The notes below the pieces were generated by a model. That model worked only from the letters and a program-made list of their open reading frames with translations. It was not told the DNA's origin and made no database searches. A program made the position numbers and the translations under genes. Source: Bacteroidota bacterium (GTDB taxonomy: Bacteria; Bacteroidota; Bacteroidia; Cytophagales; Cyclobacteriaceae). From it: 64,000 nt of DNA. The stretch lies in contig JAFDYU010000004.1 of NCBI GenBank assembly GCA_018267285.1, forward strand, positions 1 to 64,000, written 5' to 3'. Every line of letters starts with the position of its first letter. The stretch's first letter is position 1. Shown piece after piece: positions 1 to 64,000 of the stretch.

Positions 1-22
1 CTACCAACTGAGCTACTCCCGC
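1..22 (-). tRNA. tRNA-Gly, 5' part only (cut by window edge)
   Basis: Read on the minus strand, the sequence begins GCGGGAGTAGCTCAG and continues TTGGTAG, which is the acceptor 5' strand and D-arm of a tRNA. This start is typical of bacterial tRNA-Gly, but the anticodon lies outside the window, so the Gly identity is an inference. It lies 8 bases downstream of tRNA-Tyr and is very probably co-transcribed with it. Confidence 0.75.
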
Positions 23-30
23 ATAATTTG

Positions 31-113
31 TGGGGAGAACAGGATTCGAACCTGTGAAGACATAAGTCAACAGATTTACAGTCTGTCCTCGTTGGCCGCT
101 TGAGTATCTCCCC
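31..113 (-). tRNA. tRNA-Tyr (GTA)
   Basis: On the minus strand the acceptor strands GGGGAGA and TCTCCCC pair, followed by a discriminator A. The T-arm is ACAGG-TTCGAAT-CCTGT. The anticodon loop reads CTGTAAA with anticodon GTA at 77-79. The extra-long variable arm is that of a class II tRNA, as expected for bacterial tRNA-Tyr. CCA is not encoded. It is the first gene of a tRNA unit continuing into tRNA-Gly. Confidence 0.95.
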
Positions 114-188
114 CGATTTTTCAATATTTACTAAAGAACTTTCCCTTCAGGCACGAAATGCATAGGCCATTCCTCGAAAAAGGGAGTG

Positions 189-219
189 CAAAATTATACG
201 GTTTTTCGGTATCGGCAAA
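189..219 (-). promoter_or_regulatory. Promoter of the tRNA-Tyr/tRNA-Gly unit
   Basis: On the minus strand there is TTTG (219-216), a 19-base spacer and TAATTTTG (196-189). This is an exact match to the Bacteroidota housekeeping promoter form TTTG-N19-TAnnTTTG. Transcription would start near 183, giving a leader of about 70 bases before tRNA-Tyr. Confidence 0.75.
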
Positions 220-282
220 TTCGAAGCAAAGAAACAAAGCTCCGACCTAATAATTGGTTCGTTTCTTAAAGAAAAAACAGAG

Positions 283-825
283 CTATTTACTGCCTACACC
301 TGATTTCTTAATGTTTAAGCGCGTACCATTAGGGATACTCATTTTTGATACAGTAACACTTTCATTATAGTGTTCGGCTATTTTTTTTATAATTCCAATG
401 CCCAAACTAATCATTTTTCGTTTTGAGGTGTAGTCAATCTGTACCTCGTTTGGATTAATCCGTGTGATTACTAATTCCGGAGGTGTTGCCCCCGGATTGG
501 AAGCCCTCACCACTTTATGAATGGTTGTCTCAACATTCTCGAGCAGGTCCATGCATTTCCATTCGCTTTTAATGTATGGTTTGTAAGTGGTTAATAAAGA
601 AGGGGTAATATATTTTCCGAATTCTTCCAGGGCAACTTCCTGATCGAGCTTCAACACTTTACAGGCAGAGTTTAAGATCGCTACTAACTCTTCGTCTGGA
701 TAACTTTTGGTGGCATCAAAAAATTTCCCGCGAAATTTAGCATCGTCCATTATTGTGTTTAGCACTTCCTGATTGGCGGCTGACTTAATGAACCTTTGGA
801 GCTGTAAAAAAATTATCCCGTGCAT
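283..825 (-). CDS. Stand-alone H-NOX (haem nitric oxide/oxygen binding) protein
   Basis: This 180-residue protein is one H-NOX (HNOB) domain. The start MHGIIF and the length are those of bacterial H-NOX proteins. The proximal haem ligand is His103, and the haem-propionate motif YxSxR is present as Tyr132, Ser134, Arg136. Such proteins bind NO (sometimes O2) through a b-type haem and usually control a histidine kinase or a diguanylate cyclase encoded beside them. No such partner lies nearby: tRNAs are downstream, and upstream is the DUF721 gene after a 175-base gap. The target must be encoded elsewhere. Whether it binds O2 cannot be judged, because no distal-pocket Tyr is evident. It is cytoplasmic, with no signal peptide. 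Confidence 0.9.
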   Translation of the reverse strand: MHGIIFLQLQRFIKSAANQEVLNTIMDDAKFRGKFFDATKSYPDEELVAILNSACKVLKLDQEVALEEFGKYITPSLLTTYKPYIKSEWKCMDLLENVETTIHKVVRASNPGATPPELVITRINPNEVQIDYTSKRKMISLGIGIIKKIAEHYNESVTVSKMSIPNGTRLNIKKSGVGSK

Positions 826-895
826 CGTTTTAAATTTTTATGATGATTCTTAATTATTATTCCGTCTGTGTTTTTGAACTACTACAGTACAATGT

Positions 896-915
896 AAAGA
901 AAGAAAGAAAGAAAG
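896..915. repeat. Tetranucleotide repeat (AAAG)5
   Basis: Five perfect AAAG units (CTTT on the minus strand) lie about 70 bases upstream of the H-NOX start codon, where its promoter should be. Such tracts can change length by slippage. The rest of the 826-1000 gap is AT-rich, with nothing else recognisable. Confidence 0.9.
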
Positions 916-1000
916 AAAACATCTCAATAAAATATTTTTTTATGAATAGACGACCATTTAAGTCATCGCAATTTTACCTGTCGTGTTTCTGTAAAAAAAT

Positions 1001-1297
1001 CTACATCAACACAATCTCTTTCAATACATCTTTGCCAAACTCCGTTTCTAAAGTTTTCAAAAGATGGTTTTTGTGAAAACTCAAATCGCTTTTCATGGCG
1101 GGGGAATCCAACTCGATAAACAATACTTTATTTCTAACATAAATCCGCTTAGTATGGCGGGCTACGGGCTTGCCCACCAGTTTTTCCCACGATGTCACCA
1201 CGTTGGCTTCATCAAATTTTGGTTTGAGGTGGTATTGCTTCAGTAGGTCTTTTATGGCCTGGCCGATGTGCTGTATGTCGTGGGGGTTGTGGGGCAT
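1001..1297 (-). CDS. DUF721 (DciA-like) family protein
   Basis: The protein is 98 residues from the ATG at 1297. A start at 1330 would overlap the end of recF by 20 bases and is less likely. The central part, around TSWEKLVGKPVARHT and the following LFIELDSPA, is the DUF721 domain (DciA family), which in other bacteria helps load the replicative helicase. It follows recF after 13 bases and is probably co-transcribed, a pairing common in Bacteroidota. Its exact role in this phylum is inferred. Confidence 0.85.
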   Translation of the reverse strand: MPHNPHDIQHIGQAIKDLLKQYHLKPKFDEANVVTSWEKLVGKPVARHTKRIYVRNKVLFIELDSPAMKSDLSFHKNHLLKTLETEFGKDVLKEIVLM

Positions 1298-1310
1298 TAT
1301 TTTTTCGCAT

Positions 1311-2414
1311 CTATACTGTAAACTTACCATTTTCTATCGTTACCACTCCGGCTTTCAGACTCATTCGGTCTATTATTTCGCGGCAACGTGCGGGGCGGGC
1401 ATCGGTAATAAATAACTGACCAAACGTATCTTCCGAAACCAACTTCAAAATTTTATCGATTCGGATGTCGTCCAGTTTATCGAAAATATCATCGAGCAAC
1501 AGCAGGGGTTTAAATTTTTTCTTTTCAGCGATGGTCTGAAACTCCGCCAGCTTCAAGGCTATTAAAAAAGACTTCTGTTGGCCTTGCGACCCAAACCTCT
1601 TTACTTCATTGCCGTTCAACAAAAACAAAAAGTCATCGCGGTGAATGCCGCTGCCGGTTCGCTGCAACAGCAAATCGCGTGGCAAATTTTTAGTAAGCAA
1701 TTCGGTAAAATCCGTACCCTCTAAATCGGATCGGTATTGAATATCCATCTTCTCCAGTTTGGAATCGGAAAGGTTTTGGTAGTGCCGTTGAAACGTTGGG
1801 ATAAACTCTTGAAGAAATTCTTTCCGTTTTTTAAAAATGAACTTTGCAGCCGGAATAATTTTTTCATTGTAGCTCGCCAGCAAGTCGTGGTCGGTCTGGC
1901 CGCGTTCGGCAAACATCTTCAGCGTACTGTTTCTTTGTTTAAGAAAATTGGCGTACACGATCAGGTTTTCCAAATAGCCATGATCAATTTGCGAAAGGAG
2001 GCTGTCGAAAAAATTTCGCCTCACCTCGCTGCCATCCCAAATCAATTCAATGTCTTGCGGCACGATTAAAACCACCGGGTATTTGCCCACGTGTTCCGAA
2101 AATTTCTGGCAATCGAGCCCGTCTTCGCGAATTATTTTTTTTTGACCTTGTTGAAAAGAACAAACTACTTCCTTCGTCTTTTCATTCATCTTAAAAAGTC
2201 CTTTGATCATAAACTGGCTCTCGCCAAGTTTAATGTTTTGAGCATCGGAAGGATTTACAGCACTTTTTGTAAACGACAAATAATGAATGGCATCGAGCAG
2301 GTTTGTTTTGCCACTGCCGTTGCTTCCGAGAAAACACGTGAGTGGCTGCTCAAACCTCAAGTTTGCCTCGGAATAATTTTTAAAATTGAAAAGTTTTAAA
2401 TCTTGAAGAACCAC
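1311..2414 (-). CDS. recF: DNA replication/repair protein RecF
   Basis: RecF is an SMC-like ATPase that loads RecA at gaps in single-stranded DNA. The 367 residues are the normal length. The Walker A motif GSNGSGKT is at residues 30-37, with the ABC signature region FGSQGQQKS and Walker B LLLLDDIFDKLD in the C-terminal third. It is followed at once by the DUF721 gene. Upstream is a 98-base gap to the fkbM-type gene. A TATTTTTA sequence there could be a weak -7 element, but it is not convincing. Confidence 0.96.
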   Translation of the reverse strand: MVLQDLKLFNFKNYSEANLRFEQPLTCFLGSNGSGKTNLLDAIHYLSFTKSAVNPSDAQNIKLGESQFMIKGLFKMNEKTKEVVCSFQQGQKKIIREDGLDCQKFSEHVGKYPVVLIVPQDIELIWDGSEVRRNFFDSLLSQIDHGYLENLIVYANFLKQRNSTLKMFAERGQTDHDLLASYNEKIIPAAKFIFKKRKEFLQEFIPTFQRHYQNLSDSKLEKMDIQYRSDLEGTDFTELLTKNLPRDLLLQRTGSGIHRDDFLFLLNGNEVKRFGSQGQQKSFLIALKLAEFQTIAEKKKFKPLLLLDDIFDKLDDIRIDKILKLVSEDTFGQLFITDARPARCREIIDRMSLKAGVVTIENGKFTV

Positions 2415-2512
2415 TTTTTAAAGTTAGGGTATAATCTTAAAAATAGATGCTGAAATTTTAGCAACATCACAAACATATCGCATCAAAAAAATTTAGATAA
2501 CGCCCAATCTCT

Positions 2513-3364
2513 TTATTTTTTTTCTTGAGGAATACAGAAAATATTAAATGTGTGTTTTGAAATTACTTCGTCTTTTGTAATCTGCTGCTCTGATATTGCA
2601 GCTTCCTCATAGATATCTGTCGAGATCATTTTGTACAATGAATAGTTTTTGTTTTTCAACAAATCATACAATTCGATTCTCTCCTCTTTAGTTGATGGCC
2701 CGAAGCATTCCACTATCAAATAAGGTTTGAAAACATCAATTATTTCAGGCATGGACTTAATAACTTCTTTGTCGTAGCCCTCAGTATCAATTTTTATAAA
2801 TGACAAATTTTTTAAATGTTCTGCATAATTCTCTTTCAAAAGTTTTTGAAGGTTTTTGCCTTTGACCTTCATCTGGTAGCGAACATTTCTTTCTTGATTA
2901 TGAGTGAACCCCACTATTCCGCCATTTCCATAAGAAGCATCGCCCGATCCAAAAACAAAGTCGCCATCTTCATGGGTTGCGGCAAAATTAAATGGAGTTA
3001 TGTTAGTTTTGTCTTTATTCAAGCCAGCATTTACTTGCAAAACCTTGAAAGTATTAGGATTAGGCTCAAATGCCAATGTCATCCCATTACTACCGGTTGC
3101 TAATGCCATGGGCATGGTGGTGTCCCCTTCATGAGCACCAATGTCTATAACCAAATCACCTTTCCTGATATATTTTTTAAGAAAATCGACTTGTTCTTGA
3201 GTTACCTTTCTTCCTGATTTTCCATGCTCTCCCGGGTGCAACCATTGTGCGTATTCAATAACGCCTTCGTCTTTTAGTTCAAAAGAGACTTTTTTATATC
3301 CATACTGTATGTAAGTTTTTTTCTTCCGAAAGGGTGTAAATAAGTAAGTAAGCATGTTAGTCAT
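2513..3364 (-). CDS. FkbM family methyltransferase
   Basis: The 283-residue protein has the SAM-binding motif VIDIGAHEGD at residues 72-81, an acidic strand LAFEPNP near 97-103, and the FkbM signature KIDTEGYD at 191-198. FkbM enzymes O-methylate sugars or secondary metabolites. The substrate here is unknown, since no glycosyltransferases are near. It stands alone, with its own promoter and a very short leader. Stop codons and gaps separate it from recF and pdhA. Confidence 0.88.
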   Translation of the reverse strand: MTNMLTYLFTPFRKKKTYIQYGYKKVSFELKDEGVIEYAQWLHPGEHGKSGRKVTQEQVDFLKKYIRKGDLVIDIGAHEGDTTMPMALATGSNGMTLAFEPNPNTFKVLQVNAGLNKDKTNITPFNFAATHEDGDFVFGSGDASYGNGGIVGFTHNQERNVRYQMKVKGKNLQKLLKENYAEHLKNLSFIKIDTEGYDKEVIKSMPEIIDVFKPYLIVECFGPSTKEERIELYDLLKNKNYSLYKMISTDIYEEAAISEQQITKDEVISKHTFNIFCIPQEKK

Positions 3365-3380
3365 AAAATCTAGTTTTTAT

Positions 3381-3412
3381 CAAATATAGGTTCGGCTAAA
3401 GTGCAACACAAG
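3381..3412 (-). promoter_or_regulatory. Promoter of the fkbM-type gene
   Basis: On the minus strand CTTG (3412-3409), a 20-base spacer and TATATTTG (3388-3381) fit the Bacteroidota promoter. The start of transcription would be about 10 bases before the ATG at 3364, leaving almost no leader. Confidence 0.6.
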
Positions 3413-3474
3413 GTTGAAGGATACGGAGGATTTTAATCTGATTTTATCGTTTTAATCCGCTCCTAAATTGTTTG

Positions 3475-3506
3475 TTTGGCGGTTGCCCCGTCATCCACTA
3501 TTTTCG
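3475..3506 (+). promoter_or_regulatory. Probable promoter of pdhA
   Basis: TTTG (3475-3478), a 20-base spacer and TATTTTCG (3499-3506) fit the Bacteroidota promoter with one mismatch in the -7 element. The predicted start near 3512 lies 22 bases before the ATG at 3534. It also argues against the upstream in-frame start at 3468. Confidence 0.5.
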
Positions 3507-3533
3507 CAGTTCCAAACTTCAAAAGTAACAGTT

Positions 3534-4559
3534 ATGGCAGCTACCGCCCAAGCAAAAAATAAAACCTCGAAAACCGAGCATTCCAAAGAAACCTATCTGT
3601 TTTGGTTCGAATCCATGCTGCTCATGCGCAAATTTGAAGAGAAGGCGGGGCAACTTTACGGCATGCAGAAAATACGTGGCTTTTGCCACCTCTACATTGG
3701 GCAAGAGGCCTGTGCAGCCGGGGCGGTTTCGGCTTTGAAGAAAGGAGACAAATACATTACAGCTTACCGAGATCACGCTCACCCCCTGGCACTGGGCACC
3801 AGCCCCAACAAGGTGATGGCCGAACTGTTTGCCAAAGAAACAGGAGTGAGCAAGGGCAAGGGCGGATCCATGCATATTTTTGATAAGGAGCATAATTTCT
3901 TTGGAGGCCATGGAATTGTGGGCGGGCAGATTCCGCTTGGTGCGGGCATTGGCTTTGCCGAGAAATTCAACAAAACAGGAAATCTGTGCATCTGCTACAT
4001 GGGCGATGGCGCTGTTCGCCAGGGGGCATTTCACGAAGCCTTGAATTTGGCTATGCTTTGGAAAATCCCGGTGATTTTTGTGATCGAAAACAACGGCTAT
4101 GCTATGGGCACTTCGGTGAAGCGAACATCGAATGTAACCGAACTTTACACACTGGCCGATTCGTACGATATGCCCTCGGAACCGGTGGATGCCATGAATG
4201 TAGAGGCAGTGCACGAGGCTGTGGTGCGCGCTGCCGAGCGGGCACGGGCAGGCGATGGCCCCACGCTTCTCGAATTCAGAACGTATCGCTACAAAGGCCA
4301 CTCCATGAGCGACCCGCAGAAATACCGCACGAAAGAAGAAGTAGAAGAATACAAGCACCGCGACCCGATTGAGCAGGTACGGAAAACAATTTTAGACAAG
4401 AAAATTGCCTTGGAAACCGATCTGGAGGCCATCGAAAGTAAAGTACTTGCCCAAGTAGAAGAAAGCGTAAAATTTGCCGAAGAATCTAAGTTCCCCGATC
4501 CGTCTGAGGCCATGAAAGACATCTACATGCAAGAAGACTATCCATTTATAGTGGATTAG
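3534..4559 (+). CDS. pdhA: Pyruvate dehydrogenase E1 component, alpha subunit
   Basis: E1-alpha, together with E1-beta, decarboxylates pyruvate with thiamine diphosphate and passes the acetyl group to E2. The ATG at 3534 gives 341 residues. The frame is open back to 3468, but that start lies before the candidate promoter. The TPP motif begins GDGAVRQGAFHEA at residue 157 and ends IENNGY. The phosphorylation-loop-like segment YRYKGHSMSDPQKYR is also conserved in this family. No E1-beta or E2 gene is adjacent, so these must be encoded elsewhere. A second, fused E1 of related type lies at 41018-42997. Confidence 0.93.
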   Translation: MAATAQAKNKTSKTEHSKETYLFWFESMLLMRKFEEKAGQLYGMQKIRGFCHLYIGQEACAAGAVSALKKGDKYITAYRDHAHPLALGTSPNKVMAELFAKETGVSKGKGGSMHIFDKEHNFFGGHGIVGGQIPLGAGIGFAEKFNKTGNLCICYMGDGAVRQGAFHEALNLAMLWKIPVIFVIENNGYAMGTSVKRTSNVTELYTLADSYDMPSEPVDAMNVEAVHEAVVRAAERARAGDGPTLLEFRTYRYKGHSMSDPQKYRTKEEVEEYKHRDPIEQVRKTILDKKIALETDLEAIESKVLAQVEESVKFAEESKFPDPSEAMKDIYMQEDYPFIVD

Positions 4560-4636
4560 TATCACCATCTAGACTGATGCAAGGGCTGATGGGCTCAAAT
4601 AGAAGTTTAAAGCTTTTAATTCAACCGTGAAATTCT

Positions 4637-4644
4637 TAGTTTTG
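4637..4644 (+). promoter_or_regulatory. Candidate -7 promoter element for the TPR gene
   Basis: TAGTTTTG matches TAnnTTTG exactly and lies 38 bases before the ATG at 4683. No good TTTG lies at the -33 spacing, only TTTA. Confidence 0.4.
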
Positions 4645-4682
4645 CGACCCTGTCAAAACCAGATAGGTTAATATTTACAGAA

Positions 4683-5369
4683 ATGGCGAAAAAGGAAGAA
4701 AGCAAAGATTTGCTCGAAAGCTCGGAGGCGCTCAAAGAAAAATTTGAAGGAGTTGAGCATTGGGTGCAAAGCAACCCTAAAATTATCATTGGGGTATTGA
4801 GTGCCATCGTTATTGCCGTTGGCGGTTATTTTGGATGGAAATATTATATCGATGGCCAAGAAGCCGTGGCTCAAAAAGAAATGTTTCAGGCCATTCATTA
4901 TTTCGAAGCCGACAGCCTTAACCTCGCGTTCAACGGAGACGGCAACAATCTCGGTTTTAAACAAATCATTGAAGATTACGGCATGACCCCGGCCGGCAAC
5001 CTTGCCAATTTTTATGCCGGAGTGATACACCTGAAGCAGGGCAAATTTCCGCTTGCCATTTATTATTTCGAAGATTTCAACGCCAACGATATGTTGGTGC
5101 AGGCACGTGCCTACAGCCTGATTGGCGATGCGTTTATGGAACAAAAGAATTTTGAAGATGCCTCGAAGTGGTACAATAAAGCTTGTGAGCATAACCCCAA
5201 CAAAGAATTTACACCCATGTACTTGATGAAGGCTGCTTTGGCCTACGAAAAGCTCAATCAGAACGACAAAGCAAAAGAAGCCTACCAAAAAATAATTGAT
5301 ACGTATTTCGAAAGCAGCGAGGTGCAAAACGCCAAGAAGTACAAAGCAAGATTAGAGACCAATTCTTAA
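4683..5369 (+). CDS. Membrane-anchored tetratricopeptide repeat protein
   Basis: The 228-residue protein has one hydrophobic segment at about residues 35-57 (IIIGVLSAIVIAVGGYFGW), preceded by a charged N-terminus. A mostly helical C-terminal domain follows, with TPR-like units such as ARAYSLIGDAFMEQKNFEDASKWYNKA and a later one around ALAYEKLNQNDKAKEAYQKI. The arrangement resembles the YfgM family, in which the TPR domain faces the periplasm and works with the Sec machinery or chaperones, but the assignment is by architecture only. A strong terminator follows. Confidence 0.85.
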   Translation: MAKKEESKDLLESSEALKEKFEGVEHWVQSNPKIIIGVLSAIVIAVGGYFGWKYYIDGQEAVAQKEMFQAIHYFEADSLNLAFNGDGNNLGFKQIIEDYGMTPAGNLANFYAGVIHLKQGKFPLAIYYFEDFNANDMLVQARAYSLIGDAFMEQKNFEDASKWYNKACEHNPNKEFTPMYLMKAALAYEKLNQNDKAKEAYQKIIDTYFESSEVQNAKKYKARLETNS

Positions 5370-5392
5370 AAAATTATTAATGATATTTGAAG

Positions 5393-5422
5393 AGGGATAG
5401 ACATCTATCCCTTTTTTATTTT
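5393..5422 (+). terminator. Intrinsic terminator after the TPR gene
   Basis: The stem AGGGATAG / CTATCCCT (5393-5400 with 5405-5412) has a 4-base loop ACAT and is followed by TTTTTT and a T-rich run. It ends only about 12 bases before the ribH start, so ribH either depends on read-through or has a promoter overlapping this element. No FMN riboswitch is visible. Confidence 0.75.
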
Positions 5423-5433
5423 AAATCCCTTTT

Positions 5434-5901
5434 ATGGCAGGAATACTCAAATCCGTTTCAGGAAAAAATAAAATCAACCTCAAGAATAAAAAATTTGCCC
5501 TTGTAGTGGCCGAATGGAATGAGGAGATTACCGAAACCCTTTTTAATGGCGCATATCAGGCTTTGCTTGAATTAGGTGCAAAGAAAGATAACATCATCCG
5601 TAAAAATGTTCCGGGAAGTTTTGAGCTTCCGCTGGGTGCTCAGCAAATGGCCGGGCAAAAAAAAATTGATGCGGTGATCTGCATCGGCTGTGTGATTCAG
5701 GGCGATACCCCTCACTTTGATTACATCTGTCAGGCAGTAGCAAATGGCATTATGAATGTAAATTTGAAGTTTAACAAACCGGTGGCTTTTGGTGTGTTAA
5801 CAACGCTGAATAAAAAACAAGCTCTTGAGCGGGCCGGTGGAAGACTTGGCAACAAGGGTGAAGAGGCCGCAGTAACGGTAGTAAAAATGTTGACCCCATA
5901 A
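5434..5901 (+). CDS. ribH: 6,7-dimethyl-8-ribityllumazine synthase
   Basis: RibH condenses 5-amino-6-ribitylaminouracil with dihydroxybutanone phosphate, the penultimate step of riboflavin synthesis. The 155 residues match the family length. Landmarks are the substrate-stacking aromatic Trp28 in VAEWNEE, the phosphate/substrate loop PGSFELPLGAQ (60-70) and the catalytic His94 in GDTPHFDYI. Other rib genes are not in the window. It is followed by a bidirectional terminator facing icd. Confidence 0.96.
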   Translation: MAGILKSVSGKNKINLKNKKFALVVAEWNEEITETLFNGAYQALLELGAKKDNIIRKNVPGSFELPLGAQQMAGQKKIDAVICIGCVIQGDTPHFDYICQAVANGIMNVNLKFNKPVAFGVLTTLNKKQALERAGGRLGNKGEEAAVTVVKMLTP

Positions 5902-5932
5902 AAAAGGTCTGAATAAATTATCCAGACCTTTT
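5902..5932. terminator. Bidirectional intrinsic terminator between ribH and icd
   Basis: The inverted repeat AAAAGGTCTG / CAGACCTTTT (5902-5911 with 5923-5932) has an 11-base loop. T runs follow the stem on both strands, so it can stop transcription from both convergent genes. Confidence 0.85.
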
Positions 5933-5951
5933 CATTTTCTCACAAGTGAAA

Positions 5952-7178
5952 TCACATATTCTTCACTACTTCTTTACCAAACTCCGAGCATTTTAAAAGT
6001 GTTGCTCCTTCCATCAGGCGGTGAAAATCGTAAGTTACTCGCTTTGCAGAAATCGCTCCTTCCAATCCCTTAACAATTAAATCAGCGGCTTCTTGCCAGC
6101 CCATATATTCCAGCATCATTACACCAGAGAGAATTACAGAGCCGGGGTTTACCTTATCCTGCCCGGCATACTTTGGTGCAGTTCCGTGTGTGGCCTCAAA
6201 AATCGCATGGCCGGTTACATAATTGATATTTCCTCCGGGGGCAATGCCAATTCCTCCAACGATAGCAGCGAGTGCATCGGAAATATAATCGCCATTCAAA
6301 TTTAAAGTAGCTACCACGGAGTATTCATCGGGTCTCAATAAAATCTGTTGTAAGAAGGCATCGGCTATGGAATCTTTAATCACAATTTTGTGGCCACCGT
6401 TGTTGATTTCCATCCACGGGCCTCCATCAATTTCTTTAGCGCCAAATTCATTTTTTGCAAGGGCGTATCCCCAATCGCGAAAACCACCTTCGGTAAACTT
6501 CATGATGTTTCCCTTATGTACCAATGTTACGTTTGGTTTTTTATGCGTAATCGCAAACTCAATGGCAGAACGCACCAATCGTTCAGTTCCTTCTTTGGAA
6601 ACGGGTTTGATGCCTATCCCGGAAGTTTCGGGGAATCGTATTTTCTTGTACTGTTTAGAGAACGTTTCTTTAAAGTATGAAAGAAATTTTTTGTTATCCT
6701 CACTTCCCTGTTGAAATTCAATGCCCGCATATATATCTTCGGTATTTTCACGGAAGATTGTCATGTTGGTTTTATGCGGTTCCTTCACCGGAGATGGAAC
6801 GCCTTTGAACCATTGCACCGGGCGAACACACGCATACAAATCCAAATCTTGACGAAGGGCAACATTTAATGAACGAATACCACCACCTACCGGAGTGGTA
6901 AGAGGGCCTTTAATACCAACGAGATATTCGCGGAAAGCGGCCATGGTCTCATCGGGCATCCAACTGCCTGTTTTATTAAAAGCTTTCTCTCCGGCCAGCA
7001 CTTCTTTCCAATTTATTTTACGTTTGCCTTTATAGGCTTTTTCTATGGCGGAGTCGAATACATTTTTTGATGCGGGCCAAATATCAACACCGGTTCCATC
7101 ACCTTCTATGAATGGAATGGTTGGCATATCGGGCACATTTAGTTTTCCATTGCTGATGCTAATCTTCTGGTCGCTCAT
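5952..7178 (-). CDS. icd: Isocitrate dehydrogenase (NADP-type, homodimeric)
   Basis: This TCA-cycle enzyme converts isocitrate to 2-oxoglutarate. The 408 residues align with the E. coli-type enzyme: N-terminal [10 protein letters not shown], the isocitrate-binding segment [23 protein letters not shown] (its Ser is the equivalent of the regulatory phosphoserine), [13 protein letters not shown], and the cofactor region [19 protein letters not shown]. The Lys and Tyr residues that set NADP preference in E. coli were not checked. It is the last gene of a minus-strand run, 72 bases after panB. Confidence 0.95.
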
Positions 7179-7250
7179 GATCTATTGCTTATTTAAATTA
7201 TTTAGAGAGTTTCGAATTTAGAGATTTTTGTAATGCCTGCATAAATTGTG

Positions 7251-8072
7251 TCAATACTTTTCTTCTTGGCTCGGGAATTCTTTGGCTTTCACATCGGATA
7301 CATATTTATTAACAGCGCCTGTTATTACCGAATTTAAATCGGCATATCTGCGGAGAAACCGGGGTTTAAATTCTTGGGTTATGCCGAGCATATCCTGCAT
7401 CACCAATACTTGGCCGTCTACATCAGGGCCAGCACCTATACCGATAACCGGAATCTGCAATTTGCCGGAAACCTTTTTGGCGAGTGCGGCCGGAATTTTT
7501 TCGAGCACCAGCCCAAAACATCCGCATTCTTGCAAAAGTTGCGCGTCTTCAATGAGTTTGTTTGCTTCTGCCTCTTCTTTTGCACGAACAGTGTACGTTC
7601 CAAATTTGTAAATCGATTGGGGTGTTAATCCCAAATGCCCCATCACCGGAACCCCGGCACTTAAAATTCTCAGCACAGAATCTTTTACTTCGCTGCCGCC
7701 TTCCAGTTTTACGGCATGAGCCCCCGACTCTTTCATAATGCGGATAGAAGATCGCAACGCCTCACCTGAACTTCCCTGGTAATAACCGAACGGAAGATCG
7801 ACTACAACCAAAGCGCGCTTCACCGCCTTCACCACAGAAGAGGCGTGATAAATCATTTGATCCAGCGTAATGGGCAGTGTGGTTTCGTTGCCGGCCATGA
7901 CATTCGATGCAGAATCGCCAACCAAAATTACATCAATACCTGCTCCGTCAACGATTCGTGCCATGCTGTAATCATAAGCCGTGAGCATAGCTATCTTTTC
8001 ACCCCGGTTCTTCATTTCCTGAAGTTGGTGTGTCGTGATTTTTTTTACCTCCGTTTTCTTATGAACAGACAT
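7251..8072 (-). CDS. panB: 3-methyl-2-oxobutanoate hydroxymethyltransferase
   Basis: PanB transfers a hydroxymethyl group from methylene-tetrahydrofolate to 2-oxoisovalerate, the first step of pantothenate synthesis. The 273 residues show the family signatures: [26 protein letters not shown] near the N-terminus, [22 protein letters not shown] and [15 protein letters not shown] with the metal-binding pattern. It lies 24 bases after the phosphoribosyltransferase gene. panC and panD are not seen. Confidence 0.95.
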
Positions 8073-8096
8073 GCAGTTTCTTTTTCCATTTTTGAG

Positions 8097-8603
8097 TCAC
8101 CTCAGATACACTCCGGCATCCTTTCCTTTCCCCAATTTAACTTCAACGTGATCGGTCAGGGTTGTTGCCAATTCATACCCTGTGTACGTTGGGGTTATTG
8201 GAAAAACCGTGTGGCTTCTGTTCACCAGTACGGCAACTTCAACACGCTTAACCTCATTTTCTAAAAAAGGTTTCATGGCATAGGCAAGGGTTCGGGCAGA
8301 GTTAAGAACATCGTCAACCAATATCACGCATTTTTTCTTCAGGTTTTTATGGGGGATGTCGAACTTTACCTCGCTTTGTGTGGACAAAAGTTTGTTTAAT
8401 GAAACTTTCGCCAAAATAATATTCAGTGTTGAAATGGCTTTCAGTTCTTTTTCGAGCAACCCGGCAAACGCATAACCCTGCCCATCGATTCCGGCCAGCA
8501 CTATTGATTTTTCTAAAAAATTATTTTCGTAAATCTCGAAAGCAATTCTCCGGATTTTCTGGTTCACATGAGTGGGGTTCAACACCAAAGTTTTTTCGCT
8601 CAT
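8097..8603 (-). CDS. Phosphoribosyltransferase family protein (PyrR-like)
   Basis: The 168-residue type I phosphoribosyltransferase has the PRPP-binding motif VILVDDVLNSARTL at residues 93-106. The sequence VLAGIDGQGYAFA near residue 36 is the usual active-site loop region. The overall pattern resembles PyrR, an uracil phosphoribosyltransferase that regulates pyrimidine operons by RNA binding, but specificity cannot be fixed from sequence. Its start overlaps the stop of the Lrp-type gene, so the two are translationally coupled. carA, a pyrimidine and arginine gene, lies upstream in the same run. Confidence 0.82.
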   Translation of the reverse strand: MSEKTLVLNPTHVNQKIRRIAFEIYENNFLEKSIVLAGIDGQGYAFAGLLEKELKAISTLNIILAKVSLNKLLSTQSEVKFDIPHKNLKKKCVILVDDVLNSARTLAYAMKPFLENEVKRVEVAVLVNRSHTVFPITPTYTGYELATTLTDHVEVKLGKGKDAGVYLR

Positions 8604-9067
8604 GGCAGAGGAATTGCCCGGCTGTCTTTAAACGTAGATAAAATTACAGTTGAGTGCATGTTGTCCACGCCTTCGATGTTGGTCATTTTTTCCAACATTA
8701 AATTCTGGTAAGCGGGGATATCAGAGGCAACTACTTTTAAAATGAAATCGGCTTGGCCGGTAACGTGGTGGCATTCTACCACTTCATCTATTTTGCTGAT
8801 GGCATTCGTGAATTTTTCAATGTTGTCTTTGTTGTGTCCTTTCAGAGAAACCGTAACAAAGGTGCAGACACCGATGCCCACACTCGCCATGTCAATAACG
8901 GCATGGTAGCTTTTGATTACCTCTTGGGTTTCCAGTTTTTTCACGCGCTCCAACGTTGGTGCCGGAGAAAGCCCAATTTCTTGCGCCAGTTGTGCATTGG
9001 TTATGTTTGAATCCTTTTGAAGCAGTTCAAGGATTTTCCGGTCGATTGAGTCAAGTTTGACTTTCAT
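8600..9067 (-). CDS. Lrp/AsnC family transcriptional regulator
   Basis: The ATG at 9067 gives 155 residues. An upstream in-frame ATG at 9115 would overlap eno and is rejected. The N-terminal helix-turn-helix (LDSIDRKILELLQKDSNITNAQLAQEIGLS) covers residues 5-35. The C-terminal RAM/AsnC domain (about 65-145) contains VVECHHVTGQADFILKV, typical of the effector-binding fold. It is probably a DNA-binding octamer responding to an amino acid. It lies 10 bases after eno and overlaps the next gene by 4 bases (ATGA). Confidence 0.93.
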   Translation of the reverse strand: MKVKLDSIDRKILELLQKDSNITNAQLAQEIGLSPAPTLERVKKLETQEVIKSYHAVIDMASVGIGVCTFVTVSLKGHNKDNIEKFTNAISKIDEVVECHHVTGQADFILKVVASDIPAYQNLMLEKMTNIEGVDNMHSTVILSTFKDSRAIPLP

Positions 9068-9077
9068 GGGAATGGGT

Positions 9078-11479
<2,402 letters not shown>

Positions 11480-11495
11480 GATAAGTTAAATTTGG

Positions 11496-11503
11496 CAAAA
11501 ATA
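11496..11503 (-). promoter_or_regulatory. Candidate -7 promoter element of carA
   Basis: On the minus strand TATTTTTG matches TAnnTTTG exactly, 17 bases before the carA ATG. No TTTG is found at the expected distance, so the call is tentative. The divergent gap 11480-11564 also serves the small gene at 11565. Confidence 0.35.
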
Positions 11504-11564
11504 ACTCCTATCAACCTATTGAACAGTGATTTTTTTACGAAATTTATGGTAGGATTAGAGAAAC

Positions 11565-11843
11565 ATGAAAAGACTACAACTGCTGATTTGTCTACTGTTG
11601 GCTTGCAGTCTTGCGTTTTCGCAAAGCAAGGATAAGAAGCTGAAAAGCAAAAAGCTGAACAAGGATGAGGCCAGCACACTTACGCAAGATCAGCGTTTTG
11701 TGCATGAAGAAAATCGAAAAAACAAAAACGGCAAGAAATCACTTTCGTCTGCCAAAAAGCTAAAAATCCAAAGAAAGCAGGCTCGTGCAGCTAAACATAC
11801 ACGGGCACCTAAAAAAGCTTCCCTCCCCAAGCCTAAAGACTGA
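11565..11843 (+). CDS. Small exported lysine-rich protein of unknown function
   Basis: The 92-residue protein starts with a clear signal peptide (MKRLQLLICLLLACSLAFSQ, cleavage expected after residue 18-20). The mature part is very rich in Lys, with Ser, Asn and Arg, and contains runs such as KDKKLKSKKLNKDE and KKASLPKPK. No domain is recognised and it is probably disordered. It is divergent from carA, convergent with the ribosomal cluster, and closed by a bidirectional terminator. The signal peptide and terminator support a real gene. Confidence 0.7.
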   Translation: MKRLQLLICLLLACSLAFSQSKDKKLKSKKLNKDEASTLTQDQRFVHEENRKNKNGKKSLSSAKKLKIQRKQARAAKHTRAPKKASLPKPKD

Positions 11844-11853
11844 ACCAATAAAC

Positions 11854-11886
11854 AAAAAGGATCGAACTACGTGTCCGATCCTTTTT
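11854..11886. terminator. Bidirectional terminator at the end of the ribosomal protein cluster
   Basis: The stem AAAAAGGATCG / CGATCCTTTTT (11854-11864 with 11876-11886) has an 11-base loop. T tracts follow on both strands, so it can end the long minus-strand ribosomal transcript after rplQ and also the small plus-strand gene. Confidence 0.87.
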
Positions 11887-11910
11887 CTGTTATTCTTAAA
11901 AAGCGATCCT

Positions 11911-12432
11911 TTATTTTTCTTTTTTTGATGCTTTTTTAGCCGTAGCCTTTTTTGGCTTTGCTTCTTCAGCCAGAGTAGTTTCCGAGGCTTCAACCGCTCC
12001 TTCTTCTTTTTTGCCTTTGCGGCTTCTGCGCGTCTTGGTTTTTTTGGCCGCACCGTCTTTCTGATACATGTCGTTGAAATCAACGAGTTCCATCAGGCAC
12101 ATGTCGGCTGCATCGCCCAAGCGGGGATCGCTCAGTTTGATAATGCGAGTGTAGCCACCGGGTCTTTCTGAAGTACGGCCTGCCACTTCGCCAAATAATG
12201 TTTTAACCGACTCTTTGTTCTGCAAATAAGCAAACACTGTTCTGCGCGAGTGTGTAGAGTCTGATTTTGCTTTGGTGATCAATGGCTCTACATATTTTCT
12301 AAGCGCTTTTGCTTTAGCCACTGTGGTGGTAATCCGCTTATTTAAAATGAGCGAAGATGCCAAATTGGAAAGTAACGCGTGCCTATGGGCAGAGGTTCTT
12401 CCGAGGTGATTTACTTTTTTACCGTGTCTCAT
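11911..12432 (-). CDS. rplQ: 50S ribosomal protein L17 with long charged tail
   Basis: The L17 core ([28 protein letters not shown] to about residue 120) lines the peptide exit region of the 50S subunit. At 173 residues it is about 45-55 longer than common L17. The extra C-terminus is low-complexity Lys/Ala/Glu ([15 protein letters not shown], then [15 protein letters not shown]). It is the last gene of the cluster; its start abuts the rpoA stop. Confidence 0.97.
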
Positions 12433-13421
12433 TACTCTTCGTCCAGTTTATATTTACCTAGATCCATACCAAACGTAAGGTTCTTATCCGAAACCAGTTG
12501 TTCTAATTCGGCCAATGATTTCTTACCAAAGTTTCTGAATTTCATCATATCCGAAATATCAAGCTGCACCAACTCGCCCAACGTTTTTACATCGGCAGCC
12601 TTCAAGCAGTTGTACGCACGAACCGAAAGGTCCAAATCGTGCAACTGGGTTTTCAAAAGCTTGCGCATGTGCAGCATCTCTTCATCTACCTGCTCTACCT
12701 CGCTGTCCTTCGTAGTTTCGAGTTCGATTGATTTGTCGGAGAACAAGCGGAAGTGTTGAATCAAAATGAATGCAGCTCCTTCCAATGCTTTCTCAGGATG
12801 GATTGAGCCATCGGTCTCAATCTCAAACATCAATTTTTCGTAGTCCGTTTTTTGCTCAACACGGGTGTTTTCTACGCTATACTTTACATTTTTTACGGGT
12901 GTAAAAATGGCATCGATAGGTATAAATCCAAAAACCTGTTCGTTAGGCTTGTTTTCTTCGGCTGGCATATAACCACGGCCTTTTTCGATGGTCAGCTCAA
13001 TTTCAAAATGTGCAGACTCATCCAAATTACAGATTACATGCTCGGTGTTTAGCACTTCAAAGCCGGAAGTAAACTTGGCGATATCGCCTGCTTTAAATTG
13101 CTTTTGCTTTTTGATGTTAACAACAATTTTACTTTCGTTGGTTTCACCTACTTTTCTCAAGCGAACCTGCTTCAAGTTCAAAATGATTTCGGCCACATCT
13201 TCTACCACGCCTTCAATGGTAGAGAACTCGTGCAACACTCCGGGAATTTTAATTCCGGTAATGGCATAGCCTTCTAACGATGACAATAATATCCTTCTGA
13301 GTGCATTGCCGATGGTAACTCCATACCCTTTTTCGAGGGGCTTGAAGGTGAATACGCCATGGAAGTCGTCCGACTTTTCCATTACCACTTTATCCGGCAT
13401 TTGAAATGCTAATATTGACAT
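12432..13421 (-). CDS. rpoA: DNA-directed RNA polymerase alpha subunit
   Basis: The ATG at 13421 gives 329 residues. The in-frame start at 13466 would overlap rpsD and is rejected. The N-terminal assembly domain contains [23 protein letters not shown]. The C-terminal domain (after about residue 250) contains [23 protein letters not shown] and [13 protein letters not shown], used for contacts with DNA and activators. It lies in the usual place between rpsD and rplQ. Confidence 0.98.
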
Positions 13422-13446
13422 AAGCGATTTACTTTTTAGTTCAAGA

Positions 13447-14052
13447 TTATTTAGAGTACAATTCAACGATCAACTGCTCGTTGATATTTTCAGGAATATC
13501 TTCACGGGGCGGGAGGTTAATCAGTTTTCCTTCCAGTTCTTTTCCGTCCCACTCAAGCCAATTGTATTTTTTAACACCTTGTATCGAGAGTGAGTTGGTA
13601 ATTGCTTCCAATGATTTTGATTTCTCACGCACTGCAACTTTGTCGCCCGCGCGTAATGTAAACGAAGGAATATTCACCACCTCGCCATTTACCAGTATGT
13701 GTTTGTGCACCACCAGTTGTCGGGCCGCTCTGCGGGTAGGGGCAACACCCAACCGGTACACCGTATTGTCTAAGCGTGCTTCAAGCATCTGTAACAACAC
13801 CTCACCGGTAACACCTTTTTTACGCGTTGCTTTATCGAATGTGTTTTCAAATTGACGTTCTAATACGCCATAGATATATTTTGCCTTCTGTTTTTCAGCC
13901 AGCTGTGTGGCGTATTCAGAGAGCTTCCTTTTTTTATTTTTTCCATGCTGGCCAGGCGCATAGTTCTTTTTTGCCAGAGCTTTGTTTTCGCCCATGATGG
14001 GCTCATTAAACTTTCTGGAAATTCTTACTTTGGGGCCGGTATATCTTGCCAT
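13447..14052 (-). CDS. rpsD: 30S ribosomal protein S4
   Basis: S4 starts 16S rRNA assembly. The 201-residue protein begins [19 protein letters not shown] and carries the S4 RNA-binding domain around [31 protein letters not shown]. It lacks the N-terminal Cys set of the zinc-binding form. It is in the alpha operon between rpsK and rpoA. Confidence 0.98.
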
Positions 14053-14073
14053 GATCTTATTCGTTCAATTTTT

Positions 14074-14481
14074 TTAAACTCTTCTTTTCTTTGGAGGACG
14101 GCAACCGTTGTGTGGCAGCGGTGTCATGTCTTTAATTTGCATCACCTCAATGCCGGCCGCAGCAATACTGCGGATAGCCGACTCGCGCCCAGCACCCGGA
14201 CCTTTCACAAATACATCCACCTTACGAAGTCCTTGGTCGAACGCTTTGGTTGCGGCTTCTTGTGCTGCTACCTGAGCTGCATACGGAGTATTTTTCTTAG
14301 AGCCTTTGAAGCCCATCTTTCCGGCCGATGCCCAAGCTACAACCTGGCCGGTGCTGTTGGTGAGCGAAATAATGATGTTGTTGAAGGTGGCACGAATGTG
14401 TGCTTGGCCAATAGCCTCAACCACTACCGTGCGCTTTTTGCTTTTGTCCTTCTTCTTTTCAGCTCCAGGTGCTGTTGCCAT
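14074..14481 (-). CDS. rpsK: 30S ribosomal protein S11
   Basis: The 135-residue protein has the S11 core [37 protein letters not shown] and ends [13 protein letters not shown], as usual. It forms part of the 30S platform at the mRNA exit. A short Lys-rich N-terminus (KKKDKSKK) precedes the core. The 89-base gap to rpsM is the largest in this part of the cluster and shows no clear promoter. Confidence 0.98.
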
Positions 14482-14570
14482 ATTTTTAGTCTTTTGTTCC
14501 TGCTATTAAGTTCTTAATACAAGTCATTGCCCAGCTATCTAAAGATATAAGCTACAGACTTGTATCTATT

Positions 14571-14951
14571 TTATCCTTTAGTTGCCTTTTTCTTGTTGGC
14601 TACGGTCTTACGCTTGCCCTTGCGGGTACGGGCGTTGTTTTTTGTGGTCTGCCCACGCACCGGAAGCCCTTTGCGGTGACGAAGTCCACGATAGCAACCG
14701 ATATCCATTAAACGCTTAATGCTTAATTGGATCTCCGACTTCAGCGAGCCTTCTATGCGGAATTGCTCAGCAATAATCGAACGGATCGCATTCGATTCTT
14801 CATCGCTCCAGTCTTTCACTTTTTTGTCAACATTGACATTAGCTTGTGAAAGAATTTTTTGAGCCGACCTGCGGCCAATACCAAAAATATAAGTGAGGCC
14901 GATTTCACCTCGCTTGTTATCCGGAATATCTACACCTGCAATACGTGCCAT
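14571..14951 (-). CDS. rpsM: 30S ribosomal protein S13
   Basis: The 126-residue protein begins [27 protein letters not shown] and has the conserved C-terminal [21 protein letters not shown]. It lies at the head of the 30S subunit and contacts the 50S. It directly follows rpmJ, with stop and start only a few bases apart. Confidence 0.98.
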
Positions 14952-14954
14952 AGT

Positions 14955-15071
14955 TTATCCTTGTCTTTGTTTATACCGTGGATTTTTTTTGTTGATTACA
15001 TACAACTTGCCCTTGCGCCTGATGATTTTGCAATCTGCGCTTCGCTTTTTAATTGATGCTCTTACTTTCAT
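14955..15071 (-). CDS. rpmJ: 50S ribosomal protein L36
   Basis: This short gene, translated by hand, encodes 38 residues beginning [19 protein letters not shown] and ending NPRYKQRQG. It matches L36 throughout. Only one Cys is present, so the zinc-binding residues are lost (the C-minus form). It lies between infA and rpsM, its usual place. Confidence 0.95.
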
Positions 15072-15074
15072 AAC

Positions 15075-15293
15075 TTACTTATATCTAAAAGTTATCCTTC
15101 CTTTTGTCAAATCATAAGGCGACATCTCCAGCTTTACTTTGTCGCCCGGCAAAATGCGGATGTAGTGCATCCTCATCTTACCCGAAATATGTGCCAACAC
15201 TTCGTGGCCATTTTCCAACTGCACTTTAAACATCGCGTTGGACAAAGCCTCGAGTATCGTTCCGTCTTGTTCTATGCTCTTTTGCTTCGCCAC
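15075..15293 (-). CDS. infA: Translation initiation factor IF-1
   Basis: The 72-residue single S1/OB-fold protein ([29 protein letters not shown]) binds the 30S A site during initiation. The C-terminus [15 protein letters not shown] is typical. Its start overlaps the 3' end of map by 22 bases in another frame, and rpmJ follows after 3 bases. Confidence 0.98.
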
Positions 15294-16066
15294 TTGAACT
15301 TATAACTTTCTTCGATGTACTCGTGTGTTGTTACTATTTCCGTTCTATCTTCAAAAACCGCCACCATGTGCTCAAAATGTGCCGATGGTTTCCGGTCTTT
15401 TGTTCTAATTGTCCAGCCGTCCTTTTCCTGAACGACATTTTTTGTTCCCATATTGATCATCGGCTCGATGGCAAATACCATCCCCGGCATAATCTTCGGG
15501 CCTTTGCCGCGTTTGCCATAGTTTGGCACTTCGGGGTCTTCGTGCAAATCTTTCCCCACTCCGTGGCCAACCAGTTCGCGCACCACTCCGTAACCAAACT
15601 GTTCGACATGGCTTTGCACCGCAAAACTCACATCACCGATCCGGTTTCCGACTTTTGCCTGAGCAATGCCAAGAAAGAGTGATTCGTACGTTCGCTCCAA
15701 AAGTTTCAACACCTCTTCGTCAGCCCCTTCCAGCGGATACGTGTAGGCCGAGTCGCTGTGAAATCCTTTGTACTTCACACCACAGTCCACGGAAATTATA
15801 TCGCTTTCGCGCAATTCATATCCGCTTGGAAACCCATGTACCACCACGTCATTAACGGAGATGCACAGGGCTGAAGGAAACCCATGATAGTTCTTGAACG
15901 AGGGGGTTCCTCCGTGATCGTGAATGTATTCATCGGCAATTTTGTCGAGGTCTTTGGTTTTCACTCCCGGCTTAATGGCCTTGGCTACTTCCGCGTGCGC
16001 TTTTCCTAAAATAACAGCGCTTTCTTTTATTACCTCTACTTCCTGTGCCGACTTAAAGTGAATCAT
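15272..16066 (-). CDS. map: Methionine aminopeptidase, type I
   Basis: Map removes the initiator Met from nascent proteins. The 264-residue protein has all metal and catalytic residues: His77, Asp94, Asp105, His168, Glu201 and Glu232. There is no N-terminal zinc-finger extension. It lies between secY (6-base gap) and infA (22-base overlap), a common Bacteroidota order. Confidence 0.98.
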
Positions 16067-16071
16067 TCAAC

Positions 16072-17382
16072 TCAAGCCGCAGCAAATTGAGAACGTCCTT
16101 TCACCCTACCCGATTTCATCATCCCTTCGTAGTGGCGCATCAACAAATAACTTTCAATTTGCTGAAGGGTGTCGAGCACCACACCAACTAAAATCAAAAG
16201 CGATGTACCTCCGTAGAAGTAGGCAAAATTCTGGGTGACACCCGCCTTCACTGCAAACGCAGGAAGTATGGCCACCATTGCCAAAAATATTGCTCCGGGT
16301 AAAGTTATTTTCGATAAAATAGCATCTATAAATTCTGCCGTTTGTTTTCCGGGTTTAATGCCGGGAACAAAACCACCATTTCTTTTCAAGTTATCTGCGA
16401 TGTCGTTCGATGGAACAGTGATCGCTGTGTAGAAGAATGTAAAAATGATAATTAGGGATGCAAACAATAAATTGTATTGCCAAGATGTAAAGTCTGCAAA
16501 CGTGGTACCCACATAAGCCCCCAAATCGCTGTCGCTCCAAATGCCTGCCATCAACGGAGGGATGAACATCAATGCTTGCGCAAAAATGATCGGCATAACA
16601 CCGGCTGAATTCAGTTTTAAAGGAATGAAATCTCTCTTGCCTCCGTATAATTTATTCCCCACTACTTGCTTAGCGTACTGAATCGGGATTTTACGTGTGG
16701 CCTGTGTCAATGCAATTACCCCAACTACAACGAAGAACAATGCTAAAATCTCAATAATAAATAATAAAGCTCCATTCAAACCCTTGCTGTCGATTTCCTG
16801 AAAAATTGCTACCGGAAAGCGAGACACAATGCCTATCATAATCAACATGGAAATTCCGTTACCGATTCCTTTGTCGGTGATGCGCTCACCAAGCCACATG
16901 CAAAACATGGTTCCGGCAACGATGATAATCATTGAAGAAATAGTATAGAATAAACCCGGTTGAATGATCGCTTCCGGATTAACTATGGATTTTAAATAAC
17001 CAAACGACTGAGCTGCTGTAATGATGATCGTTAACACGCGGGTGAACTGATTGAGTTTTTTTCTTCCACTTTCACCTTCTTTTTGAAGTTTGGTGAAGTG
17101 AGGAACAGCCACCGTCATCAACTGCACCACGATAGAAGCAGAAATGTACGGCATGATACCCAAAGCAAAAATTGAAGCACGGGTAAACGATCCACCCAAA
17201 AATGTATTGAGCAGGTCGAAGATGCCGCCTTGATTTCCGGTGAGTTTGTTGGGGTCGATCCCCGGCAATACGATGTAGGAGCCCAGTCTGAAAATAACCA
17301 GGAAGCCGATCGTATTGAGAATCCTCACACGAAGATCTTCAATGGAAAAAATATTCTTTATGGTCGTAATAAAACGCTTCAT
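16072..17382 (-). CDS. secY: Preprotein translocase subunit SecY
   Basis: SecY is the channel of the Sec translocon. The 436 residues contain about ten hydrophobic segments. Recognisable parts are the N-terminal FRLGSYIVLPGIDPNKL, the plug region GGIFDLLNTFLGGSFTRASIFALGIMPYISASI and the C-terminal LLMRHYEGMMKSGRVKGR. Its start overlaps the rplO stop by one base, so the two are coupled. Confidence 0.98.
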   Translation of the reverse strand: MKRFITTIKNIFSIEDLRVRILNTIGFLVIFRLGSYIVLPGIDPNKLTGNQGGIFDLLNTFLGGSFTRASIFALGIMPYISASIVVQLMTVAVPHFTKLQKEGESGRKKLNQFTRVLTIIITAAQSFGYLKSIVNPEAIIQPGLFYTISSMIIIVAGTMFCMWLGERITDKGIGNGISMLIMIGIVSRFPVAIFQEIDSKGLNGALLFIIEILALFFVVVGVIALTQATRKIPIQYAKQVVGNKLYGGKRDFIPLKLNSAGVMPIIFAQALMFIPPLMAGIWSDSDLGAYVGTTFADFTSWQYNLLFASLIIIFTFFYTAITVPSNDIADNLKRNGGFVPGIKPGKQTAEFIDAILSKITLPGAIFLAMVAILPAFAVKAGVTQNFAYFYGGTSLLILVGVVLDTLQQIESYLLMRHYEGMMKSGRVKGRSQFAAA

Positions 17383-17828
17383 TATTTCACGATTGTAACG
17401 CTGCCACCTGCCGTTTCAATTGCTTTTGTTGCTGTTGCCGAAAAAGCGTGTGCTTCTACCGAAACTTTTACTTTCAATTCTCCACGGCCCAATACTTTTA
17501 CTAAATCTTTTTTGCCCACAATACCATTGTCGCGCATTAATTGAATGTTAAGAGCCGAAGCATTGGTCTTTTTTGCAAGCTCTTCCAGTATATCGAGATT
17601 GATCGGCTTAAAATAAATTTTCTCGTTGTTCTTAAAGCCGAATTTCGGAACTCGTCTTTGCAGCGGCATTTGTCCGCCTTCAAAACCAATTTTTTTGTGA
17701 TAGCCCGAACGCGACTGAGCCCCTTTGTGGCCACGGCCTGCCGTGCTGCCACCGCTTCCCTGGCCACGGCCAAGGCGTTTATTTGTTTTTGTAGAACCGG
17801 TAGCCGGCTTCAGTGTGTGCAACTTCAT
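17382..17828 (-). CDS. rplO: 50S ribosomal protein L15
   Basis: The 148-residue protein begins MKLHTLKPATGSTKTNKRLGR, followed by the glycine-rich GQGSGGSTAGRGHKGAQSRSG segment that threads into 23S rRNA. The C-terminal globular part ends GGSVTIVK. It abuts rpmD upstream and overlaps secY by one base downstream. Confidence 0.98.
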   Translation of the reverse strand: MKLHTLKPATGSTKTNKRLGRGQGSGGSTAGRGHKGAQSRSGYHKKIGFEGGQMPLQRRVPKFGFKNNEKIYFKPINLDILEELAKKTNASALNIQLMRDNGIVGKKDLVKVLGRGELKVKVSVEAHAFSATATKAIETAGGSVTIVK

Positions 17829-17829
17829 C

Positions 17830-18009
17830 TTATAATTCGGTTACGCTTACTAAGTGATTTACTTTCTTTACCATTCCTTTAATCTGAGGAGTATATTCTA
17901 CTTCAACAGAAGCGTGGAGTTTGCCCAAACCCAACGATTGAATAGTCCGCAATTGGGTATCGGGCCTTTTAATGGTGCTACGGATTTGGGTGATTTTTAC
18001 TTTTGCCAT
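17830..18009 (-). CDS. rpmD: 50S ribosomal protein L30
   Basis: Translated by hand, this short gene encodes 59 residues beginning MAKVKITQIRSTIKR and ending VNHLVSVTEL. The L30 core QTIQ-like segment is present as RTIQSLGLGKLHASV. It lies between rpsE and rplO, its standard place, with very short gaps. Confidence 0.96.
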   Translation of the reverse strand: MAKVKITQIRSTIKRPDTQLRTIQSLGLGKLHASVEVEYTPQIKGMVKKVNHLVSVTEL

Positions 18010-18014
18010 ACTGC

Positions 18015-18533
18015 TTATCCGTTAAAAACTTTCGACAATGATATTCCACGATTGCGGGCAATAGTTTGGGGGTCGCGCATCATCGTCAATGCGTTGAAGG
18101 TTGCCTTCACCACATTGTGCGGGTTGGAAGAACCCTTCGATTTTGCCAACACGTTGTGTACACCTGCGCTCTCCAATACAGCACGCATTGCACCTCCGGC
18201 AATTACACCTGTACCTGGGGAAGCCGGCTTCAACAACACAAAACCACCACCAAATTTGCCAAGCGATTCATGCGGCACTGTTCCTTTGATGATCGGAACT
18301 TTTACCAAATGTTTTTTAGCATCATCAATGCCTTTTGTAATTGCATCGGTTACTTCATTGGCCTTACCCAATCCATAACCAACTACTCCGTTGCCATCAC
18401 CTACTACAACAATGGCTGCAAAGCTGAACCTGCGTCCACCCTTCACCACCTTGGCTACCCGCTGAATAGCTACAACTTTCTCTTTTAAGTCGATTTCGCT
18501 GGCCTTTACTGCGCTGACGTTACTTTGTGTCAT
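18015..18533 (-). CDS. rpsE: 30S ribosomal protein S5
   Basis: The 172-residue protein has the double-stranded RNA-binding-like N-terminal domain ([20 protein letters not shown], then [10 protein letters not shown]) and the C-terminal domain with [30 protein letters not shown]5 shapes the mRNA entry and decoding fidelity. It lies 3 bases after rplR. Confidence 0.98.
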
Positions 18534-18536
18534 GGA

Positions 18537-18884
18537 TTAGAATTTTAAGCCTCCTTCTCTGGCGCCATCCGCCAAAGCTTTGATATTACCGTGATATAAA
18601 TAGCCGTTGCGGTCGAACACAATTTCTTTTATGCCGTTGGCAAGCGCTTGTTCGGCTACTTTCTTGCCCACGCTTTTGGAAATTTCGAGGTTCACTCCGC
18701 CATTTTCTTTTACATCTTTCGATGATGCCGCCAGAAGGGTATGTCCTTTTGAATCGTCAACCAGCTGGGCATAAATTGCTTTGTTGCTTTTGAACACCGA
18801 AAGCCTTGGCCGAGCCGGAGTGCCTTCTATTTTGTGCCGGATACCTAATTTGATCCGCTGTCTTCTGTCTTTAATGTTTGGCAT
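18537..18884 (-). CDS. rplR: 50S ribosomal protein L18
   Basis: The 115-residue protein binds 5S rRNA. Conserved parts are GTPARPRLSVFKSNKAIYAQLVDD and the C-terminal FDRNGYLYHGNIKALADGAREGGL. It lies 8 bases downstream of rplF. Confidence 0.98.
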   Translation of the reverse strand: MPNIKDRRQRIKLGIRHKIEGTPARPRLSVFKSNKAIYAQLVDDSKGHTLLAASSKDVKENGGVNLEISKSVGKKVAEQALANGIKEIVFDRNGYLYHGNIKALADGAREGGLKF

Positions 18885-18892
18885 AACTATTA

Positions 18893-19450
18893 TTATTTAG
18901 CCGCAGCCTTACCCGCTTTTCTACGTACATATTCACCCACATAACGGATACCTTTGCCTTTGTAAGGCTCTACCGGACGGAGTGATTTTATTTTTGCAGC
19001 CATCTGGCCAATCAATTGCTTATCTATCCCTTCCAAGATAATCATAGGGTTTTGACCCTTTTCTTGGAGAGCTTGCACTTTCAATTCGGAAGGGATACCC
19101 AAAATCACACTGTGTGAAAACCCTAAGCTGAGGTCCAGCACGTTTCCTTGTGCCGTTGCTTTGTACCCCACGCCTATAACCTCAAGTTGAGTTTTGTATC
19201 CTTGGCTTACACCTTCAACCATATTTGCGATCAGTGCGCGGTATAAACCATGCAACGCTTTATGCCTTTTCTGTTCGGTAGGGCGTTGCACCAAAACAGC
19301 ACCTTCTTCCATCGTGATTTTAAAATCGCGATCAATCGCTTGCTTCAGTTCTCCCTTAGGGCCTTTCACGGTTACTTTATGGTCTGCTTCTGAATAAGTG
19401 CACGTAACACCCTTGGGTAAGCTAACTGGTAATCTTCCTATTCGTGACAT
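18893..19450 (-). CDS. rplF: 50S ribosomal protein L6
   Basis: The 185-residue protein begins MSRIGRLPVSLPKGVTC and has the second-domain signature PEPYKGKGIRY as RPVEPYKGKGIRYVGE near the end. L6 lies near the factor-binding centre of the 50S. It is 12 bases after rpsH. Confidence 0.98.
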   Translation of the reverse strand: MSRIGRLPVSLPKGVTCTYSEADHKVTVKGPKGELKQAIDRDFKITMEEGAVLVQRPTEQKRHKALHGLYRALIANMVEGVSQGYKTQLEVIGVGYKATAQGNVLDLSLGFSHSVILGIPSELKVQALQEKGQNPMIILEGIDKQLIGQMAAKIKSLRPVEPYKGKGIRYVGEYVRRKAGKAAAK

Positions 19451-19462
19451 GGTCGTGCTCTA

Positions 19463-19867
19463 TTAATAAACGTAACACAAAACTTCTCCACCTACATTCA
19501 TAGCCTTGGCTTCCTTGTCGGTAATTACACCTTTTGAAGTTGACAGGATAGCAATGCCCAACCCATTAAGTACCCTGGGCAGATCGGAGGCAGGCTTATA
19601 TTGACGCAAACCAGGGGTACTGATGCGTTCAATTTTTGTTATAGCCGATTCTTTCGTCTCGGGGTTGTACTTCAATGCAATCTTGATGTTGCCTTGTTTG
19701 TTTTCGGTATCTTCAAATTTGTAGTTGAGGATATAGCCCTTGTCAAAAAGAACTTTAGTCATTTCTTTTTTGAGGTTAGAGGCGGGCACATCAACCACAC
19801 GGTGTCGCGCCTTAATGGCATTGCGAACACGGGTTAAATAATCTGCGATCGGATCCGTAATTTTCAT
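19463..19867 (-). CDS. rpsH: 30S ribosomal protein S8
   Basis: The start at 19867 ([22 protein letters not shown]) gives 134 residues, the usual S8 length. The frame is open upstream to 19996, but that part runs through the promoter and hairpin and is not S8-like. C-terminal [26 protein letters not shown] is conserved. In E. coli, S8 represses its operon by binding mRNA. Here it has its own promoter just upstream, and a 147-base gap separates it from rpsN, the largest gap in the cluster. Confidence 0.97.
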
Positions 19868-19879
19868 ATCACTTACTTT

Positions 19880-19907
19880 AAAAAGCAAACCCGTTTTATG
19901 AAACGGG
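19880..19907 (-). terminator. Terminator-like hairpin in the rpsH leader
   Basis: On the minus strand CCCGTTT-CATA-AAACGGG (19907-19890) is followed by TTTGCTTTTT (19889-19880). It could end read-through from rpsN, act as an attenuator, or stabilise the 5' end, because the predicted transcription start is at its first bases. It ends 12 bases before the rpsH ATG. Confidence 0.55.
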
Positions 19908-19910
19908 CTG

Positions 19911-19941
19911 CAAAGATAATTAACAATTTTGGTTCTCCAAA
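19911..19941 (-). promoter_or_regulatory. Internal promoter before rpsH
   Basis: On the minus strand TTTG (19941-19938), exactly 19 bases of spacer, and TATCTTTG (19918-19911) match the Bacteroidota promoter without mismatch. It would drive rpsH and the downstream half of the ribosomal cluster separately from the rplC promoter. Confidence 0.75.
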
Positions 19942-20014
19942 CTGTTACCTGGTTTCGGTGGCTAATTTGCCTTGCCCGACCTTGGATACTCAGCAACCTA
20001 TAATTTAGTTCAAG

Positions 20015-20284
20015 CTACCAGCTTGCCTTGGTCAAACCAGGGATTTTTCCCTGATGAGCCAGCAAACGAAACTGGTTTCGGCACAGGCCGAATTTGCTCA
20101 TGTAGCCACGAGGCCTTCCGGTAAGTTTGCAACGGCTGCGTAAACGCACCCTTGAAGAGCTACGTGGAAGTTTGTCAAGAGCCGCATAATCTCCGGCTTC
20201 TTTCAACGCTTTACGCTTTTCCGCATAACGTTTCACCAGCGCTTCTTTCTTATTGTCTCTTGCTACAATTGATAATTTTGCCAT
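20015..20284 (-). CDS. rpsN: 30S ribosomal protein S14 (zinc-independent form)
   Basis: The 89-residue protein is the long form without the four zinc Cys residues. It has [24 protein letters not shown] and ends [15 protein letters not shown], both standard. It lies 2 bases after rplE. Confidence 0.98.
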
Positions 20285-20286
20285 GA

Positions 20287-20838
20287 TCAGTTTTTATTTA
20301 CAAACGGCATCCCGAAAGCCTTCAGGAGCTCATAACTTTCTTCATCGGTAGTTGCACTGGTAACGAAGGTAATATCCATCCCGTTGATCTTGTTCACCTT
20401 ATCGATAGATATTTCGGGGAAGATAATCTGTTCTTTCACGCCCAGCGTGTAGTTTCCACGACCATCAAACCCTTTATCGCTCACGCCTTTGAAATCGCGA
20501 ACCCGGGGTAGTGCCACGTTCATTAAACGATCTAAGAATTCGTACATTTTGCTGCCGCGCAAAGTCACTTTTACACCGATAGCCTGCCCGGAGCGAAGTT
20601 TAAAGTTCGAAATGTCTTTTTTAGAACGTGTGGCTACGGCTTTCTGGCCGGTGATGGATGAAATCTCTTCCATACCCACATCGATCATTTTTTTATCGGC
20701 CACGGCTGCTCCGATACCTTTGTTGATGCATATCTTCTCAATCTTAGGTACCTGCATAATCGACTTGTACTGAAATTTTTCTTTCAATGCCGGAACGACC
20801 TCTTTTGTGTATTTCTCTTTTAATCTTGGCGCTGCCAT
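20287..20838 (-). CDS. rplE: 50S ribosomal protein L5
   Basis: The 183-residue protein binds 5S rRNA and contacts P-site tRNA. Conserved parts are [35 protein letters not shown], and the C-terminal [27 protein letters not shown]. It lies 6 bases after rplX. Confidence 0.98.
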
Positions 20839-20844
20839 GACTTC

Positions 20845-21186
20845 TTATTTAATAAATTCTCCTGATTTCTTTGAATAGCGTTGAAGCTTGCCTTTTTCGT
20901 TGAGCTTGCGCCCGGTGCGGGTAGCCTTGCCCGATGAAGGATCTACCAACATCAGTTTACTCAAATGTATTCCGGCTTCAATTTTTTTGATGCCGCCCTC
21001 CGGCTTGCCTGCCGATGGCTTTTGGTGTTTCGTAATAATGTTGATGCCCTCCACAATGGCACGGCCTTTTTGGGTCAATATCTCAAGCACCTTTCCGGTC
21101 TTGTTTTTATCATCGCCAGACAACACTTTTACGGTGTCTCCTCTGCGGATGTGCAATTTTTGTTGCGAATTAAATCTCCTTTCCAT
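20845..21186 (-). CDS. rplX: 50S ribosomal protein L24
   Basis: The 113-residue protein has the KOW motif HIRRGDTVKVLSGDDKNKTGKVLEI near residues 12-36 and the following VEGINIITKHQKPSAGKPEGGI. L24 starts 50S assembly. It abuts rplN by 2 bases. Confidence 0.98.
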   Translation of the reverse strand: MERRFNSQQKLHIRRGDTVKVLSGDDKNKTGKVLEILTQKGRAIVEGINIITKHQKPSAGKPEGGIKKIEAGIHLSKLMLVDPSSGKATRTGRKLNEKGKLQRYSKKSGEFIK

Positions 21187-21188
21187 GG

Positions 21189-21557
21189 TTATAATACTTC
21201 AGGCGCCAACGATACGATTTTCATAAACTGCTTTTCACGAAGTTCGCGTGCTACCGGGCCAAAAATGCGGGTGCCGCGAGGTTCATCTTGTGGGGTTAAC
21301 AACACCGCTGCGTTGTCTTCAAAGCGGATGTAAGAGCCATCTTTTCTGCGTACTTCTTTCTTGGTGCGCACAATCACGGCCTTGCTTACTGTACCTTTTT
21401 TTATTTGACTCGTGGGCAGAGCGGATTTTACAGTCACCACAATTTTATCTCCAACACTGGCAGAGCGTCTGTGTGTGCCACCCAATACGTGAAGGCAAAG
21501 CACTTCTTTTGCTCCACTATTGTCTGCTACGGTTAGTCGGGTTTCGGTTGATATCAT
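21189..21557 (-). CDS. rplN: 50S ribosomal protein L14
   Basis: The 122-residue protein begins [27 protein letters not shown] and has the signature [13 protein letters not shown]. It lies at the subunit interface. It starts 10 bases after the rpsQ stop. Confidence 0.98.
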
Positions 21558-21567
21558 AAACAGTTAA

Positions 21568-21831
21568 TTACTTCGCTTTCTCAACGACTTCTACTAATCT
21601 CCATCTTTTATTTTTACTAAGCGGGCGTGTTTCCATAATTCGCACAGTGTCGCCAATGTTCGCTTCGTTTTTTTCATCATGAGCCATAAACTTTGTTGTT
21701 TTGGTCATGAACTTGCCATAAATCGGGTGTTTCACTTTACGATCCAGGGCAACGGTAATGGATTTTTGCATTTTGTTGCTCACCACCTTACCTACTCTTT
21801 CTTTTCTGTTATTTCGTTCGTTCGTTTCCAT
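21568..21831 (-). CDS. rpsQ: 30S ribosomal protein S17
   Basis: The ATG at 21831 gives 87 residues. An earlier TTG in frame (21837) directly abuts the rpmC stop and is a possible alternative. The S17 core [30 protein letters not shown] and the C-terminal [27 protein letters not shown] are typical. Confidence 0.97.
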
Positions 21832-21837
21832 GCGCAA

Positions 21838-22032
21838 TTACTTTTGGCGTTCTTTCGCAGTCAATTCTGTTTTCAATCGGGCGATAAGTTTACGCGTTTT
21901 GCGTATCGTCATCGGGTTTTCAATGGATGAAACCTGGTGAGCAAATTTCATTTTGCGCATGGTTTCTTTCTCACTCTCGATTTTTGCGGTCAACTCGGTT
22001 ACGGTCAATCCTTTGATTTCTGCGTTCTTCAT
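21838..22032 (-). CDS. rpmC: 50S ribosomal protein L29
   Basis: The 64-residue helical hairpin protein begins MKNAEIKGLTVTELTAKIES and ends with KTRKLIARLKTELTAKERQK. L29 lies near the exit tunnel and contacts trigger factor and SRP. It is 4 bases after rplP. Confidence 0.96.
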   Translation of the reverse strand: MKNAEIKGLTVTELTAKIESEKETMRKMKFAHQVSSIENPMTIRKTRKLIARLKTELTAKERQK

Positions 22033-22036
22033 TTCC

Positions 22037-22474
22037 TTATTTTTTAATTACCGCTTGTTCTACATAATCTCTGCGAACCGTAAAGCGGGTTTTAATTGGC
22101 AGTTTGCCATCGGCCAAAGCCAAGGCTTCTTTCGCTGTAGCCATTGTTACTCCACCTGCTTCAAACAGGATTGTGCCCGGCTTAATTACAGCCACCCAAT
22201 ATTCCGGGGCGCCTTTACCTTTACCCATACGCACTTCAGCGGGTTTGCGGGTGATGGGCTTATCTGGGAAAATACGAATCCAAACCTGGCCTTCGCGCTT
22301 CATTGCGCGCGTCACCGCCACACGAGCTGCTTCTAACTGTCGCGCGGTAATCCAACCCGGTTCTAATGCTTTCAAAGCAAAGGATCCAAAGGCAATCTGA
22401 TGACCACGCGTGGCCAGTCCTTTGATCTTGCCTTTTTGCATCTTCCTGAATTTCGTTCGCTTCGGTTGTAACAT
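22037..22474 (-). CDS. rplP: 50S ribosomal protein L16
   Basis: The 145-residue protein begins [15 protein letters not shown] and contains GFALKA-type segment [31 protein letters not shown] and [25 protein letters not shown]. It contacts A-site tRNA. It lies 27 bases after rpsC. Confidence 0.98.
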
Positions 22475-22501
22475 GATTGCTACCTTAAATCTTTAAAAAA
22501 A

Positions 22502-23314
22502 TTATTTTTTTGTTCTACGGCCTTCACCTCTCTCGCCCCGGTCTTGTCTTTCGTGGCGGCCACCGCGATCATCTCTACGATCGCCTCTCCCTCCACCTCT
22601 TCTTCTTTCGCCACCACTTGGTGCGCCACCTTTGCCTTCGTTACCGCCTGCATTGGTTACCATTCCTACGTTAGGCGATAAGTCGCGCTTGCCGTAAACT
22701 TCACCCTTAAAAATCCATACTTTAATACCGATTTTGCCATACACGGTTTGAGCTTCGGATATTGCGTAATCGATGTCGGCACGGAGGGTGTGCAAGGGTA
22801 TGCGTCCTTCTTTATATTGTTCGGTACGGGCCATATCGGCACCGGCCAAACGACCCGACAATTTTACTTTGATACCTTCAGCACCTACGCGCATGGTTGA
22901 AGCAATTGCCTGCTTCATAGCCCTACGGTACGAAATCCTGGCTTCTAATTGTTGTGCAATGGATTCGCCTACCAATTTCGCATCCAACTCGGGGCGCTTA
23001 ATTTCAAAGATGTTGATTTGAACATCTTTATTGGTAAGCTTTTTTAATTCTTCTTTTATCTTATCAACCTCGGTGCCGCCTTTTCCGATCACTACCCCCG
23101 GGCGTGCCGTGTGGATGGTTAACGTGATTCTTTTCAACGTGCGTTCGATCACCACTTTAGAGATACCTCCTTTTTGAATACGGGCATCCACGTACTTTCT
23201 GATTTTGTGGTCTTCGACCAGTTTATCCGAAAACGTGCTGCCTCCAAACCAACTGGAGTCCCATCCGCGAACGATGCCTAACCTAAGGCCTACCGGGTTA
23301 ATTTTTTGTCCCAT
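22502..23314 (-). CDS. rpsC: 30S ribosomal protein S3 with Arg/Gly-rich tail
   Basis: The S3 core ([27 protein letters not shown]-domain [21 protein letters not shown], and C-terminal [16 protein letters not shown]) covers about residues 1-213. The last 45 or so residues are low complexity: [20 protein letters not shown] followed by [18 protein letters not shown]3 forms part of the mRNA entry helicase site, where a basic flexible tail could touch incoming mRNA (inference). Its start overlaps the rplV stop by one base. Confidence 0.98.
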
Positions 23315-23787
23315 TATTCGTTAGTTTCTTTAACTGCTTTTGTTTTTTTTCCTGTCTTGGCTTCAGCCGGCATCCGGTCTACCACCAACGTCACGTGATT
23401 CGAGCGTTTCCTTACACGATGAGCCCGTCCCTGAGGAGCAGGTCTTAGCCGCTTAAGTATCCGGCCACCGTCAACAAAAACTTCTTTTACATATAAGTCG
23501 GCCTCTTCCAGTTTTACGTCCGAATTTTTGGTTTCCCAGTTGTTAATGGCCGACAACAAAAGTTTTTCCATTTTAGCGGAAGGATGCTTTGCATCGTACT
23601 TCAGGATGTTGAGTGCTCTGCTTACCCGCTCACCACGAATCAAATCGGCAATCAATCTCATTTTGCGTGGAGATGATGGCGAGTTGTGGAGATAGGCTGT
23701 AGCCGGGCCCGACTTAGCAGCGGCTTTAATAGCTGCCAGTTTCTCTCTTTTTACAACCGATCGTTTTGTTTTCTTTTCCGTTTCCAT
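23314..23787 (-). CDS. rplV: 50S ribosomal protein L22 with N-terminal extension
   Basis: The L22 core ([31 protein letters not shown] to [18 protein letters not shown]) is preceded by about 30 extra basic residues ([23 protein letters not shown], written here in part) and has a short charged tail. The total of 157 exceeds the usual 110. The tunnel-lining beta hairpin is present. Confidence 0.97.
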
Positions 23788-23800
23788 TTTCAGCTATAAA

Positions 23801-24082
23801 TTATTTTGCTGCTTCGGCTTTGTTATTTCCTGAGTGGCCTTTGAAAGTGCGTGTGGGTGCAAACTCACCTAACTTATGGCCCACCATATTTTCGGTTACA
23901 TACACCGGGATAAATTTGTTTCCGTTGTGAACGGCAAATGTAAACCCAATGAGATCGGGGGTGATTGTACTTCTGCGCGACCAGGTTTTGATCACTGATT
24001 TCTTACCTGCTTGCTCCATCACTTGCACTTTTTTGAGCAAGCGGCTGTCGAGGTATGGACCTTTTTTAACTGACCTTCCCAT
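23801..24082 (-). CDS. rpsS: 30S ribosomal protein S19
   Basis: The 93-residue protein begins [19 protein letters not shown] and has [25 protein letters not shown] and [14 protein letters not shown], all standard. It lies in the 30S head beside S13. Its start overlaps the rplB stop by one base. Confidence 0.98.
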
Positions 24083-24906
24083 TATTTTTTCCTTCTAGCA
24101 ATGATTAAACCATCCGAATATTTCTTAGGGTGACGGGTTTTCTTACCCTTTGCCAACAAGCCCTTACGCGAACGCGGGTGACCGCCTGAAGCACGCCCTT
24201 CGCCTCCACCCATGGGGTGGTCAACAGGGTTCATGGCAACACCACGTGTACGAGGGCGGATACCGCGCCAACGCGAACGTCCGGCCTTCCCAACCTTTTC
24301 ATTCATGTGCTCAGCGTTAGAAACTGCTCCAACAACGGCCATGCAGTTAACCAACACATTACGCATTTCACCCGAAGGCATACGCAGTGTTGCATACTCG
24401 CCTTCGCGTGCCACAAGCTGTACAAAAGAACCTGCACTGCGTGCAAACGATGCGCCTTTTCCGGGCTTCACCTCCACATTGTGAACGATAGTACCTACCG
24501 GTATTTTGGCCAACGGCAATGCGTTGCCAACCTCCGGTGCTACTTCAGGGCCTGAGATAAGCGTCTGCCCAACTTTAATTCCTTGTGGAGCTACAATGTA
24601 TGATTTGAATCCATCGGCATAGTACAATTTTGCCACACGTGCCGTGCGGGTAGGATCGTACTCGATCGATTTTACTACTGCTGGAACTCCAAATTTATCG
24701 CGTTTAAAATCGATTAGGCGAAGCTTTTGCTTATGGCCTCCACCGATGTAGCGCATTGTCATATGGCCTTGGCTGTTGCGGCCACCGGTCTTCTTTAATG
24801 TAACTACCAGCGATTTTTCAGGGCGCGATTCCGTGATGTCGTCAAATCCAGGGGAAAGCCTGTGACGAGTGCCCGGGGTTACTGGTTTTAATTTCTTCAT
24901 TGCCAT
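24082..24906 (-). CDS. rplB: 50S ribosomal protein L2
   Basis: The 274-residue protein is essential for subunit joining and peptidyl transfer. Conserved parts are [40 protein letters not shown] [15 protein letters not shown], and the C-terminal [29 protein letters not shown] bearing the essential His. Start may be the first ATG or the ATG two codons later. Confidence 0.98.
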
Positions 24907-24934
24907 GACTGACCTTAATTAGGGTTGTCTTAAA

Positions 24935-25222
24935 TTATACGTTGCTATAAAAATCTATTACTTCGCCTTCGGCCAAGGTTACAATTGCCTTCTTGTAATT
25001 GGGCTTGCGACCCACCAACGTTCCGGCTTTTGTAAAGCGCGACTTCTTCTTACCCAACACATTAATTGTGTTTACTTTCTTCACGTTTACACCGTAAATT
25101 TTCTCTACGGCATTTTTGATTTCAATTTTGTTGGCCGTGCCCTCAACAATGAAACCATATCTGCCTTTCTCATTGAGAGCAGAAATTTTTTCGGTAACCA
25201 ATGGGCTTTTTAAAATACTCAT
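24935..25222 (-). CDS. rplW: 50S ribosomal protein L23
   Basis: The 95-residue protein begins MSILKSPLVTEKISALNEKGRYGFIV and has IEIKNAVEKIYGVNVKKVNTINVLGK. It lies at the tunnel exit, where trigger factor docks. It is 2 bases after rplD. Confidence 0.97.
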   Translation of the reverse strand: MSILKSPLVTEKISALNEKGRYGFIVEGTANKIEIKNAVEKIYGVNVKKVNTINVLGKKKSRFTKAGTLVGRKPNYKKAIVTLAEGEVIDFYSNV

Positions 25223-25224
25223 GG

Positions 25225-25857
25225 TTATTTATGATTTAACAGGTTACTTACTTTTTCTACAGCGCTTTCGGCCAAAATCAAATGATCGGCATGGAGCACA
25301 TCATACGTGTTGATCTGTGAAGCCGTGATCACTTTGGCATGCTGAAGGTTTCTGCCTGAAAGCGACACATTCCTTGTTGCCTCAGGAAGAACCAACAACG
25401 TCTTTTTATCGCCCAACGACAGCGACTTGAGCATGCCGAGGTATTGCTTTGTCTTAGGGGCTTCAAAGTTGAAATCTTCAACCACGGCAATAGAATTATC
25501 TTTTGCTTTGTAGCTGAGGGCTGACTTACGGGCCAAGTCTTTAACTTTTTTATTCAGTTTAAAGGAATAGTCGCGGGGTGTTGGTCCAAAAATCCTACCA
25601 CCACCTTTGAACTGTGGGTTTTTGATATTACCCGCACGTGCACCGCCCGTTCCTTTTTGTTTCTTGATTTTTTTAGATGAGCCTGTGATTTCATTTCTCT
25701 GCTTGGATTTGTGCGTGCCCTGGCGTTGGTTGGCCAGAATACTTTTTACATCCAAATAGATTGCGTGATCGTTGGGCTCAATGCCGAAAACCTCACTTGC
25801 GAGGCTCACGTTGCGTCCGGTTTTTTCACCGCTATGTTTTACAACTGCTACGTCCAT
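25225..25857 (-). CDS. rplD: 50S ribosomal protein L4
   Basis: The 210-residue protein has the tunnel loop region [31 protein letters not shown] near residues 63-93 and the C-terminal [23 protein letters not shown]. In E. coli L4 autoregulates the S10 operon; no equivalent leader can be recognised here. It overlaps the rplC stop by one base. Confidence 0.98.
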
Positions 25858-26489
25858 TACTTCTGAAGGATTATCGTTGAATTCTTTGCGCCCGGCACAG
25901 AGCCGCTCACAAGAATAATATTTTGATCTGCTAATATTTTAACCACCTTCAAGTTGGTGTTCTTCACACGTTCGCTGCCCATGCGGCCCGGCAAACGTTT
26001 TCCTTTAATAACACGCGAGGCAAAAGAGGCATTACCCATTGAGCCCGGTGCGCGGAGGCGGTTATGCTGGCCGTGCGTTTGGCCACCCACTCCGCTAAAT
26101 CCATGGCGCTTTACAACACCCTGAAACCCTTTACCTTTTGATGTGCCCACGGCATCCAGAAAATCACCTTCTACAAATACATCATTAACTTTTATTTCCT
26201 TACCCATTTCAATGAGGGAGGTAAATTCATCGCTGAAATCACGGAACTCCACTACATTTCTTTTAGGTGTGGTGTTGGCCTTCTTAAAATGACCCACCAT
26301 TGCACCTGGGGTGTTTTTCTCCTTCTTCTCTCCAAAAGCCAGTTGCACTGCTTTATATCCATCAGACTCTTGCGTTTTCACTTGCGTTACAACACAAGGC
26401 CCTGCCTCGATAACAGTAACTGCCATGTTTTGGCCATCCGGGCCGAAAACACTGGTCATTCCTACTTTACGTCCTAATATTCCAGGCAT
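25857..26489 (-). CDS. rplC: 50S ribosomal protein L3
   Basis: The 210-residue protein begins [20 protein letters not shown] and contains [14 protein letters not shown] and HRAPGSMG-type segment [19 protein letters not shown] near the peptidyl transferase centre. It is the first gene of the cluster here. In many bacteria rpsJ precedes it, but in this genome the next upstream gene is moaC. Confidence 0.98.
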
Positions 26490-26551
26490 AATTGAAACCT
26501 ATTTTGCTGATTTTAAGCCAGTTTGGGGGTTTTCTCCCGCAAAAAGGACTG

Positions 26552-26582
26552 CAAAGATAGGAACTAAAGTGAAGCTAACAAG
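26552..26582 (-). promoter_or_regulatory. Promoter of the ribosomal protein cluster (before rplC)
   Basis: On the minus strand CTTG (26582-26579), a 19-base spacer and TATCTTTG (26559-26552) fit the Bacteroidota promoter, with the same -7 octamer as before rpsH. Transcription would start near 26545, leaving a leader of about 55 bases before rplC. Confidence 0.72.
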
Positions 26583-26617
26583 TGCAGGATAAAAAAAATC
26601 CTAAACCATACACTAGG

Positions 26618-27103
26618 CTATTGTGGCTCCTTACGGGAATAGTTGGTTTTTCCCCCTGATTTTGACATTAATTTGATCCGCCCTATGATAATATCGTGCG
26701 AAAGTGCTTTGCACATATCATAAACAGTGAGAGCCGCAACCGAAACAGCAACAAGCACTTCCATTTCGGCACCGGTCTTTGAAGTTACTTTAACGGATGA
26801 GTCAATTATGACGTGATTTTTTTTCAGAGCTATTTTTACCTGACAATCTTCTGTAAATAAAGGATGGCACAGGGGAATCAATTCAGATGTTTTTTTTGCG
26901 GCCATTACTCCGGCAACTATCGCAGTTTGAAATACGCTGCCTTTTTTTGTAACCAACTCATTATTGACAATGGCGTTCAAAACTTCATTAGGCAAAAAGA
27001 CCTCAGCCCGTGCTGTGGCTGTTCGGGTGGTGATTTTTTTTTTTGATACATCTACCATGGCAGGCATACCCGATCGATCAATATGGCTGAGTTTTTTCTT
27101 CAT
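26618..27103 (-). CDS. moaC: Cyclic pyranopterin monophosphate synthase MoaC
   Basis: MoaC makes cyclic pyranopterin monophosphate in molybdenum cofactor synthesis. The 161 residues are the usual length. Conserved parts are MVDVSKKKITTRTATARAEV, the active-site segment LIPLCHPLFTEDCQVKI and GAEMEVLVAVSVAALTVYDMCKA. It is divergent from moeA, whose product acts at the last step of the same pathway. The Mo hydroxylase at 37350-39509 is a likely user of the cofactor. Confidence 0.96.
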   Translation of the reverse strand: MKKKLSHIDRSGMPAMVDVSKKKITTRTATARAEVFLPNEVLNAIVNNELVTKKGSVFQTAIVAGVMAAKKTSELIPLCHPLFTEDCQVKIALKKNHVIIDSSVKVTSKTGAEMEVLVAVSVAALTVYDMCKALSHDIIIGRIKLMSKSGGKTNYSRKEPQ

Positions 27104-27133
27104 ACCTTAGGCATTAACAAAAATACAAATTCA

Positions 27134-28324
27134 ATGGTCAGTGTGGCAGAGGCAGAAGAAATTATTCAACAGCAATTATTCAAACCTCTTATTTCATCCG
27201 TTGCACTCTTCCATGCAAACCAAAAAATTCTTGCTGAAGAAATAGTTGCCGACCGAGATTTGCCGCCCTTCGACCGCGTTACGATGGATGGGATTGCCGT
27301 TGCCTATTTGGCCTTTGAGCACGGAGCTAAGGAGTTTGTAATCGAAAATTTGCAGTCGGCCGGAAGCCCTAGGAAAAAGTTGGTGGATGAAAAAAAATGT
27401 ATCGAAGTGATGACGGGTGCCCCCTTGCCAAGCGGAACGGATACGGTGATACCTTATGAAAACCTAAACATAAAAGACAAAACTGCTTTTGTTTTGGATG
27501 AACGGATTTCAAAAAATCAAAACGTGCATCGGCAGGGCCTCGATGCAAAAACCGGTGATGTACTATTGAATACGGGAACTAAACTGTCGCCTGCAGAAAT
27601 TGCGGTGCTCGCATCGGTTGGGAAATCACAAATCAAAATTTTTAAAACTCCTAAAGCTGCCGTGATTTCTACGGGCGATGAACTGGTTGATGTTGACCAA
27701 ACCCCGCTCCCGCATCAAATCAGAAAATCAAACAGTTATGCGCTGGTGTCGGCTTTGAATGAACTGGGCTGTGAAGCCGACTCTTATCATTTAAAAGACG
27801 ATGAAGCTGAATTGACAAAAAATTTAAAATCGATTCTAGAAAAATACGAGCTCATCGTTCTTTCGGGTGGAGTTTCGAAAGGCAAGTTCGACTTTGTGCC
27901 GAACGTTTTGGAATCACTCAGAGTGAAAAAAATATTTCATGGCGTGAGCCAGCGGCCGGGTAAACCGATGTGGGTTGGTGTCTCCAACAAAAATTTTGTG
28001 TTCGCTTTGCCGGGCAACCCCGTTTCTACGTTGATGTGTTTTCATCGCTATGTGAAACCGTGGCTTCAGAAAAGTTTTGGCGAAAAATTAAAAACACAAA
28101 CCGCCATTCTTGCCAGTGATTTTTCATTTGCACCCCAACTCACTTATTTCCTTCAGGTGAAAATCGAAAACGAAAATGGAAAACTGATGGCGCATCCCCA
28201 TGTCGGTGGCGGCTCCGGTGATTTTGCCAACCTCAAAGAAGTAGATGGGTTTTTGGAATTACAGATAAATCAAACCCATTTTGAAAAAGGATCTGCTTTT
28301 CAATTTATTCCGTTGCGACAGTAA
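27134..28324 (+). CDS. moeA: Molybdopterin molybdenumtransferase MoeA
   Basis: MoeA inserts molybdate into molybdopterin. The ATG at 27134 (MVSVAEAEEIIQQQLF) gives 396 residues. An in-frame start at 27083 would overlap the moaC coding region and is less likely. Conserved parts are DRDLPPFDRVTMDGIAV, the MPT-binding domain motifs ISTGDELV and LSGGVSKGKFDFVP, and FALPGNPVSTLMCF. A domain IV of the usual type completes the protein. Confidence 0.95.
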   Translation: MVSVAEAEEIIQQQLFKPLISSVALFHANQKILAEEIVADRDLPPFDRVTMDGIAVAYLAFEHGAKEFVIENLQSAGSPRKKLVDEKKCIEVMTGAPLPSGTDTVIPYENLNIKDKTAFVLDERISKNQNVHRQGLDAKTGDVLLNTGTKLSPAEIAVLASVGKSQIKIFKTPKAAVISTGDELVDVDQTPLPHQIRKSNSYALVSALNELGCEADSYHLKDDEAELTKNLKSILEKYELIVLSGGVSKGKFDFVPNVLESLRVKKIFHGVSQRPGKPMWVGVSNKNFVFALPGNPVSTLMCFHRYVKPWLQKSFGEKLKTQTAILASDFSFAPQLTYFLQVKIENENGKLMAHPHVGGGSGDFANLKEVDGFLELQINQTHFEKGSAFQFIPLRQ

Positions 28325-28327
28325 ACT

Positions 28328-28483
28328 TTAGAATTTTTTCTTTGGCCTTTCTTTCTGTCCAAATTGAATGGCGTTGTAGTATTTCAGTTTCCGTTTGCCC
28401 TCGGTGGTTTTGTACGCGGGCTTGTTACCACAGCCGCTCAAAATGATTAATGCCGAGACAAAAACTGCAACACACTTTTTCAT
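28328..28483 (-). CDS. Small lipoprotein of unknown function
   Basis: From the ATG at 28483 the protein has 51 residues: a lipoprotein signal (MKKCVAVFVSALIILSGC) with lipobox LSGC and a short basic mature part (GNKPAYKTTEGKRKLKYYN, ending RPKKKF). A longer in-frame start at 28561 lacks a proper signal sequence. It is convergent with moeA, with only a few bases between. Small basic lipoproteins of this type are frequent in Bacteroidota; no function is known. Confidence 0.65.
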   Translation of the reverse strand: MKKCVAVFVSALIILSGCGNKPAYKTTEGKRKLKYYNAIQFGQKERPKKKF

Positions 28484-28572
28484 GCTTTTTTTGCACGAAG
28501 TACTGGATTTAATACATAGGCCGAGAAGCCATAACTTCAAAACCGTATTTTTTGCAGTCAAATGAACTTGGC

Positions 28573-28676
28573 AGTCGCTTATTGTGACGGTCTTGCGATG
28601 GCAGCATAGTTTAAGTCAGGTAGGAAAGACCCCGACAGTCACAATTTGGTTAAACTATTTACAACCTGATAATTTG
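28573..28676. repeat. Degenerate palindromic intergenic repeat
   Basis: The gap between the small lipoprotein and thiL holds GTCAGGTAGGAAAGACC followed by CCGACA, and then TTTACAACCTGAT. The same two elements occur, better preserved, at 43012-43068. GTGACGGTCTT (28584-28594) and AAGACC with GTCAC (28626-28641) form an outer inverted repeat. It looks like an eroded copy of a dispersed palindromic family. Confidence 0.5.
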
Positions 28677-28725
28677 CTCTGTGTGCTTATGTCTTTCTAA
28701 TCGTACTTTTGTCAAAATCTTTTTC

Positions 28726-29754
28726 ATGGAACAAAAGCGCACAGAACTTTCTCAGCTTGGCGAATTCGGATTGATTGAACGGATCAAAAACAATTTTTCG
28801 TTACAAAATCCAACTTCACTCAAAGGCATTGGCGATGATGCTGCGGTGATTAACGCAGGTACGGAAAATCTCCTCGTGAGCACCGACATGCTTCTGGAAG
28901 GAATTCATTTTGATCTCTCGTACATGCCGTTGCAGCATTTGGGCTATAAAGCGGTGGCCGTAAACGTGAGCGACATTGCCGCCATGAACGGCAAACCCGA
29001 ACAGATTGTAATTTCGCTTGGGCTGAGCAACCGCTTTTCGCTCGAAGCAGTAGATGCTCTTTACGAAGGAATAAAAACTGCTTGCAAAAATTATGGGGTA
29101 GATCTTGTGGGGGGAGACACTACTTCATCGCCAACCGGATTAGTGATTTCTATTACCGTGATGGGTCGTGCGGCAAAAGATAAAACCGTATTGCGCGGTG
29201 GCGCGAAAGCGAACGACATCATTTGTGTGACGGGAGACTTAGGTGCTGCATTTCTTGGCCTTCAGGTTTTAGAGCGCGAAAAAGAAGTTTTCAAATCAAA
29301 CCCGAAGATGCAGCCCGATCTTGAAAAATACGAATACCTCGTTGGCCGGCAATTAAAGCCCGAAGCACGAATGGATATTGTGCATGAGCTGGCCGAAAAA
29401 AATATTGTCCCCACTTCTATGATCGATGTTTCTGACGGGCTGGCGAGCGAATTATTTCACCTCGGGAAAAATTCGAATGTCGGCATCAAAATTTTTGAAG
29501 ATAAAATACCCATCGATTCGCAGACGTACGACACGGCCATCGAGTTTAAGATTGACCCCACTACAACCGCGCTCAACGGGGGCGAAGATTACGAACTGCT
29601 TTTCACTATCAACCCTACCGATTTTGAAAAACTGAAAAATCACCCGGATATCCACTTCATTGGCCACACGCACGACAACGCTAAACAAAATGTGATGATC
29701 TCCAAACAAGGAACAGTTGTGCCGTTGCAAGCGCAGGGATGGAAGCATTTTTAG
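28726..29754 (+). CDS. thiL: Thiamine-monophosphate kinase
   Basis: ThiL phosphorylates thiamine monophosphate to the coenzyme diphosphate, needed by the two E1 enzymes in this window among others. The ATG at 28726 (MEQKRTELSQLGEFGLIERI) gives 342 residues. Conserved parts are GIGDDAAVI, the metal-binding VSTDMLLEGIHFDL, NVSDIAAMNGKP, GGDTTSSPTG and MIDVSDGLASEL. A TACTTTTG at 28704-28711 resembles a -7 element but lacks a -33 partner. No TPP riboswitch was seen. Confidence 0.94.
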   Translation: MEQKRTELSQLGEFGLIERIKNNFSLQNPTSLKGIGDDAAVINAGTENLLVSTDMLLEGIHFDLSYMPLQHLGYKAVAVNVSDIAAMNGKPEQIVISLGLSNRFSLEAVDALYEGIKTACKNYGVDLVGGDTTSSPTGLVISITVMGRAAKDKTVLRGGAKANDIICVTGDLGAAFLGLQVLEREKEVFKSNPKMQPDLEKYEYLVGRQLKPEARMDIVHELAEKNIVPTSMIDVSDGLASELFHLGKNSNVGIKIFEDKIPIDSQTYDTAIEFKIDPTTTALNGGEDYELLFTINPTDFEKLKNHPDIHFIGHTHDNAKQNVMISKQGTVVPLQAQGWKHF

Positions 29755-29822
29755 CAGATACATGCTGCAGTCCATCAATAGATAATTTGGTATATTTATA
29801 GTTGGCTATCTACTTACCCTCT

Positions 29823-30851
29823 ATGTTGCGCTTCAAAAAGCTTCTAACGCTTGGCTCTCTGTTGATGGGCCTTTCGTGCTCCATTGTGAAGGATAGTGAT
29901 GTCACTTCCCTCGATCAATTAAATCAATTAAAGCTCTCCGGCATAGAAATCGTTCAGGATTTAAATACAGCCTCGCCTCAAACCTATTCCGTCAATGTAA
30001 CGGACTCGCTTTATCAAACACCCGTTTCCGTACCCATCGACATCAACAATAAGATAAATGGTTCCGTTGTAAAACAAACAACTCTTGAGTGGCCCGTTTT
30101 TTCTAAAACCAAAATGATATTCAGAAGCAAAATTTCATCGGGTGGAATCGAAATCAAAAATTACTTTTATACAAATGGGCGCCCTCGTTCTTCAACCGTT
30201 TATCAAAATAATAAGCTCAAAGAATGGTACTCGTTTTATTATGATATCAACTGGAAGCTGACCAACATTCGATCGAGGGTTTATACATCTATTCCTTCGG
30301 CAGACACAACCATCTACAAAGATTCACTCATTTACAATTCTTCGGGTTACGTTGCCAGCCTGGTTCGCAAATCGCCCACCACTCCTTCCAAGGCAGGTAC
30401 ACTAAATCTTTCGTACCAGACCTACTCAAGCAACAGCGCACCGGCATTGGGCGGAAATCCACTCTCGTACAGCGGATACAATTACAGCTACAGTAATTGC
30501 AATTGCCCTAATGGATCAAGTGGCAACTGTTTCGGTGCCAACCTTATGGCAAACAACGGTAGCTTCAATGCGAGGTATATCATTAGCTCGTCTCAAACCA
30601 GTACCATCATTACACAACTTCAGTTTGAAGACATAAAAAACAACGGAGGAAACTGCGGTGGCTCTAACGGCAGCCCTACCGACTACGACACCTACTATTT
30701 TCATCCATTGATGTTGCTTCGTGGATTATTTACGCACGGAGACATCTTGCTAAATATCTATGCCGTTGATTGGTGGCAGCCGGGTTCGCCAACCAACAAC
30801 AATCCGAACAAGAATGAGACCGTAACCTTCAATTTTAAGTATGCGAGGTAA
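29823..30851 (+). CDS. Predicted lipoprotein of unknown function
   Basis: The ATG at 29823 gives 342 residues with a lipoprotein signal (MLRFKKLLTLGSLLMGLSC; lipidated Cys19). The mature part is rich in Ser, Asn, Tyr and Thr. It includes a stretch resembling YD-type repeats (YFYTNGRPRSSTVYQNNKLKEWY, given in part) and a short Cys cluster (NCNCPNGSSGNC). No known family is recognised. Its 3' end overlaps the start of the next gene by 11 bases, so the two are coupled. The WD40-caspase gene follows. The protein is probably attached to the outer membrane. Confidence 0.7.
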   Translation: MLRFKKLLTLGSLLMGLSCSIVKDSDVTSLDQLNQLKLSGIEIVQDLNTASPQTYSVNVTDSLYQTPVSVPIDINNKINGSVVKQTTLEWPVFSKTKMIFRSKISSGGIEIKNYFYTNGRPRSSTVYQNNKLKEWYSFYYDINWKLTNIRSRVYTSIPSADTTIYKDSLIYNSSGYVASLVRKSPTTPSKAGTLNLSYQTYSSNSAPALGGNPLSYSGYNYSYSNCNCPNGSSGNCFGANLMANNGSFNARYIISSSQTSTIITQLQFEDIKNNGGNCGGSNGSPTDYDTYYFHPLMLLRGLFTHGDILLNIYAVDWWQPGSPTNNNPNKNETVTFNFKYAR

Positions 30852-31443
30852 AGCGATTCTTTGGTTGATGTTTGTGCTTTGTTCGCTGAGCAAGGTTGAA
30901 GCACAATTTACGCTACCGCGCATAGATGTGGAAGCGAAGATCTCTCAAAGCGTACTTCCGGGTGGAGAACATGAAGACGGCACACTAAAAGCAATGGAAA
31001 CCACCAACATTGCCCTTGGCGCACATTGGCAGGTAACACAAAATATTGCAGTGGGCTGGGTTTATTCGAACAGCCTACGGGGCAGCGGCTATAACTCCAA
31101 TGATTTTAACTTCAATTTTGGTAGCGGAGACTCTAAAGCATATAACTCCTACAGTGGTTTCGATGTTCGGTTATCTGCCGGAAGAGCGGTGCGGTGGAGG
31201 CCTTATGTAAACCTTAACTATGGCCGCATTGAAATTGTAGAAGACAAGGGCTTTCGGCTGGCCTCCAAACAAAATGCGGTGGGCGGAGGCATCGGCATTA
31301 TGCGCAGGTACGGCAATCACTTGTATTGGAACGTATTCGAAGCGAGCGTAAAAAGTTTCTCTGAAAAATTATTCTGGGCAGATGTGAGTTTCATGATTGA
31401 AATCAAAACAGGCTTCACTTACAACATCGGAAAGAAAAAATAA
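30841..31443 (+). CDS. Predicted outer-membrane beta-barrel protein
   Basis: The 200-residue protein has a signal peptide (MRGKAILWLMFVLCSLSKVEAQ, cleavage after about 21). It has alternating amphipathic strands such as NIAVGWVYSNSL, SGFDVRLSAGRAVRWRPYVNLNYGRIEIV and the final DVSFMIEIKTGFTYNIGKKK. The pattern suits an eight-stranded barrel of the OmpA/porin-family fold. It is coupled to the upstream lipoprotein gene and lies 11 bases before the WD40-caspase gene. The function is unknown, and the barrel call rests on pattern, not on a recognised family. Confidence 0.7.
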   Translation: MRGKAILWLMFVLCSLSKVEAQFTLPRIDVEAKISQSVLPGGEHEDGTLKAMETTNIALGAHWQVTQNIAVGWVYSNSLRGSGYNSNDFNFNFGSGDSKAYNSYSGFDVRLSAGRAVRWRPYVNLNYGRIEIVEDKGFRLASKQNAVGGGIGIMRRYGNHLYWNVFEASVKSFSEKLFWADVSFMIEIKTGFTYNIGKKK

Positions 31444-31454
31444 AAAAACTCAAT

Positions 31455-33437
31455 ATGAAAAAGCTAACCCTACCGTTGGCTTTCGCAGTTGTGCTGTCAA
31501 CGGAATTGTTTTCGCAAGACCTTTTGGTTTCCACGGCAAAAATAAAATCACCATCGGCAATAACGTATTCACCCGACAACAAGTACCTCGCTGTGGCCAT
31601 ACCCAATGAGGTGGTGTTATTTAACGCGGGCACCGACACCCGCGCCACCACCATAAGCGGCTCGCGGGGTGCAACAAATCTTATTTTTAATAACAGCAAT
31701 TCAATATTGGCAGCCGCTTGTGCAGATGGCACGGTTAAACTCTGGTCCATTCCCGATGGAAAATTAACTTCTACACTTAAAGGCCATTCGGGAACAGTGT
31801 TGGCTTTGCGATTTACGAATACCGACAAAAACATTGTTTCCATTGGAGCCGACAAAACGGTGAATTGTTGGGATGCCCAGACCGGAACACTGTTGTACAG
31901 CAAAAAGGAGCACCAGAAATCCATTCGCGGACTTGACGCAAGCGCAGACGGAAAATGGATAGCTACTGCAGGTGCCGAAAAAGACATTTTGTTGCGAGAT
32001 GCTACGACCGGAGGGGTGATAAAAAAATTTCAAGGCCATGACGGCTGGGTGCGCACCGTAACATTCTCTCCCGACAGTAAAACGTTGGCAAGTGGCAGTG
32101 ACGACAAAAAAATAATTCTGTGGGAAATCGAAACCGGAAAAAAAATTCGTGAGTTCCCTCAGCGCGGATGGATTTACGATTTAGGATTCTCAAGCGATGG
32201 CAAATATCTTTTTGCAGCTCTGGAAAAAAATGCAGTAGAAGCGTACGATCTTAACACCGGGTTGCCCGCCCTAAAACTTAACGACTTTGAAACCCCGGTG
32301 CTCGCGGTGGCCATCAGCCCCAATGGAAAAGAAGCTGCAACCATTCAGGAGTTTGTTAACGAAGTGAAATACTGGAACATTGAGTCGCTCAATATTTCGC
32401 CCGTTTTTCGCTTTAAGGATAAAAAAGATGTAAACCCACCACAGATTTTTGTTTCCAACCCACCCAACATTCAAGACAACCAAGTTCGCTATTCGAAAGA
32501 CATCATCGACATCACAGGCTCAGTAATTGACGAATCGGGTGTGAGGCGGTTGCGCATCAACGGCATCGAAACGCCTATTAAATCCAACGGAAATTTTCTA
32601 ATCAAACTACCGCTAAGTATGGGCGATAATTTTGTAACCATCGAAGTGACTGATGTAAACGATAACATTGCATTAAAAAAATTTTCCATTCTCAGAAAAG
32701 ATTTGACCGGAGGCGATTACGATGCCAGCAAGGCAAAGAATTTTTTATTGGTGGTGGGGATTAACAACTATGAATACTGGCCACACCTCAACAATGCCGT
32801 GAAAGATGCCAACGATATGGCCGGCACGCTAATGGGTTTGTATAATTTTGACTTCTCCAATGTAACGGTACTGCGCGATGAGCAGGCCACCCGAAGCAAC
32901 ATCTACAAAACGCTGCGCAACTATATAAATCAGGTGTCCGCAACCGATAACCTTGTAATTTATTTTTCGGGTCACGGCCATTTTGATGAACTGCTAAACG
33001 AAGGCTACTGGATTCCGTACGAAGCACGACTAAACGAAGAAGGCGATTATTTGCCCAACTCCTCTATTTTAAAAATCATCGAGAGCATCAACTCGCAGCA
33101 CACATTTCTTGTGGCCGATGCCTGCTTCTCGGGTTCTCTTTTTGGCGAGCAAAAAAGAGGCTATGCCGAGAATGTAGAAAAATATAAATCGCGCTGGGGG
33201 TTGGCATCGGGAAGGTTGGAGGCTGTTTCAGACGGAGCGCAGGGCACCAACAGTCCTTTTGCTACTCAGTTGTTAAAATTTTTAAAAGAAAATAAGAAAG
33301 ACAAAGTGACGGTATCCGAGCTTATCCAAGCGGTGAAACTGGGCGTGGCCGAGTATGCCGACCAAACTCCGATCGGGAATCCGCTAAAAGTAAATGGCGA
33401 TGAAGGCGGGGAATTTGTGTTCTACAAAAAGAAATAA
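31455..33437 (+). CDS. Exported WD40-repeat protein with C-terminal caspase-like domain
   Basis: The 660-residue protein has an N-terminal signal peptide (MKKLTLPLAFAVVLSTELFSQ) and a WD40 propeller at about 30-310, with units such as SILAAACADGTVKLWSI, KNIVSIGADKTVNCWD and KTLASGSDDKKIILWEI. An Ig-like sandwich follows at about 328-412. A caspase/peptidase C14 domain (427-650) has the catalytic pair His507 (YFSGHGHF) and Cys557 (VADACFSG). Asp555 beside the Cys suggests preference for basic residues at P1, as in metacaspases. There is no type IX sorting domain; it ends in Lys. It is the last gene of a three-gene set with a lipoprotein and a barrel. The propeller may recognise a partner and the caspase cleave it, but substrates are unknown. 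Confidence 0.93.
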   Translation: MKKLTLPLAFAVVLSTELFSQDLLVSTAKIKSPSAITYSPDNKYLAVAIPNEVVLFNAGTDTRATTISGSRGATNLIFNNSNSILAAACADGTVKLWSIPDGKLTSTLKGHSGTVLALRFTNTDKNIVSIGADKTVNCWDAQTGTLLYSKKEHQKSIRGLDASADGKWIATAGAEKDILLRDATTGGVIKKFQGHDGWVRTVTFSPDSKTLASGSDDKKIILWEIETGKKIREFPQRGWIYDLGFSSDGKYLFAALEKNAVEAYDLNTGLPALKLNDFETPVLAVAISPNGKEAATIQEFVNEVKYWNIESLNISPVFRFKDKKDVNPPQIFVSNPPNIQDNQVRYSKDIIDITGSVIDESGVRRLRINGIETPIKSNGNFLIKLPLSMGDNFVTIEVTDVNDNIALKKFSILRKDLTGGDYDASKAKNFLLVVGINNYEYWPHLNNAVKDANDMAGTLMGLYNFDFSNVTVLRDEQATRSNIYKTLRNYINQVSATDNLVIYFSGHGHFDELLNEGYWIPYEARLNEEGDYLPNSSILKIIESINSQHTFLVADACFSGSLFGEQKRGYAENVEKYKSRWGLASGRLEAVSDGAQGTNSPFATQLLKFLKENKKDKVTVSELIQAVKLGVAEYADQTPIGNPLKVNGDEGGEFVFYKKK

Positions 33438-33446
33438 AATTGGAGG

Positions 33447-33478
33447 TTGGAATCTGGAAGCAAGCTTCCAATTTCCAA
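33447..33478. terminator. Strong hairpin between convergent genes
   Basis: TTGGAA-tc-TGGAAG-caag-CTTCCA-at-TTCCAA folds into two 6-bp stems separated by a small internal loop. It sits exactly between the stops of the caspase gene and the minus-strand gene at 33481. No T run follows, so it may be a Rho-dependent or RNA-stability element instead of an intrinsic terminator. Confidence 0.45.
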
Positions 33479-33480
33479 GA

Positions 33481-33846
33481 TCAATCTTCCGGGTAAGGGA
33501 TAAAAACAAAGTTTGTAAACTCCTCATCCACCACAAAGAGGCAGCAAAATTCGTCCGGGTCTTTGTACGCGTTGACGAAATCATCCTGCTTGTCTTTGGC
33601 GATGAGTTCGCGCTGCACAAATTCATCCATAAACGATGCGTAGTAATTCCAATCTAAGTTCAACTCAAACTTTCCGATCAATAATTGACCGATCTGGATT
33701 TCTTCTTTCGAAATAGGAAACACCGGGAATTCAAATCCTTTTTGGCGAATTTGATAAGATGCTTCCTTTAACGTATCGGCCACCTTTACAAAATCCTGGG
33801 AGATTGTGCCCAAATATTTTCCACTGAGTTCGGGGTCGTTGTGCAT
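33481..33846 (-). CDS. Conserved-looking protein of unknown function
   Basis: The ATG at 33846 (MHNDPELSGKYLG) gives 121 residues. The longer frame to 33897 runs into the serine hydrolase gene. The protein is acidic and has no signal peptide or membrane segment. It has a predicted mixed fold with C-terminal strands CCLFVVDEEFTNFVFIPYPED. It lies 4 bases downstream of the hydrolase gene, suggesting joint expression. I do not recognise the family. Confidence 0.65.
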   Translation of the reverse strand: MHNDPELSGKYLGTISQDFVKVADTLKEASYQIRQKGFEFPVFPISKEEIQIGQLLIGKFELNLDWNYYASFMDEFVQRELIAKDKQDDFVNAYKDPDEFCCLFVVDEEFTNFVFIPYPED

Positions 33847-33850
33847 GAAC

Positions 33851-35653
33851 TTATTTCTTCTTCGCTTTAAACGTTCCGTTAGGCTGAACAAAAGCACAAC
33901 CGGTAATCACGCCATTCGATTGTTGAAATTCAACCTTGTAACCGCTCAATATTTTTATTGAAAATTTATCGTTACCGAGATAAACGAGTTCGTACTCCGG
34001 CTGGCCCGGCACAAACAAAAACAATGTTTTTTCTGCTTTGGTGTAGACTTTAGCAACCACAGTGCCCAATTCATATTCGCCCACATATTTTTTTAGTTCT
34101 TCGGGTTTAATCTCTTTTATAGAAGGTTGATGCGAAAACTCAATCGGTTTGGTTAAAGCAGCTTCAAGATTGACAGACGCGCTTTCAATGTCACCCAGGT
34201 TATTCGTTCGGAAATTAAATTGAATTTGAACTTTATCGGCTGTATCAATTTTATTTTGCTTGTCAATTATAAAGGACTGAAATACATCGTAATGAAAATG
34301 TTTCAACCACAGTTTTTGTTTGCCCAGTGTAGCAAAAAGTGAATCGTGCTTTGCCACTATGGAAAATGTGCCGTAGCCGGGATGAGAATATTTCCCTTCA
34401 AATTCTTCTAGCACATGCGAAGGTTTTGTTCCTTTCTTACCACTAGCAGTAGCTTTTGCTTGAACTTCTTTTGCTGTTTTCTTTGCTTTGTCGGCAGTTT
34501 CTTTTAACTCTTTGCTCCAATCACTTTGCGTTAAGCCGAGCAAGCGATCAGCTAAAATATTTCTGACAATCGAAGGAACGGAAGAACCGTTTTGGTTCAC
34601 CAACACTACTATGCCAATACTATCACTCGGAAAAAAACTGGTGTTGGCCGAGAACCCGTCAATATTGCCGCCATGCTCTACGCGGTAATGGCCTTTGTAC
34701 GATGATACGAACCAGCCGTAACCATAATTCGACAAATGTAGATCGGGATGTTCTTTGGAAGGAGTTGCACCGCTGATTACCATCTGCGAGCTCATCGCTT
34801 CTTTTACATAAGTTGAGGGTACTATTTCTTTGCCGTTGAATTTTCCTCCGTTTATCCAAGTAATCACCCAGTTGGCCATTTCATTTACCGAGCTGTTGAT
34901 GCTGCCGGCAGGTGCCATGCCGCTGATGTGATAATAATCCATTTTCTTGATCTCCTTTTCGTTTTTCACTTCATAGCCAAGGGAAGGCTCCGCACTCTGT
35001 TCCAATTCTGTAACCGAGGTATTGGAAGTAGTCATGCCAAGTGGTTTGAACAACTTATCGGCTATATTTTTCTCCCACGTGTTGTTCGTAATTTTTTCTG
35101 CAATAACGCCTTGGGCCAAAAACATGAAGTTGTTGTACTGCCAACGTTCGCGCACATGTGCCGAAGGTTCCAAATACTGAATCCTTCGTATCAGGCTGTC
35201 TTTAGAAGGCGTATTAAAAAAATACCAAGATAAATCATGACGCGGTAAGCCCGTGCGATGGCACATCAGATCTTTAACGGTGACATTATCATTTAATTCA
35301 TTGTTGAAAAATCGCAGATCCGGAACATACACAGAAGGTTTTTCATCGAATGAAAGTTTATTTTCATTTCTCAATATTCCCAACAAACCCGAAGTAAATG
35401 CTTTACTGCAACTGCCTATGGCAAACAAGGTGTTGGGCGTTACCGGTTTTTTGTTTTCGTAGTCGCGATAGCCAAAACCTTTGGCGTAAACCACTTTATT
35501 TTTCTCAACTACGGCTACCGCAAAGCCGGCCACATTCCATTCGGTGAGCAAAGATTGAAGTTTGGCATCGACACCAGCGAGTCGGTCATTTTTCTTTTGC
35601 GCGAAGGAGAGCACGCAACTTAAAATGAATCCAAAAGTTGTTATTTTTTTCAT
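33851..35653 (-). CDS. Exported serine hydrolase of the beta-lactamase/PBP4 family
   Basis: The ATG at 35653 (MKKITTFGFILSCVLSFAQ) gives 600 residues and a signal peptide. The class C beta-lactamase-like domain covers about residues 22-370, with SxxK at Ser81-Lys84 (IGSCSKAFTSG) and the YxN motif in RWQYNNFMFLAQG. The HGG-type third motif is present as VEHGGNIDGFSA. The C-terminal part (about 420-600) looks like the DUF3471 beta domain common in this group. These enzymes act in the periplasm on peptides, D-amino-acid peptides or esters. Resistance to beta-lactams is not implied. Confidence 0.9.
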   Translation of the reverse strand: MKKITTFGFILSCVLSFAQKKNDRLAGVDAKLQSLLTEWNVAGFAVAVVEKNKVVYAKGFGYRDYENKKPVTPNTLFAIGSCSKAFTSGLLGILRNENKLSFDEKPSVYVPDLRFFNNELNDNVTVKDLMCHRTGLPRHDLSWYFFNTPSKDSLIRRIQYLEPSAHVRERWQYNNFMFLAQGVIAEKITNNTWEKNIADKLFKPLGMTTSNTSVTELEQSAEPSLGYEVKNEKEIKKMDYYHISGMAPAGSINSSVNEMANWVITWINGGKFNGKEIVPSTYVKEAMSSQMVISGATPSKEHPDLHLSNYGYGWFVSSYKGHYRVEHGGNIDGFSANTSFFPSDSIGIVVLVNQNGSSVPSIVRNILADRLLGLTQSDWSKELKETADKAKKTAKEVQAKATASGKKGTKPSHVLEEFEGKYSHPGYGTFSIVAKHDSLFATLGKQKLWLKHFHYDVFQSFIIDKQNKIDTADKVQIQFNFRTNNLGDIESASVNLEAALTKPIEFSHQPSIKEIKPEELKKYVGEYELGTVVAKVYTKAEKTLFLFVPGQPEYELVYLGNDKFSIKILSGYKVEFQQSNGVITGCAFVQPNGTFKAKKK

Positions 35654-35770
35654 GGAGTTAAAATTAATACAAAGACAATATAGCAAATTGAAAACGACCT
35701 TCATTCGTCCGTTATTTCTCTTTCATTAGCTGTGTTACTGAGTGGACGAACCAATGTTAATTAAATTTCT

Positions 35771-36622
35771 TCAATATTCTGACACCGTCATAAACATAGC
35801 AACGGGTATTGCTTTAGGTGCGGGTTCGCCAATTTTCCAGGCGTCAAAACTTGATGCCCTCGAATATATTTTACCTTCTTCATAACCTTTCCCGTACGTG
35901 AAAAATATTTCATTGTCTCCCTTCTTACTAAAATAAACACGTATCACTTCGTACGTGATGATTACATCTTGATCCAAAATCAAGTATTCTTTTTCAAGGT
36001 TTCTAACTATCCAATGTTGGTTGGCTCGGCTGCTTACAAAAGTTTCGTGGGAAAGTAAACTCTTGTCGGGCACATCATCCTTAATCGAATATATCTGTAT
36101 GCGAAACAAAATGCTGTCTACGGTATTAAACCTCATATGAAATTGGATGTTGTCTATCCAATACTTCTTGCCGTGATTAGAAATTTTAAGCCCCCACTCG
36201 CCTCCCAAGCCAAACTCTTTTGTCAGGCTATGGCCGATCGTGATTTTTGATGGTGTGAACCGCCCGAGCTTTGTGGTTTTGGGTTTGTCTGGGCGAACCA
36301 CAACCTCCATTAATTGTTGAGGTTTTTCTACAAGTTTAATTTGTGTTTCTTGTGAGAGTATGATGGACTTAATTTGTTTTTTTTCTATTGCATAACCTAT
36401 CCTAGAGAAAAAAATAGAGTCATCTCGATCTGCTTTAGACAAGTCAATACTAAATCTTCCGTCTTCGTGTGAAATCGTGCCCATATTTTTATTTGGCACT
36501 CCAATGTGGACATACGGTAAGGCTTTATCTGTCTTTGAATCTCGAATTATTCCATGCAATACCTGTGCTGTGACGCCAATTTGAACTTGAATGCAAAGAA
36601 TGGGCAAGAAAAATTTATTCAT
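35771..36622 (-). CDS. Exported protein with transthyretin-like (CarboxypepD_reg) domain
   Basis: The 283-residue protein has a signal peptide (MNKFFLPILCIQVQIGVTAQ). An N-terminal carboxypeptidase-regulatory-like domain (about 21-105) contains the hallmark GIIRDSKTDKALPYVHIGVPNKNMG and EDGRFSIDLS. The rest (110-283) is beta-rich and unrecognised. In TonB-dependent receptors this domain precedes the plug, but no plug or barrel follows here. It resembles the stand-alone carboxypeptidase-like regulatory proteins typical of Bacteroidota. A promoter is not evident in the 187-base divergent gap upstream. Confidence 0.82.
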   Translation of the reverse strand: MNKFFLPILCIQVQIGVTAQVLHGIIRDSKTDKALPYVHIGVPNKNMGTISHEDGRFSIDLSKADRDDSIFFSRIGYAIEKKQIKSIILSQETQIKLVEKPQQLMEVVVRPDKPKTTKLGRFTPSKITIGHSLTKEFGLGGEWGLKISNHGKKYWIDNIQFHMRFNTVDSILFRIQIYSIKDDVPDKSLLSHETFVSSRANQHWIVRNLEKEYLILDQDVIITYEVIRVYFSKKGDNEIFFTYGKGYEEGKIYSRASSFDAWKIGEPAPKAIPVAMFMTVSEY

Positions 36623-36809
36623 ACGTTTTTATCTTCTCATTGGTGATGTATACAGCCTTTCGTACTGAAAGTTGTACTTTTTTCAAATAAGAAAAAGTGT
36701 TTTCAAGATAAGAAATACCTGAAAAATCGCATGCCAAACACCCACTTATAAAAACTCCCGCATTTTACTCATCGAATTTGTATATTCAACTTTCAAATCA
36801 AAAAAATGT

Positions 36810-37268
36810 ATGGCTTCGTTTACATTAAAAATCAACGGCAAAACGCACACCGTTGAAGCAGACCCTTCGATGCCCTTGCTTTGGGCTATTCGCGACCAGG
36901 TGGGGCTCACCGGCACTAAGTATGGGTGTGGCATTGCCCAATGTGGAGCTTGCACGGTGCACCTCAACGGCAACCCAATCCGTTCGTGCTCAATGCCCAT
37001 AAAAGCCGTTGCCGGAAAAGACATCACCACCATTGAGGGGTTGTCGGAAAATAATTCGCACCCTGTGCAGCAAGCCTGGATTAAAGAACAGGTGCCGCAA
37101 TGTGGCTATTGCCAAAGCGGGCAGATTATGGCGGCTGCAGCGTTGTTGAAACGAAACCCCAAGCCCACCGACAAAGACATTGATACAGCCATGAATGGCC
37201 ACATCTGCAGGTGTGGCACGTACGTGCGCATTCGCAAAGCGATAAAAACAGCTTCACAGATGGCTTAG
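36810..37268 (+). CDS. 2Fe-2S subunit of a molybdenum hydroxylase (IorA-like)
   Basis: The 152-residue protein has the plant-type 2Fe-2S cluster (Cys40, 45, 48, 60) and the second helical cluster (Cys98, 101, 133, 135) of the xanthine oxidase family. The small size, the lack of a flavin domain and the partner gene fit isoquinoline 1-oxidoreductase/aldehyde dehydrogenase-type alpha subunits. It passes electrons from the Mo subunit to the cytochrome c encoded downstream. Substrate unknown. The gap to the next gene is 81 bases. Confidence 0.92.
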
Positions 37269-37349
37269 TGAAAAATGAAAGCAACTCTCAACATAAAAAT
37301 TTAAACACCCTCTCCTTTCCAATGGAGTGGTCGGAGGGTGAAGTCAACT

Positions 37350-39509
37350 ATGGAAACACAAAATATATCGCGCAGAAATTTCATAAAGCTCGGCAGCATG
37401 ACGGGCGCTGCGTTATCCCTCGGGTTTTATTTTCCGGCTAACGGGAAAGAAATCGAAATCATAAAAACAGAATCGGCCGAGAACCTCGGCATTGAATTAA
37501 ATGCTTGGATTTCGATCGATGCTTCCGGGAAGGTGACCATCACCAACCATCGTGCGGAGATGGGGCAAGGTTCGTTTCAATCTGTGCCGCAGATTGTGGC
37601 CGAAGAGCTCGAGGTAAACCTCAACGAAGTGAATATTATCTTCGCTCAGGGCAATCGTGAAAAATACGGAAGCCAGATTACCGGTGGGAGTTCCACCATC
37701 CGTGGCAGCTATAAAAAATTGTTGCACCTCAGCGCCACTGCCCGCGAAATGCTGATTGAAGCGGCTGCCGGCAAATGGAACGCAAACAAATCAGAATGCT
37801 ATGCCGAAAACGGAATGGTCGTACATAAGCCTTCCGGCAAAAAACTAAGTTATGGCGAGCTCGTAGCCGATGCTTCCAAACTCACACCACCTAAACAAGT
37901 AGAATTAAAAAACCCGAAGTATTACAAAATCATACGCAAGCCTCTGCCCCGGCAAGACACCCCGCTAAAAACAAACGGCACGGCCGTCTTTGGCATCGAT
38001 AAAAAATTGCCGGGCATGATGTATGCCGTGGTAGAGCGCAGCCCCCGCTTTGAAGGAAAAGTAAAAAGTTTTGACGATTCCGAAACAAAAAAAGTTCAAG
38101 GCGTTACACATGTTTTCAAGACACAGCGTCTGGTGTTCGGACATTTGTACGAAGGGGTAGCCGTTGTAGCCAACAGTACGTGGGCTGCTATGCAGGGCAG
38201 GAAAGTATTAAAAGTAGAATGGGACGATTCCGGCTTCGATCATCACAGTACAGGGCAACTGTATGAAAAGATGAAAGATCAACTGCAAAAGGGAAATTTG
38301 ATTTCGTACAAAACACAAGGCAGCTTTCCGGATGCTTTTCAAAAAGCAGAAAAAAAACTCGAAGCACTTTACGAAACACCGTACGAGTCGCACAGTTGTA
38401 TGGAACCGCTTAATTGCATTGCCGATGTAAAAGAAGACAGCTGCGAAATATGGGGACCCATGCAAGGGCCCGATTGGATTCAGTCGGTGGCTGCCGAGGC
38501 TTTAAAGTTGCCGCCCTCTAAAATAAAAGTGAATATGACTTTTTTGGGTGGTGGGTTTGGCCGCAAGGCGTTTACCGATTATCCCTACGAGGCCGTGATG
38601 ATCTCCAAAGAAATCAAAGCACCCGTACAAGTGGTGTGGACACGCGAAGACGACATGACGGGTGGCCCATTTCGCCCGGGGATGGTCTATCAATGCAAGG
38701 GTGGTGTGAGCGGTGGACGCATAGCTGCGTTTGAAACCCGAATGGCCGGGCAAAATATGGATGTGCAAAATCCGGGAGCCGACCGGTCTACCTACAACAG
38801 CGATGTGGTAGAAGGTTTTTTAGAGCCTTACTTTAAATCGATTCCGCACTATACTTTTGGAGATTCCCCACTCGAATCGGTTATCCCAGTGATGTGGTGG
38901 CGATCGGTGTATTCTTCCACAAACGGATTTGCCTTAGAAAGTTTTATAGATGAGTTGGCCTTGGCAGCAGATAAAGACCCTCTGAGTTTCCGCAGGCAAC
39001 ATTTAAACAACCCGCGTTACCAAGATCTGATCGACAAGCTCGAAGCAGTGAGCAACTGGAAAGCGCGCGAAAAAAATTCGGGTTGGGGTGTGGCCATCAC
39101 CGAATGCTTTGGCAGTATTGTGGGTGAGGTTGTTAAAGTTTCGAAAAATGCAGAAGGGAAACTTAAAATTGAAAAAGTTTGGGCTGTGATGGACTGCGGA
39201 TGGTACGTAAACCCCAACATCATTGCTGCACAAGTGGAAGGAAGTATTGTGATGGCACTCGGAGCCGCTACCAAACACGCCACACATTTTGCCGATGGCA
39301 AAGCCGTAGAGAAAAATTTTGATGCGTACAAAATGCCCCGCATTGCCGACATACCCGAAATTGAAGTGCACGTAATGGACAACGAAGAAAAAGCCGGAGG
39401 TGTAGGCGAGCCCGGATTGCCACCGTTCACCCCTGCGCTTACCAATGCTATTTTTGATCTGACCGGAAAACGTATTCGCGTGTTGCCGTTTGATATGAAT
39501 GAACTTTAA
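37350..39509 (+). CDS. Molybdopterin-binding subunit of a molybdenum hydroxylase (IorB-like), Tat-exported
   Basis: The ATG at 37350 gives 719 residues, starting with a Tat signal (SRRNFIKLGSMTGAALSLGF). The fold-exported Mo subunit holds Mo-cofactor loops such as GGGFGRKAF, EMGQGSFQSVPQIV (equivalent to the Gln loop) and the C-terminal GGVGEPGLPPFTPAL, with the catalytic Glu. It matches the IorB/aldehyde oxidase family. Tat export implies that the cofactor is inserted before transport and that the enzyme works in the periplasm. The 2Fe-2S subunit lacks its own signal and probably hitch-hikes. Substrate is not predictable from sequence. Confidence 0.92.
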   Translation: METQNISRRNFIKLGSMTGAALSLGFYFPANGKEIEIIKTESAENLGIELNAWISIDASGKVTITNHRAEMGQGSFQSVPQIVAEELEVNLNEVNIIFAQGNREKYGSQITGGSSTIRGSYKKLLHLSATAREMLIEAAAGKWNANKSECYAENGMVVHKPSGKKLSYGELVADASKLTPPKQVELKNPKYYKIIRKPLPRQDTPLKTNGTAVFGIDKKLPGMMYAVVERSPRFEGKVKSFDDSETKKVQGVTHVFKTQRLVFGHLYEGVAVVANSTWAAMQGRKVLKVEWDDSGFDHHSTGQLYEKMKDQLQKGNLISYKTQGSFPDAFQKAEKKLEALYETPYESHSCMEPLNCIADVKEDSCEIWGPMQGPDWIQSVAAEALKLPPSKIKVNMTFLGGGFGRKAFTDYPYEAVMISKEIKAPVQVVWTREDDMTGGPFRPGMVYQCKGGVSGGRIAAFETRMAGQNMDVQNPGADRSTYNSDVVEGFLEPYFKSIPHYTFGDSPLESVIPVMWWRSVYSSTNGFALESFIDELALAADKDPLSFRRQHLNNPRYQDLIDKLEAVSNWKAREKNSGWGVAITECFGSIVGEVVKVSKNAEGKLKIEKVWAVMDCGWYVNPNIIAAQVEGSIVMALGAATKHATHFADGKAVEKNFDAYKMPRIADIPEIEVHVMDNEEKAGGVGEPGLPPFTPALTNAIFDLTGKRIRVLPFDMNEL

Positions 39510-39544
39510 AAATTTTTAGTTTTGTCTTTTACTACATTTGAGTC

Positions 39545-39949
39545 ATGAAAAAAATCTTTGTTCTTGCTGTTGTTCTCGGTGTTGTTTCTTCTTTTTCATT
39601 TCAACAAAAACCATTCAACCTAAAGGAAAGTATTCAGCGAGGTAGAGACATCTACATAGCACAGTGCATGACGTGCCATCTGGAGCAAGGCGAAGGCATT
39701 GAAGATGTTTACCCGCCATTGGCAAAATCAGACTACCTCATGTCGAACAAAAGAAGATCCATTCATCAGGTATTGTATGGAACTTCGGGCGAAGAAAAAG
39801 TGAAAGGCAAAAAATACACTGGAGAGATGGGAGCCTTCGACCTGACCGATCGTGAAACAAGCGATGTGCTCAACTACATCCGCAATTCGTTTGGCAATAA
39901 AGGCTCTGCCGTAACTCCCGAAGAAGTGAAGGACGTAAGGTCGAAGTGA
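39545..39949 (+). CDS. Exported mono-haem cytochrome c
   Basis: The 134-residue protein has a signal peptide (MKKIFVLAVVLGVVSSFSFQ) and a single CxxCH haem site at 41-45 (CMTCHLEQGEG), with Met67 as the probable sixth ligand. It lies 35 bases after the Mo subunit gene and is its likely electron acceptor, as in other IorAB-cytochrome sets. A TACATTTG just before the ATG resembles a -7 element but could be chance. Confidence 0.9.
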   Translation: MKKIFVLAVVLGVVSSFSFQQKPFNLKESIQRGRDIYIAQCMTCHLEQGEGIEDVYPPLAKSDYLMSNKRRSIHQVLYGTSGEEKVKGKKYTGEMGAFDLTDRETSDVLNYIRNSFGNKGSAVTPEEVKDVRSK

Positions 39950-39950
39950 T

Positions 39951-40898
39951 TTATTTCTTTCCGTTCAGACTCAGTTTTAATTTTTTGGCGCGGTCGGGGT
40001 AGTCGGTGATTATACCGTCAACACCCATCTCCTTTAATTCTTTCATGTCTATCTCCTCATTAACCGTCCACGGAACAACCCGTAACCGGGCAAGGTTATT
40101 CGTAGATTTGGTTTCTCGTGTGGGGGTTTTTCCGTGCAGAAAAATAATTTCGTTTTTGTCAAGCAGATGAAACTCCGGGCTGTAGAGGTCGGGTACAAAT
40201 CCTAAATCACTCAGGTTTTCGTTAATCGTTTTTAAATTTTCTATCAACAACGCTAACCTTACTTGTGGGTGTTTTTGGTGCCAGTATTTTAACACCCGCA
40301 TGTCGAACGATTGAATCACAACACGGTTCCACGGCAAGTACTCGTCTATTAAATTAAAGACCAGATCGGAGAATACATTTGGCTTAGGGTAGAATTTTTC
40401 ATCGGTGCGCGGTGAGCCTTTTATTTCGATGTTGTAATCAACTTCGTAGCGGCCAAAATTTTTGATATGATTTTCTACAGCCACAATTACATCGGCCAGC
40501 AACGGCTTGATGGTTTTTGTTTTTAGTTGCTGCGGAAATTCAGGGTTTCCTTTCGAGCCGCAATCGCACAGCCTCACTTGTTCGTAGGTCATCCGATAGA
40601 TGTTGTATTTTTTTTCATCGGTCGGTTTGATTTCGTTTCCATTTGGATCAAGACAGAAATTAGAATTCATATACGCATCGTGCGAAACAATCACTTGCTT
40701 GTCGCTGGTGATAGCCAAATCCATTTCTATGGTAGTTACGCCCGAATCAAGGGCAAGCAAAAAAGCGGGAATGGAGTTTTCGGGCATAAGGCCTCGTGCA
40801 CCACGGTGGCCTTGCACATCAAATTTAGGAGTAACCAATTGTGCTTTCAATTCGTTACTTGCACACCCTAAAAAAATAAAAGCTACAAAAATTTTCAT
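39951..40898 (-). CDS. Glycerophosphodiester phosphodiesterase, probable lipoprotein
   Basis: The ATG at 40898 (MKIFVAFIFLGCASNELKAQ) gives 315 residues. FLGC fits a lipobox. The GDPD TIM barrel begins with QGHRGARGLMPENSIPAF and has the metal/catalytic segments TIEMDLAITSDKQVIVSHD, YNIEIKGSP and VVIQSFDMRVL, ending with VDGIITDYPDRAKKL. It hydrolyses deacylated phospholipids or similar diesters outside the cytoplasm. It is convergent with the cytochrome gene, with 1 base between. Confidence 0.92.
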   Translation of the reverse strand: MKIFVAFIFLGCASNELKAQLVTPKFDVQGHRGARGLMPENSIPAFLLALDSGVTTIEMDLAITSDKQVIVSHDAYMNSNFCLDPNGNEIKPTDEKKYNIYRMTYEQVRLCDCGSKGNPEFPQQLKTKTIKPLLADVIVAVENHIKNFGRYEVDYNIEIKGSPRTDEKFYPKPNVFSDLVFNLIDEYLPWNRVVIQSFDMRVLKYWHQKHPQVRLALLIENLKTINENLSDLGFVPDLYSPEFHLLDKNEIIFLHGKTPTRETKSTNNLARLRVVPWTVNEEIDMKELKEMGVDGIITDYPDRAKKLKLSLNGKK

Positions 40899-41017
40899 CG
40901 CTCGAAATTTAAAAATAATTGGCTTCACTCCGATTATTTTCATCAAAAAACTGATCTGTGGTTATCCGTGCAATCTGAGCTAAACTCCATTAACTTTACG
41001 CTTCAATTTTTTATTCC

Positions 41018-42997
41018 ATGAAGTTTTCACGCAAAAAATATACAGACGAAACGCTCCTTTCTCTTTACGAATCGCTTCTTCGCCCGCGCCTGATCGAAGA
41101 AAAAATGCTCATCTTATTACGTCAAAATAAAATCAGCAAATGGTTTAGCGGAATCGGCCAGGAGGCAATCTCCGTGGGCATCACCTCGGCTCTGGATCAA
41201 GACGAATATATTTTGCCGATGCACCGAAACCTCAGTGTGTTCATCGGGCGCAACATGCCGTTCGACCGCCTGTTTGCACAGTGGCAAGGAACTCTAAAAG
41301 GTTATACCAAGGGGCGCGACCGGTCTTTTCACTTCGGCACAAACGAGCATCATATTGTTGGCATGATCTCGCACCTGGGGCCGCAAAACGGAGTAGCCGA
41401 TGGAATTGCACTTGCCACAAAATTGAAAAAAGAAAACAAAGTAACCGTTGTTTTCAATGGCGATGGCGGCACAAGCGAAGGAGATTTTCACGAAGCGGTT
41501 AACGTGGCAGCCGTGTGGGACCTGCCCGTGATTTTTGTGATCGAAAACAACGGCTACGGGTTGTCAACCCCGAGCAATGAACAGTTTCGCTGCAAACAAT
41601 TTATCGACAAAGCCATCGGCTACGGCATTGAAGGTGTACAGGTTGATGGCAACAACATTCTTGAAGTGTACGATACCGTAAAAAACCTGGCGGGCAGCAT
41701 TCGTAATAAACCAAGGCCGATGTTGTTAGAATGCCTCACCTTTAGAATGCGCGGGCATGAAGAAGCCAGCGGCACAAAATATGTTCCGAAGGAATTGATG
41801 GAAGCCTGGGCTAAGAAAGATCCGGTCGAAAATTTTGAAAAGTATTTATTAAAAGAAGATGTTATCGATCAAAAAACGATCGACACCATACGCAAAAAAA
41901 TAAAAAAGTGGATTGAAGATGGGCTTGCTACGGCTTTTGAAGAAACATACCCGGAGCCAAGTACAGAAAGAGAATTGAACGATGTGTATGCACCCTTCGA
42001 TCAAATTGTGATCAATCCTTCATCGGAAAAAAAATCGGAAAAAAGATTTATTGATGCCCTCAGCGATGGCCTACGGCAGAGTATGGAAAAACACCCCAAC
42101 CTGATATTGATGGGCCAGGACATTGCCGACTATGGCGGTGTGTTTAAAATTACAGATGGTTTTGTAAAACTATTTGGCAAAGACCGGGTGCGAAACACTC
42201 CCCTTTGCGAAGCTGCGATTGTTGGCACCAGCCTCGGCCTTTCCATCAAAGGAATGAAGGCGATGGTAGAAATGCAGTTTGCCGATTTCGTAACCGAAGG
42301 CTTCAATCAAATTGTAAATAACCTTGCCAAAACGCACTGGCGCTGGGGGCAAAACGCTGATGTGGTGGTGCGCATGCCAACAGGCGCGGGCACCGCAGCA
42401 GGGCCGTTTCACTCGCAAAGCAACGAAGCTTGGTTTTTTCATACACCGGGATTGAAAATTGTTTATCCTTCTAACCCCCACGATGCCAAAGGATTGCTGT
42501 GTGCAGCCCTTGAAGACCCAAACCCTTACCTGTATTTTGAACACAAACTTTTGTATCGCTCTGTAAAAGATATTGTGCCAGACGATTACTTTACCATTGA
42601 GATCGGAAAAGCAAAATTAGTAAACGAAGGAAGCGACCTGTCCATCATCACCTACGGAATGGGCGTGCACTGGGCACAGGAAATTCTTGACGAAATGAAA
42701 GAAGTGAAAGCCGATGTACTCGATTTACGCACCTTACTTCCGTGGGATAAAGAGGCCGTTGAAGAAACGGTGGAGAAAACCAATCGTGTTTTGATTTTGC
42801 ATGAAGACACATTGACCGGAGGAATTGGTGGAGAGATTGCCGCGTGGATAAGCGAAAATTGTTTCAATCATTTGGATGCGCCCGTAATGCGTGTGGCATC
42901 GCTTGATACGGCTATTCCTTTTGCACCTACATTAGAGAATAATTTCTTGCCCAAACAGAGGTTGAAGGCAACCATTGAAAAACTTTTGAAATATTGA
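41018..42997 (+). CDS. 2-oxoacid dehydrogenase E1, fused alpha and beta subunits
   Basis: The 659-residue protein joins E1-alpha (about 15-330; TPP motif GDGGTSEGDFHEA from residue 148, ending IENNGYG) and E1-beta (about 345-659; GQDIADYGGVFKITDGF, the PAF-type segment EMQFADFVTEGFNQIVNN and HEDTLTGGIGGEIAAW). This fusion is common in Bacteroidota and is usually annotated as branched-chain 2-oxoacid or pyruvate dehydrogenase E1. No E2 or E3 gene is near. Given the separate pdhA, a role in branched-chain 2-oxoacid oxidation is likely but unproven. Confidence 0.93.
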   Translation: MKFSRKKYTDETLLSLYESLLRPRLIEEKMLILLRQNKISKWFSGIGQEAISVGITSALDQDEYILPMHRNLSVFIGRNMPFDRLFAQWQGTLKGYTKGRDRSFHFGTNEHHIVGMISHLGPQNGVADGIALATKLKKENKVTVVFNGDGGTSEGDFHEAVNVAAVWDLPVIFVIENNGYGLSTPSNEQFRCKQFIDKAIGYGIEGVQVDGNNILEVYDTVKNLAGSIRNKPRPMLLECLTFRMRGHEEASGTKYVPKELMEAWAKKDPVENFEKYLLKEDVIDQKTIDTIRKKIKKWIEDGLATAFEETYPEPSTERELNDVYAPFDQIVINPSSEKKSEKRFIDALSDGLRQSMEKHPNLILMGQDIADYGGVFKITDGFVKLFGKDRVRNTPLCEAAIVGTSLGLSIKGMKAMVEMQFADFVTEGFNQIVNNLAKTHWRWGQNADVVVRMPTGAGTAAGPFHSQSNEAWFFHTPGLKIVYPSNPHDAKGLLCAALEDPNPYLYFEHKLLYRSVKDIVPDDYFTIEIGKAKLVNEGSDLSIITYGMGVHWAQEILDEMKEVKADVLDLRTLLPWDKEAVEETVEKTNRVLILHEDTLTGGIGGEIAAWISENCFNHLDAPVMRVASLDTAIPFAPTLENNFLPKQRLKATIEKLLKY

Positions 42998-43011
42998 TGT
43001 TTGCGTGACGA

Positions 43012-43068
43012 TCAGGTTTTACAACCTGACGGTGCAAGTTTTGTTTGTGTCAGGTCGGAAGACCTGAC
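43012..43068. repeat. Pair of perfect palindromes, dispersed repeat
   Basis: TCAGGTT-TTAC-AACCTGA (43012-43029) and GTCAGGTC-GGAA-GACCTGAC (43049-43068) are perfect hairpins in the gap after the fused E1 gene. Diverged versions of both lie at 28613-28670. They may also act as transcription stop or RNA-stability elements. Confidence 0.7.
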
Positions 43069-43131
43069 AAACACGGAAAATATCGATTGCTGTTTTTTGG
43101 CTATCTTAGCCTGCATTTACCAAGTCAAAAA

Positions 43132-45849
43132 TTGAATAAAGTCAGGATAAATAATAAGATAGCACCATTCCTTGCTGTTTTGGCGGTGTTTTCTTTTTAT
43201 TTATTACCCTCATCCGTTTTTGCTCAGAACACCAAAGGCGATAAGCCCGCGGTAAAACAAAATCCAATTCTTCGAATCCCAAAAATCAAATCGAAGAAAA
43301 AAGGTGGAGACAAAGCATACACCCGAGATATTTCGGGGAGAAGGCGGATACGCACAAAAAATAAATCATCGGCTGCCCACGCTGTTATCGTACAGCCGTC
43401 CCCGTACGCCAAAAGAAAATCGAAGGGTAAAGATAGGCCTTACAAGTTCCCGCCCGGAAAGAGCACACAGATACGTTCGAGATCTGCGGACGCAGCGCGC
43501 AATAATGTTTTTCCCAATACAAGCCAGTTCATCAGCAACCCCTCTCCTCGCCCCCGCGACAACCAGCATGTAGTCTCCAATCGTGAGGCTTTAATGAGGG
43601 CCAAAGCTATGTTTACCAAACCGAGGCCACCGGTAAAAAAGAAAATCCTCACCGGGCGAACGGCCTCCCGCTCGTATGTAACACGTGGCCGAAAAAATGT
43701 GTATTGGGGAAAATTTAGAAAAGGAGAAAGGCCCATCACCACAGACATCACGGGAAGAACCTTGCGTGCAAAAAATTTCCACACCCCCGGGTTGGGCGTA
43801 ATCCCTGCAAATGCTATTTACAAACAACGAAAACGAAATGCAGGCGACCGTCCGTATAAAGACACTTTCAATAAAAGGTACGTATCATCGCCAAGAATAA
43901 ATAGACCCTGGCGCGGGGATATTTCGGGGCATGCAATAAGGCGGAGAAAACCCAAAACATCTCAGCAAGTCGGAGAAGGGTATGCTGTACTTTCCTTTAC
44001 CCGGAAAACCCGTGCGGGCAAACCACTGCCCGGCAGCGGCTATGCTTCTCGTTCCAGGTCAGGACGTACCTCTAAAGCAGTACCCGGCACCAAACCCGGA
44101 TTGGGAGCCATTGGCTTTGCTATGTATTCGTTTAGGCTGCGAGGTTTAAAAGGCGTAAAAGGAGGAGGTAGCATAACCGGAAATTTTAACAACAACGGCC
44201 GGCCACTAGACAAAAAACCTCCCGGCATAGGCGGGCGCTTTCTTGATATTTTCCGCGGCAACATTAAAGCGCAGCGTTCGCAAGTGGGCGGGGGAAGCAT
44301 CAGTGGTAGAACGTTCAACAACGGAGGCTCACCCATAGATGTAAAAGGTCCCGGCTTGGGCGCACGATTTGTCGACAGATATCAAGGATCAATACGCGGG
44401 CAAAAAGGATTTACCCAGAATGGTTACGGATATGCGGGCGATTTTAAAACACGCAGACCTGTCCATGGAGGTGGAAGCATAAGCGGAAAGCGATGGAATA
44501 ACAACAGGCAACCAATCAATGTAAAAGGAGCCGGCATGGGTGCACGGTTTGTTGCATCGTATCGGGGAAACATTAGAGGGCGAAAAGCTTTTGGCGAACA
44601 GGGTTACGGTTATGCGGGTAGCGTAAGAACAGGCCGACCGATAAAAGGAGGCGGGAGCATAAGCGGGCAACCTAGAAATAATTTCTTTCAGCCTATTGAT
44701 GTAAGAGCACCGGGCATAGGTGCACTTGGAGTTTCCACCTATCGGGGAAACCTGAAAGGCGTAAAAGCTTTTGGCGAACCGGGTTATGGCTATGCCGGAA
44801 ACATTAAAACCGGAAGACCTGTGAAAGGAGGCGGAAGCATAAGCGGGCAACCCAGAAATAATTTCTTCCAGCCTATCGATGTAAGAGCCCCGGGCATAGG
44901 CGCACAGGGCATTTCTACTTATCAGGGAACCCTGAAAGGGGTAAAGGCCTTTGAGCAACCCGGCTATGCCTACTCGGGAAACATTAAAACAGGAAGACCT
45001 GTGAAGGGTGGTGGTAGTGTAAGCGGCAAACTTTGGAACAACCACAATTCCCCAATTCAGGGAAAATCATTTTTACCTGCCGCACTGAAAGTATCAATTT
45101 ATTCGGGCAACATCAAAGCAAGAAGACCTGAGAAAGGCGGTGGCAGCGTGAGCGGTAAACTTTGGAACAACGACCAAAAGCCAATCATGGTTCAAATTCC
45201 GGTTACTGCCGAAGCCCGGAGCATTGGGTACAGTGGTTTTATCCGTCAAAAGCTATTCTCAAAAAAATATATTCATAACCCCAACGCCAAAGCCGAAGCG
45301 TTGAAAAAAGAACGGCCTGATAAATCCACCTATAGTATTGGTGGCATGGCTGTGCGTACGCCTGCCAAAGAATACGAACGCAATAAATTAGCTGCACTCG
45401 GAGCGCTAAAAGGAGAATCGGCCGGAAAAAATTCGTTGCGGGCTCTTGAATACAGTTCTAAAATTAAATTGGTTTGGATTAATGTCTTTGATAAAAATGT
45501 GAAACGCTCGGGCCGGGTGCCCATGAAAAAATACGTTCACAACCCAAACAGCAAAAAAGGTGCACTGATGGTTTTTGCTCCAAGCCGAGCCAATGCCCGG
45601 ATCAAAGATTTGCAAGTCAATGTAAAAATGAGCAAGCCAAACGGAAAAAATTTACACCCCGATGCTCAGTTTGCCCACGGTTACCGCAACAATGTAAAGC
45701 AAGATCGCACGGTATTAATGAACTTGAAGTTGAAATGGGCCAAGCTTTTCAAAAAGAACGACACGCAACCGCGCGCAGTGAAAGAAAAAATACGCAAACC
45801 CCGCTACGACAAACGCGAACGCGATCTTTGGAAAGATTTATACGATTAA
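43132..45849 (+). CDS. Large exported basic repeat protein of unknown function
   Basis: The likely start is TTG at 43132, directly before a signal peptide (NKVRINNKIAPFLAVLAVFSF, then YLLPSSVFAQ), giving 905 residues. The open frame reaches back to 43045, through the palindromic repeats, and is not credible there. The mature protein is strongly basic. The N-terminal third has loose DISGRR/DITGRT motifs. The middle has seven GGGS[IV][ST]G units at residues 344, 386, 446, 506, 566, 626 and 669. The four central spacings are exactly 60 residues and the outer ones 42 and 43. The C-terminus has two YIHNPNAK/YVHNPNSK motifs and is charged. No known domain is recognised. A surface or outer-membrane-associated structural role is possible. 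Confidence 0.85.
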   Translation: MNKVRINNKIAPFLAVLAVFSFYLLPSSVFAQNTKGDKPAVKQNPILRIPKIKSKKKGGDKAYTRDISGRRRIRTKNKSSAAHAVIVQPSPYAKRKSKGKDRPYKFPPGKSTQIRSRSADAARNNVFPNTSQFISNPSPRPRDNQHVVSNREALMRAKAMFTKPRPPVKKKILTGRTASRSYVTRGRKNVYWGKFRKGERPITTDITGRTLRAKNFHTPGLGVIPANAIYKQRKRNAGDRPYKDTFNKRYVSSPRINRPWRGDISGHAIRRRKPKTSQQVGEGYAVLSFTRKTRAGKPLPGSGYASRSRSGRTSKAVPGTKPGLGAIGFAMYSFRLRGLKGVKGGGSITGNFNNNGRPLDKKPPGIGGRFLDIFRGNIKAQRSQVGGGSISGRTFNNGGSPIDVKGPGLGARFVDRYQGSIRGQKGFTQNGYGYAGDFKTRRPVHGGGSISGKRWNNNRQPINVKGAGMGARFVASYRGNIRGRKAFGEQGYGYAGSVRTGRPIKGGGSISGQPRNNFFQPIDVRAPGIGALGVSTYRGNLKGVKAFGEPGYGYAGNIKTGRPVKGGGSISGQPRNNFFQPIDVRAPGIGAQGISTYQGTLKGVKAFEQPGYAYSGNIKTGRPVKGGGSVSGKLWNNHNSPIQGKSFLPAALKVSIYSGNIKARRPEKGGGSVSGKLWNNDQKPIMVQIPVTAEARSIGYSGFIRQKLFSKKYIHNPNAKAEALKKERPDKSTYSIGGMAVRTPAKEYERNKLAALGALKGESAGKNSLRALEYSSKIKLVWINVFDKNVKRSGRVPMKKYVHNPNSKKGALMVFAPSRANARIKDLQVNVKMSKPNGKNLHPDAQFAHGYRNNVKQDRTVLMNLKLKWAKLFKKNDTQPRAVKEKIRKPRYDKRERDLWKDLYD
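44161..45150 (+). repeat. Seven tandem GGGS-type coding repeats (180-bp period)
   Basis: Repeat starts at 44161, 44287, 44467, 44647, 44827, 45007 and 45136. The central units are exactly 180 bp. The units at 44647 and 44827 are the most alike and share long identical tracts, which points to recent duplication. The consensus core is GGGSISG, two Asn residues, PI-V, PGIGA, then GYGYAGN-KTGRPVK. Confidence 0.9.
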
Positions 45850-45865
45850 AATATTTCCAGCCGAA

Positions 45866-46276
45866 TCACCATTCAAAATTAACCGTTTGTTTAAGTGCCT
45901 CGGATAGGCTCATCGCCACCGGGCATGTGATGGCCGCATTTTTTAATTTTTGTTTTTGAACATCGGTGGCGATCAAGTTTGGGTGTGAAAATGTGATTTT
46001 TATCTCTGCAATTTTACGCGGGTTGGCCGTCATAACTTTCACCACCTCGGTTTTCAATCCTTTTAAAACAACACCCTCGCGATTGGCCACCTGCCCCATA
46101 ATGGTCATCATACAACTGCTTAATGCCGCGCTAACCAAGTCTGTGGGGCTAAATGCTTCTCCCCTCCCCTGGTTATCGGTGGGCGCATCGGTATGAATTG
46201 TTGACTGTGATTTTAAGTGAACCGCCTCTGTGCGTAAATCCCCCAAATAGGTTACCGTTGCCATAACATTTTCCAT
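45866..46276 (-). CDS. OsmC family peroxiredoxin-like protein
   Basis: The 136-residue protein (132 if the ATG at 46264 is used) has the OsmC fold with the peroxidatic Cys in SAALSSCMMTIMGQVA and the segment FSPTDLVSAALSS. The second, resolving Cys is in the C-terminal AAITCPVAMSLSEAL. OsmC/Ohr proteins reduce organic hydroperoxides. It belongs to the OsmC-like and not the Ohr group by its N-terminus (VTYLGDLRTEAVHLKS). It is convergent with the repeat protein gene. Confidence 0.88.
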   Translation of the reverse strand: MENVMATVTYLGDLRTEAVHLKSQSTIHTDAPTDNQGRGEAFSPTDLVSAALSSCMMTIMGQVANREGVVLKGLKTEVVKVMTANPRKIAEIKITFSHPNLIATDVQKQKLKNAAITCPVAMSLSEALKQTVNFEW

Positions 46277-46341
46277 ACAAACTCAATTTGATTTTTTTTC
46301 GTTAATCTTGGGGAGTAAATTTCCGAATAATTGAGGGTGTT

Positions 46342-47094
46342 GTGAAGCGAATCAGCAATATTTTATTAGCCGTATTTATTCTTTTTTCGGTGATTGTCTT
46401 GCCGGCTCAAACGCAGGACAGCTACGCGTACAATTCTGAATTTACCTGGGGCATCAACAAAAATTCATTCGGGGGGTTGATTGGTGGATTTACATTTAAG
46501 TCTGCCCGAAGGATCAACAAAAACATGTTCGAGACCTTTGGCCTTGAAATCATGAACGTAAAAAACCCACACGAAGTGCGCCTGCAATCTTCGTCCAGCG
46601 GAAATTATTTTTTATTTGGTAAGACTCATTATTTATACGCACTCCGCACACAATACGGGCGCGACATTATACTCTTCACCAAAGGGCCTCAACAAGGCGT
46701 AGAAGTTAAGGCTGTGTTTGCGGCCGGCCCAACCATCGGCATTGTTGCTCCCTATTACGTGCAAATAAGCGATCCTAGCTCTCCGTATTACAATACGGTG
46801 AATGTTCCCTATACAGGACCCAACGATCAGCCTTTCAATAATATTCAAGGTTCGGGAAGCTTGTTTCAGGGAATTGGCAATTCTAATATTCAATTGGGCG
46901 GGAATTTTAAAGTAGCATTGAATTTTGAATTGGGGGCAAGCAAAAATCAGGTGTCGGGGTTTGAGGCCGGGTTTTTACTCGATGCGTATTTTAAAAAAGT
47001 AAATTTGATGTATTCCGACCCCTCCACACCGGTAGAAAATTATTCGCTCTACCCCACGGTGTTCATCACGCTCTTTTACGGCAGCCGCAGATAA
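46342..47094 (+). CDS. Predicted outer-membrane beta-barrel protein
   Basis: The start is GTG at 46342; no ATG is available upstream in frame. The 250 residues include a signal peptide (VKRISNILLAVFILFSVIVLPAQ, read with initiator Met, in part). Amphipathic strands such as GGLIGGFTFKSARRINKNMFETFGLEIMNV, YLYALRTQYGRDIILF and the final YPTVFITLFYGSRR end in an aromatic-rich strand typical of barrels. The family is not recognised. Similar single barrels of 230-260 residues are common in Cytophagales. It ends one base before the rodA stop, on the opposite strand. Confidence 0.72.
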   Translation: MKRISNILLAVFILFSVIVLPAQTQDSYAYNSEFTWGINKNSFGGLIGGFTFKSARRINKNMFETFGLEIMNVKNPHEVRLQSSSSGNYFLFGKTHYLYALRTQYGRDIILFTKGPQQGVEVKAVFAAGPTIGIVAPYYVQISDPSSPYYNTVNVPYTGPNDQPFNNIQGSGSLFQGIGNSNIQLGGNFKVALNFELGASKNQVSGFEAGFLLDAYFKKVNLMYSDPSTPVENYSLYPTVFITLFYGSRR

Positions 47095-47095
47095 A

Positions 47096-48376
47096 TTAAA
47101 TCCGTTGCAACACGTGGCCCCTTTGGGCATCTAATTTCAATAAGATAAAAAGCAAAATTGTAAAACTCCACAGCGAAGAACCACCGTAACTGAAGAACGG
47201 AAGCGGAATGCCGATAACCGGAACCAGCCCGATGGTCATGCCGATATTTACCACAAAGTGGAAAAAGAAAATTGAAGCCACGCTGTACCCATACGCGCGG
47301 GTGAAACGGTTTTTCTGGCGCTCTGCCAAAAAAAGAATGCGCAACAAAAAAGCAACAAACAAACCAATCACAATAGTGCTGCCAATCCACCCGTGTTCTT
47401 CACCTATGGTACAAAAAATAAAATCAGTGCTTTGGGCCGGCACAAAATCAAATTTAGTTTGCGTGCCTTTCAAAAACCCTTTCCCAAAAAAACCTCCGCT
47501 GCCTATGGCAATTTTGGACTGAGTTACATTCCAGCCAAATCCCAGCGGGTCGGCATCGGGATTGATAAGCGCCTTAACTCTATTTTGTTGATGTGGTTTT
47601 AAAACATCTTTTACGATGTAGTCCACACTGGCGATCACGCCACTAATCATTAGGGCAGCAAGGGTAAGTGTAACGATCCGTTTGATTTTTTTTCTGCGGT
47701 CAAAAACAATAAGCAATACCAGGATTGCGCCAATCGCTACGTACAGATAAGTTGGATCCGGAACGAGCAGCGTTAAAATAAAAATCACTGCGGCACAAAT
47801 GCCTACAATCAAAAGAAAAGGCGACATCCCTTCTCTAAAAAAAACCAAAATAAACGAAGCAAACACTAGGGCAGTTCCGGTATCTTTTTGAAGAAAGGTG
47901 AGCCCCATCGGCAAGCCTATTAAGACAAACAACAGGAATTGACTTCGTAAATTTTCCATCCGGAAGCCAACAGAACCGATAAACTTACCCACGGCAAGTG
48001 CCGTGATAAACTTTGCAAACTCCGAGGGTTGAATACCAAATGAGCCTATGCCGATCCATGCTTTGTTACCCCCTACTTCTTTGCCAATTACCGGAGTAAG
48101 CAACAATAAAAATAAAATCAACCCATAAAAAAAATAAGCAAACGTTTCGTAGAAACGCATGTCGATAATGGTAATAACAAACGCAACGAGAAAAGCGGCA
48201 ACAATAAAAAGTAATTGACGACCTGAATTGAGCGACAAGTCAAAAACAGATTGATGGGTCTCGTCATAAACTGCTGCGTAGATGTTCAGCCACCCAAATA
48301 AAACAAGCGCTCCGTACATGAACACGGTTGTCCAATCGATAGTACCCGATAGGTCATCGTCTCGCCTCATACTCAA
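47096..48376 (-). CDS. rodA: Rod shape-determining protein RodA (SEDS glycosyltransferase)
   Basis: RodA polymerises lipid II into glycan strands with PBP2 during cell elongation. The 426 residues hold about ten membrane segments. SEDS motifs include WIGIGSFGIQPSEFAKF, FLQKDTGTALVF, the long periplasmic loop with GWNVTQSKIAIGSGGFFGKGFLKGTQTKFDFVPAQSTDFIFC, and VIGIPLPFFSYGGSSL. Its start overlaps the mrdA stop by 4 bases; it is the last gene of the mre operon. Confidence 0.96.
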   Translation of the reverse strand: MSMRRDDDLSGTIDWTTVFMYGALVLFGWLNIYAAVYDETHQSVFDLSLNSGRQLLFIVAAFLVAFVITIIDMRFYETFAYFFYGLILFLLLLTPVIGKEVGGNKAWIGIGSFGIQPSEFAKFITALAVGKFIGSVGFRMENLRSQFLLFVLIGLPMGLTFLQKDTGTALVFASFILVFFREGMSPFLLIVGICAAVIFILTLLVPDPTYLYVAIGAILVLLIVFDRRKKIKRIVTLTLAALMISGVIASVDYIVKDVLKPHQQNRVKALINPDADPLGFGWNVTQSKIAIGSGGFFGKGFLKGTQTKFDFVPAQSTDFIFCTIGEEHGWIGSTIVIGLFVAFLLRILFLAERQKNRFTRAYGYSVASIFFFHFVVNIGMTIGLVPVIGIPLPFFSYGGSSLWSFTILLFILLKLDAQRGHVLQRI

Positions 48377-50190
48377 TCTAAAAATTTCCCTGCCAAAACA
48401 TAATCTTCCATGTATTGCCTACGCGTTTGTTTGAACAAATACCGTTCAATCATCAAGCTTGCAATGCTTGCCCCTGCCCGTGCGCCCTGCCCTGCATTTT
48501 CGACATAAACCGAGATGGCTATTTTTGGGTTATCGCGCGGAGCAAAGGCTATAAAAACAGAATGATCGGGGAAGGGTTCGTTTTGTACGGTTCCGGTCTT
48601 TCCGCATACAATTACATCGGGAAGTTTTGCATACCATTGTCCCGTTCCCGATTCCACCACTTGCTGCATCGCACTCACAGCTACTTTGAAATAGGTCGAG
48701 TCAACCGTAGTGTAATGTCGCAACGTGTATTGATGCAATGGCCTTCCTTCCTTACCTATAGCTTTGACCAGATGAGGTGTATAATAAAATCCGCGGTTGG
48801 CCACCGTTGCAGCAAAGTTGGCCATTTGCAAAGGCACCACCAGATTTTCTCCTTCGCCAATTGCAATAGAATAGATGTTCGAAAATTTCCACGGTTTGTT
48901 GTGGTATGCCCGATCGTATAGTTCCGGTGTTGGCACCAACCCGCTTTTCTCATTGGGCAGATCAATTCCAAGTTGGGTGCCAAAGCCAAAGCTCTTAATG
49001 TGTTTGTCCCATTCGGTGAGGCCGAGGCGTGTATCTTCGTACGTGTCGGTCGATTTGTTTTGGTTTAACATCCTGCGGAGCACGTTGTGAAAATAAGGAT
49101 TGCAGGAGTTGGCAATCGCCCCTTGCAGGTCTTCAAACGAATGGTCTCCGTGGCAGTTGATAATCGTTCGGTCGCAGGGAATTCGTGTTTCAGGAATGAT
49201 CACTTTTTCCTGCAGGGCCGTGAGTGCCTGTACTATTTTAAAAATTGAACCGGGGCGATACTGTGCCATCAACGGCCGGTTGAACAGCGGCTTCAGGGTA
49301 TCGCTGCTGATCGTTTTAAAATTGGAACTGTATTTTTTACCGGTTAATAAATTGGGGTCGTACGATGGCCCCGAAACCAGGGCGAGCACTTCGCCCGATG
49401 AGGGTTCGATGGCTACAATGCTCCCCGCTTTACCTTTCATTAATTTTTCTCCATACTGCTGCAACTCCAGATCGATGCTGGAAACTAAATCTTGCCCCGG
49501 CACGGAAAGCGTATCGTACTCTCCATTATTAAATGATCCCTTTTCAATTCCCTTCACATTGCGCAGTTTAAATCGCACACCACGCTTCCCCCTCAGTTGC
49601 TCTTCGTAAAAAGCTTCGATACCGCTTTGCCCGATATAATCTCCCTGGCGGTAAATTCCGGTGGTGTCTTTTTTCAATTCTGTTTTGCTGATCTCGCTCA
49701 CATACCCCAGCGCATTTGCCAATGCCGGAGATGTGTACGCACGCGTAGTTCTCGCCTGAATATAAAAGCCTGGGAACTCATCCAGCCGATCTTCTATCCT
49801 TGCCATGTCTTCGTTCGACAACCGTTCGATAAACCTCAGGGGCTTTACAGGCGAGTATTCTTTTTTTCGGGATTTAAGTTCTTTGAATTTTAATCTAAGC
49901 TCTTCGCGCGTTAGGTTAAACACCTCACAAAATTTAGCGGAGTCAAATTTTTTTACATCGTTTACGATAATTTGCAAATCAAATTCGGGAGTGTTGTAAA
50001 CAATCAATTTTCGGTTTCGGTCGTAAATCAGTCCACGAAAAGGGTATTCAACTTGCCGTAAAATGGAATTGCTATTGGCCAGTTCGGCATAGTGGTTATC
50101 CACTACCTGAATAAAAAACAATTTTACAATGAAGGTCAGCCCAACCAACACAAACACCAACTGGAAAATTTCTTTTCTGCCCTCATTCAT
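48373..50190 (-). CDS. mrdA: Penicillin-binding protein 2
   Basis: The ATG at 50190 (MNEGRKEIFQLVFVLVGLTF) gives 605 residues. The frame is open further upstream into mreD but that part is not PBP-like. One N-terminal membrane anchor is followed by the dimerisation domain and the transpeptidase domain with SxxK (RPGSIFKIVQ), SxN (ANSCNPYF) and KTG (VCGKTGTVQNE). It partners RodA in elongation. It overlaps mreD by 4 bases (ATGA). Confidence 0.96.
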   Translation of the reverse strand: MNEGRKEIFQLVFVLVGLTFIVKLFFIQVVDNHYAELANSNSILRQVEYPFRGLIYDRNRKLIVYNTPEFDLQIIVNDVKKFDSAKFCEVFNLTREELRLKFKELKSRKKEYSPVKPLRFIERLSNEDMARIEDRLDEFPGFYIQARTTRAYTSPALANALGYVSEISKTELKKDTTGIYRQGDYIGQSGIEAFYEEQLRGKRGVRFKLRNVKGIEKGSFNNGEYDTLSVPGQDLVSSIDLELQQYGEKLMKGKAGSIVAIEPSSGEVLALVSGPSYDPNLLTGKKYSSNFKTISSDTLKPLFNRPLMAQYRPGSIFKIVQALTALQEKVIIPETRIPCDRTIINCHGDHSFEDLQGAIANSCNPYFHNVLRRMLNQNKSTDTYEDTRLGLTEWDKHIKSFGFGTQLGIDLPNEKSGLVPTPELYDRAYHNKPWKFSNIYSIAIGEGENLVVPLQMANFAATVANRGFYYTPHLVKAIGKEGRPLHQYTLRHYTTVDSTYFKVAVSAMQQVVESGTGQWYAKLPDVIVCGKTGTVQNEPFPDHSVFIAFAPRDNPKIAISVYVENAGQGARAGASIASLMIERYLFKQTRRQYMEDYVLAGKFLD

Positions 50191-50696
50191 GTGCGCGCGC
50201 GATCTGACGTTAAGTACTGTAACAACACCATAACCAGCATAGTGAACATCATGCTGTTGATGGTCTTCAGCATCGAATACCAAAATAAAGTGCCTGCTGA
50301 TTCAACCAGAAATAAAACCAAATGGTGAATAAAGACAAGGGGCAATGTGTAAACCAAAAACCATTGCAGCCCTTGTTCGGAAATTTTTGGAACGGCTCCC
50401 GCATCGTATCCGCCTTGTGGTGTAATTACACTTAGCCAATAGTTTCTGATGTACGCAATAAAAACAGTAGTGAACGCATGCAAGCCCAGGCTGTCGTAAA
50501 AAATATCGACTGTAAAGCCCATGATAAAACCCAAAAGCATCAATACTAAATTGTTGGTTTCTATGGGCATTAAAAGAATGAACGCCACATACAAAAAACA
50601 AAAACCTGAATTGAACAGCACCAGTTTTTTTAAAAAGGCTTGCGCGATTACGTACGCAAAAAAAGAAATGAAGAATATAATATTTGATCGTGTCAT
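50187..50696 (-). CDS. mreD: Rod shape-determining protein MreD
   Basis: The 169-residue membrane protein has four to five hydrophobic segments (IIFFISFFAYVIAQAFL, FLYVAFILLMPI, LVLMLLGFIMGFTVDIFYDSLGLHAF and more). Low sequence similarity is normal for MreD. Position between mreC and mrdA, with 4-base overlaps on both sides, makes the call firm. Confidence 0.88.
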   Translation of the reverse strand: MTRSNIIFFISFFAYVIAQAFLKKLVLFNSGFCFLYVAFILLMPIETNNLVLMLLGFIMGFTVDIFYDSLGLHAFTTVFIAYIRNYWLSVITPQGGYDAGAVPKISEQGLQWFLVYTLPLVFIHHLVLFLVESAGTLFWYSMLKTINSMMFTMLVMVLLQYLTSDRART

Positions 50697-51532
50697 CTCG
50701 GTTCGCCAATGGTTATCAGTTCTAACGAATCTTTTTCTGCCTTACGTTTGGCGTTGATCACTTCCACAAAATTCAGCCTCCCAAAATCCTGACCAAGCTC
50801 TATTTTAATGTCGTAAAATAATGCTTCGTCACGCAGCTTAAATTCTTTGATCTTACCGATGAAAATGCCTGGAGGGAAAACGGCATTGTATCCGGATGTA
50901 ACAACTGAATCGCCCACCAACGGTATTACATGCCGGGGGATGTACTTCAGGTCGATGTAGGAAGGATCGGTGCCATCCCATTGAATTGTTCCAAATTGGC
51001 CCGTGCGTTTTAGAACGCTCGAAACTTGATTATCAATATTCAGCAGAGAGATTAAAACAGCATAGTGTTTGGAAACCGATTTCACTTTGCCCACTGCCCC
51101 GAATGAGTTGGTTACAGCCATTCCAACTGAAATACCATCGGCTTGCCCCTGATCGATGGTGATAAAGTTTTTGTAGAATTTTGTTGAGTTGTTGATTACC
51201 CGCGCCTGGATGTACTGAAAATTTTTTTCTACGGAGGAGTCGGGGCGTTGGTGCAGTTGCATCCGGTAGAGGCGCTGGCTCTGCTCTTCAATTTTATTGA
51301 GCAACATCGCATTGTTGCGCGAAAGGGTTGCGTTGATATCGGCCAACAAAAAATATTCCCGGATGTTCTGCGCGGAAGTATTTAACCATGCCACAACACG
51401 ATTGGATGAATTGAAGTATTTTGTGCTTTGGTACTGATTGTTGGCCACAATCAGCCAAGCACAAAAAAATTCTAACAACAAAAAAGTAAAGGAAGCCCTG
51501 TAGTAGTAAAGAAATTTAAATAGGCGTTCCAT
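50693..51532 (-). CDS. mreC: Rod shape-determining protein MreC
   Basis: The 279-residue protein has one N-terminal membrane anchor (residues about 12-30, FTFLLLEFFCAWLIV), a coiled coil (about 65-100) and a periplasmic beta-barrel domain with ITIDQGQADGISVGMAV and VVTSGYNAVFPPGIFIGKI. It links MreB to the PBP2-RodA machine. It lies 3 bases after mreB. Confidence 0.95.
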   Translation of the reverse strand: MERLFKFLYYYRASFTFLLLEFFCAWLIVANNQYQSTKYFNSSNRVVAWLNTSAQNIREYFLLADINATLSRNNAMLLNKIEEQSQRLYRMQLHQRPDSSVEKNFQYIQARVINNSTKFYKNFITIDQGQADGISVGMAVTNSFGAVGKVKSVSKHYAVLISLLNIDNQVSSVLKRTGQFGTIQWDGTDPSYIDLKYIPRHVIPLVGDSVVTSGYNAVFPPGIFIGKIKEFKLRDEALFYDIKIELGQDFGRLNFVEVINAKRKAEKDSLELITIGEPR

Positions 51533-51535
51533 TCA

Positions 51536-52561
51536 TCAAGTCATGAGCACTTTACGATAGTGGTTGATATTTTTCAGCGCTGCACCGGTGCCGCGCACCA
51601 CAGCCCGAAGCGGATCTTCCGCAACATGAATGGGCAGTTTTGTTTTCAGTGCAAGGCGCTTGTCGAGCCCGCGCAGCAAGGCTCCACCTCCGGTTAGGTA
51701 AATTCCCTGCTCATAAATATCAGCCGACAACTCGGGGGGCGAAAGTTCGAGTGCCTTCAGTACGGCTTCTTCCAGTTTGGATACGGACTTGTCTAACGCA
51801 AACGCAATCTCCGAATAGGATATTTTTATTGTTTTCGGTATGCCCGTCATCAAATCGCGGCCACGGATTTCATAATCATCGGGCCCGTCATCCAATTCGG
51901 TCATGGCCGACCCGGCCTCGATCTTCACCCGCTCGGCCGATCGCTCACCTATCAATAAGTTGTGTTGCCTGCGCATGTAGTCGAGAATATCGCGGTTAAA
52001 AGTATCTCCGGCCACCCGTATGGATTGATCGCAAACAATACCCGACAAGGCAATCACGGCAATGTCGGTGGTGCCACCGCCAATATCCACCACCATGTTG
52101 CCCACGGGTTGTTCAATATCTATACCGGAGCCGATGGCAGCCGCAATCGGCTCGTAAATCATGTACACTTCTTTGGCGTTGGCGTGTTCGGCAGAATCTC
52201 TAACGGCACGTTTCTCCACCTCGGTAATGGCCGAAGGGATACAAATTACCATTCGAAGTGAGGGCGGAAAAAATCTGCGTCCCGTGTCGATCATTTTGAT
52301 CAGGCCCCGGATCATCATCTCGGCCGCGTGGAAATCTGCAATAACGCCCTCTTTCAACGGGCGGATGGTGCGGATGTTGTCGTGCGTTTTCTCGTGCATC
52401 TGCATAGCATCGCGCCCAATGGCCAGCACCCGGTTTGAATTTTTGTCGATGGCAATAATGCTGGGTTCATCTACAACTACTTTGTCTTTGTGGATGATGA
52501 GCGTGTTTGCCGTGCCAAGATCTATAGCGATGTCGCTGGTGAAAAAGTCGAAAAGTGCCAT
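51536..52561 (-). CDS. mreB: Rod shape-determining protein MreB
   Basis: MreB is the actin-like filament that guides wall synthesis. The 341 residues contain the phosphate-1 motif IAIDLGTANTLI, AVRDSAEHANAKEVYMIYEPIAAAIG, the phosphate-2 motif MVVDIGGGTTDIAVIAL and adenosine motif IYLTGGGALLRGLDKRL. The first residues MALFDFF could form the membrane-binding helix. It is the first gene of mreBCD-mrdA-rodA and has an unusually good ribosome-binding site. Confidence 0.98.
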   Translation of the reverse strand: MALFDFFTSDIAIDLGTANTLIIHKDKVVVDEPSIIAIDKNSNRVLAIGRDAMQMHEKTHDNIRTIRPLKEGVIADFHAAEMMIRGLIKMIDTGRRFFPPSLRMVICIPSAITEVEKRAVRDSAEHANAKEVYMIYEPIAAAIGSGIDIEQPVGNMVVDIGGGTTDIAVIALSGIVCDQSIRVAGDTFNRDILDYMRRQHNLLIGERSAERVKIEAGSAMTELDDGPDDYEIRGRDLMTGIPKTIKISYSEIAFALDKSVSKLEEAVLKALELSPPELSADIYEQGIYLTGGGALLRGLDKRLALKTKLPIHVAEDPLRAVVRGTGAALKNINHYRKVLMT

Positions 52562-52570
52562 GAAGAGCGT

Positions 52571-52577
52571 CCTCCTT
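52571..52577 (-). promoter_or_regulatory. Canonical Shine-Dalgarno sequence before mreB
   Basis: On the minus strand AAGGAGG lies 9 bases before the ATG of mreB. Most genes in this window have no such sequence, as is usual in Bacteroidota, so mreB stands out. Confidence 0.75.
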
Positions 52578-52667
52578 TTTTGAAAAATTTAATTAACCCG
52601 AAATTAAAGAAATAATCACCGGATTTTTCACCAATTCAGCAAGAAACTTATAGATGTGCGATTATTC

Positions 52668-54191
52668 TCAATGCTTAAAATGCCTGAAGCCCGTAAAGAC
52701 CATAGCCATGTTGTGGTTGTTACAGAAATCAATGGAGTCTTGATCTTTGATGGAGCCTCCCGGCTGAATCACCGCAGTGATGCCGTGCTGGCTGGCGATC
52801 TCAACACAATCGGGAAATGGAAAGAAGGCATCGGATGCCATCGCTGCTCCGTTCAAATCGAAACCGAACGACTTTGCTTTTTCAATCGCCTGCTTCAACG
52901 CATCTACACGGCTGGTCTGGCCAACACCGCTCGAAAACATCTGCCCCTCAACCGCCAGAATGATGGTATTCGACTTGGTATGTTTGCAAATTTTACTGGC
53001 AAATAGGAGCGCGTTTGTTTCCTGTTGCGTTGGAGCGCGCCTGGTCATCGTTTTCAAGTCTGCTTGCGAATCGGTATGCAAGTCCAAATCTTGTTCGATC
53101 ACTCCGTTGAGTAAACTCTTGAATTGTTTTGCAGCTGTGAGATTTTGTTTTTGTTTGAGGATGATCCGGTTTTTTTTCGACTTCAATAATTCTAACGCGC
53201 TTAGATCAAACTCGGGGGCCACTAAAATTTCGAAAAAAAGTTTGTTGATCTCTTCGGCTGCCTGCAAATCAATTTTTTTGTTCGTAGCCAAAACACCTCC
53301 AAAGGCAGAAACCGTATCCGCTTGAAACGCTTTGAGGTAAGCTTCTTTAACCGAAGATGCGGTGGCCACTCCGCAGGCGTTGGTGTGCTTGATGATGACG
53401 AAGGCCGTTTCATCAAATTCCTTAATTAGGTTTATGGCCGCATCAACATCTACTAAATTATTGTACGAAAGTTCTTTGCCGTTAAGCTGATCGAAAAGTT
53501 TTTCCAGTTCGCCAAAATATACTCCTCGTTGATGCGGGTTTTCGCCATAGCGTAGTGCTTTTCCGTTTGGATAACTCGACTTAAAACTAATGATGTTTTG
53601 TTCTTGATTGAAATACGTGAAAATAGCGGAATCGTAGTGCGAGGTAACCTCGAAGGCCAACGCGGCAAATCTTTTTCTGTCGGCCAAATCGGAAGAACTA
53701 TTTTTGGTTTTCAGCAATTCCAAAACCTCGGCATATTGAGCGCGCGAAGAAACGATGAGCACATCCTTAAAATTTTTGGCTGCCCCGCGAATCAGTGAAA
53801 TACCACCGATGTCTATTTTCTCAATAACGTCTTCCTCGCCTCCGCCTTTGGCAACGGTCTCTTCGAACGGGTACAAGTCAACGATTACCAAGTCGATGGG
53901 TGCGATCTTAAATTCTTCTGCTTCTTTCACATCTCCCGATTCCTCCCTTCTATAAAGTATTCCGCCAAATACAGCCGGATGAAGCGTTTTCACCCGTCCG
54001 CCAAAAATCGATGGATAACCCGTCAGTTGCTCTACGGGCGTTACTTGGTAGCCCAACTTCTCAATAAACTCCTGAGTGCCACCGGTAGAAATAAATTCTA
54101 CGTTTTGTTTGGCCAACTCGTGCACAATGGCATCCAGCCCATCTTTGTAAAAAACTGAAACCAGGGCGCGGGTAATTTTCTTTGAAGTCAT
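52668..54191 (-). CDS. purH: Bifunctional purine biosynthesis protein PurH
   Basis: PurH carries out the last two steps of IMP synthesis (AICAR formyltransferase and IMP cyclohydrolase). The ATG at 54191 (MTSKKITRALVSVFYKDG) gives 507 residues. The N-terminal cyclohydrolase domain has FISTGGTQEFIEKLG and KTLHPAVFGGIL. The transformylase domain has the catalytic Lys-His in VIIKHTNACGVAT and SDAFFPFPDCVEIA. The gap to mreB is 106 bases. A -7-like TACATTTG lies upstream (54214-54207), without a -33 partner. Confidence 0.97.
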   Translation of the reverse strand: MTSKKITRALVSVFYKDGLDAIVHELAKQNVEFISTGGTQEFIEKLGYQVTPVEQLTGYPSIFGGRVKTLHPAVFGGILYRREESGDVKEAEEFKIAPIDLVIVDLYPFEETVAKGGGEEDVIEKIDIGGISLIRGAAKNFKDVLIVSSRAQYAEVLELLKTKNSSSDLADRKRFAALAFEVTSHYDSAIFTYFNQEQNIISFKSSYPNGKALRYGENPHQRGVYFGELEKLFDQLNGKELSYNNLVDVDAAINLIKEFDETAFVIIKHTNACGVATASSVKEAYLKAFQADTVSAFGGVLATNKKIDLQAAEEINKLFFEILVAPEFDLSALELLKSKKNRIILKQKQNLTAAKQFKSLLNGVIEQDLDLHTDSQADLKTMTRRAPTQQETNALLFASKICKHTKSNTIILAVEGQMFSSGVGQTSRVDALKQAIEKAKSFGFDLNGAAMASDAFFPFPDCVEIASQHGITAVIQPGGSIKDQDSIDFCNNHNMAMVFTGFRHFKH

Positions 54192-54357
54192 AGTATTTTG
54201 GAGGGTCAAATGTACTTAGATGAATCCTATTTCTGATACTACTCGCGGCAATTCAAATTTGGCTTTCCATTTCAATAGAGGCTGCCCGAAGTCTGTTGAA
54301 AAAAGTGGGGGTCAAACAGTTGTTAGCTGAAATATTTAAGAAAAAGCTGCTGCCTCA
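54192..54357. other. Divergent intergenic region purH / aromatic operon
   Basis: This stretch between purH and the promoter of the attenuator leader is AT-rich. It contains no open frame with gene-like features, and no further repeat was seen. The purH promoter must lie in its first part. Confidence 0.6.
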
Positions 54358-54389
54358 TTTGCGTAGTAAAAAAAATTCTGTTTTATTTG
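54358..54389 (+). promoter_or_regulatory. Candidate promoter of the aromatic amino acid operon
   Basis: TTTG (54358-54361), a 20-base spacer and TTTATTTG (54382-54389) fit TTTG-N20-TAnnTTTG with one mismatch. Transcription would start at about 54394-54396, that is at or beside the ATG of the leader peptide. The message would then be leaderless. Confidence 0.5.
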
Positions 54390-54394
54390 ACCCA

Positions 54395-54460
54395 ATGAAC
54401 ACCGTACAGCGATTTTATTTTTGGTTTTACTTTTTTCAATCCCATCGGGACTTGAGGTAA
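54395..54460 (+). CDS. Aromatic leader peptide of the attenuator
   Basis: This 21-codon frame starts ATG-AAC-ACC and ends with TAA at 54458-54460. Residues 7-14 are FYFWFYFF: five Phe, two Tyr and one Trp in eight consecutive codons (54413-54436). Such a run by chance is extremely unlikely. By analogy with PheL and TrpL of enterobacteria, its translation measures the charging of aromatic tRNAs. Its last codons contain CGGGACT (54446-54452), which can pair with the terminator. It lies 98 bases before the prephenate dehydratase start, with the terminator between. Confidence 0.9.
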   Translation: MNTVQRFYFWFYFFQSHRDLR

Positions 54461-54535
54461 AATCGCTTTGTAAAAGGAAAAACAGACAAACGAAAACATC
54501 AGAGAGTCCCGGCAAAAACCGGGACTTTTTATTTT
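54408..54535 (+). promoter_or_regulatory. Ribosome-mediated transcription attenuator of the aromatic operon
   Basis: Three mutually exclusive pairings are visible. (1) AGCGATTTTA (54408-54417) with TAAAATCGCT (54458-54467), a perfect 10-bp inverted repeat across the leader, enclosing a small TCCC-ATC-GGGA hairpin (54440-54450). (2) Antiterminator: CGGGACT (54446-54452) with AGTCCCG (54505-54511). (3) The terminator stem 54505-54526. A ribosome stalled in the aromatic codons breaks pairing 1 and frees CGGGACT for pairing 2, giving read-through. A ribosome at the stop codon covers CGGGACT, so the terminator forms. The structures are seen directly; the mechanism is inferred from known attenuators. 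Confidence 0.85.
54505..54535 (+). terminator. Intrinsic terminator of the attenuator
   Basis: The stem AGTCCCGG / CCGGGACT (54505-54512 with 54519-54526) has a CAAAAA loop and is followed by TTTT-ATTTTAT. It lies 24 bases before the ATG of the prephenate dehydratase gene, so in the terminated state no enzyme of the operon is made. Confidence 0.92.
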
Positions 54536-54558
54536 ATATAAAAAGAGAAAAAGATCAC

Positions 54559-55401
54559 ATGCGTAAACCAGAGAAATTAAAAATAGCCATTCAGGGGATA
54601 TCCACCTGCTTTCATGAAGTTGCCGCCCGCGAATATTTTCAAGATGCGATAGACCCGGTGGAGTGCCTCACGTTTCACAAGCTTTGCGAATCGCTGAAAA
54701 AAAATGAATGTGATTTCGCCATGATGGCCATTGAGAACACCATTGCCGGAAGCATCCTCCCCAACTATTTCCTGCTTCAAGAATATAAATTCTCCATTGT
54801 GGGAGAAATCTACTTGCCGATTCATCTTCATCTGCTGGCATTGCCGGGCGCACAACTCACCGACATCAAAACCATTGAAAGCCACCCCATGGCCATCCGC
54901 CAGTGTTACGATTTCTTACATAAGCTAAACGGAATAGAGCTGCGCGAAAGCGATGACACGGCAATATCCGCCCGAAAAGTAGCCGAGAAAAAAAATAAAG
55001 CTACGGCAGCCATAGCCAATGAGTTTGCGGCCGAGCGGTTCGGCCTGACTATGCTTGCGCGCAGAATTGAAACTCATAAAAAGAATTTTACAAGATTCTT
55101 GGTGTTGTCGCGTGCAGCAAAAAGTAAAGAAGAGAGCAACAAGGCTTCGCTGTGCTTTGAAGTTTTTAATGAAGTGGGTAGCCTTGCCGATGTGCTCACC
55201 GTTTTTAAAACCAACCAAATCAACCTGAGTAAAATCCAGTCCATACCCGTAATTGGCAAGCCGCGCGAATATTCTATTCATGTAGATGTAGAGTGGGCAC
55301 ACCGAAAAAATTATGAAGCTGCCATGAAGCAGGTGCAAAAACAAACACACAATTTAAATGTGTTTGGCGAGTATAAGAAAGGGAAGATTGAGTACAAGTA
55401 A
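54559..55401 (+). CDS. pheA: Prephenate dehydratase
   Basis: The enzyme converts prephenate to phenylpyruvate, the Phe branch. The ATG at 54559 gives 280 residues; the frame reaches back to 54421 through the terminator, but translation from there is not sensible. The catalytic domain has AIQGISTCFHEVAAREYF, ESHPMAIRQC, DDTAISARKVAE and the Thr-Arg-Phe motif in NFTRFLVLSR. A C-terminal ACT domain (about 195-275) should give feedback control by Phe. There is no chorismate mutase domain here; that activity is fused to the DAHP synthase at the operon end. Confidence 0.95.
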   Translation: MRKPEKLKIAIQGISTCFHEVAAREYFQDAIDPVECLTFHKLCESLKKNECDFAMMAIENTIAGSILPNYFLLQEYKFSIVGEIYLPIHLHLLALPGAQLTDIKTIESHPMAIRQCYDFLHKLNGIELRESDDTAISARKVAEKKNKATAAIANEFAAERFGLTMLARRIETHKKNFTRFLVLSRAAKSKEESNKASLCFEVFNEVGSLADVLTVFKTNQINLSKIQSIPVIGKPREYSIHVDVEWAHRKNYEAAMKQVQKQTHNLNVFGEYKKGKIEYK

Positions 55402-55438
55402 AATAGACACAAGACATTAAGTCGTTAGCCATAAGACA

Positions 55439-56638
55439 ATGATAGAGTTTGCAAAAAGAATACAAGGTGTTGAGGAGTATTACTTCAGCAAAAAGTTGGC
55501 GGAAGTACGATCGCTCGATACTCCTGAATTGAGAATCATCAACCTGGGCATCGGCAGTCCTGATCTTGCTCCGTCCGGAAATACGATTGAGGCGTTGATC
55601 GCTTCGGCCAAAAACCCCGCCCATCACGGCTACCAGAATTACAAAGGCATACCCCAACTGCGCGAAGCCATATCGGGGTTTTACAAAAAGATTTATTCAG
55701 TGCCACTCCATGCGGAATCGGAAATTCTTCCGCTTATGGGTTCGAAGGAAGGCATCCTGCACATTTGTATGGCCTTTGTAAACGAAGGCGATGAGGTGTT
55801 GATTCCGGATCCGGGATACCCCACGTATGCCTCTGCTGCAAAACTCACCGGTGCAAAAACGGTTACCTACGAAATGAAGGAGGCGTTAAACTGGGGCATC
55901 GATATTTCTGCGCTTAGAAAAAGAGATCTATCGAAAGTGAAGATCATGTGGGTAAACTTTCCGCACATGCCCACCGGGCGAGTAGCTACGATAACCGAAC
56001 TGAAAGAACTTGTAAGCCTTGCCCGCGAAAACAATTTTTTAATTGTAAACGATAACCCCTACAGTTTAATCCTTAACGAAAATCCACTCAGCATTTTATC
56101 GGTTGAGGGTGCGCACGAGGTTGCACTTGAGCTGAACTCGCTGAGCAAATCGCACAATATGGCAGGCTGGCGCATCGGCTGGGCAGCAGGCCGTAAAGAA
56201 TATATCGATGCCGTGCTGCGCGTGAAAAGCAATATGGACTCCGGAATGTTTTTAGGTTTGCAACATGCCGCTGTCGAAGCGTTGACAAATGGAGATGACT
56301 GGTTCACTACGCAAAATTCGATTTATCGAAAAAGACAAAAGCTTGCATTCAAAATCTTGGATGAATTGAATTGCAGTTATTCCTCAAAACAATCGGGATT
56401 GTTTGTGTGGGCAAAAGCCCCCGATCAAATCGCTGATGTTGAAAAATGGATTGACAAAATTCTATATGCAACGAAAATATTTATCACTCCGGGGTTTATT
56501 TTCGGTGACGCAGGGAAAAGATTCATTCGTATTTCGCTTTGTGCAAGTGAAGAGAAATTGAACGAAGCATGGGAAAGGATTAATCGTTACAAATTATCCG
56601 TTAATCGGAAAAACTCACAATCGACAATTAACGGATAA
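55439..56638 (+). CDS. PLP-dependent aminotransferase (aromatic/aspartate type)
   Basis: The 399-residue class I/II aminotransferase has the PLP Lys237 in LSKSHNMAGWRIGW, the cofactor-stacking region PLMGSKEGI, and VLIPDPGYPTYASAAKLTG. C-terminal FIRISLCASEEKLNEAWERI supplies the substrate-carboxylate Arg. Its position between pheA and tyrA indicates that it transaminates phenylpyruvate and hydroxyphenylpyruvate to Phe and Tyr (or prephenate to arogenate). This is inference from context. The gap to pheA is 37 bases. Confidence 0.92.
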   Translation: MIEFAKRIQGVEEYYFSKKLAEVRSLDTPELRIINLGIGSPDLAPSGNTIEALIASAKNPAHHGYQNYKGIPQLREAISGFYKKIYSVPLHAESEILPLMGSKEGILHICMAFVNEGDEVLIPDPGYPTYASAAKLTGAKTVTYEMKEALNWGIDISALRKRDLSKVKIMWVNFPHMPTGRVATITELKELVSLARENNFLIVNDNPYSLILNENPLSILSVEGAHEVALELNSLSKSHNMAGWRIGWAAGRKEYIDAVLRVKSNMDSGMFLGLQHAAVEALTNGDDWFTTQNSIYRKRQKLAFKILDELNCSYSSKQSGLFVWAKAPDQIADVEKWIDKILYATKIFITPGFIFGDAGKRFIRISLCASEEKLNEAWERINRYKLSVNRKNSQSTING

Positions 56639-56645
56639 AGAAAAA

Positions 56646-57488
56646 ATGAAAGTAACAATTATTGGTTTGGGTTTGATCGGTGGTTCGATGGCCATCGCAC
56701 TCCGAAAAAGCGGAATGGCCACATCCTTGTTGGGCATAGATCTAAGCCCTGCGCATGCTGCCAAAGCGGTGCAGTTGGGTATTGTGGATCGAATGATTTC
56801 TGAAAATGAATTGTCGCAAAGCGACTTGGTGATTATTTCCATTCCGGTGGATGCCTGTTGTGTGCTTTTGCCAACCGTACTGAATTTAATCAGCCCCACT
56901 GCCGTGGTGATGGATATGGGGTCGACAAAAAACCTGATTTGCAAAACGATAGCCGCACACCCAAACCGCCAACAATTTGTAGCCGCACATCCCATAGCGG
57001 GCACAGAATTTTCGGGGCCAGAGGCTGCGTTCTTCGGTTTGTTCGAGGGAAAAACCAACATTGTATGCGAGCGCGGAAAATCTTCAAGTTACGCGTTGGG
57101 TGTCGCTCAAAAAGTTTTTGACTCGGTGGGCTTAAAAACCATTTTCATGGAACCCGAAGAGCACGACAAGCACGTGGCCTACGTTTCGCACCTCTCTCAC
57201 GTAAGTTCTTTTTTACTCGGCCAAACCGTACTCGATATAGAAAATGACGAAAAAAATATTTTCGACCTTGCCGGAAGCGGTTTCGCCTCTACGGTGCGGT
57301 TGGCCAAAAGTTCGCCCGATATGTGGGCTCCTATTTTTGAACAAAATGCAGAGTATTTAAGTCAGGCGTTGCTGGAGTACATCATGCACTTGCAAAAATT
57401 TCAGTATTTTTTACAAAAACGAGATACCAAAGAACTTCATAAGATTATGACAAAAGCCAATGACATTAAACGAATTCTAAAAAATTAA
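56646..57488 (+). CDS. tyrA: Prephenate dehydrogenase
   Basis: TyrA oxidises prephenate to hydroxyphenylpyruvate, the Tyr branch. The 280 residues begin with the NAD-binding MKVTIIGLGLIGGSMAI (GxGxxG at 7-12). The catalytic-domain segments are VAAHPIAGTEFSGPEAA, with the active-site His, and DKHVAYVSHLSHVSSFLL. No ACT domain is attached. It starts 7 bases after the aminotransferase stop. Confidence 0.95.
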   Translation: MKVTIIGLGLIGGSMAIALRKSGMATSLLGIDLSPAHAAKAVQLGIVDRMISENELSQSDLVIISIPVDACCVLLPTVLNLISPTAVVMDMGSTKNLICKTIAAHPNRQQFVAAHPIAGTEFSGPEAAFFGLFEGKTNIVCERGKSSSYALGVAQKVFDSVGLKTIFMEPEEHDKHVAYVSHLSHVSSFLLGQTVLDIENDEKNIFDLAGSGFASTVRLAKSSPDMWAPIFEQNAEYLSQALLEYIMHLQKFQYFLQKRDTKELHKIMTKANDIKRILKN

Positions 57489-57563
57489 TGACATTCTTTA
57501 ATCAGAGAGCCAACTAACTATAAACTATCTCATAAACTTAAACACATAAACTTACTAACGAAC

Positions 57564-58664
57564 ATGAAGAAAGGATTAGAACTGCAATCGATCAAGAGTT
57601 GGATGAACACCGAAAAGCCCATCATCATCAGCGGGCCATGCAGTGCAGAAACCGAAGAGCAAACCGTGGCTACCGCAAAACAAATTGCAGCCACCGGCAA
57701 AGTACATGCCTTGCGTGCCGGCATTTGGAAACCCCGCACAAGGCCCGGGCAATACGAGGGCGCGGGCGATATTGGCCTGCAGTGGCTCATGTCTGCAAAA
57801 AAAGAAACCGGATTACCCGTAACCACAGAAGTTGCAAATGCCGCACACGTTGAGGCGTGCCTGAAAGCCGGTGTAGATATTTTATGGATAGGCGCACGCA
57901 CCACCGTAAATCCGTTTTCGGTACAAGAAATTGCAGACTCCCTGAAAGGCGTTGACATTCCGGTGATGGTAAAAAATCCGGTGAACCCCGACCTAGAACT
58001 TTGGATAGGTGCGCTCGAACGATTGAACAAAGCCGGCATCAAAAAAATGGCTGCCATCCACCGCGGGTTTTCTTCGTTCGAAAAAGGGCCGTTCAGAAAT
58101 CTACCCATGTGGGATATCGCCATTGAATTGAAAACGCGTTTTCCCGAGCTTGATATCATCTGCGATCCGAGCCACATTTCGGGCAACCGCGATCTCATTG
58201 CATTCATTTCGCAAAAAGCACTCGATCTCGACATGGCAGGTTTGATGATCGAAAGCCACATCAACCCCGATGCGGCCTGGAGCGATGCCAAGCAGCAAGT
58301 TACACCGGCTGTGCTCGGAAAAATTATCAGCGAACTGGTGGTACGCAAAACTTCGAGCGAGGATAAAACATTTAAAGATACACTGAGTCTGCTGCGCGAA
58401 CAGATTGACCAGATTGACGATGAGGTTATGCAAAAATTGGCGCAGCGAATGAAAATTTCTGAAAAGATTGGCCAGTACAAAAAAGAAAACAACGTAACTA
58501 TCCTTCAGGTAACCCGATGGGAAGAGATTATACACACACGCATTGCGCTGTGCAAAGCCATGGGGTTGAGCGAAGAGTTTACCACCGAATTGCTAAAATT
58601 GATTCACCACGAATCGATACAAGTACAAACAAAAGTGATGAACCAGATGAAAGCGAGAGTATGA
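57564..58664 (+). CDS. DAHP synthase fused to chorismate mutase
   Basis: The 366-residue protein has an N-terminal type I-beta DAHP synthase domain (about 1-262; GPCSAETEEQTVATAKQIA, RAGIWKPRTRPGQYEG, AAIHRGFSSFEKGPFRN and the metal-ligand segment ICDPSHISGNRDLI). A C-terminal AroQ-type chorismate mutase domain (about 270-355; LSLLREQIDQIDDEVMQKLAQRMKISEKIG) follows. It starts the shikimate pathway and also makes prephenate for pheA and tyrA. The fused mutase can act as the allosteric sensor for prephenate in related enzymes. Because its product also leads to Trp, control by an attenuator containing Trp, Tyr and Phe codons makes sense. Confidence 0.94.
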   Translation: MKKGLELQSIKSWMNTEKPIIISGPCSAETEEQTVATAKQIAATGKVHALRAGIWKPRTRPGQYEGAGDIGLQWLMSAKKETGLPVTTEVANAAHVEACLKAGVDILWIGARTTVNPFSVQEIADSLKGVDIPVMVKNPVNPDLELWIGALERLNKAGIKKMAAIHRGFSSFEKGPFRNLPMWDIAIELKTRFPELDIICDPSHISGNRDLIAFISQKALDLDMAGLMIESHINPDAAWSDAKQQVTPAVLGKIISELVVRKTSSEDKTFKDTLSLLREQIDQIDDEVMQKLAQRMKISEKIGQYKKENNVTILQVTRWEEIIHTRIALCKAMGLSEEFTTELLKLIHHESIQVQTKVMNQMKARV

Positions 58665-58895
58665 TATCACCTAAATTCAACTATAAAAGCCGTACTATAA
58701 TTATTAATTCAGCTTGAATACAGCATATCAACCAAGCCATTCGTGTAAAGCAGAATAAGAGCTTCCCTAAATAATTTGCTGACTTTTTTCGCTTTCAATC
58801 ATTTTCTAACTGATGAGATTCTTTCTAAATCGTCACGTAAAAAATTCTATTCCTTTTACAGTGGAATTCTCATAATTTCATAAAAATTTATTCAC
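58665..58895. other. Intergenic gap after the aromatic operon
   Basis: This AT-rich stretch between the aromatic operon and the tricorn-like gene shows no open frame of interest, no strong terminator and no exact TAnnTTTG promoter. The promoter of the tricorn-like gene must lie here in a form I do not recognise. Confidence 0.5.
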
Positions 58896-61800
58896 ATGAA
58901 CTTCAAACTCTTATTGTTCGCACTAGTGTGCGCAACGGCTGGCGCGCAAAATCCGTTGTGGCTTCGATACCCGTCCATCTCTCCCGATGGCACGCAGATT
59001 GTCTTCACCTACCAGGGTGATTTGTATACGGTAAGCACAACTGGCGGCAAGGCTTCTCCTATCACTATTCATCCGGCACACGACTTTATGCCAGTGTGGA
59101 CACCCGATGGAAAAACAATAGCGTTTGCGTCTGATCGTTACGGCAACTTTGATGTCTTTGCAGTTTCAGCATCAGGAGGGATGCCCACCCGGCTGACCCA
59201 CCATTCTTCAAACGATTACCCCACATCGGTTTCACCCGATGGAAGGGATATTTTATTTAATTCAACCCGTATGGACTTGGATGCCTATGCCGATTTCCCC
59301 AATCGAGCAATGCCGGAGCTCTACAGGGTTTCCGTAAATGGCGGACGCAACGTATTGGTGCTTACTACACCATCCGAAGCTGCAGTCTATAATGCTGTTG
59401 GAAATAAAATTTACTTTCAAGACCGCAAAGGCTATGAAGATCCATGGCGCAAACATCATCAATCTTCCATCGCCCGCGATATCTGGGTGTACGATTCAAA
59501 AACGGGAAGTTACACTCAGCTCACCACGTTTGCAGGGGAAGACCGCAACCCGGTGATCGATGCCCAGGAAAATTTCATGTACTACCTCAGCGAAGAAAGT
59601 GGCTCTTTCAATATACACCGTCTTGGGTTGAAGGCATCGAAAGAGAAAACTCAGGTTACTGATTTTAAAAAACATCCAGTTCGCTTCCTGTCAATTTCTT
59701 CTAATGGAATCCTTTGCTTCTCGTTTGATGGAGAAATCTATACGCTTCGTCAGGGAGAGCAACCAAAAAAGGTGGACATAAAAATTCAAACCGAAGCAAA
59801 ATTGAATCCTTATGAGATTGTGTCTATAAACAGCGGAGCAACCGAACTATCAGTTTCACCAAATGGGAAAGAAGTTGCGTTTGTAGTGCGGGGCGAAATT
59901 TTTGTGACCTCCGTAGAGGGCGGAGCAACAAAAAGAATCACTAATACGCCCGAACAAGAACGAAGTGTGAATTTCAGCAAGGACGGAAAGAACCTTGTTT
60001 ATGCAGGTGAACGCAATAACAACTGGAATGTCTATAAAACATCAATCGTAAGAAAAGAAGAACCTTATTTTTATGCCTCTACCGTTTTAAAAGAAGAACC
60101 GTTGGTTACCACCGGTGCGGAGGAATTCCAACCCGAATTTTCTCCCGATGGAAAAGAAGTAGCCTACCTCGAAGACCGCACTACCTTGAAAGTGATTAAT
60201 CTGGCAACTAAAGCTACCCGAACTATTTTGCCGGGCAATAAAAATTATTCTTACAGCGATGGCGATCAATACTACAGTTGGTCACCTGATAGTAAGTGGT
60301 TCTTGGTTGAATTCCTTCCGGAAAACCATTGGATTGGTGAAATCGGACTGGTGAGTGCAACGGGCAATGACGCGGTCATTAATCTTACCAAGAGCGGTTT
60401 CAACGATGGAAACGCACGCTGGATGATGAAAGGCAAAATGATGCTTTGGTTCAGCGACCGCGATGGTATGAAAAATCACGGCAGCTGGGGGGCCAGCCGT
60501 GATGTGTACGGAATGTTTTTCACACAAGACGCGTTTGATCGCTTTCGCCTCAATGAAGTAGATTACAAACTGCTGAAAGAAAAAGAGGATAAAGACAAAG
60601 ACAAGGAGGAAAAAGCAAAAGCCTCTGCCAAAGATGCTGAAGAAAAGACCGATGCCATTGTCATTGACTTCAATGGCCTAGAAGACCGCAAGGCAAAACT
60701 CACCATCCATTCCTCGTTGTTGAATGACGCGATTATCTCTGCCGATGGCGAAAATTTATACTACCTCGCGCGGATGGAAAAAGGGATAGACCTGTGGATG
60801 ACCAACCTGCGCACGCACGAAACAAAAATTCTGACGAAACTGGGAGAGAATGCAGGTTCGCTGTCTTTGACCAGTGATGGGAAAAAACTCTTTGTGCTGG
60901 CTGACGGGAAGCTCTACAAGGTTGAAACGGAGTCCGGGAAAAAGGAGCCCATCATAATTAATAGCGAAATGCAACTCTTCAAACAACAGGAGCTTGCTTA
61001 CATTTTTGATCATTCGTGGCGCCAAATGCTGAAAAAATTCTACAGAACTGATATGCAGGGCGTAGACTGGGAATTCTATAAAAAAGAATACGCCAAATTC
61101 CTTCCGCACATCAGCAACAACTGGGAATTTGCAGAAATGCTAAGCGAAATGTTAGGCGAACTCAATGCTTCGCATACAGGCTGCCGCTACACCCCTGATA
61201 CTAAAAACGGGGATGCCACCGCCTCTCTGGGCATCGTCTATGATCAAAATTTCGCTGGAGAAGGTATGCGCATTTCATCTGTTCTAAAAAGGGGGCCGTT
61301 TGACCGGGCAGATTCAAAAGCAAAAAAGGGAACAATCATCGAGAAAATAGATGACGATTACATTTCATCAACCGCTGATATCTACAAATACCTGAACCGC
61401 AAAGCGGGAAAAAATACGTTGATTACTTTATTTGACCCCGCTACTAAAAATCGATGGGAAGAAGTAGTAAAGCCCGTTGCCTTATCGCAGGAAAACGAAA
61501 TGCTGTACAGGCGATGGGTAGAAAACCGGGCAAGAGAAGTAGATAGCCTTTCGAAAGGAAAAATAGGATACATCCATGTACGGGGAATGAACGATCCCAG
61601 TTACCGTGTGGTGTATGAAGAGGCCCTTGGTAAATATGCCAATAAGGAATCCTTAATTGTTGACACCAGATCAAATGGCGGAGGCTGGTTGCATGAAGAT
61701 CTCTCCAATTTTTTGAGCGGAAAAAAATACATTGACGTAATTCCACGAGGCCAATACATCGGGTTCGAGCCGCAGTTCAAATGGACCAAGCCATCTGCAG

Positions 61801-62159
61801 TGCTGATTGGCGAAAGCAATTATTCTGATGCGCACATGTTTCCATATGCTTATGATGCCAAGGCCCTGGGCATGACCGTAGGAATGCCTATTCCGGGAAC
61901 AGGAACAGCGGTGTGGTGGGAACAGCAAATTGATCCAACTCTCGTATTTGGAATTCCGCAAGTGGGTATGGTAGGAGTCGATGGAAAGTACCTGGAAAAC
62001 ACTCAACTTGAGCCAACGTACAAAATCAAAAACCATTATGAAATGCTGGTGAAAGGCCGTGATGAACAAATTGAAAAAGCGGTAGAACTGCTTATCCGAA
62101 AATTGGCACTGAAGCCCGCACCGGACAAAATTATTCAGTTAGAAAAAAAGAAGAATTAA
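58896..62159 (+). CDS. Exported tricorn-like protease (S41 family)
   Basis: The 1087-residue protein has a signal peptide (MNFKLLLFALVCATAGAQ) and two TolB/tricorn-type beta propellers (about 20-660, with repeats such as PSISPDGTQIVFTYQGDLYTV). A helical core, a PDZ domain (about 770-860) and an S41 peptidase domain follow. Tricorn catalytic residues can be matched: Ser759-His760 (NASHTGCRY) and nucleophile Ser977 (GESNYSDAHMFPY), with DTRSNGGGWLHEDL before it. Archaeal tricorn degrades peptides released by the proteasome inside the cell. This one is exported, so it probably degrades peptides in the periplasm. A Lys/Glu/Asp-rich linker lies near 565-590. Confidence 0.94.
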   Translation: MNFKLLLFALVCATAGAQNPLWLRYPSISPDGTQIVFTYQGDLYTVSTTGGKASPITIHPAHDFMPVWTPDGKTIAFASDRYGNFDVFAVSASGGMPTRLTHHSSNDYPTSVSPDGRDILFNSTRMDLDAYADFPNRAMPELYRVSVNGGRNVLVLTTPSEAAVYNAVGNKIYFQDRKGYEDPWRKHHQSSIARDIWVYDSKTGSYTQLTTFAGEDRNPVIDAQENFMYYLSEESGSFNIHRLGLKASKEKTQVTDFKKHPVRFLSISSNGILCFSFDGEIYTLRQGEQPKKVDIKIQTEAKLNPYEIVSINSGATELSVSPNGKEVAFVVRGEIFVTSVEGGATKRITNTPEQERSVNFSKDGKNLVYAGERNNNWNVYKTSIVRKEEPYFYASTVLKEEPLVTTGAEEFQPEFSPDGKEVAYLEDRTTLKVINLATKATRTILPGNKNYSYSDGDQYYSWSPDSKWFLVEFLPENHWIGEIGLVSATGNDAVINLTKSGFNDGNARWMMKGKMMLWFSDRDGMKNHGSWGASRDVYGMFFTQDAFDRFRLNEVDYKLLKEKEDKDKDKEEKAKASAKDAEEKTDAIVIDFNGLEDRKAKLTIHSSLLNDAIISADGENLYYLARMEKGIDLWMTNLRTHETKILTKLGENAGSLSLTSDGKKLFVLADGKLYKVETESGKKEPIIINSEMQLFKQQELAYIFDHSWRQMLKKFYRTDMQGVDWEFYKKEYAKFLPHISNNWEFAEMLSEMLGELNASHTGCRYTPDTKNGDATASLGIVYDQNFAGEGMRISSVLKRGPFDRADSKAKKGTIIEKIDDDYISSTADIYKYLNRKAGKNTLITLFDPATKNRWEEVVKPVALSQENEMLYRRWVENRAREVDSLSKGKIGYIHVRGMNDPSYRVVYEEALGKYANKESLIVDTRSNGGGWLHEDLSNFLSGKKYIDVIPRGQYIGFEPQFKWTKPSAVLIGESNYSDAHMFPYAYDAKALGMTVGMPIPGTGTAVWWEQQIDPTLVFGIPQVGMVGVDGKYLENTQLEPTYKIKNHYEMLVKGRDEQIEKAVELLIRKLALKPAPDKIIQLEKKKN

Positions 62160-62193
62160 ATTATTTTTTAATATTCGTACAAAAAATCAGGTC

Positions 62194-63021
62194 ATGAAAA
62201 AGTTCTTACCTATCCTTTTGATTGTTTCTAATGTTGGCTTTGCACAGAAATATTCGGGCGATAGTTGGGCTGCCGTTAACAGCAAAGGCAGTGGCACACT
62301 TGGGGTAGTCTATTACCCGCAAGCCGGTTTGATCTACGAAGAAGGGGGAAAAATGAAAGGTGTTTGTGCCGAGTTACTCACGGAGTTTACTGCGTTTGTT
62401 CAAGCCAAATACAATAAAAAAATCACGGTAAAATACCTTGGCGCAGAAACGGTGTTCAACAATTTTTTGAAAGTATGCCAAACCACCCCCAACATTCTCG
62501 GTGTAACAAATGTAACCGTTACGGAAGAGCGGAAGAAAATTTTAAAATTCACCCCTGCTTTTCTTTCAAACGAGGAAACTCTGATTACTCATAAAAATGC
62601 ACCTTCGGTTGAAAGTGCTGGAAAAATTTCTGCTCTGCTAAAAGGATACTCTGCCAAAGTAATTGGCGGGAGTGTGCATGTAAAATACATGGATCAACTT
62701 AAATCGGAAAACTTCCCTGCTTTACAAATTTCTACGGGGCCATCGGGCCCCGAGATTCTGAAAGAAATTTCTACCAACCCCAAATTATTTACGATTCTGG
62801 ATTTCACCGAATATGTTGACGCCACTCGCAAACATCTTCCTGTTAAAAAACAAAATATTCAAATTGGTGAGCCTCAGGAATTGGCTTTCGTAATGTCAAA
62901 ACAAACCGACTGGGATAAAATTTGGGCTGAATTTTTAACTCCGGAATTTCGCAAGAGCGAGAAATATCGAAAAGTCATTGCCAACAACCTTGGTCAGGTC
63001 TATTTGAGTATCCTGAAATAG
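62194..63021 (+). CDS. Periplasmic solute-binding-like protein (family 3)
   Basis: The 275-residue protein has a signal peptide (MKKFLPILLIVSNVGFAQ) and a type II periplasmic-binding fold. Visible are an N-terminal VVYYPQAGLIYEEGGKMKGVCAELLTEF, the hinge-type segment ILGVTNVTVTEERKKILKFTPAFLSNEETLI and SAKVIGGSVHVKYMDQL. These match amino-acid-type binding proteins (SBP_bac_3). No ABC permease or ATPase is near, so it may feed another transporter or serve as a sensor. It follows the tricorn-like protease after 34 bases; a link to uptake of peptidase products is speculative. Confidence 0.82.
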   Translation: MKKFLPILLIVSNVGFAQKYSGDSWAAVNSKGSGTLGVVYYPQAGLIYEEGGKMKGVCAELLTEFTAFVQAKYNKKITVKYLGAETVFNNFLKVCQTTPNILGVTNVTVTEERKKILKFTPAFLSNEETLITHKNAPSVESAGKISALLKGYSAKVIGGSVHVKYMDQLKSENFPALQISTGPSGPEILKEISTNPKLFTILDFTEYVDATRKHLPVKKQNIQIGEPQELAFVMSKQTDWDKIWAEFLTPEFRKSEKYRKVIANNLGQVYLSILK

Positions 63022-63071
63022 ATTTTAAGTTACTGATGTAACTCAAACTATTAAGTTTGGTTGCCGGGTTG

Positions 63072-63090
63072 TCCAAAGGACTCCTTCGGA
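63072..63090. repeat. Imperfect palindrome in convergent gap
   Basis: TCCAAAGGA-C-TCCTTCGGA is an inverted repeat with one mismatch, followed by GAGCTTGTCGAAACC. It lies between the convergent solute-binding and MFS genes. It may be a remnant of a dispersed repeat or a stop signal; there is no T run. Confidence 0.4.
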
Positions 63091-63151
63091 GAGCTTGTCG
63101 AAACCTCATTTAGGGGAAAGGTGACAATGCTACGTAACTAATAATCTATAA

Positions 63152-64000
63152 TCAGTGGAGGTTATCGAGTCTGCGCAATTTCACCGCTTTCCATCCGGTT
63201 GTGGCTACAACCACCAGCGTCATCATTCCACCAAAAATTACAGACGGAACGGTGCCCATCAGTTTTGCAACCACTCCCGATTCGAAAGATCCGATTTCGT
63301 TGGATGAACCCACAAAAATACTGTTGACTGCGGAAACCCGGCCTTTCATATTTTCGGGTGTAAGGGTGTGGATCATCGTGCTGCGGGCAATCACACTTAC
63401 GCAATCAAACCCACCGCTCAACACCAGCAAGACCATAGAAAGCCAAAACCATTCGGAGAGGCCAAACCCGATCATGCAAAAACCAAAGCCCGCTACACAA
63501 CCGAGCAAAATTTTGCCCATGTATTTTTTGATGGGGTGATGCGTGATGTACACCGCCATGAGCAACGCACCAACCCCAGGTGCCGCTCGCAGAAATCCTA
63601 AACCGATGGCACCCACGTGTAAAATTTCATCCGCAAATATGGGAAGCAACGCCACGGCACCACCAAACAAAACAGCAAACAGATCGAGTGTGATGGCACC
63701 GAGTATTATTTGGTTGCTGAACACAAATTTTATTCCCGATTTTATCTTAGGCCAGATGCCTTCCTCTTCCGTAACCGGTGGCAATGGTCTGCGCGGAATA
63801 AGGAAGTAGCACGCCAGGGCAACCACGGTAAGTGAGACATCAGCCGTATAGGCTGCCGTTATTCCAAAAAAACCGTAGATCAGTCCCCCGATCGTAGGAC
63901 CCACAACAGCTGCGCCTTCCCATATCGTGCTGTTCCAGGTAATTGCGTTTTGGTACAGCGAGCGGTCAACCAACTGCGGCATGAATGAAAAATTGGCGGG
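63152..64000 (-). CDS. MFS transporter, C-terminal part (cut by window edge)
   Basis: The frame is open to the window end, and the residues before the first Met (PANFSF) continue the family pattern, so the start is outside. The visible 282 residues hold about seven membrane segments. The sequence MPQLVDRSLYQNAITWNSTIWEGAAVVGPTIGGLIYG is the middle part of an enterobactin-exporter-like MFS protein (MFS_3 group), and LTPENMKGRVSAVNSIFVGSSNEIGSFESGVVAKLMG is typical of it. It is probably an exporter; the substrate is unknown. Confidence 0.88.
   Translation of the reverse strand, partial: PANFSFMPQLVDRSLYQNAITWNSTIWEGAAVVGPTIGGLIYGFFGITAAYTADVSLTVVALACYFLIPRRPLPPVTEEEGIWPKIKSGIKFVFSNQIILGAITLDLFAVLFGGAVALLPIFADEILHVGAIGLGFLRAAPGVGALLMAVYITHHPIKKYMGKILLGCVAGFGFCMIGFGLSEWFWLSMVLLVLSGGFDCVSVIARSTMIHTLTPENMKGRVSAVNSIFVGSSNEIGSFESGVVAKLMGTVPSVIFGGMMTLVVVATTGWKAVKLRRLDNLH

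What the first reader, a model, noticed from the sequence alone, without database searches (positions are those of the whole stretch)
54395..54535. Complete ribosome-mediated attenuator with an FYFWFYFF leader peptide before an aromatic amino acid operon
Seen directly: a 21-codon frame with eight consecutive aromatic codons (54413-54436); a perfect 10-bp inverted repeat (54408-54417 with 54458-54467) that spans the leader; CGGGACT at 54446-54452, in the last leader codons, complementary to the 5' arm of the terminator; and a perfect 8-bp intrinsic terminator with T run 24 bases before pheA. All parts of a classical attenuator are in the right order and spacing. Known attenuators of this kind are best described in Proteobacteria. 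A clear case in Bacteroidota, where translation starts differ, would be of wide interest.
Basis: partly seen in the sequence, partly recalled or inferred. Interest (0 to 1): 0.93.

Follow-up and report, generated by a model that had tools for sequence, protein, structure and literature searches.

The report
Three-aromatic leader attenuator across Bacteroidota
In front of the predicted genes for making phenylalanine and tyrosine, this Bacteroidota bacterium carries a tiny reading frame with eight aromatic codons in a row and RNA segments that can pair in competing ways; together these likely act as a switch that would turn the genes on when aromatic amino acids run short, and an aromatic-rich frame followed by a terminator-like hairpin is present in all 56 genomes of its genus examined that carry the first gene.

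Summary
Folding gives an antiterminator as stable as the terminator (means -19.60 and -19.61 kcal/mol); swapping strands between species weakens it.

Beyond the finding: 87 of 110 further genomes of the class have such a leader, in 19 of 26 families, always mixing Phe and Tyr codons. Leaders track the DAHP synthase-chorismate mutase gene in the operon (17 of 17 with leader, 6 of 23 without). The genus also has His leaders before hisG and Trp leaders before trpE.

It is not the first in Bacteroidota: a 2021 Flavobacterium psychrophilum paper reports leader-peptide clues before amino-acid operons and a conserved element before pheA (PMC9723704). Phe/Tyr short frames before shikimate genes are in print too, organism not seen by me (PMC6429828). 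The response to amino acids is untested. New variant of a known kind.

The parts
54315..54326 (.). AACAGTTGTTAG: window's form of a conserved palindrome (CTAACnnnnGTTAG in most relatives); candidate operator or promoter element
   Evidence: CTAACn4GTTAG in 39 of 56 genus sequences, AACn4GTTAG in 14 more, AACn4GTT in 2, none in 1. Function inferred only.
54395..54460 (+). leader peptide frame MNTVQRFYFWFYFFQSHRDLR and stop
   Evidence: sequence; aromatic leader in 56 of 56 genus sequences; no stop in frame 0 within 14 codons in any, against 54 and 21 of 56 in the other two frames
54413..54436 (+). eight consecutive aromatic codons (Phe x5, Tyr x2, Trp x1), the predicted sensing codons
   Evidence: aromatic fraction 0.93 in frame against 0.39 and 0.25 in the other frames over 56 sequences
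54408..54417 (+). strand 1 (outer part), pairs with 54458-54467
54437..54443 (+). strand 1 (inner part) CAATCCC, pairs with GGGACTTG 54447-54454; would be covered by a ribosome stalled on the last aromatic codons
54446..54467 (+). strand 2: CGGGACTTG pairs with strand 3 (antiterminator) or with 1-inner; TAAAATCGCT pairs with 1-outer
54446..54512 (+). extended antiterminator hairpin (2:3), -18.8 kcal/mol: CGGGACUU/GAGUCCCG, GGU/AUC, UCG.UUUGU/ACAAACGA
   Evidence: better than the mean of middle-shuffled controls in 56 of 56 genus sequences
54502..54535 (+). intrinsic terminator (3:4), 8 perfect GC-rich pairs extended with wobbles, then T run
   Evidence: present in 56 of 56 with 98.1% of pair cells standard
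54559..55401 (+). pheA, prephenate dehydratase (PDT domain)
   Evidence: PF00800 185 bits
55439..56638 (+). class I/II aminotransferase
   Evidence: PF00155 212 bits
56646..57488 (+). tyrA, prephenate dehydrogenase
   Evidence: PF02153 + PF20463; NF006307 356 bits over its cut-off
57564..58664 (+). DAHP synthase fused to chorismate mutase (called aroF-CM here)
   Evidence: PF00793 + PF01817

Best explanation
The stretch 54395-54535 is most likely a ribosome-mediated transcription attenuator that is predicted to let RNA polymerase read into the pheA-aminotransferase-tyrA-DAHP synthase operon when charged Phe-, Tyr- or Trp-tRNA is scarce. Predicted working: (a) with enough aromatic amino acids, the ribosome runs to the stop codon at 54458 and covers strand 2 (54446-54467), so strand 3 (54505-54512) would pair with strand 4 and form the terminator; (b) when a ribosome stalls on the aromatic codons, above all the last ones, it would cover both parts of strand 1, which frees strand 2 to pair with strand 3 as the RNA emerges and so block the terminator; (c) with no translation, 1:2, which is made first, would form and termination again follow. 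Shown: the sequence parts, their conservation, the competing pairings by folding and their nearly equal predicted stabilities. Inferred: translation of the leader, stalling, termination and the amino-acid response. The mixed Phe/Tyr/Trp run would make it an any-aromatic sensor, which suits an operon that holds the entry enzyme of the shared pathway.
For: Leader + terminator in 56 of 56 same-genus genomes with a PheA match. With a stricter terminator rule the count is still 56 of 56, against 0 of 560 shuffles; the reverse strand gives 2 of 56. Coding signature: first codon positions of the aromatic block are nearly fixed (mean entropy 0.32 bits), while the second and third vary (0.96, 0.87), mostly between Phe and Tyr codons; no frame-0 stops in the first 14 codons. 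Terminator: 98.1% of pair cells kept, 42 two-sided changes against 9.2 in shuffles, best slid version 60.2%. 1:2 stem: 83.1%, 25 against 11.5, best slide 53.1%. 2:3: 90.5%, 11 against 4.0, best slide 64.2%. Swap test: native strand 2 with its own strand 3 averages -16.9 kcal/mol, swapped arms -14.5; native better than the mean of its swaps in 50 of 56. Antiterminator and terminator have equal mean stability, -19.60 and -19.61 kcal/mol. The inner antiterminator helices beat the mean of middle-shuffled controls in 56 of 56. Ribosome-occupancy folds on the window, tried at eight positions, show 2:3 with the A site on codons 7, 9, 10, 12 and 14 and not on codons 16, 18 and 22. The sensed amino acids match the operon's predicted products. 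Rfam Phe_leader RF01859 aligns over its full length at the right place, below threshold (30.5 bits, cut-off 55).
Against: No RNA-seq, ribosome profiling or reporter data were available. Stricter covariation counts do not stand out: the number of pairs with a two-sided change was reached by 241, 30 and 120 of 500 shuffles. RNAalifold on the MAFFT alignment of the 2:3 segment predicted no pairs. Fourteen loci of Chryseolinea-type and related Cytophagales keep the 2:3 hairpin but show no two-sided change, and their pairing is no better than column shuffles (91.7 against 91.4%). In equilibrium folds of the full RNA the terminator wins even with a stalled ribosome, and without any ribosome the RNA cut at strand 3 folds as 2:3 rather than 1:2, so steps (b) and (c) both need co-transcriptional kinetics; only the full-length folds without ribosome show 1:2 with 3:4. 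The leader start lacks the A at -3 favoured in Flavobacterium johnsoniae in most relatives (15 of 56 have it; preference from PMC6847099), and an in-frame TTG at 54296 could extend the frame.
Confidence: 0.92

Rival explanations
1. The leader senses through its nascent peptide: the aromatic chain itself would arrest the ribosome when a free aromatic amino acid or other ligand is bound, rather than by lack of charged tRNA.
For: A short aromatic peptide is present in all 56.
Against: Residue identity in the block drifts between Phe and Tyr (and Trp, Ser or others at one position); a binding motif would be expected to keep fixed residues. The sensed residues are the predicted products of the operon.
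Confidence: 0.04
2. Regulation is mainly at initiation through the conserved palindrome CTAACnnnnGTTAG, and the terminator only gives constant basal attenuation.
For: The palindrome or a partial form lies before the leader in 55 of 56 relatives, its GTTAG half 73-93 nt upstream where present. Of 5 genomes searched, 2 have the exact 16-base form ACTAACn4GTTAGT; it stands before pheA in both, with one other site in one of them (the reversed control pattern had 2 and 3 hits in two of the five).
Against: It does not explain an aromatic leader under codon-level selection or the kept alternative pairings. It is almost absent from the wider class set (1 of 110) where leaders are common. Both layers can coexist.
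Confidence: 0.03
3. A T-box or metabolite riboswitch controls the operon, and the leader frame is incidental.
For: Structured 5' region with a terminator before a biosynthesis operon.
Against: Rfam finds no T-box or riboswitch in the window at gathering thresholds, and none among the leader's 12 weak hits up to E 5. The aromatic frame is under codon-level constraint.
Confidence: 0.01

Closest known systems
Phe_leader, Rfam RF01859 (pheL-type attenuator; that it is enterobacterial and Phe-only is recalled)
   Same: Leader-type family with a full-length alignment (1-125) at the right place; its 1:2, 2:3, 3:4 scheme and pheA target are recalled
   Different: Score 30.5 against cut-off 55, so not a member by Rfam's rule; leader mixes Phe, Tyr and sometimes Trp; operon also holds tyrA and DAHP synthase-chorismate mutase; Bacteroidota
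5' elements upstream of pheA and hisG in Flavobacteriaceae (PMC9723704, section 19 read)
   Same: Same phylum, same first genes; that paper reports strong clues for leader-peptide attenuation before amino-acid operons and conserved, Rfam-less elements before pheA and hisG
   Different: The section gives no anatomy, peptide or covariation, and does not say outright that the pheA element is the leader-peptide type; here Cytophagales and the wider class, with codon-level and pairing evidence.
Two candidate uORFs before shikimate genes with Phe and Tyr codons (PMC6429828, Fig. 6 legend, passages)
   Same: Short frames with both Phe and Tyr before genes of the same pathway, proposed as regulatory
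   Different: Found in a survey of five genomes; I did not see which organism or gene, nor any antiterminator. It means that a mixed Phe/Tyr leader as such is not new.
Bacteroid-trp, Rfam RF01692 (PMC2864571, table row seen)
   Same: Listed as a cis-regulatory motif in Bacteroidetes; that it is a trp leader attenuator is recalled from its name
   Different: No match to the leader here nor to the trpE locus of this genome at E 0.5
Multivalent attenuators such as ilvGMEDA and thr of Escherichia coli (recalled, not looked up)
   Same: One leader with codons for several products of one pathway
   Different: Aromatic family; here the mixture is in one contiguous block whose residues interchange between species

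Membership tests
Ribosome-mediated amino-acid attenuator (functional class) | Short leader frame rich in codons for the operon's product | tested here: met
   operon
Ribosome-mediated amino-acid attenuator (functional class) | Intrinsic terminator between leader and first gene | tested here: met
   By sequence and folding:
Ribosome-mediated amino-acid attenuator (functional class) | Antiterminator that shares strand 3 with the terminator | tested here: met
   By folding and comparison only; RNAalifold on the MAFFT alignment found nothing
Ribosome-mediated amino-acid attenuator (functional class) | 1:2 protector stem overlapping the sensing codons | tested here: met
   but without ribosome the RNA cut at strand 3 folds as 2:3
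Ribosome-mediated amino-acid attenuator (functional class) | Two-sided covariation of the three helices | tested here: inconclusive
   Cell counts exceed shuffles; counts of pairs do not; none in 14 loci of Chryseolinea-type and related Cytophagales
Ribosome-mediated amino-acid attenuator (functional class) | Read-through rises when the cognate aminoacyl-tRNA is scarce | not testable with these tools
   Needs reporter or RNA-seq
Rfam RF01859 Phe_leader | Bit score at or above the gathering cut-off of 55 | tested here: not met
   30.5 bits, E 0.0023
Rfam RF01692 Bacteroid-trp | Match to the covariance model | tested here: not met
   No match at gathering or up to E 5 on the leader
T-box leader | Match to the Rfam T-box model | tested here: not met
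   Only a tRNA passes in the window; no T-box among weak hits on the leader

The most novel reading that the evidence does not exclude
Across much of the class Bacteroidia, in a phylum that initiates translation without Shine-Dalgarno sequences, one leader that interleaves Phe and Tyr (and sometimes Trp) codons works as an any-aromatic OR gate on the operon that holds the pathway's entry enzyme, DAHP synthase-chorismate mutase. Together with the His and Trp leaders before hisG and trpE, it means that this group relies on ribosome-paced attenuation, and hence on tight transcription-translation coupling, for amino-acid control.
Probability: 0.55. Interest if true: 0.75.

Novelty: new variant of a known kind. 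Interest (0 to 1): 0.6.

Why it matters
Ribosome-mediated attenuation works only if the ribosome keeps pace with RNA polymerase. Whether such coupling is general is contested: a review notes that runaway transcription may be fairly widespread in bacteria (PMC7858274, passages). A kept attenuator in many Bacteroidia families is a ready-made in vivo test of coupling in a phylum that lacks Shine-Dalgarno sequences (PMC6847099, abstract and passages). The strong co-occurrence of the leader with DAHP synthase in the operon suggests why the sensor is mixed: it would guard the shared entrance to all aromatic amino acids. Annotation of Bacteroidota genomes could gain leader genes and terminators before pheA, hisG and trpE; none of these passed an Rfam cut-off in the loci tested.

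Tried and rejected
Rfam at gathering thresholds on the whole window: only a tRNA. Rfam at loose thresholds on the leader: Phe_leader below cut-off, 11 further hits chance-like. On ten other loci: eight hits, all below cut-off, among them Phe_leader in 2 and Thr_leader in 2.

RNAalifold on the antiterminator alignment gave zero pairs, probably because MAFFT shifted the short arms; I relied instead on fixed-structure counts, per-sequence folds, swaps and middle shuffles. A fixed-structure count in 14 Chryseolinea-type and related Cytophagales loci found no two-sided change.

An upstream in-frame extension or a second upstream frame (FSFFFEP-like reading of a conserved U-rich stretch) was examined and rejected as a leader: it is in frame with the leader in some species and not in others. 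Before ilvD and two further chorismate-binding enzymes of the own genome no leader by my rules was seen. The 23 leaderless class members were checked by script for neighbouring frames and terminators and 7 of them also for short frames. None has a clear aromatic leader; L254 has a terminator after a weakly aromatic frame (MFFIYICS...) and may be a reduced case.

Papers: no paper held all the terms or; the searches returned lists from which the cited papers come. Lopatovskaya et al. 2010 (seen only as a reference) may cover Bacteroidetes and was not available.

Full report
What is there. The frame 54395-54460 encodes MNTVQRFYFWFYFFQSHRDLR. Its stop lies 98 bases before a four-gene operon: prephenate dehydratase, an aminotransferase, prephenate dehydrogenase and DAHP synthase fused to chorismate mutase. 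It is the only short frame with 7 or more aromatics in 8 residues on either strand of the window. I infer that the genome belongs to a genus of Cytophagales: the contig of relative G012 (same genus) has the length of an OLB12 contig, and that of G076 (same family, other genus) has the length of a Chryseolinea contig; Chryseolinea is Cytophagales in NCBI's taxonomy.

Conservation. Of 146 genomes in the relatives search, 122 have a PheA match. I examined upstream DNA for 90 of these 122; the other 32, all weak matches (E 1e-23 or worse), were not fetched. All 56 same-genus genomes with a match, the window's included, have an aromatic leader (28 with 8 aromatics in 8 residues, 25 with 7, 3 with 6) and a terminator (in three of them the PheA match is split or partial). 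Six same-genus genomes have no PheA match. Of the other 34 examined, 10 have an aromatic leader: 9 with a terminator, one (L069) without one by my rule. An eleventh hit, L073, is a TTG frame 691 bases upstream that I count as absent. A separate genome scan gave 65 loci (some the same species as above): 62 have leader and terminator; the misses are L169, L171 (a chance frame without terminator) and L172 (3 bases of upstream DNA). Named isolates among the 62 include Chryseolinea serpens, C. lacunae, Ohtaekwangia koreensis, Dawidia soli, Pseudochryseolinea flava, Parachryseolinea silvisoli, Chryseosolibacter histidini and Chryseotalea sanaruensis.

Not chance. With the rule of at least 5 aromatics in 8 plus a terminator of at least 7 pairs, 56 of 56 genus sequences pass, against 2 of 56 reverse strands and 0 of 560 shuffles. 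In the class set 73 of 110 pass, against 0 of 110 reverse strands and 0 of 1100 shuffles. The leader rule alone is looser: 8 of 56 and 10 of 110 reverse strands, 49 of 560 and 79 of 1100 shuffles pass it. Codon evidence: within the block the first codon position barely varies; the second and third do, mostly among Phe, Tyr and Trp codons. The in-frame aromatic fraction is 0.93 against 0.39 and 0.25 in the other frames.

The competing pairings. On the MAFFT alignment of 56, the 1:2 stem keeps 83.1%, the terminator 98.1% and the antiterminator 90.5% of pair cells. The best slid versions reach 53.1, 60.2 and 64.2%. Cells with two-sided changes are 25, 42 and 11, against shuffled means of 11.5, 9.2 and 4.0. 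The stricter count, pairs with any two-sided change, does not stand out (241, 30 and 120 of 500 shuffles reach it). Examples can be read: GGGACT/AGTCCC in most rows, GGGGCT/AGCCCC in L006-L008 and L011, GGGGATT/AATCCCC in L048 and L050. Alignment-free: swapping terminator arms between species costs about 2.4 kcal/mol on average, and the native pair beats the mean of its swaps in 50 of 56. In the class set, 62 of 80 leader-terminator pairs have a strand 2-3 duplex better than all but at most one of 30 base shuffles.

A longer antiterminator. Folding the segment from strand 2 to strand 3 gives a long hairpin in the window: CGGGACUU/GAGUCCCG, then GGU/AUC, then UCG.UUUGU/ACAAACGA, -18.8 kcal/mol. 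Over the 56 genus sequences the antiterminator averages -19.60 and the terminator -19.61 kcal/mol. The middle of the hairpin is better than the mean of its shuffles in 56 of 56 (-19.6 against -15.25). A hairpin of the same build, an outer helix of 7-9 pairs and further inner helices, folds in all eight named species tried. Against this, 14 Chryseolinea-type and related Cytophagales loci show no two-sided change in it, and RNAalifold on the genus alignment found none of it.

Ribosome model. With the A site on codons 7, 9, 10, 12 or 14 the segment up to strand 3 folds as 2:3; on codons 16, 18 and 22 it does not (footprint of 13 nt beyond the A site assumed; other codons not tried). With the A site on codons 7-10 the inner 1:2 hairpin is still free in the full-length fold, so stalling on the last aromatic codons should be most effective. 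At equilibrium the terminator still wins in the full-length folds, so 2:3 must act by forming first. Without a ribosome, the RNA cut at strand 3 folds as 2:3, while the full-length RNA folds as 1:2 with 3:4; the no-translation state therefore also depends on 1:2 being made first. This is the usual assumption for such systems (recalled) and is not shown here.

Breadth. In 396 genomes of the class (drawn evenly), 121 have a PDT match. I examined 110 newly fetched places; 6 more had been seen in the relatives set and 5 were not fetched (G488, G097, G115, G130, G143). Of the 110, 87 have an aromatic leader (25 with 8 in 8, 37 with 7, 14 with 6, 11 with 5), 80 with a terminator by the looser rule, in 19 of 26 families. 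Families without any are f33 (0 of 8), f41 and f82 (0 of 2 each), and f73, f44, f89 and f45 (0 of 1 each); in the window's own family, other genera, it is 2 of 8. All 87, and all 56 of the genus, contain both Phe and Tyr; 30 and 12 contain Trp.

Link to DAHP synthase. In 20 loci of the same order chosen for operon context, all 8 with aroF-CM downstream have a leader and none of the 12 without it do (a few of these stretches end at a contig end). In 40 class genomes (all 23 leaderless ones and 17 of the 87 with leader, picked to span families), aroF-CM lies downstream in 17 of 17 with leader and 6 of 23 without (Fisher p 1.5e-6, not corrected for phylogeny). Two of the six exceptions are very small genomes, 1.2 and 0.5 Mb.

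Other operons. In the window's own genome, hisG is preceded by MNQFQNIHHHHLFHTSGRCSVLI and trpE by MNKISANAWWWYRSFFDRCPAMP, each followed by a terminator. In the genus, His-rich leaders with a terminator occur in 25 of 26 hisG loci with full flanks (the miss, L307, has only two adjacent His), plus 1 of 4 truncated ones. Leaders with WW or WWW and a terminator occur in 28 of 29 trpE loci long enough to test; the miss, L340, is cut by a contig end. These two counts have no shuffle control. Only 30 loci were examined for each, of 38 and 34 genomes with a match.

What was known. PMC9723704 (section 19 and passages) reports strong clues for leader-peptide attenuation before amino-acid operons of Flavobacterium psychrophilum and elements before pheA and hisG shared with other Flavobacteriaceae, without Rfam hits. 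PMC2864571 (table row only) lists Bacteroid-trp in Bacteroidetes. PMC6429828 (passages) shows two candidate uORFs before shikimate genes with notable Phe and Tyr; I did not see the organism. PMC7366714 (passages) notes leader-like short frames in Bacteroides. [quoted passage not shown] I found no paper that describes this pheA leader's anatomy in Bacteroidota, its long antiterminator or the link to DAHP synthase in the operon, in the searches; most subscription papers are outside that library.

Verdict. Observation confirmed, interpretation supported, with first-in-phylum novelty removed. The new parts are the class-wide reach, the Phe+Tyr mixture in every leader counted, the long antiterminator of equal predicted stability and the tie to DAHP synthase.

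Noticed in passing
window 54315-54326; GTTAG half 73-93 nt upstream of the leader in relatives: A conserved palindrome CTAACnnnnGTTAG (39 of 56; 14 more with AACn4GTTAG). In the two of five genomes that hold its exact 16-base form there is only one site besides those before pheA. It suggests a DNA-binding regulator of pheA in addition to attenuation.
   Followed up: partly
8-35 nt upstream of the leader ATG, window about 54376-54390: A conserved U-rich stretch (TTTTTnnTTTYTTNG-like) in the presumed 5' UTR of the genus; not a consistent reading frame. Function unknown.
   Followed up: partly
L286 and L291-L319, before hisG: His-rich leader peptides with terminators in 25 of 26 full-flank loci of the genus; L307 has a degraded one (HH only).
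   Followed up: partly
L287/L320 and L321-L349, before trpE: WW/WWW leader peptides, often followed by a His, with terminators in 28 of 29 testable loci of the genus.
   Followed up: partly
leaders of the genus: Two forms of the leader: a short one that stops just before the second half of strand 2 (as in the window) and a long one (such as ..ERESLC) that is read through it.
   Followed up: no
window 52668-54209, minus strand: The divergent neighbour reads like purH (name recalled from the translation). A homologue lies near pheA in 7 of 65 scanned loci, in divergent orientation in all 7.
   Followed up: no
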